The notes below the pieces were generated by a model. It saw nothing but the letters and a program-made list of their open reading frames with translations, was not told the DNA's origin and ran no database searches. Shown piece after piece: positions 1 to 47,225 of a stretch of DNA of 47,225 nt (position 1 is the stretch's first letter; each line of letters opens with the position of its first letter). A program made the translations under genes and the position numbers. The stretch comes from an uncultured Acidobacteriia bacterium. Lineage in GTDB: Bacteria > Acidobacteriota > Terriglobia > Bryobacterales > Bryobacteraceae. The stretch lies in assembly GCA_903900705.1 (NCBI GenBank), contig CAIUOG010000158.1:1-47225 (forward strand). Reading direction: 5' to 3'.

Positions 1-585
1 GCGAATTACACGAAGTATGTGGATCCGAATATCGGCACCGCGATGGTGAGTCGTACGGCGAATCAGACCATCACACTCATCACCAAACGCGATGGCACGC
101 AGATACAGGCACTGCACGAAATCAAGGCGTATTTCACCGTGAACGTGAAGCCGGCACCTCCCGCGGAAAGCAGCGCCAAATGTGCGGTGCCGGATGGAGC
201 GTTGCTTGGTGCTGAATCGCTGCTTGGCATTGAGACGTTCAAATACAGTCGGGGATCTGCAGGCATGCTCAGCTGGCTGGCGCCGTCACTGAACTGCTTT
301 CCGCTGCGCAGCGAATTCCATTTCAGTCCGTCCCCCACATTTCAGGTCGCGAGCAACGTGACGCTGGGCACTCCACCGGCGTCGGTCTTTGAGCCTCCCG
401 CCGGATTCGCGGAGGTTTCGCCCATGGAGGCGCAGCACATGATCACGACGCTGATGATGCGACGGGCCAACCCGGCGATGACGGCGGAAGAAGCGGAAAA
501 GGCATGGGCCAGAACCGCGGAAACCAATGTCGGCCTGCAGCGTCAGGAAGCCACCTGGCGGAAGCAGCACGGTCTCCAGCCGTAA
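1..585 (+). CDS. Hypothetical protein, C-terminal part (5' end outside window)
   Basis: The frame is open from base 1 to a TAA at 583-585, so this is the last 194 codons of a longer gene; the GTG at 19 is only the first possible start inside the window and is unlikely to be the real one. The visible part has a cluster of Cys, Pro and Ser residues in the middle and a Phe-Glu-Pro-Pro-Ala-Gly-Phe segment near residue 130, a type of ending seen in secreted acidobacterial proteins of unknown role. The tail, after the Met-rich stretch, is charged and probably helical. No catalytic motif or membrane segment is visible. The next gene starts 44 bases later on the same strand. Function unknown. Confidence 0.5.
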   Translation, partial: ANYTKYVDPNIGTAMVSRTANQTITLITKRDGTQIQALHEIKAYFTVNVKPAPPAESSAKCAVPDGALLGAESLLGIETFKYSRGSAGMLSWLAPSLNCFPLRSEFHFSPSPTFQVASNVTLGTPPASVFEPPAGFAEVSPMEAQHMITTLMMRRANPAMTAEEAEKAWARTAETNVGLQRQEATWRKQHGLQP

Positions 586-629
586 CGGAACTCTCTGTAC
601 TGTAATCCCCCGCAAGCGATCATGGAAAG

Positions 630-1739
630 ATGGATTCGCCAGGGACGGGCGCGGGACGTCCGAAACATCTGCCGGCACTGACGGGGCTGCGGTTTTTCCT
701 TGCGCTCTGGGTCATGTTTACCCATCTCATCGGCGCCGGTCATGTCTATGAGCCGATTGTGCTGATGCTGCCGGGGCCGCTCCAGGAGATCCTGCGCCAC
801 GGCTACCAGGCGGTGCCGACGTTCTTCGTGCTTTCGGGCTTCGTGCTGACGCGCAACTATGCGGCCACGCGGTGGACGCGGCCGAACGTCTGGAAATACC
901 TGGTGGGGCGGCTGGCGCGCGTCTATCCGGTCTATCTGCTTAGCCTGCTGATCGTGTCGCCGTTCATCGTGAAGGCGGCGGATCAGCCCAAAGGCTGGCT
1001 GGTGGCGATGCATCTGACGCTGCTGCAGGGGTGGTTCAGCGGGCACTATACGGCGGGCTGGAACACGCCGGCCTGGTCGCTCTCCTGCGAGATGTTCTTC
1101 TACCTGATCTTTCCGTTGCTGGTTGTTCCGATGAAGAACCGGGGCTGGGCGGGGACGCTCGCGGCGGCGGTGGTGGCCACGGGGCTCACGCAGGCGATGT
1201 GGCTGGCGGGTGTATCGGACCAGATCAAGCCGCTGATCCATGTCTCGGATTTCCTGATGGGCATCGCGGCGGCGCGGGCGTATGAGCTCTTAATTGCACG
1301 GCGGCACGCGATGGAGGGGACGTGGCTGTACTGGACGGGCTTTGGCGGTCTTGCCGCGATTCTGGGGTACGCGCGTTTTCTGCCGGACGGTCTCTCGATG
1401 AACACCCTGCTGCGCCCGATGAATGCCCTGCTGCTGGTGGGGCTGGGGCTGGGTGGCGGCTGGCTGGCTCGGGCGCTTTCCGCGCGGCCCGTGGTGTATC
1501 TGGGGAAGGCCAGCTACGGGATGTATATCCTGCACATTCCGATTTTGTGGTGGGCGGTCAGCTGGCCGGATTTCGCGGTGCGATATCTCTACATGGCTTT
1601 GGTGGTGGGGCTGAGCTGCGTTGTGTTCGCGGTGTTCGAAGAGCCGGCGAATCAGTGGATCCGTTCCCGCGTGGGGAGAGGCGGCCGGTCGGACTACGTT
1701 GTGCCGGAGGCTGTGCCGGCGATTTGCGAGACCAGGTAG
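630..1739 (+). CDS. Acyltransferase family 3 membrane protein
   Basis: A 369-residue integral membrane protein of the acyltransferase-3 (OafA/YrhL-like) family, which moves acetyl or other acyl groups onto sugars or other cell-surface molecules. The N-terminus has the family hallmark of a first membrane helix after a Leu-Thr-Gly-Leu-Arg segment (residues 17-21, LTGLRFFLALWVMFTHL), with the His that is normally catalytic at its end. About ten hydrophobic segments follow, with an FFVLSGFVL segment near residue 66 and a WSLSCEMFFYLIFPLL segment near residue 150, both typical of the family. The ATG at 630 has only a weak GGAAAG before it. The last 46 bases overlap the 3' end of the convergent ATP-grasp gene. 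The substrate cannot be told from sequence. Confidence 0.9.
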   Translation: MDSPGTGAGRPKHLPALTGLRFFLALWVMFTHLIGAGHVYEPIVLMLPGPLQEILRHGYQAVPTFFVLSGFVLTRNYAATRWTRPNVWKYLVGRLARVYPVYLLSLLIVSPFIVKAADQPKGWLVAMHLTLLQGWFSGHYTAGWNTPAWSLSCEMFFYLIFPLLVVPMKNRGWAGTLAAAVVATGLTQAMWLAGVSDQIKPLIHVSDFLMGIAAARAYELLIARRHAMEGTWLYWTGFGGLAAILGYARFLPDGLSMNTLLRPMNALLLVGLGLGGGWLARALSARPVVYLGKASYGMYILHIPILWWAVSWPDFAVRYLYMALVVGLSCVVFAVFEEPANQWIRSRVGRGGRSDYVVPEAVPAICETR

Positions 1740-2668
1740 TCGACCACGCGCTCGAAGGGATCGAAGCCGAAAGCCTCACCGATGGGCGCGCGGAGGTTGG
1801 AGTTCGCATTGACGTCGTAGAAGATGAGGCGGTCTTCGCCATTTTCGCTGGCGGCTTCCAGGTATTCGATGCCCCCCACGTCCAGACCTCCGGCGGCCAT
1901 AATCTTTTCGCCCATGGCGACGGCCGCGGCGGGTACTTCCGGGTACGGGTGGAACTCGACAGGTTTGGCGGGGGCCTTTTCCGGAATGGCGCAGGCGGAA
2001 TCGCCACCACCTTCGGGATTGCATTCCACGGATGGGCAGAGATTGAAGGCGCCGTGTGAGATGACGCGCATGGCGTAGAGCAGTTTGCCGCCGAGGAATT
2101 CCATGCGGACGATGCCGCGTGCGGGGTCCACCGGGAAGTATTCCTGCAGCAGGAGAAGGTTGTCGGGCAGCCAGAGGGATGGCTGGTCGCGCAGCAGGCG
2201 GAGCAGTTCCTCGCCGGAATTCAGCAGAAACATGCGCGCGCCGCTGCCGCCCTGTTCGGGCTTGAGCAGGGCGGGCCAGCCGCCGGTCCAGTGGGCGAGG
2301 GCGGCTTCGGGGTCGTTGAAGGCGAGGGAGCGCGGGTGGGGAATATCGAGCGTGTTGAGCAGGGCGCACTGGGCGGATTTGCTGAGTTCGAGCAGGAAGG
2401 CGCGGGAGCCGTTCAGCACCTTCGCGCCGCTCAGTTCGAGCGACCGCATGAGCGAGAGGGCCAGGGGCACGGCGCGCGTGTTGCCGCGAACGTAGGCGCT
2501 GGGGCTGGCCTGGTTGAAGTAGAGCGGGGCGGCGGGAACGGCGTCGGGATCAAACGCGGCGCGCTTCAGGTCACACGGCTCATAAGCGACGCCGCGACGC
2601 CGCAGAGCGGCCCAGAGCGGCTTCTGCCATTCGGGGTGTTCGAAGAGGACGACCAGCTGGTTTGCCAT
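1694..2668 (-). CDS. ATP-grasp (RimK-like) protein
   Basis: A 324-residue protein with the ATP-grasp layout of RimK/glutathione-synthetase-like ligases: an N-terminal alpha/beta domain, a KPEQGGSGARMF loop near residue 140 that would close over ATP, an LLLQEYFP segment, and a late IEYLEA...FYDVNANSN segment supplying the Mg-binding acidic and Asn residues. Such enzymes join a carboxylate to an amine or thiol through an acyl phosphate. A TTG twelve bases upstream (2680) is possible, but ATG 2668 has GGGGA five bases before it and is preferred. The gene is divergent from the cytochrome at 2741 and overlaps the acyltransferase end by 46 bases. Substrate unknown. Confidence 0.82.
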   Translation of the reverse strand: MANQLVVLFEHPEWQKPLWAALRRRGVAYEPCDLKRAAFDPDAVPAAPLYFNQASPSAYVRGNTRAVPLALSLMRSLELSGAKVLNGSRAFLLELSKSAQCALLNTLDIPHPRSLAFNDPEAALAHWTGGWPALLKPEQGGSGARMFLLNSGEELLRLLRDQPSLWLPDNLLLLQEYFPVDPARGIVRMEFLGGKLLYAMRVISHGAFNLCPSVECNPEGGGDSACAIPEKAPAKPVEFHPYPEVPAAAVAMGEKIMAAGGLDVGGIEYLEAASENGEDRLIFYDVNANSNLRAPIGEAFGFDPFERVVDYLVSQIAGTASGTT

Positions 2669-2694
2669 GCGTATCCCCAATATACGAGAGGGGC

Positions 2695-2740
2695 TACAAT
2701 GTTCGTCAGAGGCCTGTGGTGGCGGCCTCAGAGGCGAAAA
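2695..2740 (+). promoter_or_regulatory. Promoter and leader of small cytochrome c gene
   Basis: A -10-like TACAAT lies at 2695-2700. It is followed by an inverted repeat GAGGCC (2709-2714) / GGCCTC (2724-2729) with a nine-base loop, then the ribosome site GAGG at 2731-2734, six bases before ATG 2741. The hairpin sits just ahead of the ribosome site, so it could affect translation. No convincing -35 is visible. Confidence 0.35.
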
Positions 2741-3037
2741 ATGCTACGTACGCTGACGATCTTCACGGCTTTGATTGCAGGGCTGGCGGTAACCCCCGCG
2801 TGGGCGCAGAAGGAACTTCCGGAAGGCCCCGGCAAGCAGGCCACGGTTCGTGTCTGTACCCCGTGCCATGGCGCGGAAATGTTTACCGCCACGCGTCTGG
2901 GCAAGGCGGAATGGGACGCGAAGATAGCGAATATGACCACGGAACGCGGCACCGCGATCAGCGATGCCGATTTCGCGACGGTCCTGAAGTATCTCTCGAC
3001 CTATCTGGCTCCGGAAACGAAGCAGGAAGGCAAGTAA
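2741..3037 (+). CDS. Small secreted c-type cytochrome
   Basis: A 98-residue protein with a signal peptide (hydrophobic residues 5-20, cleavage after AWA) and a single CTPCH haem-binding motif near residue 39. A Met in the NMTTERG segment could be the second axial ligand. A longer frame runs upstream, but that part is the antisense of the ATP-grasp gene; ATG 2741 has GAGG six bases before it and begins a clean signal peptide. The gene is convergent with the GMC dehydrogenase, ten bases apart, across a shared hairpin. It is a natural candidate for the electron acceptor of that enzyme, since related gluconate-type dehydrogenases use a cytochrome c subunit. That pairing is inferred. Confidence 0.85.
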   Translation: MLRTLTIFTALIAGLAVTPAWAQKELPEGPGKQATVRVCTPCHGAEMFTATRLGKAEWDAKIANMTTERGTAISDADFATVLKYLSTYLAPETKQEGK

Positions 3038-3039
3038 CG

Positions 3040-3060
3040 CCGGGGCTTAAATAGCCCCGG
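3040..3060. terminator. Bidirectional hairpin between convergent genes
   Basis: A perfect eight-base stem, CCGGGGCT (3040-3047) with its complement (3053-3060), closes a five-base loop TAAAT. It lies between the cytochrome stop and the GMC dehydrogenase and contains the GMC stop codon (3047-3049). There is no T-run on either side, so it is a terminator-like or mRNA-end-protecting hairpin rather than a textbook intrinsic terminator. Confidence 0.55.
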
Positions 3061-4621
3061 ACTTCATCTGATCGGCCAGGTACTCTGATGCCCGCATGGC
3101 GAGAGCCATGATGGTCAGAGTGCTGTTCTGCCAGCCGCAGGTGACAAAGCAGCCGCCATCCACCACGAAGAGGTTCTTCATGTCGTGGCTCTGGTTCCAC
3201 TTGTTCAGCACGCTGGTTTTGGGGTTGTCGCCCATGCGGCAGGAACCCACTTCGTGAATGCTGTAGCCTGGCGGATGGAATTTGTCGGTCTTCGAGAGGA
3301 TGTCCCAGCCGGCGCTCTTCAGCATGTCCTCGGCGGTATCGGCCGCATCCTTCGCCATGTTGTATTCGTTCTGCGTGTCCTTCACATCCACATGGAGGAC
3401 GGGAATGCCCCAGGCGTCGGTCACGGCCTTGTTGATGGTGACGCGGTTCTCATAGCGGGGCACGCGTTCGCCGTAGATGGAGGCCGTCATGCAGGCGCCG
3501 GCGTGCAGATCGAGCTTCTTCTGCAGTTCCTCGCCGTACTCTTTGAAGTAGCCTGGGGTGGGGCCGCCGCCGCTCGCGATCAGCATGCCATAACCCTTGA
3601 TGAAGCTGTTTTTCTCGCCCTTTTTCAGGTTCTTAAAGCGGGGCAGGAGCGCCGTGCCGCCCATCATGCCTTCGGGAGCGTTGCCGCCGCGGGCTTCGGG
3701 TACGGAGGCCACCACCTGTACGCCGTAAAGCTGGTCCATCACATAGCGGCCCAGCATGCCGCTTGAGTTTGCAAGGCCGGAATTGAGCAGCAGGCGCGTG
3801 CTTTCCAGTGACCCGGCGGCGAGCACCACCACCTTCGCCTTCACGTGCAGTTCTTCGCGGGAATGCCGGTCGACGAAGTTCGCGCCATTGGCCCGCCCGG
3901 TGTTCTTATCCACGGTAATTTCGCGGACGATGGCATTGGGGACAATCTGCAGTTTCCCGGTGGCGACGGCGTCGGGCAGCAGAAGATTCGTGGAACTGGC
4001 GAGTCCGTTGCGGCCATTGGCGGCGCGGATCTTTGAGACCAGGTAGCCGCGCGCGTTGGCGATATCGGTGATCTTTTTCACCGTGGTGGAGTCCGGGCCG
4101 TAATCGGCGTCGAGGAAGTTGCCGTCGGGGAAGTGCGGCTTGCCTTCCTTGCGGCCGGAGACGCGGAGGATGGCTTCGGTGCGGGCGTAGAACGGGTCGA
4201 GGTCGGCGTGGCTGATGGGCCAGTTGTCGCCACCGCCGTCGATGTCCGCGGCCTTGAATTCCCAGTCGCTCATGCGGAAAGACTGGCGGCCCCAGAAGAG
4301 GGAGCGGCCGCCGAGGAAGCGGACTCGGACCCAGTTGTAGGGCTTGGCGGGGTCGTGCGTGTAGGGCACTTCCTTTTCGTCCACCCACTGGTTGGCATTG
4401 AATTCGTTGGCCTGGACGACATGCGGCAGGCGGCCGGGCTTGTTCATGCCGCGGAAGGGCAGGTCCCAGGGCTGTTTGGTGACGCGGTTCTTCGCGAGGT
4501 CGACTTCCGGACCCGCGTCGAGCATCAGGCAGGAGAGTCCCTTCTGCGTCAGAATGTTTGCCGCCATGCCTCCGGAGTGGCCGGAGCCGATGATGAGAAC
4601 GTCGAACTGTGGTTTTGGCAA
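3047..4621 (-). CDS. GMC-family FAD-dependent dehydrogenase
   Basis: A 524-residue flavoprotein of the glucose-methanol-choline oxidoreductase family, like the catalytic subunit of gluconate/2-keto-gluconate dehydrogenases. The Rossmann FAD motif IGSGHSGG is at residues 11-18, followed by an acidic residue after beta-2. The FAD-contact loop [10 protein letters not shown] is near residue 103. The C-terminal active site has His about residue 456 ([11 protein letters not shown]) and Asn about residue 499 ([12 protein letters not shown]). It has no signal peptide; related large subunits leave the cell by riding with a Tat-signal small subunit, and such a subunit is encoded three bases upstream (4625-5263). 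It should oxidise a sugar or sugar acid in the periplasm and pass electrons to cytochrome c. Exact substrate unknown. Confidence 0.92.
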
Positions 4622-4624
4622 GGC

Positions 4625-5263
4625 TTATCCCTTGTAGATCGGATCGACAGGAAAGAAGTACTGCTGCGCGCCGACCGGGCGGCGGCCCGCCGCTACCGTG
4701 GCGGCATACCATTCCTGTGAATTGCGGGTTGCGGTACGAATTTCGTTATTGGCGGCGGCGATGAAGCGCGCGGCCGGGTCTTTGGGGAGTTCGAACTCCC
4801 AGGGTACGAGCTCCATCATGGGTTTGATGATGGCGTCGGCCTGCTTCGCGTCGAGGGAGGCGAAGGGCTTGCCGAACTGTTTTGTCGCGCGCGTGTTGAG
4901 CAGATCGAGGCCGGAGCGGTAGAGATGCTGGTGCTCGGCGGGGGACTGGCCGACGTAGAAATCGAGGAACTCGGGCACGTGGGCTTCGAGCGCGCCGGGA
5001 TTGCCGTTCATGGGCGGCATGAAGAGTTCACTGAGTCGACGCAGTGCGCTGAGTTGCGACTGCGTGAAAAAGCGCGCCACCGGCTCGCCCACGGCGTCCC
5101 GTTTGCCGTTGGCCACGGGCGCTCCGGCGGGGCGTGCGGCGGGCGTCTGGGCTTGCGCGGCCTGTTCGCTGATGACTGCTGCCGGAACCAACGCGGTGGG
5201 AACCAATGCTGCGGGAACTGCCGGCGCCGCGGCAAGCGTCCGCATAAAAGAGCGACGTTTCAC
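4625..5263 (-). CDS. Gluconate 2-dehydrogenase subunit 3 family protein (Tat signal)
   Basis: A small subunit of about 212 residues for the GMC dehydrogenase encoded directly downstream (three-base gap, same strand). The N-terminus reads VKRRSFMRTLAAA, a twin-arginine export signal, followed by a long Ala/Pro-rich stretch. The family core begins near the FFTQSQLSALRRLSELFMPP segment. The frame extends to a TTG at 5299, and GTG codons occur at 5272 and 5263. I chose GTG 5263 because it places KRR at the very start, as usual for Tat signals, but no clear ribosome site decides it. The subunit is expected to carry the folded catalytic subunit across the membrane. Confidence 0.82.
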   Translation of the reverse strand: MKRRSFMRTLAAAPAVPAALVPTALVPAAVISEQAAQAQTPAARPAGAPVANGKRDAVGEPVARFFTQSQLSALRRLSELFMPPMNGNPGALEAHVPEFLDFYVGQSPAEHQHLYRSGLDLLNTRATKQFGKPFASLDAKQADAIIKPMMELVPWEFELPKDPAARFIAAANNEIRTATRNSQEWYAATVAAGRRPVGAQQYFFPVDPIYKG

Positions 5264-5382
5264 GTTGACCACGTTAGCAATTGGGCTGCCATGCGTCAAC
5301 GGTTACCGGTGATGGCTCCGGGGCCGGGAAGAATGCCTTATATTGGTTGTGAGGTCGTACTTCGACCCAAAGGAATGAACCT

Positions 5383-5778
5383 GTGAAACGTCTGCTTCTG
5401 CTGCTTGCCCTGTCCGCCATCGCCACTGTTTCGGCCCTTGCCGATGCCACCGGTGAATGGAAATGCGTGAACGTCAACCAGACCCTGAACATGAAACAGG
5501 AAGCCGGGAAGGTGACCGGCACGCTTAAGAATAATCTGGGTACGCTGCGCATTGCCGAAGGTAAGATCGACGGTGACAAGGTCACGCTGACGTTCATGGT
5601 GGTGCTGAGCAACGGTGTGGATCCGCTGCACATCGCGGGTTATGATTCGCTGGCCGAAGAGGGCCAGGTGACCGAAATCACATACACCGGCACGGTTTCC
5701 GGCAATGAGGTTAAGTTCAAGGTGAAGCAGGAACGCCTCGACGCGGAACGTGAGTTTACTTTCAAGAAGTCGAACTGA
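5383..5778 (+). CDS. Small secreted beta-rich protein of unknown function
   Basis: A 131-residue protein with a strong signal peptide (MKRLLLLLALSAIATVSALA) and a mature part of repeated short beta strands: a Gly-Glu-Trp start, a KVTGTLKN segment, then GKIDGDKVTLTF, then GTVSGNEVKFKV. This pattern (G..W, tGtl, GkidGdkv, GtvsGnevkf) is common in small periplasmic proteins of Acidobacteriota and Planctomycetota, with no known activity. The start is GTG 5383, with AAAGGA eight bases upstream. Its 3' end overlaps the next gene by 29 bases, so the two are probably co-transcribed. Confidence 0.75.
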   Translation: MKRLLLLLALSAIATVSALADATGEWKCVNVNQTLNMKQEAGKVTGTLKNNLGTLRIAEGKIDGDKVTLTFMVVLSNGVDPLHIAGYDSLAEEGQVTEITYTGTVSGNEVKFKVKQERLDAEREFTFKKSN

Positions 5779-7183
5779 GTCGCTGGCTCCGGCGCTGGTC
5801 TTCGTGATCGCGCTGCCGATTCTGTGGGTGCGGTTCGGCCATTGGTTTTACCTTTCGCTCGATGAGGGGATTGTTCTGGACGGCGCGAGGCGCGTTGCCA
5901 CGGGCGAGGTTCCCTATCGCGATTTCTTTAACATCACCGGACCCGGCAGCTTCTGGTTGTATGGGCTGGTTTTCCGGATCTTCGGCACCTCTTTCCCGGT
6001 GGCGCGCGCCCTTTTGTGCGTGGAACTGGCCGCGATGTGCGCGCTGGTCTGCGCGCTGGTGGCGCGGTTTGGCCGGAAATCGCTGGCCATCGCCTCCGGG
6101 CTTTTGTTCCTCACGATTCCCCTTACGACTCTGTTCCCGGTTTACGTGACCCATCGCTGGGACAGCAATCTCTTCGCGCTGGCGGCGCTGGTCTGTGCGC
6201 TGGGGGGATGGGTGGGGACGGCCGGAGTGCTCGCGGCCCTGGCGGCCTGGACAACCCCGCCGCTGCTCTGGATGCTGCCGGTTCTGTTTGCGATTGCGCG
6301 GAGCGAACGGCGCCGCTACCTTGGGGGCGTGGCGGCGGTTTCTATTCCCTGCTGCGCCGTTCTGGTCAGCCGGGGCGCTTTGAACGGCATGGTGAGTTCG
6401 CTGCTGTGGGATGCGGCAAACTACGGCGTGGCGAATCGGTTACCCTATGGCGCGCTGGCCGGCACGGTGTGGCGCAACTGGATTCCCGTGCTGCTGCCGC
6501 TTGCCGGTGGAGCGCTGTTTTCCGTAGCGTTGGTCCTGCGGCGTGACCGATTGTTGGCCGGGGTGGCGGCGGCCTCCGTGGCGGCTCTCGTTGCCTGTTT
6601 TCCGCGCGCAGGGGCGGCGCAGTTGCTGTTTGCGTCGGCCTTCTTTTTCGCACTGTTCAGCTGTTCGCTTGCGGTTATCCTGCCGCGCCGGTCGCAGGGT
6701 TGGTGCGCGGGCGTGGTGTTGCTGGCGGCGGTAGCTCTGGGTGTAACGGGCCGGCCCGCGACTGCGTTGAAGCGCATCGAAACACCGGCGGGCGGCCTTG
6801 CAGTTTCGCGCCTGCATTTCGTCACCCTCAACGAGCTGCTGGTAACGATCCGGCCGCATGACCGGATCTTTGTCTATCCCTATCTGCCCGCGCTGTATTT
6901 CGTGCTGGGGGCGGACAATCCGACGCGGTATTCCTGGTTGCAGCCCGGCATGATGGGGCAGGCCGAGGAGCGGGGCGCGATCGCGGATCTGATTCTTAAG
7001 CCGCCCCGCTGGGTGGTTTGGCATGAGCTGACCCCGGCCTATATTCTGAAGAACTGGCCGTCGGGTGATCGGTCCAGGTTGCGGTTTCCGGAGATGGAAG
7101 CTTTCCTGCTGGCGAATTATCATGAGGTGAATCCGGACGGAGTGGTTCCGGTCGGGTACCGGCTGCTGGAGAAAAATCTGTGA
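5750..7183 (+). CDS. Polytopic membrane glycosyltransferase (GT39/ArnT-like)
   Basis: A 477-residue protein with about ten to twelve hydrophobic helices and the signature of lipid-linked sugar transferases. After the first helix comes SLDEG (near residue 28), the acidic pair expected to be catalytic in the first outer loop, then an arginine-rich ATGEVPYRDFFNITGPG segment like the dwelling-Tyr-Arg-Asp-Phe motif of this class. The C-terminal part is soluble. Such enzymes move a sugar from a polyprenyl carrier to a lipid or protein outside the membrane. GTG 5750 lies inside the previous gene, and no better start is seen before the first helix. Its stop overlaps the GTG of the next gene (GTGA), so 5383-9455 reads as one transcription unit. 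Substrate unknown. Confidence 0.72.
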   Translation: MSLLSRSRTESLAPALVFVIALPILWVRFGHWFYLSLDEGIVLDGARRVATGEVPYRDFFNITGPGSFWLYGLVFRIFGTSFPVARALLCVELAAMCALVCALVARFGRKSLAIASGLLFLTIPLTTLFPVYVTHRWDSNLFALAALVCALGGWVGTAGVLAALAAWTTPPLLWMLPVLFAIARSERRRYLGGVAAVSIPCCAVLVSRGALNGMVSSLLWDAANYGVANRLPYGALAGTVWRNWIPVLLPLAGGALFSVALVLRRDRLLAGVAAASVAALVACFPRAGAAQLLFASAFFFALFSCSLAVILPRRSQGWCAGVVLLAAVALGVTGRPATALKRIETPAGGLAVSRLHFVTLNELLVTIRPHDRIFVYPYLPALYFVLGADNPTRYSWLQPGMMGQAEERGAIADLILKPPRWVVWHELTPAYILKNWPSGDRSRLRFPEMEAFLLANYHEVNPDGVVPVGYRLLEKNL

Positions 7184-7914
7184 AGCGATTCCTGCTTGTG
7201 ATGGCCCTGGTCATTCCGGCTTTAGCCCGGCAGGACGAGCGCGGGCTGGATGAGCGAGGCGCAGAGATTTTTGCCGCGAAATGCGCGGGGTGCCATGGCG
7301 GCGGCGCGCGGGGGCTGACGGTGGAGACCGATCTGATGCGTTCCACCGCGGTCCGCACGGACCAGACGGGGCCGGTGTTGCGCGCCGGCCATCCGAAAGC
7401 CAATCCCGTGCCTCTGAGCGAGCCGGAACAGGCGGACATCGCGGCCTGGCTGCATGCTCGGGTGCAGGCGGTGGCGGACCGGGGGAAGTACCCGTTTCTG
7501 AACATCCTGACGGGCGATCCGAAAAAGGGCCAGGCGTTCTTCGCGGCGACATGCGCGCGGTGCCACTCGGTGACGGGGGATCTGGCGGGGATTGGGGCGA
7601 AATATGATCCATCGGTACTGCAGTCGCTGTGGCTGAGTCCAAGGCGTCGGCGCGGCGCGGAGGCTGTGAAGACGGCGCGGACGGTGACCGTGACATCCCG
7701 CGATGGGCGCGTTGTGGCGGGAACGCTGGAGCGCATCGATGAATTCAATCTGGTGCTGCGCGACCAGGACGGGAAGTACCGCTCGTTTGCGCTGCATGAC
7801 GAGGAGCCGAAGGTGGAAATTCACGATCCTCTGCAGCCGCATTACGATCTGTACCGGGTTTTGCGGGATACGCAGATTCACGATGTGACGGCTTATCTGG
7901 CGACGTTGCAATGA
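7180..7914 (+). CDS. Dihaem c-type cytochrome
   Basis: A 244-residue secreted protein with a signal peptide (residues 1-16) and two haem motifs: CAGCH near residue 33 and CARCH near residue 126, so two cytochrome c folds in tandem. The second half ends in a beta-rich tail with a VTVTSRDGRVVAGTLERI segment, a form often attached to haem domains in this phylum. The first Met of the track is GTG 7180, overlapping the previous stop, and its own stop overlaps the PQQ dehydrogenase start (ATGA). Coupling to the next gene makes it the likely electron acceptor of that dehydrogenase. That role is inferred from context. Confidence 0.85.
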   Translation: MKRFLLVMALVIPALARQDERGLDERGAEIFAAKCAGCHGGGARGLTVETDLMRSTAVRTDQTGPVLRAGHPKANPVPLSEPEQADIAAWLHARVQAVADRGKYPFLNILTGDPKKGQAFFAATCARCHSVTGDLAGIGAKYDPSVLQSLWLSPRRRRGAEAVKTARTVTVTSRDGRVVAGTLERIDEFNLVLRDQDGKYRSFALHDEEPKVEIHDPLQPHYDLYRVLRDTQIHDVTAYLATLQ

Positions 7915-9455
7915 AACGGCTGCTCTGCATCTTCGTCCTTGCCGCCCTGCGCCTCCGGGCGCAGCCAGCGGATTCCTGGCCCACCTACAACGGTGACTAT
8001 TCCGGGCGGCGCTTCAGTCCGCTCGCGAACCTCAACACGGACAACGTGCGGCACCTGTCTCTTGCGTGGGCGAGTCGCGTAACCAACGGCGCGCCAGGGC
8101 ATGGCGTGCGGATCTCCGCGACTCCGCTGATGGTGAATGGGATTCTCTACTTCACTGACCTCGATAACGTGTGGGCCCTGGACGCCCGCTCCGGCCATGA
8201 ACTCTGGCGCTTTTACCGCGAATCGAAGGGCGAGATGCCGCGCACCGGGAACCGGGGAGTAGCGATCCTGGGGGACCGGCTCTATTTCGTAACCCTGGAC
8301 AATTTCCTTGTCTGCCTCGATGCCAACACCGGCAAACAGCGCTGGGCCGTGCCGTTCGCTGATCCGAAACTGTATTTCTTTTCCACTGTTGCGCCCGTCA
8401 TGATCCGGAATCACGTCATCATCGCCACCGGCGGGGACTCCATCGATATTCCCGGCTATGTGGAAGCCCACGATCCCGAAACCGGCGCGCTGCAATGGCG
8501 CTGGCGGACCACTCCCGCGAAAGGGGAGCCTGGCTTCGAAACCTGGCCCGACGAGTACGCCGCCAATGCGGGTGGCGGACACCCCTGGATCTCCGGCACG
8601 TACGATCCGGAACTGAACCTCTACTATGTCGGGACGGGCAATCCGGACCCGGTGGGCGCGGGCACCAGCCGCAAGGGCGACAATCTCTGGACCTGTTCGA
8701 TCGTGGCCCTGAATCCCGATACCGGCAAACTCGCCTGGTATTTCCAGGTTTCGCCGCATGACACGCACGACTGGGATGCGGTAGAGACGCCGGTCCTGAT
8801 CGATGGCATGATCGACGGCCGGCCCCGCAAACTGCTGGCGCAGGCCAGTCGCAACGGGTATTACTTCCTGCTGGACCGGACCAATGGAAAGAGCGTGGCG
8901 ACGGCGGCCTACCTGGCGACGATGAACTGGTCGGCGCAGTTGGACCCTCTGGGTCGCCCGGTGCCCGATCCGGCGAAGGAACCAAAGGCCGATGGCACGC
9001 TGGTATCACCACCCACCAGCGGCGCGACGAACTGGCCGTCGCCCAGTTTCAGTCCGAAAACAGGCCTGTTTTATGTGGGGACGAATGAGGCGTACAGCCT
9101 GTTTTATCTCACCGATGAGGATGCGCATCCACAGGGTTTCGCGTTCCGGGAGGCAGGACTGGGCGGCGGGAAAGCCGCGCTGCTGGCGCTCGATTACAAG
9201 ACAGGGAAGACCGTCTGGCGGCATGAGTGGCGCACGCCGAATGGCGTGTACGGGATTCTCACCACAGCCGGCAATCTGCTGTTTACGGGTAACGGTAACT
9301 ACTTCATCGCGCTCGATGCCGCAACCGGGAAAACGCTCTGGCATGCGGGGCTGATCAGCCCGCTGACGAATGGCCCCATTTCGTATCAGCTGGATGGACG
9401 CCAGTATGTGGTGGCCGGGGCTGGTGATGCGCTGTACGCTTTTGTGCTGAACTGA
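7911..9455 (+). CDS. PQQ-dependent alcohol/aldehyde-type dehydrogenase
   Basis: A 514-residue secreted quinoprotein, shorter than the usual 570-600 residues of methanol and ethanol dehydrogenases. It has a signal peptide (1-17), a W-P-T-Y-N-G start typical of the family, and repeated blade motifs ending in TGK.W (for example near 143, 198, 275 and 441) of the eight-bladed propeller. GTGNPDP near residue 243 supplies the metal-binding Asn. The segment SPHDTHDWDAVE aligns with the catalytic loop: Asp287 is the predicted base and Asp289 sits two residues later, the position linked to lanthanide use. The vicinal Cys pair of classic methanol dehydrogenases is absent. ATG 7911 overlaps the cytochrome stop (ATGA). 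Substrate unknown. Confidence 0.88.
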   Translation: MKRLLCIFVLAALRLRAQPADSWPTYNGDYSGRRFSPLANLNTDNVRHLSLAWASRVTNGAPGHGVRISATPLMVNGILYFTDLDNVWALDARSGHELWRFYRESKGEMPRTGNRGVAILGDRLYFVTLDNFLVCLDANTGKQRWAVPFADPKLYFFSTVAPVMIRNHVIIATGGDSIDIPGYVEAHDPETGALQWRWRTTPAKGEPGFETWPDEYAANAGGGHPWISGTYDPELNLYYVGTGNPDPVGAGTSRKGDNLWTCSIVALNPDTGKLAWYFQVSPHDTHDWDAVETPVLIDGMIDGRPRKLLAQASRNGYYFLLDRTNGKSVATAAYLATMNWSAQLDPLGRPVPDPAKEPKADGTLVSPPTSGATNWPSPSFSPKTGLFYVGTNEAYSLFYLTDEDAHPQGFAFREAGLGGGKAALLALDYKTGKTVWRHEWRTPNGVYGILTTAGNLLFTGNGNYFIALDAATGKTLWHAGLISPLTNGPISYQLDGRQYVVAGAGDALYAFVLN

Positions 9456-9473
9456 CAAAACAGGGAGGTCGGA

Positions 9474-9521
9474 ATGGCGATTCAGGCCTACAGTCTCTGC
9501 TTCCGGTGGCCGGCCGCGTGA
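9474..9521 (+). CDS. Possible 15-codon small ORF
   Basis: A very short reading frame (MAIQAYSLCFRWPAA) begins 18 bases after the PQQ dehydrogenase stop, with the strong ribosome site GGGAGGT seven bases before its ATG. It does not have the Glu and Tyr spacing of a PqqA precursor. It may be a leader peptide, a decayed gene end or chance. Confidence 0.2.
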   Translation: MAIQAYSLCFRWPAA

Positions 9522-9533
9522 AGGCTCGCCGGA

Positions 9534-10961
9534 CTATCGCTCTTCCGGAGAAATGTAACCAAACAGTTTCCGGCGGCGAATGACTTCTGCCACCTCGGGC
9601 GGCACCATTTCTTCCCAGCCGTCTTCCTGGTTGCGGATGCGGCCCAGCACGTCCTTTGAAAAGATGTGCAGCAGGGACTCGTCGTAATTTTCCATCTGCA
9701 CCATCTTGCCCCGCTCGATCAGGTGCATGAAGAGATTACGCAGTTTTTCCGGGATATCCAGGTTCCCGATCTTGCGCAATTCGCCGGGCGTGGAAGGGTC
9801 CTGCCAGGGATAGGCGTAAATCCGGAGATCCTTGGTGAACAGTTTTCCGAACGCCTCCAGAATGCCGCCTTCCAGATTGGCGTAGTAGTCTTCGGTGAAG
9901 AGTTCCAGAACACTGGCCACGCCCATGGTGAGCGCGATGGGCTCTTTGGTGTAACGCGTGACGTAGGCCGCCAGGCGGTAGTATTCGAAGTAATCGGAAA
10001 TCAGCACGGTTTTGCCGGCGGCGGCGAGCATGTCGGCGCGGGCAAGAAAGTCGCTCAGGTCGATCTTGCCGCTGCTGAGCAGGCTCCGCATGGTGAGTTC
10101 CATGAGTTCCACCACGCGGTCGCTTTCCACGTCCGGCTCCGCGGCGAAACGCTCCCGCGCGCAGTCCATCATGTCGATATTGACCTTGGTAACGGGACGG
10201 AAGCTGCCGCGTTCCACCAGCACAGGCCGTTTGCGCAGCACTTCGGAAGGCTGCAGCAATTCGCCCTTCGGGCCGAACATCGCCGCGCCGGTGAGACCGA
10301 GCTGCACCAGTTTCAACGCCATCACGCGGTTATCGATATGGCGGAACTCGATGCCGGAGAACTCCACCATGTCGATCTCGATACGGCGCGTACTCAGGTT
10401 ATCGAGCAGGGATTCCAGCATCAGTTCCGGCTTGTAGCGGAGGTAGAACGCGGCGTACAGCAGGTTGACGCCGACGACGCCGAGCGCTTCCTGCTGCAGC
10501 CCGTTTTCGTCGTCCAGCATGCGGACGTGGATGGTGATCTGGCTGTCTTCGTCGCGCGTGCGTGCCTGGTACTTCACGCCCATCCAGCCGTGGCATTCGT
10601 TGGTGCCCTGGAAGTTGCGGGCGGAAACGGTGTCGGCAAAAGTGAAAAAGGCTGTGCTTTCGCCGCGCGCGCCGGCCAGACGTTCCACGTTGAGCCGCTG
10701 TTCGTGGTCGAGCATGCTTTGCAGCCGCTCGCGCGAAACATAACGCTGGCAGCGGCCATAAATGGCGTCACTCACGGCCATATCGTAGGCGGACATAGAC
10801 TTGGCAATGGTCCCGGCGGCGGCACCCACATGGAAAAACCAGCGCGCGACTTCCTGGCCCGCCCCGATTTCCGCAAAGGCTCCATAGCGCTCGGGATCGA
10901 GATTAATCTGCAGCGCTTTCTGGTGCGTTGTGAGTTTCGGGCGTTCGTCCATGAAGTTCAT
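9534..10961 (-). CDS. Conserved protein of unknown function
   Basis: A 475-residue soluble protein that I recognise as a conserved family in Acidobacteriota, Cyanobacteria and Bacteroidota. It is often carried in databases under the name nicotinate or nicotinamide nucleotide adenylyltransferase, but I cannot see the HxGH-type nucleotide-transfer motif here, so that name should not be trusted. Segments that look strongly conserved are FAEIGAGQEVARWFF (residues 29-43), the ECHGWMGVKYQ region near 122, VLVERGSFRPVT near 248, TVLISDYFEYYRLAAY near 320 and the C-terminal RRRKLFGYISP. There is no signal peptide or membrane helix. Two in-frame ATG codons (10961 and 10952) both lack a clear ribosome site. 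The gene stands alone on this strand. Confidence 0.75.
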   Translation of the reverse strand: MNFMDERPKLTTHQKALQINLDPERYGAFAEIGAGQEVARWFFHVGAAAGTIAKSMSAYDMAVSDAIYGRCQRYVSRERLQSMLDHEQRLNVERLAGARGESTAFFTFADTVSARNFQGTNECHGWMGVKYQARTRDEDSQITIHVRMLDDENGLQQEALGVVGVNLLYAAFYLRYKPELMLESLLDNLSTRRIEIDMVEFSGIEFRHIDNRVMALKLVQLGLTGAAMFGPKGELLQPSEVLRKRPVLVERGSFRPVTKVNIDMMDCARERFAAEPDVESDRVVELMELTMRSLLSSGKIDLSDFLARADMLAAAGKTVLISDYFEYYRLAAYVTRYTKEPIALTMGVASVLELFTEDYYANLEGGILEAFGKLFTKDLRIYAYPWQDPSTPGELRKIGNLDIPEKLRNLFMHLIERGKMVQMENYDESLLHIFSKDVLGRIRNQEDGWEEMVPPEVAEVIRRRKLFGYISPEER

Positions 10962-11037
10962 ATATCAGATTTGGGCTAGTAGGGTAGGGTAACATCCGTC
11001 CATGACGGGGCTATGAATACTCTGAAAGGAATCACGC

Positions 11038-11865
11038 ATGCCTGACTCAGCCCGTTCCTTCAGCGGCGCCTACCCACTCGAAAACCGGGACTGCGAGATC
11101 GCGCGCCTCCGCATTCAAAGCGATGCCATGGCTCCGGAGGCGGCTGCTTTATTTGCCGTCATTGGCGTTCAGTAAGGCTGGCACTGCGTGGACGTGGGTT
11201 GCGGGCCGGTGGGGGTGGCCGATATCCTGAGTGGTCTGGTGGGCGCGGGAGGGAGCGTGCTGGGGCTGGATATGAACGCGGCGTTTCTGGACGAGGCGAG
11301 CGCCAGGCTGGTTCCGGGCAACGTGACGTTCCGGCAGGGGGACGCCTATCGGACAGGGCTGCCGGATAACAGCTTTGATCTGGTCCACATGCGCTTTCTG
11401 GCCAGCACGGCGGGCGCGCCGGAACAACTGCTCGAAGAGGCGCTCCGCATCGTGAAGCCAGGCGGCGTGATTGCGCTGCAGGAGCCGGATGGCAGCACTC
11501 TCCAGTGCTACCCGCCGCATCCGGCGTGGGACCAGCTCAAAGCCGCGCTGCTGGGGGCTTTCGCCGGCGTGGGGGCCGATCTCACCCTGGCGAATCGCCT
11601 GTATTCAGTGGTTCTTGAAGCCGGGCCGCGGGACGTGCGGTATCGGACCTCCCTGCTCGCGGTCCGGTCCTGCGATGCGATGGTCGATTACCTGCCGGCG
11701 ACAGTGGAATCGCTGCGTTCCACGGTGGTCCGGCTGGGGTTGCTGGGGGAAGACGAGCTGGACCGGGCACTGTCGGAGTGCCGGGCGCACCTCAGCCGGC
11801 CAGGCACTTCTTTCACCATGTACACGCTGGCCCAGGTCTGGGGCCGCAAGGGGGTGGCGGTCTGA
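11038..11865 (+). pseudogene. SAM-dependent methyltransferase interrupted by in-frame TAA
   Basis: The gene should start at ATG 11038, which has AAAGGA seven bases upstream. Its first 45 codons include a YPLENRDCEIARLRIQSDAM segment typical of the N-terminal helix of this methyltransferase type. Codon 46 is TAA (11173-11175). Reading continues in the same frame with GWHCVDVGCGP, motif I of class I SAM methyltransferases, then LGLD (motif II), PDNSFDLVHMRF and an IVKPGGVIALQEPD segment, ending at TGA 11865. The total would be 275 codons. A restart at GTG 11188 would begin right at motif I, missing the lead-in helix; it has only an AAGG ten bases before it. Most likely one base has changed from a sense codon (for example GAA). 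The stop overlaps the next gene's ATG. Confidence 0.8.
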
Positions 11866-12674
11866 TGCGGCATGGGACCGGATGCGGGCTGATGATTCTG
11901 CTGTTCTGCGGGCTCGGCCCGGCGCAGACGGTTAAAATCGCCATTGCTCCTGACACGCTGTTGCGGACGCGGCTCGAAAGCGGGCTGGTGCGGAAGGAGT
12001 CGCGTCAGGCTCAGATCGCCGCGCTATTTACCGAAGTGGGCTGTGTGCCGGAGGAGCAGCAGTTAGACCGGCACTCCGGCAATGTCATCTGTACCCTGCC
12101 GGGAGCATCGCTGGAAACGATTGTGGTGGGCGGCCATTTCGATTATGCCGAACGTGGCACGGGTGTCCTCGACGACTGGAGCGGGTCCGCCCTGTTGGCG
12201 TCCCTTTTTCAGAGCCTGAAGAACATACCTCGCCATCACACGTATGTTTTCATCGCCTTTGCCGCAGAGGAGGCGGGATTGAAGGGATCCCGCAAATATG
12301 TCGGGAGCCTCAGCCCGGAACAGAAGAAGGCCATTGTCGCGTTTGTGAATCTGGAATGCCTCGGCGCGGCGGGGCCGAAGGTCTGGAGCAGCCATGCAAC
12401 GCCTGTGTTGCTGACCAAACTGGAGCAGGTGGCGCGCTCGATTGCCATCCCGCTGGAGGGGGTGAACGTGGAGAATATCGGTGTCGATGACAGTTCATCG
12501 TTTCGGGCGGCTAAAATCCCCGTTCTGACGCTGCACTCGGTAACGCAGCAAACGCTGCACCTGCTGCACTCCACATCGGACAACCTGAGCGCGATCCGGA
12601 TGGAGGATTACAGCGCGGCTTACAAACTGGCGGCCTATTACCTCGCCTTCCTCGATGAAACACCGATCCCCTAA
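11865..12674 (+). CDS. M28 family zinc metallopeptidase, secreted
   Basis: A 269-residue peptidase of the M28 aminopeptidase type. A signal peptide ends around PAQT (residue 22). The expected zinc ligands are visible: His91 (GGHFDYAE), Asp103 or 104 (GVLDDWSG), Glu135/Glu136 (FAAEEAGLKG, one of them the catalytic base), Glu164 (NLECLG, where Asp is more usual) and His235 (LLHSTSDN). An upstream in-frame extension to 11778 lies inside the methyltransferase and is rejected. ATG 11865 overlaps the methyltransferase stop (TGATG), so the two are translationally coupled. It should remove N-terminal residues from peptides in the periplasm or outside the cell. Confidence 0.88.
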   Translation: MRHGTGCGLMILLFCGLGPAQTVKIAIAPDTLLRTRLESGLVRKESRQAQIAALFTEVGCVPEEQQLDRHSGNVICTLPGASLETIVVGGHFDYAERGTGVLDDWSGSALLASLFQSLKNIPRHHTYVFIAFAAEEAGLKGSRKYVGSLSPEQKKAIVAFVNLECLGAAGPKVWSSHATPVLLTKLEQVARSIAIPLEGVNVENIGVDDSSSFRAAKIPVLTLHSVTQQTLHLLHSTSDNLSAIRMEDYSAAYKLAAYYLAFLDETPIP

Positions 12675-13983
12675 CATCAAGACAGTGACTCTGCGCGAAC
12701 TGCCATCCGTCCACGAACTTCTGGAACAACTGAGCCCCGCGGCGGGGGCGATTCCGCACGGGCAGGTTGTGGGGATGGTTCGCCGGGTGCTGGATGACGC
12801 GCGGCGGACGCTGCTGCGCGGCGAGGTATTGGCCCGGCCGGTGGCGGAGACAGCGCTCGACCGGCTCCGTTCGTGGCGCACGCCCTCGCTGGTCCCGGTG
12901 ATCAACGCCACGGGAGTGGTGCTGCATACCAACCTGGGGCGCGCGCCGCTGGCTCCGTTTGCGCCCATCGGCGGGTACAGCAATCTGGAGTATGATCTGG
13001 CGGCCGGGAAGCGTGGCAAGCGGGATGTCCATGCGGGAGCGCTGCTCGAAGCCCTGCTGGGGCGGCCGGCGATTGTGGTGAACAACAACGCCGCGGCGCT
13101 GTTCCTGATTCTGAACGAACTGGCGGCGGGCGGGGAAGTGATTATTTCGCGCGGCGAGCTGATTGAGATCGGGGATGGGTTCCGGATTCCCGAAATCATG
13201 GAGCGTTCGGGCGCGCGGCTGTGCGAGGTCGGCACCACGAACCGGACGCATATCGATGACTATCGGAATGCGATCAATGAGCACACCCGGCTGCTGCTGC
13301 GGGTGCATCCGAGCAACTTCCGGATGACGGGCTTTACCGCGCGCCCGGAACTGGATCAACTGATTGCGCTGGGCAAAGAGCGCGGGATTCCGGTGTATGA
13401 AGACCTGGGGAGCGGCTGCCTGATGGATCTGGCTGCGTATGGGGTGCGGGAGCCGTTGGCGCAGGCGAGCCTCGGGGCGGGCGTGAATCTGATCTCGTTC
13501 AGCGGGGATAAGCTGCTGGGCGGTCCGCAGTCGGGTGTGATCGCCGGGGATGAGGAACTGGTGAAACGGGTGCGGCGCAATCCCCTGTTCCGCGCGTTCC
13601 GGCAGGACAAGCTTTTTTATCAGGCCATGGAGACCACGCTGCGGCATCTGGCGCTGGGGGAATATGACCGCGTTCCGGCGCTGCGGATGATCCGCATGAC
13701 GGCGTCGGAGATTTGCGCGCGGGCGGAGGCAATGGCGTCGCGGATCGGGCCGGATGCCTCGGTGGAGCCAGGCGAATCGGCGATCGGCGGCGGCTCCACG
13801 CCGGACATCGCGCTGCCCACGTTCGTGATTGCGCTCAACAACAGAAAAGCCGCCGTTCTGGAACGGCGGCTTCGGTTCAATGCTCCGCCCGTAATCGTTC
13901 GCATTGAGCGCGACCGGGTGGTGCTGGACCTGCGGACGGTTCTGCCGGAGCAGGAAGACCTGATCGTGCAGGCCCTGCGGTAA
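12655..13983 (+). CDS. selA: L-seryl-tRNA(Sec) selenium transferase
   Basis: SelA converts seryl-tRNA(Sec) to selenocysteinyl-tRNA(Sec) with selenophosphate as donor, using PLP. At 442 residues it is close to the usual family length. It shows the N-terminal RELPSVHELLEQL segment, INATGVVLHTNLGRAPL (residues 83-99), the NNNAAALFL segment near 143, HPSNFRMTGFT near 218, and the PLP lysine Lys286 in FSGDKLLGGPQSG. ATG 12655 overlaps the M28 gene by 20 bases; GTG 12685, ten bases past that gene's stop, is an alternative start that would begin VTLRELPSV. No SelB, SelD or tRNA-Sec gene is visible in the window. The gene meets efp tail to tail with no gap. Confidence 0.93.
   Translation: MKHRSPNIKTVTLRELPSVHELLEQLSPAAGAIPHGQVVGMVRRVLDDARRTLLRGEVLARPVAETALDRLRSWRTPSLVPVINATGVVLHTNLGRAPLAPFAPIGGYSNLEYDLAAGKRGKRDVHAGALLEALLGRPAIVVNNNAAALFLILNELAAGGEVIISRGELIEIGDGFRIPEIMERSGARLCEVGTTNRTHIDDYRNAINEHTRLLLRVHPSNFRMTGFTARPELDQLIALGKERGIPVYEDLGSGCLMDLAAYGVREPLAQASLGAGVNLISFSGDKLLGGPQSGVIAGDEELVKRVRRNPLFRAFRQDKLFYQAMETTLRHLALGEYDRVPALRMIRMTASEICARAEAMASRIGPDASVEPGESAIGGGSTPDIALPTFVIALNNRKAAVLERRLRFNAPPVIVRIERDRVVLDLRTVLPEQEDLIVQALR
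13847..13872 (+). repeat. Strong hairpin inside the selA 3' end
   Basis: A perfect twelve-base inverted repeat with arm AAGCCGCCGTTC (13847-13858), a two-base loop and the complementary arm (13861-13872). It has an A-run before it but no T-run after it. It lies within codons of selA (RKAAVLERRLR), about 110 bases before the stop. Its core closely matches a second palindrome at 14635-14653. Confidence 0.6.
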
Positions 13984-14541
13984 TCAGGCGCGTTCGGAGT
14001 AGGTGCCTTCGGCGGTGTTGACGCGGATTTTTTCGCCTTCGTTGATGAACGCCGGAACCTGCACCACCAGACCGGTCTCCATTTTGGCCGGTTTGCCCAC
14101 GTTCGAAACGGTTGCGCCCTTGAGGCCGGGTTCGGTTTCGACCACGGTCATGACGACCACGGACGGCGGTTCCACGCTGATCGGCTTGCCTTCGTAGAAT
14201 TCCACGGTGACTTTGAGATTGGGAATCAGGTAGTCCGTGGTATCGCCCAGCAGGTCTTTGGTGAGGTGGATCTGCTCATAGGTCTCGGTGTTCATGAAGT
14301 AGTAATAGTCACCGTCCTGATACAGGAATTCCATTTCCTGCTCATCCATGATGGCTTTTTCCACTCTGTCGTCGGTGGAGAACCGATGTTCGTTCATGGA
14401 GCCGTTGCGAAGGCTGCGCATACGGACCTGGACAAAGCCGCGCAGGTTGCCCGGTGTCCGGTGCGTCATGGCGAAGACGGAATAAAGTTCGTTGTTGAAC
14501 TTGATCACCATCCCGGGGCGGATCTGTGTTGCGGTTAACAT
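13984..14541 (-). CDS. efp: Translation elongation factor P
   Basis: EF-P helps ribosomes stalled at proline runs. The 185-residue length and three beta-barrel domains fit the family: KOW-like domain 1 (residues 1-62), the central OB domain, and a C-terminal OB domain from about 127 with the [20 protein letters not shown] signature. The loop that enters the peptidyl-transferase centre reads [11 protein letters not shown] (27-37), so Asn32 stands where other bacteria have a modified Lys or Arg. No modifying enzyme (EpmA, EpmB, EarP, YmfI) is nearby. The start is ATG 14541, with a promoter-like TACAAT upstream. The gene is convergent with selA (no gap) and divergent from the PSCyt gene. Confidence 0.96.
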
Positions 14542-14580
14542 GCTTTAGAAAAACTCCAGACTTGTGAGAGATTGCGCTGC

Positions 14581-14602
14581 GGAGAGCGAATTCTCCATTG
14601 TA
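14581..14602 (-). promoter_or_regulatory. Candidate efp promoter with dyad at the start site
   Basis: On the minus strand, TACAAT at 14602-14597 is a good -10 box; no strong -35 is seen. Directly downstream is the inverted repeat GGAGA / TCTCC with six bases between, covering the expected transcript start. It could be an operator or a 5' hairpin. The leader would be about 50 bases. Confidence 0.4.
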
Positions 14603-14634
14603 GCAAGCCGCCGGGAGGGCGTTCTGAAGGGGTT

Positions 14635-14653
14635 GCCGCCGTGGAACGGCGGC
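14635..14653. repeat. Palindrome between divergent efp and PSCyt genes
   Basis: GCCGCCGT (14635-14642), loop GGA, complementary arm (14646-14653): a perfect eight-base stem. Except for three missing bases at the tip, it repeats the core of the hairpin at 13847-13872. It lies upstream of both divergent start codons. Confidence 0.5.
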
Positions 14654-14672
14654 TGGCCCGGCCAAATTGACA

Positions 14673-14678
14673 TATAAT
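14673..14678 (+). promoter_or_regulatory. -10 box of PSCyt/PSD1 gene, nearly leaderless
   Basis: A consensus TATAAT lies here. A transcript starting seven bases later would begin at or next to GTG 14685 and nine bases before ATG 14694, with no ribosome site. A TTGACA directly abuts the box (14667-14672), far too close to serve as its -35. Confidence 0.45.
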
Positions 14679-14693
14679 CCTCTCGTGCCGCGC

Positions 14694-17264
14694 ATGGTTT
14701 TCCGATTCCTGATGATGTTCTCCGTTTTCGCGGCGACCGTGTCCGCGGCGGAGCGGACCATCTCTTTTGCGAAGGATATTCAGCCGGTTTTTGCGAAGAG
14801 CTGCTGGAATTGCCACAGCGGAGCGGTGCAGCTTTCGAAGCTGAACCTCGCTTCGCGCGAAGCGGCGCTGCGGGGCGGTGCGCATGGCGTGGTGCTGGTC
14901 CCCGGCGAGCCGAACAAGAGCCGCTTGTACCGGATGGTCGCGGGCCTCGATCAGCCATCGATGCCGATCGGCGGGAAGCTTTCGGCGGAAGAGATCGAAA
15001 ACTTCCGGCTCTGGATTCTGGAGGGGGCGGTCTGGGACGGCGCGGCTCCGGTGATCATTTCGAAGGCCGATCCGCTGGCCGATGCTCCGATCCGTCCCGA
15101 AGAACGAAACTACTGGGCCTTTCAGCTTCCGGTGAAGCCCGCGGTTCCGGCAGGCGCGCGGAATCCAATTGATGCCTTCCTCAGCGCCGCGCTGGCCCGG
15201 CAGGGTTTGAAGCGCGCTCCGGAGGCGGACCGCGTGACGCTGCTGCGACGGGCATATCTGGACCTTCTCGGGCTGCCTCCCACACCTGCGGAAGCGGCGG
15301 AGTTTCTGGGGGACCGGTCACCCGATGCCTGGGAGAAGCTGATCGACCGGCTGCTCGCCTCCCCGCACTATGGCGAACGCTGGGGGCGGCACTGGCTGGA
15401 TGTGGCGCGCTATGCGGATTCGAATGGCTACGAGCATGATTTCGACCGGCCCAACGCCTGGCGGTACCGCGATTACGTGATCCGCGCGTTCAACCAGGAC
15501 AAGCCTTACGACACGTTTCTGCGGGAGCAGATTGCCGGGGATGAACTGCCGCGCGTGACCGCGGACAGTCAGATTGCGACAGGTTTCCTGCGCAGCTACG
15601 CAAAGGTGGGGTTCCGCGAACAGGACAATCCGGAGTTCCGGTATGAGTATCTGGACGACATGATCGCCACCATCGGACGCGGCGTGCTGGGGCTGACGGT
15701 GCAGTGCGCGCGGTGCCACGATCATAAGTTCGATCCCATCCGGCAGGCGGATTATTACCGGCTGCAGTCGTCACTGTGGGGTTATGTGGAAGTGGATCAG
15801 CCGCTGACTTCGAAAGAGGTCGCGGCGGCGTACCGGGCGGAGAATGCGGAGATCGACGACAGGATTGCGGAACTGAAGCTGGAGATCCGGAAGATCGATC
15901 AGCCGTATAAAGACCGTTTGCTGCCGGCAAAGTATCAGAAGTTTCCGCAAAACGTGCGGGATGCCATTGCGACGCCGGAAGCGAAGCGCACGCCGGGACA
16001 GGTGCTGCTGGCCAACCAGGTCATCCGGACGGTGTCGGTTTCGGATGGCGAAATCGCGCGGATTATCTCGCCACCGGATCAGGCGGAAAAGCAGCGATTG
16101 CAGGGCGGGATCGGCAGGCTGGAGAAGCAGCGGCCCGCGCCCATTCCGATGGCGATGGCGGTGACGGACGGTGACTACCGGTTCACGCCCGATGGTCCCG
16201 GCGATGAGCCCGCGCCGGGCAAGGGCCGCAAGAAGGACTCGGGCGAAGGGCGCTACCTGCATACCGGCGACGGGCGTTATCAGCCGCCGCCCTCGTACTT
16301 CCTGATTCGCGGCGATGTGAACAGCCACGGGCCGGAGACGAAACCGGGGTTTGTGAAGGTGGTGACCTACGGGAATCCGCCGGTGGAACTGACGCCGCCC
16401 ACGCCGCACACTTCCGGCAGGCGGCTCGCGCTGGCGGAATGGCTGGTGTCGCGCGAGAATCCGTTGACGGCGCGGGTGGCGGTAAACCGGATCTGGAGCC
16501 ATCATTTCGGCACGGGGATTGTGGCGTCACTGGATAACTTCGGGAAGATGGGCGACGCGCCGGTGAACCCGGAACTGCTCGACTGGCTTGCCGTGGAGTT
16601 TCAGGAAAAGGGCTGGAGCATGAAGCAACTGCACCGGATCATCATGACCTCCGAAAGTTACCGGATGGCGTCGCAGTTTAGCGATGAATCAGCTGCGGCG
16701 AAAGATCCCCTCGATAAGCTGCTGTGGCACTATCCATTGCAGCGGCTGGACGCGGAGGGTATCCGCGATTCGATCCTGGTAGCGAGCGGCGGGCTGAACC
16801 GGCAGACGGGCGGGCCGCCGATTTTCCCGGTTCTGCCGCAGGAGATCCTGCGGTCGATGACGAACGGCATCTGGAAGCAGAAGGGCGACGGGCCGGAGGT
16901 CTGGCGGCGCAGCGTTTATATTTATCGCAAGCGCGGGCTGCCGATGCCCATGCTGGATGTATTCGATCTGCCAAACCAGAATATTTCCTGTGGTGCGCGG
17001 AACGTGACCACGGTCCCGACTCAGGCGCTGACGCTGATGAACAACGATTTCGTGCTGAAGCAGGCGGAACTGTTTGCGCGGCGGGTGGAAGAAAGCGCGC
17101 CCGGCGATCGGGCGAAGCAGATTGAAGCTGCTTATCAGATCGCGCTTTCCCGCGCTCCGCGGGCCGATGAAAAGCGGCTTGCCGACGAGTTTCTGCGGGA
17201 TCACAGTCTGGTGGATTTCACTGACGTCATCCTGAATCTGAACGAGTTCCTGTACGTGAGGTAA
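14694..17264 (+). CDS. Planctomycete-type cytochrome C / DUF1549 / DUF1553 (PSD1) protein
   Basis: A large secreted protein (856 residues) with a signal peptide ending near AAERT. Domains in order: PSCyt1 haem domain with SCWNCH near residue 37; PSCyt2/DUF1549 from about 155 to 370, with RRAYLDLLGLPPTP, HYGERWGRHWLDVARYADSNG and the second haem-like motif CARCHDHKFDPI near 340; a variable, charged middle part; and PSD1/DUF1553 from about 570, with LAEWLVSRENPLTARVAVNR and NPELLDWLAVEF. This family always pairs with DUF1501 proteins, as here (next gene, 18 bases on). The role is not established; links to polysaccharide breakdown and redox chemistry have been suggested. The frame extends to TTG 14667, but ATG 14694 or GTG 14685 gives a clean signal peptide. 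Confidence 0.92.
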   Translation: MVFRFLMMFSVFAATVSAAERTISFAKDIQPVFAKSCWNCHSGAVQLSKLNLASREAALRGGAHGVVLVPGEPNKSRLYRMVAGLDQPSMPIGGKLSAEEIENFRLWILEGAVWDGAAPVIISKADPLADAPIRPEERNYWAFQLPVKPAVPAGARNPIDAFLSAALARQGLKRAPEADRVTLLRRAYLDLLGLPPTPAEAAEFLGDRSPDAWEKLIDRLLASPHYGERWGRHWLDVARYADSNGYEHDFDRPNAWRYRDYVIRAFNQDKPYDTFLREQIAGDELPRVTADSQIATGFLRSYAKVGFREQDNPEFRYEYLDDMIATIGRGVLGLTVQCARCHDHKFDPIRQADYYRLQSSLWGYVEVDQPLTSKEVAAAYRAENAEIDDRIAELKLEIRKIDQPYKDRLLPAKYQKFPQNVRDAIATPEAKRTPGQVLLANQVIRTVSVSDGEIARIISPPDQAEKQRLQGGIGRLEKQRPAPIPMAMAVTDGDYRFTPDGPGDEPAPGKGRKKDSGEGRYLHTGDGRYQPPPSYFLIRGDVNSHGPETKPGFVKVVTYGNPPVELTPPTPHTSGRRLALAEWLVSRENPLTARVAVNRIWSHHFGTGIVASLDNFGKMGDAPVNPELLDWLAVEFQEKGWSMKQLHRIIMTSESYRMASQFSDESAAAKDPLDKLLWHYPLQRLDAEGIRDSILVASGGLNRQTGGPPIFPVLPQEILRSMTNGIWKQKGDGPEVWRRSVYIYRKRGLPMPMLDVFDLPNQNISCGARNVTTVPTQALTLMNNDFVLKQAELFARRVEESAPGDRAKQIEAAYQIALSRAPRADEKRLADEFLRDHSLVDFTDVILNLNEFLYVR

Positions 17265-17282
17265 TCCACATTGAAACCCAAT

Positions 17283-18728
17283 ATGAAACGATTCCGATCA
17301 CGCAGGGATTTTCTGTTTGAAAGCTGTGGCGGCATCAGCGGGCTGGGGCTGGCTTATCTGCTGCAGCGGGACGGTTTGCTGGGTGCGGAAAACTCGTGCG
17401 TGGCGGGCGCGCCGGTCGAAAGCCCGCTGGCTGCACGGAAGCCGCATTTTGAGCCGCGGGCGAAGGCCGTGATCTCGCTGTTTATGAGCGGCGGCGTGAG
17501 CCATATGGATACCTTCGATCCGAAGCCCGCGCTGGCGAAATACGCCGGGCAGCCGCTGGAGGGCAAGGGCGACATTGTGGTGCGGCAGGGGCATCCGGGG
17601 CCGCTGATGCCGAGCCCGTTTACCTTTAAGAAACACGGGCAAAGCGGGATGGACGTGTCTGAGATCTTCCCGCGCCTTGCTACCAAAGTGGATGAACTGG
17701 CGCTGCTGCGTTCCGTGCATGGCCAGTCGAACGATCACGTGCAGGCGCATTATGAACTGGGCACCGGGATGATCCGGATGGGGTATCCGAGCGTGGGTTC
17801 GTGGGTGTCCTACGGGCTGGGTACGGAAAATCAGAATCTGCCTGGGTTTGTGGTGATTTACGACGCGCACGGCGGACCCTTCGGCGGTCCGGCGAACTGG
17901 AGTTCCGGCTTCATGCCCGCGGCGTACCAGGGGACGGTCTTCAAGGCCTCAAACGTGCCGATTATCGATCTGAAGCCGCCGGACAGCGTGACGCCGGAGC
18001 AGCAGAAGGCCCGGCTGGGGTTGCTGGGAAAGCTGAATGAAATGGACGCGCGGAAGTACCCGGGCAATTCCGAACTCACCGCGCGCATTGCTTCCTATGA
18101 ACTGGCTTACCGGATGCAGGGGTGCGCGCCCGAAGCGGTGGATGTGAATGGCGAAACGGAAGCGGTGAAGAAGCTGTACGGACTGGACGAGCCGCGCACG
18201 GCGCTGTTCGGGAAGCAGTGCCTGATGGCCCGCCGGCTGGTGGAGCGCGGCGTGCGGTTCGTGCAGTTGTATCACGGCGGGCTGGGAATTCAGAACGTGG
18301 ACACCTGGGACGCGCATGAGAACGTGGAGGACAATCACCGCCGGCATGCGTTCGAGGTGGACCAGCCGATTACGGGGCTGCTGACGGACTTGCGCGCATT
18401 GGGCCTGCTCGATTCCACACTGGTGGTCTGGCACGGGGAGTTCGGGCGGATGCCGATTTCACAGCGGGGCATGGGGCGGGATCACAATCCCGGCGCCATG
18501 AGCATGTGGATGGCGGGCGCGAAGATTCGCGGCGGGCAGACCATCGGGTCGAGCGATGAGTTCGGGTATAAGGCGGAAGAGCAGCCGATTGCCGTGCATG
18601 ATTTGCATGCCACCATGCTGCATCTGCTGGGGATGGACCACACGAAACTGACCTACCGGTTTAACGGGCGGGATATGCGGCTGACGGATGTGTACGGGAA
18701 TCTGATTCCGCAGATCGTAAAAACTTAG
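17283..18728 (+). CDS. DUF1501 family protein with Tat signal
   Basis: A 481-residue protein with the alkaline phosphatase/sulfatase-like fold predicted for DUF1501. The N-terminus has RSRRDFLFESCGG, a twin-arginine export signal. Family segments are KAVISLFMSGGVSHMDTFDPK, LGLLDSTLVVWHGEFGRMP and the metal-type GMGRDHNPGAMSMWMAGAKIRGG near the end. A TTG at 17271 is also in frame; ATG 17283 puts the RR pair in the normal place. It follows its usual partner PSCyt/PSD1 by 18 bases and is almost surely co-transcribed and co-exported. Biochemical activity unknown. Confidence 0.92.
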   Translation: MKRFRSRRDFLFESCGGISGLGLAYLLQRDGLLGAENSCVAGAPVESPLAARKPHFEPRAKAVISLFMSGGVSHMDTFDPKPALAKYAGQPLEGKGDIVVRQGHPGPLMPSPFTFKKHGQSGMDVSEIFPRLATKVDELALLRSVHGQSNDHVQAHYELGTGMIRMGYPSVGSWVSYGLGTENQNLPGFVVIYDAHGGPFGGPANWSSGFMPAAYQGTVFKASNVPIIDLKPPDSVTPEQQKARLGLLGKLNEMDARKYPGNSELTARIASYELAYRMQGCAPEAVDVNGETEAVKKLYGLDEPRTALFGKQCLMARRLVERGVRFVQLYHGGLGIQNVDTWDAHENVEDNHRRHAFEVDQPITGLLTDLRALGLLDSTLVVWHGEFGRMPISQRGMGRDHNPGAMSMWMAGAKIRGGQTIGSSDEFGYKAEEQPIAVHDLHATMLHLLGMDHTKLTYRFNGRDMRLTDVYGNLIPQIVKT

Positions 18729-18746
18729 CGATTGTCTTAAGTTTTT
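18719..18746. repeat. AT-rich inverted repeat at DUF1501 stop
   Basis: AAAAACTTA (18719-18727) pairs with TAAGTTTTT (18738-18746) across a ten-base loop. The first arm overlaps the DUF1501 stop. The second arm ends in five Ts, so it may act as a weak terminator ahead of the efflux operon, or as a binding site. Confidence 0.35.
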
Positions 18747-18786
18747 GGTACACCGCCTTTGGTTCAAAACGTGCTGGTTGTCTGGT

Positions 18787-20121
18787 ATGACAACGGCAAG
18801 GAAATGGATTCTGGCCGGCGTCCTTTCAGCGCTGGCGGGAACAGGTGTTTACTTCTGGTTCAGCAGTCCGGCGAAACCTGCTTACATTACAGCCCGGCTG
18901 GACCGCGGCGACATCGATTCCACGGTTACAACCAGCGGCACTCTCAATGCCGTCATCACCGTTCAGGTGGGCAGCCAGGTATCGGGCAATATACAGGCGC
19001 TTTATGCGGACTTCAATACCAAGGTGAAAAAGGGACAATTGGTGGCGCAGATTGACCCCGCGCCCTTTCAGGCCTCGGTGGATCAGGCGTCCGCCAGCGT
19101 GAGCGCCGCGCGGTCGGCTGTGGTGACGGCGCAGGCAACGGTTGCGAAAGCGCGGGCGGATTTCGCCGAGGCGGAGGCCAATGTCGCCAGCCAGAAAGCG
19201 AACGTGGTGAAGGCGCAGAGCGCGGTGGATCTGGCGAAGGTGGCGAATGCCCGGCGTCAGGTGATGGTCAGCAACGGCTCCACATCGCAGGAAGACGCGG
19301 ATAACGCGAAGGCCGCGTGGGATCAGGCCCGCGCCGGCATGGATGCCTCTCTGCAGGCTGTGACGGCCGCTGAGGCGGCGCGGGAATCCGCCCGTCAGCA
19401 GATTGAAGTGGCGCAGCATCAGTTGGAGCAGTCCCGGGCGATGGTGAAGCAGGCCGAGGCGACGCTGTCGCAGGCGCAGCTCAACCTGAGCCACACGCGG
19501 ATCATTGCGCCGGTGGATGGCACGGTGGAGTCCCGCAACATGGACGTGGGGCAGACGGTTGCGGCGTCGTTTCAGGCCCCGACGATCTTCGTGATCGCGC
19601 AGGATCTGACGAAGATGCAGGTGGATACGAATGTGGATGAGTCCGACGTGGGGCGGGTGAAGCTGGATCAGCCTGCGACGTTCACGGTGGATGCCTGGCC
19701 GGGGCGCGTCTTCCGCGGCAAGGTGGCGCAGATCCGGGAATCCCCCATCAACGTGCAGAATGTGATCACGTATGACGTGGTGGTGCAGGCCGGGAATGAG
19801 GATCTGAAGCTGTTTCCCGGGATGACGGCCAACGTGACGATTTCGGTGGGACGGGCGACGAACGTGCTGCGGATCCCCAAGCCGGCGCTCCGCTTTCGCG
19901 CCGCGGGCGGTGGCCGCGCAAGCGCCACGCGGCAGGCGCAGAACATCACTGTTCTCGATCCCGGCGGCGAACTGAAGCAGATTCCCGTGAAGACCGGGCT
20001 TTCTGACAACAACTACGTCGAGCTTGTTTCCGGCGATCTGCGGGAAGGTCAACTGGTGGTGGTGGGCAGTGGCGCCCCCGCGCCCGCCACGGGCAAAGCA
20101 CCGGGCAGGACGGGCTTCTGA
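18787..20121 (+). CDS. MacA/HlyD-type periplasmic efflux adaptor
   Basis: A 444-residue membrane-fusion protein that links an inner-membrane ABC pump to an outer-membrane channel. A single N-terminal membrane helix (residues 7-25) is followed by a first half-lipoyl domain (GTLNAVITVQVGSQVSG), a long Ala/Gln-rich helical hairpin (about 90-240), the second half-lipoyl part (LSHTRIIAPVDGTV), a beta-barrel (VDESDVGRVKLDQPATF) and a membrane-proximal domain. The hairpin is longer than in short MacA homologues. An in-frame extension to 18745 has no ribosome site; ATG 18787 begins directly before the helix. It starts the three-gene operon with permease and ATPase; no TolC-like channel gene is present. 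Confidence 0.92.
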   Translation: MTTARKWILAGVLSALAGTGVYFWFSSPAKPAYITARLDRGDIDSTVTTSGTLNAVITVQVGSQVSGNIQALYADFNTKVKKGQLVAQIDPAPFQASVDQASASVSAARSAVVTAQATVAKARADFAEAEANVASQKANVVKAQSAVDLAKVANARRQVMVSNGSTSQEDADNAKAAWDQARAGMDASLQAVTAAEAARESARQQIEVAQHQLEQSRAMVKQAEATLSQAQLNLSHTRIIAPVDGTVESRNMDVGQTVAASFQAPTIFVIAQDLTKMQVDTNVDESDVGRVKLDQPATFTVDAWPGRVFRGKVAQIRESPINVQNVITYDVVVQAGNEDLKLFPGMTANVTISVGRATNVLRIPKPALRFRAAGGGRASATRQAQNITVLDPGGELKQIPVKTGLSDNNYVELVSGDLREGQLVVVGSGAPAPATGKAPGRTGF

Positions 20122-20135
20122 AAGGCGGCCAGACA

Positions 20136-21374
20136 ATGAGGCTCCGGAAAACCGCAGCGAGCGTAAGGATCGCTTTTCGGGCACTCCGGATCAACCGGAT
20201 GCGGTCTGCCCTGACGATGCTCGGGATCATTATCGGTGTGGCCGCCGTGATTGCGATGGTGGCCGTGGGTGCGGGCGCCGAGTCGCGGATTCGGGAGCAG
20301 ATAGCTTCCATTGGCAGCAATCTGATCATGGTGCTTTCCGGCAGCATCACCAGTTCGGGCATCCGGATGGGAACGGGGAACGCGCAGACACTGACGGAGG
20401 AAGACGCGCGAGCGATCCTCGCCGAGTGCGAGGCGGCCTCGCTGACGGCTCCGGCGGTGCGCGGCGGCGTCCAGGTGGTGTACGGGAACAACAACTGGGC
20501 GACCCAGATTCTGGGGACTACGCCGGAATACCTGCCCATCCGCGATCTCAGCATGCAGGATGGCCAGGCGTTCACCCTCGCGGACGTGGAAGGCGCCACG
20601 AAGGTCGCGCTACTGGGGAAGACGGTGGTGGACAACCTGTTCTACGGGGAAGCGCCGGTGGGCAAGATCATCCGGATAAAAAAGGTGCCCTTCACGGTGC
20701 TGGGCGTTCTGGCGCCCAAGGGCCAGTCGCCCACCGGGCAGGATCAGGATGACGTGATTCTGATGCCGATCAGTACGGCGAAGAAGAAGGTCATAGGGAC
20801 CAGCCAGGCGAACGCGGCGGCGGTTGGGCAGATTCTGGTGCAGGCGCGGGACGGGCGCACGGCGGAGGTGCAGACCCAGATGAGCGGACTGCTTCGACAG
20901 CGGCACCACTTGCAGGCGAATGAGGATGACGATTTCACGGTCCGGAATATGGAAGAGGTCTTCAAGGCCCAGGAGACTTCGGCCCGTGTGATGTCCCTGC
21001 TGCTGGCGGCAATTGCGTCGGTGTCGCTGGTGGTGGGCGGAATCGGAATCATGAACATCATGCTGGTGTCGGTGACGGAACGGACGAAGGAGATCGGGCT
21101 GCGGCAGGCGGTGGGCGCGAAGACGAACGATATTCTGAGCCAGTTTCTGGTGGAAGCGGTCACACTCTCCGTGGCCGGCGGCCTGGTGGGGATTGTACTG
21201 GGAATCGGGGCCAGCGCGCTGATTTCGTATTTCGCGAAATGGTCCACAGAGGTGAGTTCGGGGTCAGTTCTGATGGCGTTTCTGTTCTCGGCGCTGGTCG
21301 GAGTTTTCTTCGGCTTCTATCCGGCCCGGAAGGCTGCCTACATGGACCCCATTGAGGCTCTGCACTATGAGTAG
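20136..21374 (+). CDS. MacB-like ABC transporter permease (FtsX family)
   Basis: A 412-residue permease with the MacB plan: a first membrane helix near residues 22-42 (INRMRSALTMLGIIIGVAAV), a large periplasmic domain of about 220 residues, and three helices at the C-terminus, with SLVVGGIGIMNIMLVSVTERTKEIGLRQAVGA bridging helix two to the coupling region and the ending FFGFYPARKAAYMDPIEALHYE. Unlike E. coli MacB, the ATPase is a separate protein, encoded by the next gene, whose ATG overlaps this stop by eight bases. It would use ATP-driven strokes to push substrates or lipoproteins from the periplasm through the adaptor. Substrate unknown. Confidence 0.93.
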   Translation: MRLRKTAASVRIAFRALRINRMRSALTMLGIIIGVAAVIAMVAVGAGAESRIREQIASIGSNLIMVLSGSITSSGIRMGTGNAQTLTEEDARAILAECEAASLTAPAVRGGVQVVYGNNNWATQILGTTPEYLPIRDLSMQDGQAFTLADVEGATKVALLGKTVVDNLFYGEAPVGKIIRIKKVPFTVLGVLAPKGQSPTGQDQDDVILMPISTAKKKVIGTSQANAAAVGQILVQARDGRTAEVQTQMSGLLRQRHHLQANEDDDFTVRNMEEVFKAQETSARVMSLLLAAIASVSLVVGGIGIMNIMLVSVTERTKEIGLRQAVGAKTNDILSQFLVEAVTLSVAGGLVGIVLGIGASALISYFAKWSTEVSSGSVLMAFLFSALVGVFFGFYPARKAAYMDPIEALHYE

Positions 21375-22125
21375 TGCTTCGCCGTGCCCCGACATCATTG
21401 AGGTGGAACACCTTTCGCGGATCTTCCGGATCGGCGACATGCAGGTCGTCGGACTGGCTGACGTTTCGCTGCGGATTGCGCGCGGGGATTTCGTGGCGAT
21501 TATGGGCCCGTCGGGTTCAGGGAAGTCGACCCTGATGAATATTCTGGGGTGTCTGGACCGGCCGAGTTCCGGGGTCTACCGGCTGGACGGGGTGAGCGTG
21601 CAGGGTCTGAGCCGGGATGAGCTGGCGGAGATCCGGAATCAGAAGATCGGATTTGTGTTCCAGCAGTTCAATCTGCTGGCGAGAACCAGTGCGCTCGAAA
21701 ACGTGGGACTGCCTCTGCTGTATGCCGCGAGTCCCGTGGCGGACGTGGATTCCCGGGCGATGGAGGCGCTCAAAGCGGTGGGTCTTGCCGAGCGCGCGGA
21801 TCATCATCCGAATCAGTTGTCCGGCGGACAGCAGCAGCGGGTTGCCATTGCGCGGGCGCTGGTGAATGATCCGCGGATTGTGCTGGCGGATGAGCCCACT
21901 GGCGCGCTCGACTCACGCACCAGCGTGGAAATCATGGCGATTCTGCAGAAGCTCAACCGGGAGAAGGGAATCACCACGGTGATGGTGACGCATGAGCCGG
22001 ACATCGCGGCCTATGCGAACCGGAACGTTTATTTTCTCGATGGAAAGATTACCCGGGACGAGCGGCTTCCATCGCCGCTCGACGCGGCACAGGAACTGGC
22101 GAACTTCACGAAGCCCGCGATCTGA
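21367..22125 (+). CDS. MacB/LolD-type ABC transporter ATPase
   Basis: A 252-residue ATP-binding subunit with all expected motifs: Walker A GPSGSGKST, Q-loop FVFQQFNLLARTSALENV, signature LSGGQQQR, Walker B IVLADEP and an H-loop MVTHEPD. It is 60% or so of the usual family context: short N-terminal lead, no membrane helix. ATG 21367 overlaps the permease stop, so the pair is translationally coupled; the in-frame ATG-less extension to 21352 is rejected. It powers the permease at 20136-21374. The downstream oxidoreductase is convergent, eight bases away. Confidence 0.94.
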   Translation: MSSASPCPDIIEVEHLSRIFRIGDMQVVGLADVSLRIARGDFVAIMGPSGSGKSTLMNILGCLDRPSSGVYRLDGVSVQGLSRDELAEIRNQKIGFVFQQFNLLARTSALENVGLPLLYAASPVADVDSRAMEALKAVGLAERADHHPNQLSGGQQQRVAIARALVNDPRIVLADEPTGALDSRTSVEIMAILQKLNREKGITTVMVTHEPDIAAYANRNVYFLDGKITRDERLPSPLDAAQELANFTKPAI

Positions 22126-22133
22126 TGTCGGCG

Positions 22134-22670
22134 TCAGGCGCCCGCGCGCCCGAGTTCCGCGATTTCGCTCAGCCAGGCTTTGCGTTTTGACGCATCGCCA
22201 TCCACGTCACCGATGGGCGTTTCCTCAATCGGGCCAATACCGGTAAAGCCCAGCAGATTCCGTTCCGGCGGGTGGTAAAACTTCGCCGGCATCCCCATGG
22301 TGACGATCACTCGGGCGCTGCGGCCGGCGAGCAGTTTTTGGCCGTCTCTGGTGCCGAAGCCGGGTCGGAAGACGTGCTCCCAGAACGCATTGAGCAGGGC
22401 AGGCATGGTGCTGAGCCAGAGCGGATAGAGCAGGACCAGGTGGTCGGCCCAAACGATGGCCTCCTGCGCCGCCCGAATGTCCGGTGGCGGCGCGGCCTGC
22501 CATTCCACGCGGGTGCGCAGGACTGCGAAATCGAGCTCGGAAACACGGATGCGGCGGACTTCGTGGCCGGCTTCCTGCGCGCCGTCGATGTAGGCGTCAG
22601 CCAGAGCATAGCCGAAATGCCCGGGGTCGGGATCCGGGTGACCTTCGAGGACGGTGATCTTGCGGGGCAT
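22134..22670 (-). CDS. NAD(P)H-dependent flavodoxin-fold oxidoreductase
   Basis: A 178-residue protein of the NQO/MdaB/KefG-like flavodoxin-fold group, which moves two electrons from NAD(P)H to quinones or similar acceptors with FMN or FAD. Visible segments: the first strand and loop ITVLEGHPDPDPGHFG, the LVLLYPLWLSTMPALLNAFWEHVF segment (residues 82-105) that forms the flavin-side loop and dimer helix, and MGMPAKFYHPP. The frame extends ten codons to 22700, but ATG 22670 starts MPRKITVLEG right before the first strand. It begins four bases after the stop of the TIM-barrel gene and may be coupled to it. Physiological acceptor unknown. Confidence 0.85.
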   Translation of the reverse strand: MPRKITVLEGHPDPDPGHFGYALADAYIDGAQEAGHEVRRIRVSELDFAVLRTRVEWQAAPPPDIRAAQEAIVWADHLVLLYPLWLSTMPALLNAFWEHVFRPGFGTRDGQKLLAGRSARVIVTMGMPAKFYHPPERNLLGFTGIGPIEETPIGDVDGDASKRKAWLSEIAELGRAGA

Positions 22671-22674
22671 TGCG

Positions 22675-23739
22675 TCAGAGCCCCAGATTTTGCCTCGCAT
22701 ACCGGATGCAGGCCAGGTTCAGGTCTTCTTCCAGCTTTTTGCGGGCGGGGGCATCGAGTCCGGCGGTGGTGGGCAGCGGCTTCTTCGGCGGATTTTTCTG
22801 GATGATCTCCATCATATGCGCCACCTGGCGGCCGGGCACATCCGCGAAAGTAGCCCAGTACTTATCGGTGTAGATGGGCACCTTGAGGGGCTCGCGGGTG
22901 ATCATTTCGAGATCCAGCGGCATGTTGGGGTCTTTTTGCCGCAGGATATCGACCATCTTCTTCAGGTCAAGAAAGCCGTCGCCGAACGGGACTTCGGAGA
23001 GCAGAAAACCTTGTTCATAAGGCTGCACCGCCATGTCCTTGATGTGACCGGAGAAGATCCAGGGCTTCAGCGTTTCCAGCGTGAAGAGCGGGTCTTCGAG
23101 GAACGAAACATTGTTGCCGAAATCGAAGTGCACGCCGACGTATTCGCTGCCGAGTCGCTTCATCCATGCGGCCTGTTCCACGGCGCGCCAGCCCTTGTGA
23201 TTTTCGATGGCGAGGCGGACCTTGTGTTTCCGCAGGACCGGTTCGGCGAGCGCGACGGCATGCTGGTTGGCGGCGAAGCTCTTCTCGTATTCGGCCAGCG
23301 TGTTGAAGTCCTCATAGCGCCTGCCGGTGAGCGCGGCGTGCAGGCCCCAGGCGCCGATGTCATGCGCGGCTTTTACGGACGCGTCGAATTTCGGAAGATC
23401 CTCCTCCGTCTTCGGCAGCGGAATGTTGAAGATGACGTGCATGTCCCAGGACTGGAGCTTGTCCCGCAGCGATGCGATCTCCGCCGGGTTGGTGGGCGGG
23501 GCTGCCACTTCCGCGCCCCCGAGGCCGAGCGAGTGGCAATAGTCAATGGCGTCCGCCGGCGCTACGGGGACGCGGGCTGCGCCTCGGCCACCTCCGTTCC
23601 GGTTGGAAAATGACGTAGGGGACCCTCCCATGCCCAGGTGGCCTTTGGGATTCGGGACAGCCTGCGCCGCGGCCCGGTTCGGCAGAGAGGAGAGCAATGC
23701 GGCGGAACCGGCGGCGGTCAGGAGGTCTCGTCTGGTCAT
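22675..23739 (-). CDS. Tat-exported sugar phosphate isomerase/epimerase-like TIM barrel
   Basis: A 354-residue protein of the xylose isomerase-like TIM-barrel group. The N-terminus TRRDLLTAAGSAALLSS is a twin-arginine signal, so the folded protein is exported. Likely metal ligands lie on successive strands: Glu in LAIENHKG, Asp in VHFDFGNN, His in FSGHIKD and Glu in LDLEMI. A Gly/Asn-rich linker (residues 38-53) precedes the barrel. Exported members of this group are abundant in Acidobacteriota and Planctomycetota, but their substrates are mostly unknown. ATG 23739 has a TATAAA box eleven bases upstream. The oxidoreductase gene follows at once. Confidence 0.88.
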   Translation of the reverse strand: MTRRDLLTAAGSAALLSSLPNRAAAQAVPNPKGHLGMGGSPTSFSNRNGGGRGAARVPVAPADAIDYCHSLGLGGAEVAAPPTNPAEIASLRDKLQSWDMHVIFNIPLPKTEEDLPKFDASVKAAHDIGAWGLHAALTGRRYEDFNTLAEYEKSFAANQHAVALAEPVLRKHKVRLAIENHKGWRAVEQAAWMKRLGSEYVGVHFDFGNNVSFLEDPLFTLETLKPWIFSGHIKDMAVQPYEQGFLLSEVPFGDGFLDLKKMVDILRQKDPNMPLDLEMITREPLKVPIYTDKYWATFADVPGRQVAHMMEIIQKNPPKKPLPTTAGLDAPARKKLEEDLNLACIRYARQNLGL

Positions 23740-23750
23740 AGCGAGTTCAT

Positions 23751-23756
23751 TTTATA
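23751..23756 (-). promoter_or_regulatory. -10 box of the TIM-barrel gene
   Basis: TATAAA on the minus strand, eleven bases before ATG 23739. A transcript starting about seven bases downstream would have a leader of only four or five bases. No -35 consensus is seen. Confidence 0.35.
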
Positions 23757-23799
23757 CCCCGGAACCTGTACCCCGGTCTGGAGGGAGCGTATTTTCCCT

Positions 23800-23805
23800 T
23801 ACAAT
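23800..23805 (+). promoter_or_regulatory. -10 box of the copper-monooxygenase-like gene
   Basis: TACAAT ends five bases before GTG 23811, so transcription is expected to begin at or right next to the start codon. There is no ribosome site, which suggests a leaderless mRNA. No -35 consensus is seen. Confidence 0.4.
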
Positions 23806-23810
23806 GAAGC

Positions 23811-25877
23811 GTGGTCCGAACCCTCCTTCCCCTTTTCCTGATTCCTGCTCTTCAGGTAACTCCGGCAATCGCGCAGAGCGTGACGTATTCGGCGGATATC
23901 GCGCCGATTATCTACGGCAACTGCACCCGGTGCCATCGGACGGGCCAGGTTGCGCCCTTCACGCTCGCCAGTTACGCGGATGTGAAGACGCACGCTCCCA
24001 CCATTGCGGCGGTGACGCAATCGCACTATATGCCGCCGTGGAAAGCGAATCCGGGTTGGGCGCCGTTTCGCGATGAGCGGCGGCTCACCGATACGCAGAT
24101 CGGGCTGATCCGGCAATGGGTGGCGGCGGGGATGCCGCAGGGAGATCCGGCCATAGAGCCGCCGGTACCCGTCTTTCCGGATACGTGGCAACTGGGGACG
24201 CCGGATCTGATTCTGACGATGCCCGCCGCCTACAAGGTCGCCGCGGACGGGCCGGATATCTATCGGAATTTCGTGTTGCGGACCGGGCTGACGGATGACC
24301 ATTACGTCCGCGCCATTGAACTGAAGCCTTCGGCCCGCGCCGCCGTGCACCACGTATTGTTCTTCAGCGACACCACCGGGCAGGCGCGCCTGCTGGATGG
24401 CCAGGACGGGCAGCCGGGCTTTCCTGGAATCGGGTCGGTTTTTACGCTCGGCGCGAGCAATCCCACGGCTGCCATCGCCAACGCTCTGGCCGGTGGTCTG
24501 GGCGGCTGGGTGCCGGGCACCACGCCCGAGTTCCTGCCCACCGGGATTGCCTACGCGCTGCCGGGAGGCGCCGACCTGATTCTGCAGACGCACTTCCATC
24601 CCGACGGGAAGACCGAAATGGAGCAGACGCAGATCGGGCTCTACTTCACCACGAAGCCGGATAAGCAGATTACGCAGGTGCAGGCGCCCGCCTTTTTCGG
24701 GATTCAGGCGAACATCGATATCCCGGCCGGCAGCAGCAACTACCTCGTGCGCGGGTCCTTCACCTTCCCGGTGGACGTGGACGCCTTCAGCATTTCGGCG
24801 CATACCCACTACCTGGGCCGCGGCACGCGTCTCACCGCGACTCTGCCCTCCGGCGAAGTCCGGGTTCTGCTCAGCATTACCGACTGGGATTTCAACTGGC
24901 AGGATACGTACATTTTCAAAGACATCCTGACGCTCCCGAAAGGGACGCGGATCGATGGCGAACTGATTTACGACAATTCGGCGAGTAATCCGAAGAATCC
25001 GAATACGCCGGCGCAGCGGGTGAAGTGGGGCGAGAACTCCACTGATGAAATGGGAAGTCTGATCCTGAACGTGGTGCCGCATCAGCAGAGCGACAGTCTG
25101 GCGCTGCAGGCGGCGGTGGTGGCGTACGCACTCAACAAAGCGCCACTGGTGGGGAATAAGCCCCAGTTCGTCAGCGCGGGTGTGGTGGATGGCGCCAGTG
25201 CGCAGGCCGGTGCGGTGACGCCTGGCAAGGTGGTGGTTCTCTACGGGAATCGGGTGGGCCCGGCGACACTGGCGACGGGGCAGATCTCGAACTCGAAGTT
25301 ATCGACCAATGTCGGCAATACGCAGGTCTTGTTCGACGGCACGCCTGCGCCGCTGCTTTACACTTCTTCCGGTCAGGTGGGTGCGATTGTGCCCTATAAG
25401 CTCGACGGGCAACTCGGAACGCAGGTGCAGGTGAAGAGCGGAACGCTCACCTCGGATGCGGTCGCGCTGCCGGTTGCCCCGGTTGCGCCTTCGCTTTTCA
25501 CCGCGGATCTGAGCGGTTCGGGGCAGGGCGTGATTCTGAATCAGGACGGCGTGACCGTGAATTCGTCGGCGCATCCCGCACCCGCCGGTTCCATTGTGGT
25601 AATTTATGCCACTGGTGCGGGTCAGACCAGCCCGGCGGGGGTGGACGGCCAACTGGCGAACGGCCCCGTTTATCCAAAGCCCGCGCAGAATGTCGCGGTC
25701 ACAATCGGCGGCTTGCCGGCGGAGGTGCTCTATGCCGGCGCCGCGCCCACGCTGGTGGCCGGCGTGATGCAGATTAATGCGCGGATTCCCGCCGGCGTGT
25801 CCCCTGGTGACGCCACCGTGGATGTGGCCGTCGGCGGGATACATAGCCAGGCGGGCGTTACGGTTGCAGTGAAATAG
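23811..25877 (+). CDS. Cytochrome c / Cu type II monooxygenase-like / TIGR03437 fusion
   Basis: A 688-residue secreted protein with three parts. After a signal peptide (1-21) there is a small haem domain with CTRCH (residues 38-42). Residues about 125-425 resemble copper type II ascorbate-dependent monooxygenases (PHM/DBH fold) and keep the metal ligands: His180-His181 and His261 (LQTHFHPDGK) for the first copper, His331 and His333 (SAHTHYLGRG) and Met414 (TDEMGSL) for the second. Residues 456-686 are a TIGR03437 domain (GTQVLFDG, GAIVPYKL, ATGAGQTSPAGVDG, VAGVMQINARIP). The haem domain could deliver electrons in place of ascorbate; that is inference. GTG 23811 follows a -10 box directly. Substrate unknown. 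Confidence 0.85.
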   Translation: MVRTLLPLFLIPALQVTPAIAQSVTYSADIAPIIYGNCTRCHRTGQVAPFTLASYADVKTHAPTIAAVTQSHYMPPWKANPGWAPFRDERRLTDTQIGLIRQWVAAGMPQGDPAIEPPVPVFPDTWQLGTPDLILTMPAAYKVAADGPDIYRNFVLRTGLTDDHYVRAIELKPSARAAVHHVLFFSDTTGQARLLDGQDGQPGFPGIGSVFTLGASNPTAAIANALAGGLGGWVPGTTPEFLPTGIAYALPGGADLILQTHFHPDGKTEMEQTQIGLYFTTKPDKQITQVQAPAFFGIQANIDIPAGSSNYLVRGSFTFPVDVDAFSISAHTHYLGRGTRLTATLPSGEVRVLLSITDWDFNWQDTYIFKDILTLPKGTRIDGELIYDNSASNPKNPNTPAQRVKWGENSTDEMGSLILNVVPHQQSDSLALQAAVVAYALNKAPLVGNKPQFVSAGVVDGASAQAGAVTPGKVVVLYGNRVGPATLATGQISNSKLSTNVGNTQVLFDGTPAPLLYTSSGQVGAIVPYKLDGQLGTQVQVKSGTLTSDAVALPVAPVAPSLFTADLSGSGQGVILNQDGVTVNSSAHPAPAGSIVVIYATGAGQTSPAGVDGQLANGPVYPKPAQNVAVTIGGLPAEVLYAGAAPTLVAGVMQINARIPAGVSPGDATVDVAVGGIHSQAGVTVAVK

Positions 25878-26763
25878 TCGCTGTCAGGGTGTGGGATTCG
25901 CCGGGGGCGAGCGTAATTGCGTTGTCGGCGGCATTGCCGGTCTCGACGCAGATCATCGCTTCCCACTCGCCAACACCCATATCCGCCATGCCGGCGGCTT
26001 TATCGGCCCACGGGTTCCAGACGATGGTGCTCTGCGAACCGGACTTTTCCACGCTGATGCGCCGGTCCCAGACATCGTCATGGATGATACAGGTTGCCGT
26101 CGTGTTCAGGTGTACCTGGTCCGTCTCTTTGGCGCAGAAGACGGGCTCATCCGGTTGCACTTTGCGCTGGAAGCCGTCCGTTTTGTCGATAAACGTCGTG
26201 TCTTCCAGGCCCGTAACGCACGCCTGGCTGATTTCGGAAATTGCAAAGTAAGAGTGCAGCGCCTCTTCGTAGGTGAAGGGCGCGGGGGAATCGTTGCGGA
26301 CCTCCAGATCCATGCCCAGAGTTGCCCCGAAGGTGGCGCGGAAGCGCGCATGGAAGGCGTCGAAGCCGAGGGCGCGTGTGGCATCGTTCGGGGTCAGCGT
26401 GAGCGAGATTTCGACCTCGCCACCGGGCAGCAGGCGCGTGGATTCAACGTCCCAGACCATCGACCGCGCGAAGCCGTGGGCGGGTCCCGGCTTGCCGTCT
26501 GACCGGCCGCCGAACCACGGGAAGATCACGGGCACGCCGCCGCGGATGGCTTTGCCGGGGGCGAACGCGCTGGCGGAACTCATGAAGAGGACGGGATCAT
26601 CCCCCTCCGGCGTCCAGCGGGAAATATGCGCGCCCTGCAGCCAGATTTCAGCCTCGCAAAGTGGCGTGGAAATGGCGGCGCGAATCAGGCCGCCGGGATC
26701 CTCTTCAAATTGCAGCGCGCGGGCAATGCCGAACTGAGTTTCGAGTTCCGATACGTGAGCCAT
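25858..26763 (-). CDS. D-hexose-6-phosphate mutarotase (aldose 1-epimerase family)
   Basis: A 301-residue cytosolic protein like YeaD, which interconverts the anomers of glucose 6-phosphate and related sugars. Family segments: EIWLQGAHISRWTP near the start, AIRGGVPVIFPWFGG (residues 83-97), GPAHGFARSMVW with the conserved His and Arg, and ALHSYFAIS with the second His. The likely catalytic Glu is in GEWEAMICVETGN. The frame runs to 26919, across the divergent sigma-factor start, so ATG 26763 is chosen; it begins MAHVSELETQ and has TACACT nine bases upstream. Its last 20 bases overlap the end of the convergent monooxygenase-like gene. Confidence 0.9.
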   Translation of the reverse strand: MAHVSELETQFGIARALQFEEDPGGLIRAAISTPLCEAEIWLQGAHISRWTPEGDDPVLFMSSASAFAPGKAIRGGVPVIFPWFGGRSDGKPGPAHGFARSMVWDVESTRLLPGGEVEISLTLTPNDATRALGFDAFHARFRATFGATLGMDLEVRNDSPAPFTYEEALHSYFAISEISQACVTGLEDTTFIDKTDGFQRKVQPDEPVFCAKETDQVHLNTTATCIIHDDVWDRRISVEKSGSQSTIVWNPWADKAAGMADMGVGEWEAMICVETGNAADNAITLAPGESHTLTATISLQP

Positions 26764-26772
26764 ACTTCGGAC

Positions 26773-26778
26773 AGTGTA
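26773..26778 (-). promoter_or_regulatory. -10 box of mutarotase gene
   Basis: TACACT on the minus strand, nine bases before ATG 26763. The predicted leader is about three bases, with no ribosome site. It sits in the 25-base gap to the divergent sigma-factor gene, so the two promoters must overlap. Confidence 0.35.
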
Positions 26779-26788
26779 ACCCTCCTTC

Positions 26789-27388
26789 ATGCAAAAAGGT
26801 GTGAACATAGGGGGTAGAGCGGGAATATTCAGTTCAGTGGGAAGTTCACTCCAGGCCGTGGTGGGATTGCTGGTCGGTACGGGCCGGCCGGGCCGGTCCG
26901 CGCTGGAAGAGGAAGTCACCGCGTTTTACGACGCTTTCCGGGGGCCGCTGCTGCGCTATCTGGCGTCCATGCGAATCGCCCCGGCGGACGGGGAAGAGAT
27001 TGTGCAGGAAGTCTTCCTCGCTCTTTTCCGGCATCTTCGGGACGGCAAGTCCCGGGCCAATCTGCGCGGCTGGCTCTTCCGTGTGGCGCATAATCTGGCG
27101 CTGAAGAACCGCCACGCGAAGGTTCGGCATGCCGTGGTGGAAGCCTCCGGCGAGTCTGTGGACCCGGGGATGAATCCCGAGCAGTTGGCCGTGGGGAACC
27201 AGCGGCAGGCGCGGCTGCTCGCCGTGCTGCGGGCACTGCCGGAACAGGATCAGTACTGTCTTTCGCTGCGCGCCGAGGGTTTCCGTTACCGCGAGATTGC
27301 GGAGATTCTGGGAATTTCCCTCGGTTCGGTGGCGAACGCTCTGGAACGGTCGCTGTCGCGGCTGTCGCGCGCGGGAGGTGAAGCATGA
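26789..27388 (+). CDS. ECF sigma factor
   Basis: A 199-residue extracytoplasmic-function sigma-70 factor. Region 2 covers about residues 43-110 (YDAFRGPLLRYLASMR, EEIVQEVFLALFRHL, RGWLFRVAHNLALKNRHAK) and region 4 covers about 150-197 (LPEQDQYCLSLRAEGFRYREIAEILGIS plus the recognition helix SVANALERSLSRL). The first 40 residues are a longer lead than usual. Its stop overlaps the start of the next gene, a membrane anti-sigma with a zinc-binding motif, which is the standard arrangement for signal-controlled sigma factors. The gap to the divergent mutarotase is only 25 bases. The regulon and signal are unknown. Confidence 0.92.
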   Translation: MQKGVNIGGRAGIFSSVGSSLQAVVGLLVGTGRPGRSALEEEVTAFYDAFRGPLLRYLASMRIAPADGEEIVQEVFLALFRHLRDGKSRANLRGWLFRVAHNLALKNRHAKVRHAVVEASGESVDPGMNPEQLAVGNQRQARLLAVLRALPEQDQYCLSLRAEGFRYREIAEILGISLGSVANALERSLSRLSRAGGEA

Positions 27389-28140
27389 GAACGCGTTTGT
27401 CTGGCGCAGATTCCCATTTGTCTGATGCGGACCTGATCCGTCTGGCGGATGGCGAACTGGGTTCCGGGTCCGCGAGATCGGTCCTGGGGCACCTCGAAGC
27501 CTGCTGGCAGTGCCGCGCACGGTTGCGGGAATTGGAAGGCGCCATCAGCGAATTCGTGCGGTTGCGGGAGGAAGCGTTCGCTCCGGCCATTCCCGCCGCC
27601 GGCGCGCGTGCGATGCTGCGGGCGCGGCTTTCCGAGGAAGCGCGAACCACCACCCCGGGCCGCTTCCATATCTCCATTCCGGCGCTGGCCACGGGATTAC
27701 TGGTTCTGGTCGCGATGCTGGTCACATTTGGCGGCACGGTCAACGCGGACGGACCGAAACCCCGTCTTTCAATCACGCCTGGCGAGACGCGCCCGGTCAG
27801 CCTGGCTGAAGTCTGCGCCTCTTCCGCCGACAGCGCAGCCGACCCCATACCGGAATCCGTCCGGCTGCAGGTATTCGCTGCCTACGGAATGGATCCCGCG
27901 CAGGCGGACGCCTACGAAGTGGATTATCTGATTACACCCGAACTGGGCGGCGCCTATACCGTCCGCAATCTCTGGCCGCAGCCCTATTCGGCCCGCTGGA
28001 ATGCGCGCGTGAAAGACCGCCTGGAACATCGCCTGCACCAGCTCGTCTGTTCGGGGCAACTGGATCTTCATGCGGCGCAGCGTGATATTTCCACAGACTG
28101 GATCGGGGCGTATCGGAAATATGTCGGCCCCGGAATTTGA
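27385..28140 (+). CDS. Membrane anti-sigma factor with HNH-like outer domain
   Basis: A 251-residue protein translationally coupled to the ECF sigma gene (ATGA overlap). Residues 10-60 form a zinc anti-sigma domain with His36-x3-Cys40-x2-Cys43 (HLEACWQC). A single membrane helix covers about 98-117. Residues 130-246 lie outside the membrane and match a family I know from small nuclease-like proteins: TPGETRPVSLAEVC, YEVDYLITPELGG (177-189), NLWPQPY (195-201), and VCSGQLDLHAAQRDISTDWI. In that family the segment normally reads DHLIPLELGG, so the motif His is Tyr181 here and the domain is probably non-catalytic, perhaps a sensor. N-terminal role is well supported; the outer domain assignment rests on motif memory. 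Confidence 0.82.
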   Translation: MRTRLSGADSHLSDADLIRLADGELGSGSARSVLGHLEACWQCRARLRELEGAISEFVRLREEAFAPAIPAAGARAMLRARLSEEARTTTPGRFHISIPALATGLLVLVAMLVTFGGTVNADGPKPRLSITPGETRPVSLAEVCASSADSAADPIPESVRLQVFAAYGMDPAQADAYEVDYLITPELGGAYTVRNLWPQPYSARWNARVKDRLEHRLHQLVCSGQLDLHAAQRDISTDWIGAYRKYVGPGI

Positions 28141-28324
28141 CGATGCGCGGCTACGGAATTTCCCTGTTAACTAATGTTTATCGCTGCAACAGTACCCGCG
28201 ATGTTGTAATTGCAATGGGACCGTAATAGATTCAGAGGTACAAGAATTGGTCCGGGGCCCAGTTGTCACCCGGGAGATCCGGGGCTGCAATGTTTGACAG
28301 CGATCCGGAAGAAAGAAGACTCCT
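28141..28324 (+). other. 184-base non-coding leader with GC-rich hairpin and repeat
   Basis: No gene is seen between the anti-sigma stop and the small-protein ATG. The octamer TCCGGGGC occurs twice (28251-28258 and 28278-28285). Between and over these is a hairpin CCCGG (28269-28273) / CCGGG (28279-28283) with loop GAGAT, and other pairings with the first repeat are possible. TTGTAA...TAATAG (from about 28204) could be a promoter. I do not recognise a known riboswitch class. Confidence 0.3.
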
Positions 28325-28585
28325 ATGAACGAGAGCTCCTGCTTTAAGCCGGCTCAGCCGGAATGGCGGAATTCAAATTCGATCTGTGCGCTCGCCGACG
28401 GGGAGCGTCACTTTGGGCACATTCTGAAGATCGGCGGACGCTGGCATGCGTTCGACGCCACACGCTTCAACGACGACCTGAATGGATTTCGGGTCCTCGG
28501 TTCTTTCGCGAGCATGAACGCTGCGAAAGAGGCAGTAGAACAATGCGGGAATTCGGAAACCCGGGCCTTTGCCGGGGCGGCTTAA
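28325..28585 (+). CDS. Small conserved-looking protein, 86 residues
   Basis: An 86-residue soluble protein with a purine-rich ribosome site (GGAAGAAAGAAGA) eight bases before ATG 28325, and a strong terminator 35 bases after its stop, so it looks like a real single-gene unit. The middle reads HFGHILKIGGRWHAFDATR followed by FRVLGSFASMNAAKEAVE, which suggests a compact alpha/beta domain. It has no signal peptide or membrane helix and I do not recognise the family. It is preceded by the long structured leader, so it may be regulated at the RNA level. Confidence 0.7.
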   Translation: MNESSCFKPAQPEWRNSNSICALADGERHFGHILKIGGRWHAFDATRFNDDLNGFRVLGSFASMNAAKEAVEQCGNSETRAFAGAA

Positions 28586-28616
28586 GAAACTCGATTCACC
28601 ACGGTTACGACAAAAG

Positions 28617-28646
28617 AAAAAGGCCATCCTTCCGGATGGCCTTTTT
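28617..28646. terminator. Bidirectional intrinsic terminator
   Basis: A perfect nine-base stem AGGCCATCC (28621-28629) / complement (28634-28642) with loop TTCC, flanked by As on the left and Ts on the right (28642-28646). It serves the small protein gene on the plus strand and trigger factor on the minus strand. Confidence 0.9.
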
Positions 28647-28662
28647 GTTTTCGCGCGCTGCC

Positions 28663-29982
28663 TTATTCGGCGGCCGGGGCTTCGACGGCCGCGGGCGCTT
28701 CTTCGGCAACGGGTTCCGGCACGGGCTCCGTCTTCACCGCGTTATCAAACAGGAAGTTCAGGGTTTTCTCGGTCTGGATGTGCGAGGCAATCCGTTCCAG
28801 TGTTCCGTTCTCCTGCAGCTTCTTGCGGGTTACGGCCACCACTTCGCGTTCCTGGCGTGCGATGCGCTCCACTTCCGCGTCCACTTCAGCGTTGGTGGCA
28901 ACAATGGCTTCCCGTTCCGCCACGCGGCCCAGAATCAGGGACGCACGGACTTCGCGGGTTGCCTGGTCGCGCTGCGCTTCTTTGATTTTGGCCCAGTCCA
29001 GATTGAAGGAGCGTGGGTCCACGCCCTCCTGCGCCAGTGCGCGCAGCCGCTGTTCCACGCGATTCTCAATCTGACGATCCACAAACACAGTCGGTACGGC
29101 AAAGACGTTGGCGTCGACGAGTTTATCGACAACCTTGTCTTTGGCGACGCGCTGGAGTTCCATCTGGCGCTGGCCGAGGATCGATTTGCGGACCGCTTCC
29201 CGCAGTTCGTCGACGGTCCGGAAATCGCCCAGATCCTGCGCGAACTCGTCGTTGACCTCCGGCAGTTCTTTGCGGCGCAGACCGTTCACGCCCACCTTGA
29301 AGCGAACCGTCTTGCCCGCGAGCTGTTCGCGCCCGTAGTCGGACGGGTAGGTGACGTCGAATTCCTTCTCGTCACCCGGAGAGGCGCCAGTCAGGTTTTC
29401 CGTGAAGCCGGCCATGGTCTCGGGGCCGCCAATCAGCACCTGGACTTCGTCCGCGTGGATGGGCTCATCCACCCCGGAGAGGCTTTCGAGAGAAACCACG
29501 GCGTAGTCGCCATCGGCGATTGGACGCGGATCTTCATTCGCGTACGTCGCCTTCGATTCACGGATCTCTTCGATGCGCTTATCGACGTCTTCCGCGGTCA
29601 CTTCGGGTTCCGCATAGGGAACCTCCACGCCGCGGTAGTTGTCGAGTTCGAACTCGGGGAAGACCTCGAAATTCGCCTTGAAGTGCACCGATTCGCCTTC
29701 GTGGAAGTGAACGTCGGTCACATTAGGGGTACCCACGACGCGCAGATGCTCTTCGGCAATCTTTGCGTCGAGGAACTTCGGAATCAGGTTCTCGAGAACT
29801 TTCTGACGGATATCGCCACTGAAGCTCTTGCGGATGAGTGATACCGGCGCCTTGCCGGCGCGGAAGCCCTTGAGCTGGGCTTTCTGCCGGAACTGCTCTG
29901 TCACCCTGGTGGATTCCTGCTCGACTGCCTCACCAGGAATCGAGACTTCGAGCTCGTGCTTGCAGCCTTCAACTAATGCCAA
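28663..29982 (-). CDS. tig: Trigger factor, ribosome-bound chaperone
   Basis: Trigger factor binds the ribosome exit tunnel and helps new chains fold; it also has a peptidyl-prolyl isomerase domain. At 439 residues it is the usual length. The ribosome-binding signature is GFRAGKAP (residues 40-47), inside the N-terminal domain. The FKBP-like domain covers about 150-240 (GDYAVVSLESLSG, LIGGPETMAGF), and the long helical C-domain ends in an Ala/Glu/Pro-rich tail (EEAPAAVEAPAAE). The start is TTG 29982, the only start codon near the N-terminus, with GAGGT nine bases upstream. In many bacteria clpP and clpX follow tig; here a terminator follows and clpC is 7 kb away. It is the last gene of the run from HU. 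Confidence 0.96.
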   Translation of the reverse strand: MALVEGCKHELEVSIPGEAVEQESTRVTEQFRQKAQLKGFRAGKAPVSLIRKSFSGDIRQKVLENLIPKFLDAKIAEEHLRVVGTPNVTDVHFHEGESVHFKANFEVFPEFELDNYRGVEVPYAEPEVTAEDVDKRIEEIRESKATYANEDPRPIADGDYAVVSLESLSGVDEPIHADEVQVLIGGPETMAGFTENLTGASPGDEKEFDVTYPSDYGREQLAGKTVRFKVGVNGLRRKELPEVNDEFAQDLGDFRTVDELREAVRKSILGQRQMELQRVAKDKVVDKLVDANVFAVPTVFVDRQIENRVEQRLRALAQEGVDPRSFNLDWAKIKEAQRDQATREVRASLILGRVAEREAIVATNAEVDAEVERIARQEREVVAVTRKKLQENGTLERIASHIQTEKTLNFLFDNAVKTEPVPEPVAEEAPAAVEAPAAE

Positions 29983-30045
29983 TTCGGATTTACCTCGGGA
30001 ATGTTAGGTCGAAACCTTCAGGATAACATTTTCCGCGGGAAACCC

Positions 30046-30804
30046 CTACAGGGAGCGGAGATGGAAGCCGCCGTCGGCATTGATGACCTGTCCCGCGCAG
30101 TAATCGAGGTGGCCGTTCGCGATGGCGCGGACCACGCGGGCGATATCGCGGGGCTCGCCCATGCGGCGCTGGGGCAGAAGTCCGGCGGCGATTTTCTCCT
30201 CGTAGACTTTTTCCACTTTTGAGATCATGTCGGTCCGGATCACGCCCGGCTGAATCTCAAAAACCTGAATATTCTCCCCTGCGAGGCGCTGGGCGAAAAC
30301 CATGCGCGACATGCTCTCCCCGGCTTTCGAGATGCAGTACTCCGCTCGATTGATGGAAGCGGTGAAGGCCGAAATGGAGGAGACGAAGACAATCCGACCG
30401 TTGGAAGCATCGCCCGGCGTGGGGGATTTCGACTTTTCCAGCATCCAGTTGGCGGCAAGCTGCGTCAGAAAGTGCGGTCCCTTGAGGTTGGTCGCCATCA
30501 GTTCGTCGAAGCTCTGCTCGGTGGCTTCCAGAATGTCCCGGCGCTCGCGCGGCGCGATGCCGGCGTTGTTGACCAGCAGATCCAGGCCCTCCGGGAAGAT
30601 CTCCCTCGCGTGGGCGATCAGGGCCTCGCGGTCTTCCGGGCGCGAGATGTCGCAGCGGAAAATGTCGCACCCGGTTTCGGCCCGAAGGGATTCCGCATGG
30701 TCTCTGCTGCCCAGATAGGTGGCGAGAACGTGGTGCGTGGTGGAGAGTTCGAGAGCGATACCGCGTCCGATTCCGCGGCTTGCGCCGGTTACGATGGCGT
30801 TCAT
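30046..30804 (-). CDS. Short-chain dehydrogenase/reductase, FabG-like
   Basis: A 252-residue NAD(P)-dependent SDR enzyme. The cofactor motif TGASRGIG is at residues 6-13, the NNAG segment is near 82, the catalytic Ser is in FVSSISAF and the Tyr-x3-Lys pair is in EYCISKAG. The end reads YCAGQVINADGGFHL, as in 3-oxoacyl-ACP reductases and sugar-modifying SDRs. It starts ten bases after the prepilin peptidase stop; AAAGAA before ATG 30804 could be either the ribosome site or part of a TAAAAT box. Whether it acts on fatty acids or surface sugars (the upstream glycosyltransferases hint at the latter) cannot be told. Confidence 0.9.
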   Translation of the reverse strand: MNAIVTGASRGIGRGIALELSTTHHVLATYLGSRDHAESLRAETGCDIFRCDISRPEDREALIAHAREIFPEGLDLLVNNAGIAPRERRDILEATEQSFDELMATNLKGPHFLTQLAANWMLEKSKSPTPGDASNGRIVFVSSISAFTASINRAEYCISKAGESMSRMVFAQRLAGENIQVFEIQPGVIRTDMISKVEKVYEEKIAAGLLPQRRMGEPRDIARVVRAIANGHLDYCAGQVINADGGFHLRSL

Positions 30805-30814
30805 TTTCTTTATT

Positions 30815-31645
30815 TTAACTGAACAGCGCCCAGTACCAGTTCTGGCCCGCCATGGCGACCGCTATCGCCGCCGCGCCGAGGAAAGATCCGAATGGCAGGG
30901 GGAATTCTCCCGCGTCCTGCCGGGTGGCCTTAATGTAGACCAGGCCGATGACGGAGCCGGCAATTGAGCCGAGAATCACGGTCAGCAGCGCGCCACGCAG
31001 CCCCAGAAATGCCCCGATCATAGCGATCATTTTCACGTCGCCGAAGCCCAGGCCCTCCTTATGCCGGAAGCGTTCAAACAGCCAGCCGATGAGCCAGAGC
31101 GTCCCTGCGGGCAGAATGCCCCCCAGCAGGGCTTCGCCCACGGAATCCACGCGGGTACCGAACCGGAAGCCCAGAATTTCGGAAGCAAACCGGAAGGTCG
31201 CGTCTGGCACCGGAACAAAGGGCGAGATGGCGAGGCCGATGACGAAACCACCCTTGGTGAACTCGTCTGGCAGCAGCAAAGTTTCCAGATCGCTGAAGAT
31301 CAGACCGATCAGCATGGCGGAAAACACGCAGTATTTCAGGGTATTCAGGGAAATTCCCGCATGCGCGGCAAACCAGAAGAAGCAGAGCCCGGTGAGCAGT
31401 TCCACCAGCGGATAACGCCAATGGATGGTGCAATGGCAATGCCGGCAGCGGGCGTGCAGAATCAGCCAGCTGACCAGCGGAATGTTGTCGTGCCAGGCGA
31501 TGAGATGGTCGCAGCCCGGGCAGTGCGAGCGCGGCGTTACCACGGAGAGTTCCTGCGGCCACCGGTGGATGCAGACGTTGAGGAAGCTGCCGATCAGCAG
31601 GCCGAACAGGCCGGCCAGTAGCCCGATCAGGAGTTCTTCGGTCAA
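30815..31645 (-). CDS. pilD: Prepilin peptidase / N-methyltransferase (A24 family)
   Basis: A 276-residue polytopic membrane protease that cuts and N-methylates type IV pilin or type II secretion pseudopilin precursors. The N-terminal GSFLNVCIHRWP segment, the two CxxC pairs (SHCPGCDHLI and CRHCHCTI, residues 42-73) of the methyltransferase part, and the two catalytic aspartates in FSDLETLLLPDE and GFGDVKM are all present. About eight membrane helices follow the cytoplasmic zinc part. It overlaps the upstream glycosyltransferase by four bases. No pilin or secretion gene is in the window, so it likely serves systems encoded elsewhere. Confidence 0.95.
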   Translation of the reverse strand: MTEELLIGLLAGLFGLLIGSFLNVCIHRWPQELSVVTPRSHCPGCDHLIAWHDNIPLVSWLILHARCRHCHCTIHWRYPLVELLTGLCFFWFAAHAGISLNTLKYCVFSAMLIGLIFSDLETLLLPDEFTKGGFVIGLAISPFVPVPDATFRFASEILGFRFGTRVDSVGEALLGGILPAGTLWLIGWLFERFRHKEGLGFGDVKMIAMIGAFLGLRGALLTVILGSIAGSVIGLVYIKATRQDAGEFPLPFGSFLGAAAIAVAMAGQNWYWALFS

Positions 31646-32517
31646 GGGAGCACCCGGCTATAGGCGGCAAGCGTGGCCGCGATCATATGTTGTTCGGTAA
31701 AACGCTGCAATACAGTCTGACGCGCGGCGGGGCCGAAACGACGGTGGAGACGGGTAAAAGATTCCGCAATCGCGACGGCGTCATTGGGTACCAGCAGCCC
31801 GTTCACGCCGTCGGTAATCAGTTCCGGGATGCCGCCGACGTTGCTTGCGATCACGGGAACGCCATGCGCCATCGCGAGCAGAATGCCGGAACCCAGGCCC
31901 TCGGACTCCGAGAGGTAAAGCATGGCGCGGGCGCGGGGCAGGTCGGCTTCGAGATCTTTCGACGGTTCCAGTCGGATTCCGGCCCGGGCGGCGGCCGCTT
32001 CCGCCAGCGCCATTCCCTTGCCCGGGTCTGTCGAATACGGCGTCAGAATCACCTCGCCTGCGGCTTCCTTCGCAGGGACGGGGATGCCGTCGTAGACCAC
32101 GGTGATCCGGTCATCCGGAATTCCCGCTTCGCGCAGCTTCCCGGCGACGAACTGCGAGACGGCGAGGAAAAGCGCAGGCCGCCGGTATTTCCAGCGCGAA
32201 ACGAGGGAGCTCTTCACCGGAAACGCGACCCTTCTCGAAACCACGAATTGCCGGTTCGACCAAATCGCGGCCAGCGTGTGGGTGCGGGCATCATGCGCAT
32301 GGACCAGGTCGAAACCGCCCAGGAGCGCCCGGAAACGGAGGATCCCCAGCGGCTTGCACGGCAGCCCCCACTGTTCGCAAAGTCGCTGCAGCGGGGCCCC
32401 TTTTCGCGCCAGCAGCAGTGACTCATGGCCCGCCGCGACCAGGCCGCGATGCAGTCGCAGTACCTGCCACTGCCCGCCACGCATTTCGCGTCCACTGTCC
32501 AGATGCAGAATCCGCAT
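31642..32517 (-). CDS. Glycosyltransferase family 4, short form
   Basis: A 291-residue GT-B fold glycosyltransferase, clearly shorter than the usual 350-400 residues. The N-domain begins RILHLDSGREMRGGQWQVLRL and has FDLVHAHDART near residue 70. The C-domain keeps YLSESEGLGSGILLAMAHGVPVIA with the sugar-nucleotide-binding Glu residues and VGGIPELITDGVNGLLV. The segment after VVYDGIPVP is shortened, where other members have the KG...VG.GP region. Stop and start codons overlap its neighbours on both sides, so it sits firmly in one operon with the GT2 enzyme and the peptidase. Likely role is surface glycan or lipopolysaccharide assembly. Confidence 0.88.
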   Translation of the reverse strand: MRILHLDSGREMRGGQWQVLRLHRGLVAAGHESLLLARKGAPLQRLCEQWGLPCKPLGILRFRALLGGFDLVHAHDARTHTLAAIWSNRQFVVSRRVAFPVKSSLVSRWKYRRPALFLAVSQFVAGKLREAGIPDDRITVVYDGIPVPAKEAAGEVILTPYSTDPGKGMALAEAAAARAGIRLEPSKDLEADLPRARAMLYLSESEGLGSGILLAMAHGVPVIASNVGGIPELITDGVNGLLVPNDAVAIAESFTRLHRRFGPAARQTVLQRFTEQHMIAATLAAYSRVLP

Positions 32518-33260
32518 CAGCCGTTGAGTTCCCCGCGGGCTTTGGCGTACTTGAGGAAGGTGTAAAGCGCGGCGAACCAGGCGATGGCGAACCCCTGGGA
32601 ACCGTCGAGAAAGCCGCGCCGGATGACCAGGGTCCGGACGAACGTCCAGGCGGGGTCGATCAGGAGCCTTCGCAGCGGGACTTCCGCTTTGCGTGCTCTG
32701 AGTTCCTCCGCGGCGAGTGTGGTGTAGCGGTCGAGCGTGCGCAGATGCGCGGAGAGCGAATCACACGTGAAGTGCTGCAGATTGCCGTGAAACCCGCCCA
32801 CCGTACCGTTGACCCGCACGCTTTCATGCACGTAGGCGCCCACCCACTCGGCGCGGTCCCGGTGGAAGAGGCGGACTTTCCGATCCGGATACCAGCCACC
32901 GTGCAAAATCCAGCGGCCCAGATACTGCGTCAGGCGGGGCATGGAATAGCCGTCGAACCGCGGGCCGTTCTGTTTCAGCGTCAGGAGCTCGGCCTCCAGT
33001 TCTTCGGAAAGGGCTTCGTCGGCATCAAGCGAGAGGATCCAGGGATGGGTCGCCTGCGCCGAAGCGAAGTTCTTCTGGGCGGCAAAGCCCCGCCAGGGCT
33101 CTGTGATGACGCGCGCGCCGAGGCGGGTGGCAATGGCGCAGGTATGATCTGTGGAGCCGCTGTCGACCACCACGATCTCATCCACGCAGCGGAGGCTTTC
33201 GATGGCGCGCGCGATGTTGCGTTCCTCGTTCAGCGTGACGATGGTGGCGCTGATCTTCAA
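32517..33260 (-). CDS. Glycosyltransferase family 2 (WaaE/KdtX-like)
   Basis: A 247-residue GT-A enzyme. The start ISATIVTLNEERNIARAI and VDEIVVVDSGSTD form the nucleotide-binding part, LSLDADEAL holds the DxD metal site near residue 80, and the later YPDRKVRLFHRD segment matches enzymes that add sugars to lipopolysaccharide inner core. A C-terminal hydrophobic stretch (residues 222-238) may touch the membrane. It overlaps the GT4 gene by a single base. Acceptor unknown; core or surface glycan is likely. Confidence 0.9.
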   Translation of the reverse strand: MKISATIVTLNEERNIARAIESLRCVDEIVVVDSGSTDHTCAIATRLGARVITEPWRGFAAQKNFASAQATHPWILSLDADEALSEELEAELLTLKQNGPRFDGYSMPRLTQYLGRWILHGGWYPDRKVRLFHRDRAEWVGAYVHESVRVNGTVGGFHGNLQHFTCDSLSAHLRTLDRYTTLAAEELRARKAEVPLRRLLIDPAWTFVRTLVIRRGFLDGSQGFAIAWFAALYTFLKYAKARGELNG

Positions 33261-33274
33261 GTTCGCCTTTCCAA

Positions 33275-34219
33275 TCAGTCGTTAATCGGGGCCAGCGAGA
33301 AGCAGAGCAGCAGCACGCAGAGCGCTGCAAAAGCCAGCTTGAGTCGCGGGGAGCCGATTTCACTTTCATCGTAAAGCGCCGGATGCTTGCGGGCGAAGAA
33401 GAACAGTATCACCGCCCAGAACCACCAGCCGTTCCAGATCCAGCCCATCGGAATGAGGGCCGCGAGGAAGATGTTGGTGATCCACTTGTGCCGTTTGCCC
33501 AGCAGGGCGTAGATGACGTGGCCGCCATCCAGTTGGCCCACCGGGAGAAGGTTCAGCGCCGTGGCGAACATGCCGACCCAGGCCGCGCGCGCCACCGGGT
33601 GCAGATAAATGTCGTCGGCCGACGCGCCGGAGAAAATCAGCCTCTGTGCCAGCCATTCGAGCGCCGGAACGCCCAGGTGGATGCTCCCCTGGTGGTTGAT
33701 GCCGGGCAGAATTTTGGAAAAAGCGAGTCCCACACCCAGCGCGGGCACCAGAAAGATGAAGCCGGCGAGCGGGCCGGCAATACCGATGTCGAAAAGGATG
33801 CGCTTGCTGTGGATGGGGGAATGAATCCGGATAAACGCGCCGAACGTGCCGGTCACGGGCACGGGCGAAGGCAGGAAATAGGGCAGACTGGCGTCAATTC
33901 CGTAATAGACGCAGGCGAGGTAGTGGCCCATTTCGTGAGCCATCAGGATGGTCAGCAGGGTCAGGGAAAAAGGCAGGCCGGTGGCGAACCAGGCGAAGCT
34001 GCGCAGTCCGACCGCGAACACGTCCAGACCCTGTTCCACGTCGAAAAAGGGAAGGTTGTGGGCGAAGGTGTACTGCATGTGCGCTCCCACCAGGGTCGTG
34101 GTGAAAAGTGTGACCGCCAGCAGCAGGATGTGGATCCAGAGGCGCTGCGGACGGGCAGGCTCTTCGTACTCGCTCTCAAAGCGGAGCGGGGGAGAGGCTG
34201 TGAAATCTTCCGGAGACAC
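33275..34219 (-). CDS. Site-2 protease family (M50) intramembrane metalloprotease
   Basis: A 314-residue polytopic protein. The zinc site HEMGH is near residue 96 in a membrane helix, and the third ligand lies in NLLPVGQLDGGHV (near 220). No PDZ domain is seen, which fits the group of plain, plant EGY1-like site-2 proteases rather than RseP. Such enzymes cut membrane-embedded substrates, for instance anti-sigma factors or signal-peptide remnants. A membrane anti-sigma of the type that might be a substrate is encoded at 27385; any link is speculation. Three bases separate it from HU upstream. Confidence 0.92.
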   Translation of the reverse strand: MSPEDFTASPPLRFESEYEEPARPQRLWIHILLLAVTLFTTTLVGAHMQYTFAHNLPFFDVEQGLDVFAVGLRSFAWFATGLPFSLTLLTILMAHEMGHYLACVYYGIDASLPYFLPSPVPVTGTFGAFIRIHSPIHSKRILFDIGIAGPLAGFIFLVPALGVGLAFSKILPGINHQGSIHLGVPALEWLAQRLIFSGASADDIYLHPVARAAWVGMFATALNLLPVGQLDGGHVIYALLGKRHKWITNIFLAALIPMGWIWNGWWFWAVILFFFARKHPALYDESEIGSPRLKLAFAALCVLLLCFSLAPIND

Positions 34220-34222
34220 GGC

Positions 34223-34492
34223 TTACTGCAGTGTCTGCAGTTCTTTACCCGGCTTGAAGCGCACGGCTTTGCCGGGAGGAATGGAGACTTCGGCGCCCGT
34301 CCGGGGGTTGCGGCCGATGCCGGTCTTGCGGGGCTTTACCGTGAAGACGCCGAAGCCGCGGAGTTCGATGCGGTCGCCGTGCTCGAGCGCGCGCTTCATC
34401 TTCTCGAAAACGGTTTCGACAGCCATCTCGGCCTTCGTCTTCGTGATTCCGGTCTTGTTGACCACTTCATTGATGATGTCGAGTTTGATCAA
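34223..34492 (-). CDS. HU/IHF-family DNA-binding protein
   Basis: An 89-residue histone-like protein that bends and packs DNA. The helix pair (residues 1-45), the RGFGVFTVKPRKTG segment and the DNA-contacting arm with GRNPRTGAEVSIPPG and Pro-rich tip, ending AVRFKPGKEL, are all standard. The start is TTG 34492, preceded by GGGGAGG at five or six bases, a strong ribosome site that decides the start. A good promoter lies 70 bases upstream, with a dyad in the leader. It leads the run M50, GT2, GT4, pilD, SDR and tig. Confidence 0.95.
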   Translation of the reverse strand: MIKLDIINEVVNKTGITKTKAEMAVETVFEKMKRALEHGDRIELRGFGVFTVKPRKTGIGRNPRTGAEVSIPPGKAVRFKPGKELQTLQ

Positions 34493-34530
34493 GAACGCCT
34501 CCCCGCTGGTCTGGCCTGCTCGTCTGGCCC

Positions 34531-34552
34531 GCTGGTATGGAATGACACCAGC
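34531..34552. repeat. Inverted repeat in the HU leader
   Basis: GCTGGT (34531-34536) and ACCAGC (34547-34552) with a ten-base spacer, just downstream of the predicted HU transcript start. The spacing fits an operator dyad, or a weak leader hairpin. Confidence 0.35.
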
Positions 34553-34564
34553 GCAGACAAACCG

Positions 34565-34594
34565 ATGATAGAATTAGAGTTATCTTAATGTCAA
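34565..34594 (-). promoter_or_regulatory. Sigma-70-type promoter of the HU operon
   Basis: On the minus strand, a perfect -35 TTGACA (34594-34589), an 18-base spacer and -10 TATCAT (34570-34565, five of six). The predicted start is near 34558, giving a leader of about 65 bases. The -35 overlaps the start codon of the divergent flavin reductase. Confidence 0.65.
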
Positions 34595-35094
34595 GCAAGC
34601 GGGAGCCTGGGCGCGCGGGGAGTGTCGACGCCCTTCTGTATCGGCAGACCTGCGCCCGCTTTGCAACCGGCATTACTGTTGTAACGGTCGTGGATGAAAA
34701 TGGTCATCCGCACGGCATGACGGTGAACTCTTTCTCCTCCGTTTCGCTCCATCCGCCGCTGGTCCTGGTGAGTATCGATCTGCGGAACGCGATTCTGGGG
34801 CATTTCCTTTCCCGTCAGTACTTTGCCATCAATATTCTGGCCGAGGATCAGCAGCATCTCTCGCGGCGGTTTTCGAGCGCTTCCGAGAATCGCTTCGCCG
34901 GAGTGGCGTGGACGCCGGGCACCGGCGGCGTACCACTACTGAGCGGTGTGCTGGCGCATTTCGAGTGCGCGGTCGAAAAGACCTTTGAAGCCGGGGATCA
35001 TAGCGTGCTGGTGGGAGAAGTGCGGGTCGCCTGGTATCGCGAGGGCCAGCCGCTGGTGTATTACGGCAGCGCTTACCGCAAACTCGACGAATAA
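34588..35094 (+). CDS. Flavin reductase family protein
   Basis: A 168-residue FMN-binding protein of the flavin reductase-like group, which supplies reduced flavin to monooxygenases or acts on its own. Typical segments: ARFATGITVVTV (residues 23-34), GMTVNSFSSVSLHPPLVLVS near 43, YFAINILAEDQQHLSRRFS near 77, and an ending with VGEVRVAWYREGQPLVYY. It is about the usual length for the short members. ATG 34588 lies within the -35 of the divergent HU promoter, so the two genes may affect each other's expression. TAGAAT (34569-34574) could be its -10, giving a leader of about seven bases. It ends in a strong terminator. Confidence 0.9.
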   Translation: MSSKREPGRAGSVDALLYRQTCARFATGITVVTVVDENGHPHGMTVNSFSSVSLHPPLVLVSIDLRNAILGHFLSRQYFAINILAEDQQHLSRRFSSASENRFAGVAWTPGTGGVPLLSGVLAHFECAVEKTFEAGDHSVLVGEVRVAWYREGQPLVYYGSAYRKLDE

Positions 35095-35128
35095 AAAAGG
35101 CCGGCCCGTGAAGGCCGGCCCTTTTTTT
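35093..35128. terminator. Bidirectional intrinsic terminator
   Basis: Perfect eight-base stem GGCCGGCC (35099-35106) / (35113-35120) with loop CGTGAA, six As before it and seven Ts after it (35122-35128). It ends the flavin reductase transcript and, from the other side, clpC. Confidence 0.92.
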
Positions 35129-35148
35129 ATTCCTGCTGTTTTGAGTTG

Positions 35149-37650
<2,502 letters not shown>

Positions 37651-37698
37651 CTTTAATGTGCCCCCTTTTCGCGCTGTAACCGATGCATCTCTACTATC

Positions 37699-37728
37699 AA
37701 GATACTCTCCGGGGGCGGTTCGTTGCAA
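37699..37728 (-). promoter_or_regulatory. Candidate clpC promoter
   Basis: On the minus strand, TTGCAA (37728-37723), an 18-base spacer and TATCTT (37704-37699). Each box matches the sigma-70 consensus at four of six positions. The leader to ATG 37650 would be about 40 bases. No CtsR or CIRCE operator is recognised. Confidence 0.35.
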
Positions 37729-37749
37729 AATCGTTATGGACGGCAAAGT

Positions 37750-38148
37750 ATGACGCAACCTATGACGCAACCAGCGATCGGCGGCATCGCACCGTTCTTC
37801 ATCGTTCGGGACGTGTCGGCGGCCCTCACTTTCTATAGCGAGCGGCTGGGCTTTTCCGTGGTGTTCCGGGAACCGGAGGTCGAACCCTTCCTTGCCATCG
37901 TGCGGCGCGATGGCGCGATGATCTTCCTGAAAAGCGTGGACGCCGAGCCTCTCCCCAACTGCCGTCGGCACCCGGACGCCCGCTGGGATGCGTACCTGAA
38001 CGTTCCGGACCCGGATGCGCTGGAAGCGGAATTTCGTTCCCAGGGCGCAGGTTTTTCTGTGCCGCCGCGGGACACCGAAGACGGTCTGCGCGGCTTTGAA
38101 CTGCGGGATGCCGACGGTTACACGCTCTTCTTCGGACGCCCGCGCTAG
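37750..38148 (+). CDS. VOC superfamily (glyoxalase-like) protein
   Basis: A 132-residue protein with the paired beta-alpha-beta-beta-beta modules of the glyoxalase/bleomycin-resistance superfamily: FFIVRDVSAALTFYSERLGF (residues 15-34) and, in the second half, GLRGFELRDADGYTLFFG. The His/Glu metal set is only partly present (Glu116 in FELRDADG), so it may be a binding protein instead of a metal enzyme. The start is repeated: a twelve-base tandem unit encodes MTQP twice, giving ATG at 37750 and 37762. A TTG at 37723 is also in frame but less likely. Its end overlaps the convergent ATPase gene by four bases. Confidence 0.85.
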   Translation: MTQPMTQPAIGGIAPFFIVRDVSAALTFYSERLGFSVVFREPEVEPFLAIVRRDGAMIFLKSVDAEPLPNCRRHPDARWDAYLNVPDPDALEAEFRSQGAGFSVPPRDTEDGLRGFELRDADGYTLFFGRPR

Positions 38149-38828
38149 TCCGGAATCAGCAGTCCCGCTTCCAGTCTCAGCAGGCGGGGGCATTCGCGGG
38201 CGAAATGAAGATTGTGCGTCACCAGAATGGTGGTGAGGTTTCGATTGCGGCGCAGGTCGCTCAGCAGACCGAAGATTCGTTCGCCGGTGGCGGTGTCCAG
38301 ATTCCCGGTCGGTTCGTCGGCCAGCAGGAGGGACGGGTCTCCCACCAGGGCCCGGGCGATGGCGATGCGCTGCTGTTCGCCGCCCGAAAGTTCGCCTGCC
38401 CGGTGGTGTCCCCGGGCGCTGAGGCCAACCTCGTCAAGACAGCCGCGCGCCTCCGTCTGCGCTTTCGCCCGAGCCACGCCCCTTATCAGCAGCGGCATCA
38501 TCACATTTTCTTCAGCGGTGAACTCCGGCAGCAGATGGTGCTGCTGCCAGACATAGCCAATTTCCCGGTTGCGGAAGTCGGAAAGCCGCGCCTCCGGCAG
38601 CTTCGTCAGGTTCCGGTCGCGGTAGAAAATATCGCCGCTCGTGGGGCGGTCGAGCCCGGCCAGCAGGTGGAGCAGCGTGCTCTTGCCTGCGCCGCTCGCG
38701 CCAATGATCGCAATCTGGTCGCCCAACGCCACCTCAAGGCAGAGTTCTTTGAAAATGACCAGATCGGAATCGCCGGAGCGATAGATCTTTGTCAGTTTTT
38801 CAATCCGTATGAGCGGCGCGGAGTCCAA
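38145..38828 (-). CDS. LolD-type ABC transporter ATPase, without permease gene
   Basis: A 227-residue ATP-binding protein of the LolD/MacB class: Walker A GASGAGKST, Q-loop YVWQQHHLLPEFTAEENV, signature LSGGEQQR, Walker B LLLADEP and H-loop LVTHNL. LolD works with LolC/LolE to release lipoproteins from the inner membrane, but no FtsX-type permease is encoded next to it, so the partner must be elsewhere. The only start codon between the upstream stop and the first strand is TTG 38828, with no ribosome site. It overlaps the VOC gene by four bases at its 3' end and is divergent from the NHL protein gene. Confidence 0.88.
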   Translation of the reverse strand: MDSAPLIRIEKLTKIYRSGDSDLVIFKELCLEVALGDQIAIIGASGAGKSTLLHLLAGLDRPTSGDIFYRDRNLTKLPEARLSDFRNREIGYVWQQHHLLPEFTAEENVMMPLLIRGVARAKAQTEARGCLDEVGLSARGHHRAGELSGGEQQRIAIARALVGDPSLLLADEPTGNLDTATGERIFGLLSDLRRNRNLTTILVTHNLHFARECPRLLRLEAGLLIPD

Positions 38829-38917
38829 GGGCCAGTTTAGCCCGTGAGGTGGCTAAGAGTGCCGTGTGTGGAAAAACGCACGCTGATGCAAAGATTTTGC
38901 TGAAACTGTGTGATTGT

Positions 38918-38923
38918 GATACT
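38918..38923 (+). promoter_or_regulatory. -10 box of NHL-repeat gene
   Basis: GATACT preceded by a TG dinucleotide (an extended -10) lies twelve bases before ATG 38936, so the leader would be only about five or six bases and lacks a ribosome site. Confidence 0.35.
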
Positions 38924-38935
38924 CTTTTCGAAAAT

Positions 38936-41900
38936 ATGCGCCGAAAATTTCCCCGCGTGTGCAGTGGCCCTCTTCTCTTACTTGGCGCGTCCCTCTTTTG
39001 CGCCTCCGGACTCATCGCCCAGACCGGTGCCTGGTTCATCGATACGGTCGCTGGTACGGACCGCCCGGTCAATGATGGTCCGCGTGCGACGCAGGCGCTT
39101 CTGGACCTGCCAGGCAGCGTGGTGGTGGATAGCAACGGAAATGTAATCTTCGCGGATACCGGCAACCACCGCGTTCGTCAAATTTCACCAAATGGGAGTA
39201 TCACCACTATTTTCGGGACCGGCGTTCCCGGTTACAGCGGTGATGGCGGACCGGCAGCGGCTGCTCAAATCGTCAGTCCGCAGGGACTCGCTCTGGATGG
39301 CAAGGGCAATTTATATGTCACAGACTATTCGGCTCACGTCATCCGGAAAATTGATTCAACGGGCATGGTCACCACCATCGCGGGCACGGGCGTCGCGGGG
39401 AGTTCCGGTTCCGGCGGAAAAGCCACGGCGGCCCGTCTGAACGGCCCTTATGCGCTGGCATTTGATCTTGTGGGCAACCTGTATGTGGCGGAAGATCTGA
39501 ACAACGCCGTGCGCCGCATTACGCCGGACGGAAACATTGTCACCTTCGCCTCCGGTATCAACAATCCCGAAGGGCTTGCTGTGGATTCCGCCAACTTCGT
39601 CTATATTTCCGCCTGGGGTGACCAGCGTGTGGTGAAGGTCAGTCCCTCCGGCTCTATGACGGTTGTCGCGGGGAGTGGCAACTATGGATTCGCCGGGGAC
39701 AATGCCAGTGCGACCGCCGCATCCCTCGCCGGACCGCAGGGCCTTGCCATCGATTCCAGCGGTGTTTTGTGGATCTGCGACTCCGGCAACAACCGCATCC
39801 GAAAAGTCACCACCGCCGGAACTATCCAGACCGCCATTGGTTCCGGCTACAGCGGGCTCACGAACTTCACGGTCGACCCGACCTCCGGCGCTGTCTATCT
39901 GCCGAACGGCGTATTCGTCGATGCCAAAGGGACGGTTTACTGGTCTGAAGCCGGGAATAACCGGATTCGGAGTTATTCAGCGTCGAATAAACAACTTCTC
40001 GACCTGGCCGGTTCGGTTTCGCCCCTCAAGGCCACTGGCGGACCCACGTCGCTGTTGCTCTATAACCCCTTCTCCGCCGCGACGGATGCCGCCGGAAACA
40101 TCTACATCGCGGACACTACCAATCACGTCATCCGCAAGATAACGCCCGCCGGGGTATCGAGCATTGTTGCCGGAACCGGCGCGCCGGCTCTTGACGGAGA
40201 GGTCGGCCAGGCGACTGCGCTCAGCCTTGCCAGCCCGCAGGGCGTCTCGGTGGATGCGCAGGGAAATCTCTACATCGCGGATACCGGCAATGGCCGCGTC
40301 AGGAAGGTCGATACCACCGGGCGCATGACCACGCTCATGGGTGCGGGACAGGGTCTTCCATTCCCGGGAACGTTTGACGCCAACGATTTTCTGTTCGCGC
40401 CGACGGCAGTTGTGCCGGATGGCAATGGCGGGTTTGTTGTGGTGGATGAGATCTTCGGCATTGTTGCGACGGTGAATGCCGTCGGCACAGTGGATCTGAT
40501 CCGGACTGCTTCCGTGAATTTCCTGACATTGCCGATTGGGATCGCCGTTTCCGGCAGGAATATCTTTATTGCGGATACATTTGCCAACCGGGTGCTGCTG
40601 TTTGACGGTACGAACATCTCGGTGGCGGCGGGCAATGGAATTCCGGGTTACGGCGGCGACGGGAAGGCTGCGATTTATGCCAATCTGCTGCTGCCGACCG
40701 GTGTGGCGGTGGATTCGAAGGGGAATCTGTATATTGCCGACACCGGCAACAATGTGATCCGCATGGTGGATACCACTGGAAAGATCAGCACGATTGCCGG
40801 AACCGGTCAGGCGGGCTTCAGCGGCGACAAGGGGCCGGCGGCGAGCGCGCAGTTCGCCAATCCGACCTCTGTCTCGGTGGACGCATCCGGCAATCTCCTG
40901 GTGACGGACCGGCTGAATCAACGAATCCGGCAACTGAAGTTCCTTCAGGTTGCTCCGGATCTGACGCTCACCACGGACGCGGTAACCAAATCCGCCAACC
41001 ACGGCGCCACCGTGACGGTCAATCTCACGCTCGCCTCCGTTGGCGGGTTTGCCGGGACCGCCACGCTGAGTTCCACGGGACCGGCGGGCGTGACGGTTCA
41101 GTTTGCTCCCGCGAGTCCGATTACCGTGGCCGCGGGACAGTCGGTTTCCGTAGTCGCCACGGCGCAAATTCCTGCATCGCTGACGCCCGGTTCCTATACC
41201 TTGGGCATCAACGTGGTCTCCGGCAGCGTGCAGCATTCCGTCAGCGTCGCGCTGACCGTGACGAACCTGCCGCAGTTCCCCTCCGCCGGCGTGGTGAGCG
41301 CGGCCTCCGGCAGCGGCAACGGGGTTTCGCCCGGCGAAATTGTGGCGGTTTACGGGCAGGACCTGGGCCCGGCCTCACTGGCTCTCGGCACGTTTGACGC
41401 GAATAACATCCTCTCGAACACGGTGGGAGGCACGCAGGTCCTGTTTGATGGCAAACCGGCTCCGCTCATCTATTCGGTGGCCGGCCAGCTTTCGGCGATT
41501 GTCCCGTACGCCGTGGCGGGGAAGACCAGTACGCAGGTCCAGGTTCTCTACAACGGGAAGAGTTCGCCGATGATTACGGTTCCGGTGGTGGACGCGGCGC
41601 CGGGCATTTTCAACGTTCCCGGCGGTTCTCAGGCGGCGGCTCTCAATGCGGATCTTTCCGTGAATAACACCGCAAACCCGGCTGCCAAAGGGTCTGTGAT
41701 CGTTCTGTTCGCCACAGGCGAGGGGCAGACGAGTCCCGCCGGTGTGGACGGCAAAATCGCGACCGATACCTTTCCTAAACCGGTACTGCCCGTCACGGTC
41801 ACGATTGGCGGCGCGCCTGCACAGGTGCTCTACTACGGGGCCGCTCCGTTTGAAGTGGCCGGAGTGCTGCAGATCAACGCCATGATTCCGGCCACGGTCG

Positions 41901-41974
41901 CCAGTGGTCCGGCGCCCGTGGTGGTGCAGGTGGGGACGCGTACCAGCGCGATGTCCACCATCGCCGTTCAGTAA
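38936..41974 (+). CDS. NHL-repeat beta-propeller protein with TIGR03437 C-terminal domain
   Basis: A 1012-residue secreted protein. After a signal peptide (about 1-29) there are twelve NHL-type repeats, each with a GN.Y.AD..N..IRK. core (for example GNVIFADTGNHRVRQI, GNLYVTDYSAHVIRKI, GNIYIADTTNHVIRKI, GNLYIADTGNNVIRMV), enough for two six-bladed propellers (about 35-670). Between repeats lie G.GVPGYSGDGGPA-like loops. Residues about 672-778 look like an immunoglobulin-type beta domain. Residues about 785-1012 are a TIGR03437 domain. Such proteins are abundant in Solibacter-like genomes; the function is unknown, perhaps binding or enzyme scaffolding at the cell surface. The frame extends to 38849, but ATG 38936 gives the signal peptide. 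Confidence 0.9.
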   Translation: MRRKFPRVCSGPLLLLGASLFCASGLIAQTGAWFIDTVAGTDRPVNDGPRATQALLDLPGSVVVDSNGNVIFADTGNHRVRQISPNGSITTIFGTGVPGYSGDGGPAAAAQIVSPQGLALDGKGNLYVTDYSAHVIRKIDSTGMVTTIAGTGVAGSSGSGGKATAARLNGPYALAFDLVGNLYVAEDLNNAVRRITPDGNIVTFASGINNPEGLAVDSANFVYISAWGDQRVVKVSPSGSMTVVAGSGNYGFAGDNASATAASLAGPQGLAIDSSGVLWICDSGNNRIRKVTTAGTIQTAIGSGYSGLTNFTVDPTSGAVYLPNGVFVDAKGTVYWSEAGNNRIRSYSASNKQLLDLAGSVSPLKATGGPTSLLLYNPFSAATDAAGNIYIADTTNHVIRKITPAGVSSIVAGTGAPALDGEVGQATALSLASPQGVSVDAQGNLYIADTGNGRVRKVDTTGRMTTLMGAGQGLPFPGTFDANDFLFAPTAVVPDGNGGFVVVDEIFGIVATVNAVGTVDLIRTASVNFLTLPIGIAVSGRNIFIADTFANRVLLFDGTNISVAAGNGIPGYGGDGKAAIYANLLLPTGVAVDSKGNLYIADTGNNVIRMVDTTGKISTIAGTGQAGFSGDKGPAASAQFANPTSVSVDASGNLLVTDRLNQRIRQLKFLQVAPDLTLTTDAVTKSANHGATVTVNLTLASVGGFAGTATLSSTGPAGVTVQFAPASPITVAAGQSVSVVATAQIPASLTPGSYTLGINVVSGSVQHSVSVALTVTNLPQFPSAGVVSAASGSGNGVSPGEIVAVYGQDLGPASLALGTFDANNILSNTVGGTQVLFDGKPAPLIYSVAGQLSAIVPYAVAGKTSTQVQVLYNGKSSPMITVPVVDAAPGIFNVPGGSQAAALNADLSVNNTANPAAKGSVIVLFATGEGQTSPAGVDGKIATDTFPKPVLPVTVTIGGAPAQVLYYGAAPFEVAGVLQINAMIPATVASGPAPVVVQVGTRTSAMSTIAVQ

Positions 41975-41977
41975 TGG

Positions 41978-42769
41978 TCAGGCGCAATCGCAACGCAGTC
42001 GCGCCTGACCCAGATAAATCTCGTCACCGGGCAGCAGACGGACTCCGCGTGCCGCGTGCGGCGGCACGTCGATGCGCTTGCCGTCGCGGAAGATTACGGT
42101 GCCCACGGAACTGCCATCGTCGTAAATGCGCCAGTCACCGCTTGCGCCGTCGAAGCGAAGATGCGCGTGGGCGCGGGAGACGGTCGCTGTGATCTCGTCG
42201 GCGCCTTCGGCGAACGTCAGGTCATTTCGCCGCACCGTGCGGCCCATGGCGTCCTGCACTTCGTGGACGCGGCCCAGGTTGATATGGGGCCGGTCTGCCA
42301 GGAAATCCACCGCGGACGACGCCCCTGCCAGGGTGATCAGGCGCATGGGAACCAGCGGGATTTCGGGCGGCGGCGGGGGCGCCTGTGCCTCGGGAGCCTT
42401 TTCGCAGATCACTCGCATTTCCACTGCCGGATTCTCGGGGTATTCCACCGTAACGGCAATCTCTTCCGGTGCTTCCACGCCCGCTTCCACCAGGCTCGAA
42501 CGGACATCCGCCAGCATCTGCTCCGGGGCGAAGAGAGCTTCCAGCAACGCGCGGCGCTCCGGGCTGGAGGCCTCCAGTTCCACGCGGACGCGGTCAAACG
42601 GGAAGACGCGGTTGCCCCGCTTGCCAACCGACGCGCGGGCGGCCACCTGATCGAGCGCCGCCCGGTACAGTTCAATCGCTTCGCTCGAAGCCGGCTCGTC
42701 CGTCGAGCCGCCAAAAATCCCGCGCAGGCGTTCGTCGAGGGTCTTTTCAATTCGCTTCAGGAGGCTCAT
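41978..42769 (-). CDS. FHA-domain protein with FhaA-like N-terminus
   Basis: A 263-residue cytosolic protein. The N-terminus (LLKRIEKTLDERLRGIFGG onward, to about residue 125) resembles the DUF3662 domain of actinobacterial FhaA. A Pro-rich linker (PPPPPEIPLVP) follows, then an FHA domain at about 155-260 with LGRVHEV, VSRAHAHLRFD, IYDDGSSVGT and LLPGDEIYLG. FHA domains bind phosphothreonine, so it probably reads phosphorylation by the kinase encoded two genes upstream. It is 22 bases downstream of the SEDS-PBP fusion gene. In mycobacteria FhaA works with PknB and the lipid II flippase; the same role here is inferred. Confidence 0.88.
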   Translation of the reverse strand: MSLLKRIEKTLDERLRGIFGGSTDEPASSEAIELYRAALDQVAARASVGKRGNRVFPFDRVRVELEASSPERRALLEALFAPEQMLADVRSSLVEAGVEAPEEIAVTVEYPENPAVEMRVICEKAPEAQAPPPPPEIPLVPMRLITLAGASSAVDFLADRPHINLGRVHEVQDAMGRTVRRNDLTFAEGADEITATVSRAHAHLRFDGASGDWRIYDDGSSVGTVIFRDGKRIDVPPHAARGVRLLPGDEIYLGQARLRCDCA

Positions 42770-42791
42770 ACGGGTCTGCTTTTCTGCTCAC

Positions 42792-45700
42792 TCAGGGGAT
42801 CAGCTTCAGTTGTTGCGCGGCGGTCACGATGTCGCCCGCCATGGGCGCCGCCGCCGTTCCGCCATAATGTCCATTCTCCGCCAGAATCGAGAATGCGATC
42901 CGTTTGGCCTGGGGCGCGGGCGTTTCGGAATACGGCGCGAAGCCGATAAACCAGGCATGGGACGGCGCGTTCGCCAGTTCCGCCGTGCCTGTCTTACCCG
43001 CAATCGGCGGATTGATGGCGAGCAGCCGTTTCCCGGTCCCGCTGGTCACCACCGCCCGCATATCCTTACCCAGCAGGTCCGCCATCTTCTGCGGCAGCAG
43101 ACGCTGCGGCGCGGCCGTGCGGGTGTTGCTGTCATCCATCACCCAGCGGCCAAACGGCAGGCTGCCGCCGGATGCGATGGAAGCCGCCACGCGCGCCATC
43201 TGGAACGGCGAAACCACCACCTGGCCCTGGCCGTAGGAGATCTGCGGCATCTGCGGTTTCAGATTCGCCACCGTCGCCGGATTCGCGACGGCAATGCCGA
43301 TCATCTTCGCCGTGTCAAGCAACTGTTCCGGCCCCACTTTGTACGTGCCCAGCTGCGCGAAGTAGGCATTGCAGGAGACCGCAATGGCGCGGTTCATATC
43401 CAGCGTGCCATGCGCGCCGGTGTCTTCCACGTCGTCCCGGATCGGTCGCTTCGAATTGCCGATGAAGTTGCCGTTGCGGCCATCGGGCAGGCGGATGCAC
43501 TGGTAGGTCTGCGTGGCGAGCGCGGGGTCCAGCCGCAGCGCCGCAATGGCGGTCACGATTTTGAAGGTGGAACCAGGCGGATAGAGACCGTAACGGGCCC
43601 GGTCGAGCAATGCACCCGAGGTCTCGCCCACCGCGAGGCGCTCCTGCGCCAGGTCGGGCGAAGGCCAGTTGACGGAGGCGAGCAGGTCTCCGGTGTCCGG
43701 GTCCATCACCACCAGCGAACCCTTCTGCAAATGCTGTTCTTCGAGGCGCGCCTGGAGAATCTGCCCTGCTTTCAGCTGCAGCCCGGCGTGAATCGAAAGA
43801 TGCACGTTCCGCTCGCGCTGACGAATCTTCTTCACCGCCGGATTATCGGGCTCCCAGCGGTGCCGCAGCAGCGGCAGCAACTCGCGGTAGTCATAACGAA
43901 CCGTGTTGAACGGCTTGCCGTCCACGCCCTGGACTTCCACGATCCGGGCACGGTCGTCATAGCCCTGCAGCCGGATGGCCTCATCCCGCTCAACGAGGGA
44001 ACTATTGGGCGCGCCCCAGCTGGCGCGCGTCCGCAGGTCGCCCAGCAGATGGAACGCCAGAGCCCCCAGCGGATAATGGCGGAAATCGGCGCGATTGCAG
44101 GCTTTGTCGATATCGATTCCCATGTCGGCGTACTGCACGCGATGCTGTTCGAGTTCGGCCCAGTTACTGGTGGCGAGCGGCAGCCCGGTACGGTCGTAAA
44201 TGCTGCCGCGCCGCAGATCGTGGGCAGCGGCAATGAGGCGCGGGTTGTAGATGAAACGCCGGCCGCCATCGGCCTGCAGGACGAGCGTACCCTCACCGGC
44301 GATGGCATCCGCACGGAAAAGCTGCACATAGCCCGCTTTGCTGACCACGCAGAGCATCAGCGCCCCCACCACCATCCCGATCCAGCGCAGGCCCGCATGG
44401 AACGGCGCGGTGCGCGCCGCGGGAGCTTGCTCGCGGCCCAGCGCTACCAGGATTCCGAAGATCAGGAAGTTTGCCAGCATCGAGGTGCGGCCATAGCTGA
44501 GAAACGGGGTGGCGACGCCGGAGAGCGGGAACAGGTCCAGAATCCCGCCGGAGATCAGCAGCAGTTCGGCGCTCACCAGCAGCGCGAGGCCCAGCGCCAG
44601 GAAAAATGCGTAATCCGTGCGGGCGCGCCGGGCGATGCGCAGGGCCTGCCAGACCAGCAGCGCGAAGATTCCATACACGACGGCGATTCCGAGGAAGCCC
44701 CATTCCTCACCGAGCACGGCCACAATCAGATCCGTGTAGCCGGCGGGGATGACGTCCGCCTCACCCAGCCCAGGACCGGCGCCGAGCGGACCGCCCGAGG
44801 CCATCGCCCAGAGCGAGTGCACCACCTGGTCGCCGCCGCGCACCGTGTTGCTCCAGGGGGAGAGCCACATGGAAACGCGGTCGTGAACGGTCTTCGGCGT
44901 TCCGAGGTAGTAGCCGGTGAAAAAGCCGCCGAGCAGCGTGAGCATGCCGCAAATCGCAAGCGGCACACGGTTGCGGGCAATCGCATAAAGCGTGAGGAAG
45001 ACGGCGGCGAAGACCAGCGCCGGCCCCAGGTCCCGCTGCAGATAAAAGAAGAGAACCGCCACGCCGACGCCCAGAATCACCGGCGCGGCATACTGCAGCG
45101 GCGGCAACTCCACGCCCGGCACCAGGAAGCGCTTCTCGCGCAGCTGCCGCAGCATGGGCCAGCGTTTCGAGAAATATCCCGCCAGGAAGAAGACCAGCAG
45201 GATCTTGATCGCCTCCACAGGTTGGAACGGGCCCAGGTTCACCCGCGCGTCACTGCCGGTGGGTCCGGAGCCCAGAAAGATCAGGGCCAGCGAGAGCACA
45301 ATCGCGCCCAGCAGGGGGATGAAGCTGTAGCCGGACGTCGCCGCTTCCCAGTTCACGAAGCTCGCCGCCAGCATGAGCAGACAGCCGGCCGCGACACCCT
45401 GCGCGAACGGGACGAAGATCAGCGTGTCCCGCAGCGGATCTCGCAGGGCCACCATCAGCGCGAAGCCGATGCCCGTCAGAATCAGCAGCAGCGGCAGAAA
45501 TGCCCACGGGCCCGAAAAGCCTCGCGCCATCCACACCAGGCTGGCGAACAGGAAGGCGGCCAGGATCGCTCCGCCCCAGCGGTAGAACTCGCGCGTAAAC
45601 CCTGCAAGGTCGCGCACCGCGATCTGGGGTTTGATCTGCGCGAATTCAGCGGAAGTCAGCAGTGGAATCGTATTGGTTTTGGCGGCCTCCGCGCGTGCGC

Positions 45701-46094
45701 GGAACTCCACCAGGCCGCGGTTCTCCACTACCTCGCCCCTGGAGACGCGGAGGCGCGCCAGTGCGCCCGTATTGGTGAGGACTCCTCCTTCCGCGGCGAG
45801 CTGGTCGAAGATCCGGTGCGCGGCGAATTCCCGATCCGCGGCGTTCTGAAAGACCGCCAGCACCGGGTAGAGTTTTTGGGCGCTGTCCACCTTCGAAAGA
45901 TTGAGTTGCGCCACCGGGCCGGCCGAGCGCCGCAGTTTCGCCGTGTAGACCAGCCACCATGCGCCGGAGACGATCACCGCGGCCATCAGCAGCCAGAGAA
46001 ATTCCGGGGCACGCCCGGCGCGGCGAACGCGCGTGGCCGAACCGGCGGAACGCGCGGCGGCGCGGGATTCAGGGGTGCTGCGCGTAACGGCCAT
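42792..46094 (-). CDS. RodA/FtsW (SEDS) glycosyltransferase fused to class B penicillin-binding protein
   Basis: One 1100-residue protein with both halves of a peptidoglycan synthase. A membrane helix (32-52) precedes an unassigned outer region (53-165). The SEDS domain covers about 168-555: GLGEADVIPAGYTDLIVAVL carries Asp455 at the expected catalytic position, and LSGVATPFLSYGRTSMLAN (524-542) is the FtsW/RodA signature. A further helix (571-588) leads into the PBP part: RRGSIYDRTGLPLA (628-641), then the transpeptidase with Ser842-x-x-Lys845 (PPGSTFK), Ser907-Cys-Asn909 and Lys1034-Thr-Gly (GKTGTAEL). All catalytic motifs are intact. It begins one base after the kinase stop. RodA/PBP2 and FtsW/FtsI pairs are normally separate proteins. 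Confidence 0.95.
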   Translation of the reverse strand: MAVTRSTPESRAAARSAGSATRVRRAGRAPEFLWLLMAAVIVSGAWWLVYTAKLRRSAGPVAQLNLSKVDSAQKLYPVLAVFQNAADREFAAHRIFDQLAAEGGVLTNTGALARLRVSRGEVVENRGLVEFRARAEAAKTNTIPLLTSAEFAQIKPQIAVRDLAGFTREFYRWGGAILAAFLFASLVWMARGFSGPWAFLPLLLILTGIGFALMVALRDPLRDTLIFVPFAQGVAAGCLLMLAASFVNWEAATSGYSFIPLLGAIVLSLALIFLGSGPTGSDARVNLGPFQPVEAIKILLVFFLAGYFSKRWPMLRQLREKRFLVPGVELPPLQYAAPVILGVGVAVLFFYLQRDLGPALVFAAVFLTLYAIARNRVPLAICGMLTLLGGFFTGYYLGTPKTVHDRVSMWLSPWSNTVRGGDQVVHSLWAMASGGPLGAGPGLGEADVIPAGYTDLIVAVLGEEWGFLGIAVVYGIFALLVWQALRIARRARTDYAFFLALGLALLVSAELLLISGGILDLFPLSGVATPFLSYGRTSMLANFLIFGILVALGREQAPAARTAPFHAGLRWIGMVVGALMLCVVSKAGYVQLFRADAIAGEGTLVLQADGGRRFIYNPRLIAAAHDLRRGSIYDRTGLPLATSNWAELEQHRVQYADMGIDIDKACNRADFRHYPLGALAFHLLGDLRTRASWGAPNSSLVERDEAIRLQGYDDRARIVEVQGVDGKPFNTVRYDYRELLPLLRHRWEPDNPAVKKIRQRERNVHLSIHAGLQLKAGQILQARLEEQHLQKGSLVVMDPDTGDLLASVNWPSPDLAQERLAVGETSGALLDRARYGLYPPGSTFKIVTAIAALRLDPALATQTYQCIRLPDGRNGNFIGNSKRPIRDDVEDTGAHGTLDMNRAIAVSCNAYFAQLGTYKVGPEQLLDTAKMIGIAVANPATVANLKPQMPQISYGQGQVVVSPFQMARVAASIASGGSLPFGRWVMDDSNTRTAAPQRLLPQKMADLLGKDMRAVVTSGTGKRLLAINPPIAGKTGTAELANAPSHAWFIGFAPYSETPAPQAKRIAFSILAENGHYGGTAAAPMAGDIVTAAQQLKLIP

Positions 46095-46095
46095 T

Positions 46096-47225
46096 TCAGG
46101 GGTTCGCTTTCGGGTCGGATTTCAGATCGTTCTTTGTGGACGCGGGCAGGGCGGTCGCCTGTTGCGCCGCCGCCAGCGACTTCAGGGCCTGCTCCCGCTC
46201 CTGCGAAACCTTCTCAGCCAGCTGAATGCCGTTGAGGAACGGCGCGACGGAACTGTAGAGCCCCTGGGCATGCTCCAGATCCGTATCGGCATGCTTCAGC
46301 GCGTCCTGCATCTTGTCGATGTCGTGCGCCCGTTTCGCCTCCGCGATCCAGCGCTCGCCCCGCTTGCGGTACGCGTCGGCCAGAGCCTTTTGTTCCCGCC
46401 GCCCCGGCCGGAACCCGTTGCGCTGGGCCTGCTGCAATTCGTCTTCGGCCTGGTCGAGGTCGCTTTCGCTCATGTGAATGAGCGCCAGCCCCAGGTGCGG
46501 GTCGGCGGAATTCGGCAGCAGAGAACGAGCTTCTTCAAAGGCGGACCGGGACGCTTTCAGGTCCCCGGCGCGCAGGCGCAGATGACCGTCCACCAGCTTG
46601 GCTTTGCCGCGAATCGCCTTATCGTCCGGGGCGATGGAAATGGCCTGCGCGAGTGCCGCCTGGGCGCGCTTCCAGTCGCGGGAATAGACAGGCGTGCTTT
46701 CGCTGGCTTCGCGGTAATCGGCGATCACTCGGTCGGCTTCCGCCACGTAGCGTTCCTTCAGGCTGTTGCGCGCGGGGTAGAGCAGCCACGAGCCGAAGCT
46801 CTTTTTCGCGAGTTCCCGGTAGAGTTTCGCGCCCTCATCCGCCGCCAGCTGGCCGGAATCAATCTGCTTCCGCAGCGCCTCGGCGTTGTTCCACATGCGG
46901 ATCTCATACACGATCAGGAAGACCGCGGCAAGAAACGCCACCACGCTCGCGATAATGCTGATGCGCCTCAGTTCCCCGGTGAAACCGGCGGAGGTGGTGA
47001 TGCCCTTCGGCCCCCACCGGGCGGGCCTCGCGCCGGGCTGTGCGACGGGCAAAGGCGGGGGCGGCGCGGTCCGCCGCGTCTGCTCATCAGCCGGTGCATA
47101 CGCGGTCCGCCTTGTGGCGTCCGGATCCTGCGCGGCATCACCTCCGGCCGCGACGTTCCGCGGCTGCGCCAGTTGCTGCCATTCATGCAGCGCCGCCTGG
47201 AACTGGGCCGCGCTGGGGAAACGCC
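46096..47225 (-). CDS. Ser/Thr protein kinase, C-terminal part, with TM and TPR-like outer domain (partial)
   Basis: The frame is open to the window end; TTG 47052 is only the first start codon seen. The outermost visible residues, RFPSAAQFQAALHEWQQL (47168-47223), match the last helix of bacterial Ser/Thr kinase domains, so the catalytic domain should lie beyond the window. A Pro/Arg/Thr-rich juxtamembrane linker follows, then a membrane helix (ISIIASVVAFLAAVFLIVYEI, about 46900-46962), then about 285 residues outside with TPR-like helices (ALAQAISIAPDDKAIRG, AFEEARSLLPNSADPHLGLALIHM) instead of the PASTA repeats of PknB. It is one base from the SEDS-PBP gene. The kinase identity is strong inference from the tail plus context. 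Confidence 0.75.
   Translation of the reverse strand, partial: RFPSAAQFQAALHEWQQLAQPRNVAAGGDAAQDPDATRRTAYAPADEQTRRTAPPPPLPVAQPGARPARWGPKGITTSAGFTGELRRISIIASVVAFLAAVFLIVYEIRMWNNAEALRKQIDSGQLAADEGAKLYRELAKKSFGSWLLYPARNSLKERYVAEADRVIADYREASESTPVYSRDWKRAQAALAQAISIAPDDKAIRGKAKLVDGHLRLRAGDLKASRSAFEEARSLLPNSADPHLGLALIHMSESDLDQAEDELQQAQRNGFRPGRREQKALADAYRKRGERWIAEAKRAHDIDKMQDALKHADTDLEHAQGLYSSVAPFLNGIQLAEKVSQEREQALKSLAAAQQATALPASTKNDLKSDPKANP

Follow-up and report, generated by a model that had tools for sequence, protein, structure and literature searches.

The window, i.e., the whole stretch of 47,225 nucleotides analysed here, contains on its minus strand a single frame of 1100 amino acids with an ATG start and zero internal stops (Table 1). 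Two Pfam domains were detected in this frame, FTSW_RODA_SPOVE at residues 234-555 (E 8.7e-48) and Transpeptidase at residues 792-1090 (E 6e-35), and the preliminary description of a polymerase and a cross-linker joined in one protein is thereby borne out. With 163.5 bits against a curated PF01098 cut-off of 26.4, the first half is a member of the SEDS family, and the combination of PF00905 with the SxxK, SxN and KTG motifs identifies the second half as a class B PBP. A GT51 transglycosylase domain is absent from the fusion according to a Pfam search at E 0.01, which returned two families in all. The active-site residues ascribed to the protein (D455, which we take to be the SEDS catalytic aspartate, S842, K845, S907 and K1034) were all recovered, and the membrane helix of the PBP, said to be kept, appears as a hydropathy peak at 572-590 and as a long helix in the predicted structure.

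Table 1. Features of the fusion gene and its neighbours in the window
Feature	Position	Strand	Basis
CDS, 1100-aa SEDS - class B PBP fusion	42792..46094	-	single frame with ATG; Pfam
N-terminal motif M-A-V-T-R-S, residues 1-6	46077..46094	-	conserved in acidobacterial N-tails
First extra transmembrane helix, residues 29-57	45924..46010	-	predicted structure; hydropathy
Inserted domain between extra helices, residues 58-162	45609..45923	-	profile-profile homology
Second extra transmembrane helix, residues 163-190	45525..45608	-	hydropathy; predicted structure
Ten-helix SEDS core, residues 199-554	44433..45500	-	PF01098; RodA/FtsW PDB sequence matches; predicted structure
D455 codon, putative SEDS catalytic Asp	44730..44732	-	conserved in 120/121 fusions
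PBP transmembrane helix, residues 559-593	44316..44420	-	hydropathy; predicted structure
Transpeptidase domain, residues 792-1090	42825..43721	-	PF00905
SxxK motif, S842-K845	43560..43571	-	residue check; fusion alignment
SxN motif, S907-N909	43368..43376	-	residue check; fusion alignment
KTG motif, K1034-T1035-G1036	42987..42995	-	residue check; fusion alignment
Downstream FHA-domain protein, 263 aa	41978..42769	-	Pfam FHA E 2.2e-6; conserved position
Upstream Ser/Thr kinase, C-terminal part (TM, TPR)	46096..47225	-	contig end cuts gene

The fusion lies in an operon composed of genes for an FhaA_N+FHA protein, a PP2C phosphatase, a Ser/Thr kinase, the fusion itself and an FHA protein. In the genome under study this operon spans two contigs. 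The upstream frame of the window starts, judged by relatives, within the end of the kinase domain, and a second contig (C174), whose first 561 bases correspond to 46665-47225 at 98.6%, bears the kinase domain together with PP2C and FhaA-like genes. Kinase, PP2C and FHA genes on the same strand within at most 8 kb accompany the fusion in 53 of 60 acidobacterial loci with long flanks, as found with profiles built from 14-16 of those same loci. The FhaA_N domain resides in the FHA gene upstream of the fusion (loci L013 and L083), the operon kinases scanned carry TPR rather than PASTA repeats, and the identical gene set was found on a Spirosoma plasmid. Most armatimonad loci read are devoid of such neighbours (kinase in 3/9, FHA in 1/9), so that the control genes are not obligatory.

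A collection of 121 non-redundant fusion frames was obtained from Acidobacteriota, Armatimonadota, Bacteroidota and two Rhodococcus plasmids after stepwise removal of near-copies and duplicates (162 to 128 to 121); a contig fragment, L012, is outside this set. Both halves were matched at E < 1e-60 in 12 of 396 genomes of the phylum, the source genome included. These 12 genomes span eight families, and one of the fusions is divided between two contigs. At the level of the order, 85 of 257 genomes match at E<=1e-50, part of them with contig fragments. Three of the 12 (G125, G325 and G059) are single-contig genomes. Given this range of 121 frames, the fusion is no artefact, and a frameshift, an assembly error or a lost stop codon between the halves, which the preliminary description had asked to be checked along with the occurrence of the fusion in further Acidobacteriota, is ruled out by this recurrence. 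D455, S842, K845, S907 and N909 are each kept in 120 of the 121 frames and K1034 in 118, and the residues of D455, SxxK, SxN and KTG are complete in 117. The four exceptions comprise two broken or truncated frames (L104, L170) and two degenerate armatimonad members (L189, L190).

In the AlphaFold model of the fusion (pLDDT 93.1, pTM 0.87), the entire PBP half has a fold that agrees with class B PBP chains, and no SEDS chain is among the 50 Foldseek matches listed. Superposition on Mycobacterium tuberculosis PbpA (3un7) gave 26% identity, an rmsd of 4.9 Å and a TMt of 0.73. PbpA is not singled out by fold, as the fit is equally good or better for a Klebsiella PBP3 chain (8gpw_B; TMt 0.79, rmsd 5.4) and for Atopobium chains (TMt 0.76-0.77); Pseudomonas aeruginosa PBP3 chains outrank it by E-value with a worse rmsd of about 11 Å. 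No pedestal (PBP_dimer or PBP_dimer_2) was detected by Pfam at E 0.01 in the window protein. Among the eight fusions scanned, L014, L082 and L094 gave a weak pedestal match under the curated cut-off; PBP_dimer_2 reached only E 0.009 in an armatimonad fusion and was detected in Nonomuraea PbpA.

Two extra helices precede the SEDS core, a feature shared by the single actinobacterial RodA looked at, that of a Nonomuraea pair. A crude counting rule gave 12 helices for Nonomuraea RodA and for three unfused armatimonad SEDS proteins (L191, L192, L202), 8 for the RodA and 10 for the FtsW of the source genome, and 10 for a Monoglobus SEDS protein, unlike the 12 of Nonomuraea RodA. The domain inserted between the extra helices matches the helix-hairpin-helix domain of armatimonad fusions in a profile-profile comparison (99.0% probability, E 6e-18), and HHH_3 was found in 3/3 armatimonad N-terminal pieces, 0/5 acidobacterial and 0/2 bacteroidete ones (10 scanned). 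The window's own domain has no Pfam match. Its AlphaFold model is good (pLDDT 88.1, pTM 0.79), but comparison with PDB folds yielded no match (best E 1.8), and assignment to a known fold was rejected. PDB sequence matches are likewise weak, the best being EEPD1 (E 0.1), presumably a protein with HhH motifs. The link to HhH domains thus rests on the armatimonad profile comparison. At the very N-terminus, MAxT[RK]S occurs in 66 of 83 acidobacterial tails compared with 1.9 expected by shuffling, for a motif chosen after inspection of the alignment and tails that are related sequences; it occurs in 0/15 bacteroidete and 0/18 armatimonad tails. A phospho-threonine site in the cytoplasmic linker was rejected, as a threonine is present in 68 of 108 linkers with no conserved position apparent.

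Two quick trees without bootstrap were built, with 65 of the 121 fusions for the SEDS half and 64 for the transpeptidase half. The Arthrobacter pair L138, whose SEDS part lies in two frames, was left out of both, and the very long branch L190 was left out of the transpeptidase tree and the AU test. In each tree, a branch with SH-aLRT 99 has the acidobacterial, armatimonad and bacteroidete fusions together on one side, and the RodA/PBP2 and FtsW/FtsI of the source genome are placed separately from them. The nearest lines in both are the Nonomuraea pair, which adjoins PP2C and two kinases, an FHA-linked Monoglobus pair and unfused armatimonad pairs. Both halves hence group with the kinase-cluster RodA-PbpA lineage, represented by one actinobacterial pair. 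In the unfused armatimonad pairs (L188, L191, L192, L202), SEDS adjoins a class B PBP in two frames, with a 4-nt overlap in L191 and L192 and small gaps in L188 and L202, and a kinase-like frame, short in L192, follows downstream in 4/4.

A natural single-ORF SEDS-PBP fusion is already in print: PMC10449877 cites the Rhodococcus RHA1 genome for it, and this is the one relevant mention found in the PMC open-licence literature. The fusions found on the Rhodococcus plasmids NZ_CP070615 and NZ_CP046575 are presumed to be of the RHA1 type. Like the window protein, they have SEDS first and PBP second in one frame; unlike it, their halves resemble RodA and PBP2, and a search for kinase, PP2C and FHA neighbours on the plasmids found none. 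A common origin was rejected, since one SEDS clade is refuted by the AU test run on that half (p 3.7e-11), and the transpeptidase tree agrees. Sequence comparison thus indicates that SEDS-PBP fusion arose at least twice, the Rhodococcus plasmid fusions being independent.

In the same genome, RodA and PBP2 adjoin on contig C91 and exceed their NCBIfam cut-offs (404 bits vs 336.7 and 637 vs 455, respectively), and contig C142 carries FtsW-like and FtsI/SpoVD-like genes that score just or well under theirs. This genome and 19 of 20 others checked each have two or more further SEDS genes or locations, with split matches counted once. Since separate pairs coexist with the fusion and lie away from it in both trees, the protein is neither the standard RodA-PBP2 nor the standard FtsW-FtsI pair in fused form; judged from sequence, it is a third SEDS-PBP pair beside the two.

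That the fusion is instead the elongation synthase of the cell, RodA-PBP2 made as one chain, as the preliminary description implied, is very unlikely. The reaction pair and the domain order are identical, and, according to PMC10449877, a synthetic E. coli fusion in this order works. However, canonical RodA and PBP2 are present on their own contig, the fusion scores far under both cut-offs (133.6 vs 336.7 for TIGR02210, RodA; 158.2 vs 455 for TIGR03423, PBP2), the trees separate it from them and 172 of the 257 genomes of the order lack a match at 1e-50; a canonical identity was rejected on model scores, the separate pair and the trees together. It is highly improbable that the frame is translated as, or cut into, two proteins and the fusion is only apparent. 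An ATG, GTG or TTG lies near the junction in 103/121 frames, but this equals the control of 102.2, and Shine-Dalgarno-like start sites at the junction (10/121 vs 8.9 expected from random stretches of the frame) are about as frequent as elsewhere, so that no sign of an internal gene start is seen. A sensor or scaffold without wall synthesis, or a polymerase of a non-peptidoglycan product, would accommodate the divergence from canonical families, the large inserted domain and the loss of catalytic residues in armatimonad L189 and L190; with all catalytic residues intact in 117 of 121 frames, this is improbable.

Likely, the fusion is an accessory peptidoglycan synthase, a pair of the RodA-PbpA type found in Ser/Thr-kinase clusters, carried on one chain in a fixed 1:1 ratio. 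PMC6554272 and PMC11898655 give the actinobacterial cluster as fhaA-fhaB-pstP-rodA-pbpA-pknA-pknB. Common to both are FhaA_N+FHA, a second FHA, PP2C, kinase, SEDS and class B PBP. The fusion operon differs in several respects: rodA and pbpA counterparts are fused, a domain is inserted between the extra helices, the kinase bears TPR instead of PASTA and precedes rather than follows the synthase, the PBP_dimer_2 pedestal was not found in the window protein and the synthase is accessory to a separate RodA/PBP2. The RodA-PBP2 complex (6pl5; E. coli 8tj3) likewise unites a SEDS polymerase and a class B transpeptidase, from two genes in nature, with a canonical SEDS and with a PBP2 pedestal that has MreC as partner. 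As a natural model of that complex, proposed in the preliminary description, the fusion is a less direct guide than expected: it belongs to another SEDS line and has two extra helices and an inserted domain, and a structure of the synthetic E. coli fusion already exists (PMC10449877).

The SEDS half probably polymerises lipid II at the outer side of the membrane. Its cytoplasmic C-terminal linker is predicted to run straight into the PBP helix, which would hold the transpeptidase beside the polymerase to cross-link the nascent strand. The synthase is probably gated by Ser/Thr phosphorylation, as suggested by gene content. By analogy to Actinobacteria, the transmembrane kinase and PP2C would determine how far the synthase or its partners are phosphorylated, and the two FHA proteins could read phospho-threonine, recruiting or braking the synthase. 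The domain between the extra helices may pass signals from outside, or from a partner, on to the synthase, and the conserved, cytoplasmic MAxT[RK]S is a possible docking site. The preliminary description took the fusion to remove one control step; the conservation of kinase, phosphatase and FHA genes beside it points to control that was retained or gained. A more far-reaching and rather doubtful proposal is a self-contained phosphorylation-gated synthase of actinobacterial-like origin, portable between phyla, in which one chain would hold an outer sensor domain, polymerase and cross-linker, and kinase, phosphatase and FHA proteins would act on it at the conserved N-terminal threonine motif. 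If true, the operon would be a portable alternative growth machine, spread across phyla, also by plasmid.

In mycobacteria, which use such a cluster in controlling growth, the cluster genes are interdependent and PknA and PknB are essential (PMC6554272), so that control of RodA and PbpA by these kinases is hard to dissect. With the same parts beside standard synthases and the halves on one chain, the kinase-to-synthase link could be rebuilt at fixed stoichiometry. A wall-signalling operon of this kind extends well beyond Actinobacteria.

The fusion lies in one open reading frame (see table), in which a Pfam scan at E 0.01 found no family beyond SEDS and PBP transpeptidase. D455 and the SxxK, SxN and KTG motifs stand where the preliminary description had placed them, and the membrane helix that it assigned to the PBP itself was recovered both by a hydropathy scan (residues 572-590) and in an AlphaFold model (559-593). 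The model (mean pLDDT 93.1, pTM 0.87, from 108 sequences) agrees with the scan on the helices. Two of them precede the SEDS core, at 32-50 and 175-193 in the scan and at 29-57 and 163-190 in the model; the core comprises about ten helices (scan) and spans residues 199-554 (model).

Coordinates of the fusion, its domains and the other features discussed
Feature	Sequence	Position	Strand	Evidence or description
Fusion frame	window	42792-46094	minus	single open frame, 1100 residues
SEDS domain	fusion	residues 234-555	minus	Pfam, E 8.7e-48
PBP transpeptidase domain	fusion	residues 792-1090	minus	Pfam, E 6e-35
ClpA/ClpB-type AAA protein	window	35149-38193	minus	Clp_N domains
Overlap with contig C174	window	46665-47225		first 561 bases of C174
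Operon on Spirosoma oryzicola plasmid	L135, NZ_CP089545	2724-13280		FHA, PP2C, two kinases, fusion, FHA
Rhodococcus plasmid fusion	L137	8812-11652		RodA-PBP2 type
Rhodococcus plasmid fusion	L140	5287-8112		RodA-PBP2 type
Degenerate fusion	L189, Armatimonadota G1093	7911-11216		
Degenerate fusion	L190, Armatimonadota G1154	7969-11271		

The fusion frame is no artefact. The search of other Acidobacteriota proposed in the preliminary description showed that 12 of 396 genomes of the phylum (the fusion's own included), from eight families, possess the two halves, each matched at under E 1e-60; three of these (G125, G325 and G059) are single-contig genomes, and in G258 the match is split across two contigs. 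At order level, matches at E<=1e-50 occur in 85 of 257 genomes, some of them as contig fragments. Some order genomes carry two copies on different contigs (e.g. G623, G558 and G603; two fusions also occur in G509, G605 and G621), and the G623 copies, L088 and L089, fall into different subclades in the trees, each with its own operon beside it. At 1e-60, an armatimonad fusion is matched in 59 of 201 genomes of its phylum, a few of them with separate genes or fragments, and a Spirosoma fusion in 15 of 395 genomes of the bacteroidete phylum. Removal of copies left 121 fusion frames (84 acidobacterial, 18 armatimonad, 17 bacteroidete and 2 from Rhodococcus).

In the relatives, the gene order is FhaA_N plus FHA, PP2C phosphatase with beta-helix, Ser/Thr kinase with TPR, fusion and FHA. 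Among 60 acidobacterial loci with long flanks, a kinase was found on the same strand within 8 kb in 60, FHA in 57, PP2C in 55 and all three in 53, using neighbour profiles built from 14-16 of these same loci; this count overlooks the FhaA_N gene of locus L083, which Pfam detects. Bacteroidete loci carry FHA (10/10), PP2C (7/10) and kinase (6/10), armatimonad loci kinase (3/9), FHA (1/9) and PP2C (1/9). The window's kinase gene is truncated by the contig end, which is 98.6% identical (8 mismatches) to the start of C174, a contig of the same genome carrying the kinase domain, a PP2C (76% to the relative that served as query) and an FhaA-like gene. This is an assembly break within the kinase gene, perhaps resulting from strain mixture. 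Since the entire operon is found on a Spirosoma oryzicola plasmid, it seems able to move. Its parts list is shared with the actinobacterial locus fhaA-fhaB-pstP-rodA-pbpA-pknA-pknB, as outlined in passages of PMC6554272 and PMC11898655. The ClpA/ClpB-type protein is encoded a few kb from the operon, and no connection between the two was seen.

Each half was given its own quick tree: that of the SEDS part has 87 rows and includes 65 of the 121 fusions, and that of the transpeptidase part has 77 rows and includes 64. Acidobacterial, armatimonad and bacteroidete fusions group together in both (SH-aLRT 99). They are adjoined by a Nonomuraea pair, called RodA/PbpA because PP2C and kinase genes lie beside it, by a SEDS-PBP pair of Monoglobus next to an FHA gene, and by unfused armatimonad pairs, which branch in a different order in each tree. 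The armatimonad pairs (L188, L191, L192 and L202) are adjacent SEDS and PBP genes, overlapping by 4 nt in L191 and L192 and followed by a kinase-like frame, and look like a pre-fusion state. The fusions on large linear Rhodococcus plasmids are independent: they group with RodA/PBP2, and for SEDS a topology that places them within the clade of the other fusions was rejected (p 3.7e-11). No kinase or FHA gene was found near them.

Nonomuraea RodA and three scanned unfused armatimonad SEDS have 12 predicted helices by a crude rule, which gives 10 for Monoglobus SEDS, and their extra N-terminal pair is joined by a short loop, whereas in the fusions a domain occupies this loop. In armatimonad fusions Pfam identifies it as helix-hairpin-helix (E 1.2e-19 in L184). 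The acidobacterial domain has no helix-hairpin-helix Pfam match, and a PDB search with its model found no matching fold; in a profile comparison it aligns to the armatimonad domain with 99.0% probability. A MAxT[RK]S-type motif, picked post hoc from an alignment of tails related by descent, opens the cytoplasmic tail that precedes this domain in 66 of 83 acidobacterial cases (1.9 in shuffled tails) and in none of 15 bacteroidete and 18 armatimonad ones; unlike this start, the remainder of the acidobacterial tail is variable.

Foldseek searches pair the PBP half with chains of class B PBPs. Among these, Mycobacterium tuberculosis PbpA superposes with an rmsd of 4.9 A and a TMt of 0.73 at 26% identity; it and Atopobium chains show less distortion than Pseudomonas aeruginosa PBP3 chains. 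Because the latter have the better E-values, and a PBP3 chain of Klebsiella fits equally well (TMt 0.79), the predicted fold supports class B without singling out PbpA.

A canonical identity was rejected: the fusion scores far under the RodA, FtsW and PBP2 cut-offs, and the genome, in which SEDS genes number three and transpeptidase domains six, has separate pairs. Contig C91 encodes RodA and PBP2, each exceeding its NCBIfam cut-off, and C142 an FtsW-like gene (317.7 versus a cut-off of 337.5) and an FtsI/SpoVD-like gene. The check was extended to 20 other genomes, 19 of them fusion-bearing and one, G1070, with the unfused pair. In 19 of the 20, two or more additional SEDS genes or places were present, a split hit counting as one; in G1153 there is one. 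Two armatimonad members are degenerate and possibly pseudo-enzymes: L189 retains the SEDS Asp and lacks the SxxK Ser and Lys, the SxN Asn and the TG of KTG; L190 retains SxxK and lacks the SEDS Asp, the SxN Ser and the Lys and Gly of KTG.

A single-ORF SEDS-PBP fusion is already known, from one sentence citing the Rhodococcus RHA1 genome in PMC10449877; searches of an open-licence library gave no account of kinase-operon fusions. As the same paper reports that synthetic SEDS-PBP fusions are active, a functional natural one is plausible. The fusion is probably an accessory wall synthase whose single chain would keep polymerase and transpeptidase at 1:1; intact active-site motifs suggest catalysis, and gene content points to control by Ser/Thr kinase, phosphatase and FHA proteins. 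That it occurs patchily, and alongside the standard pairs, speaks for a conditional role and against an essential one.
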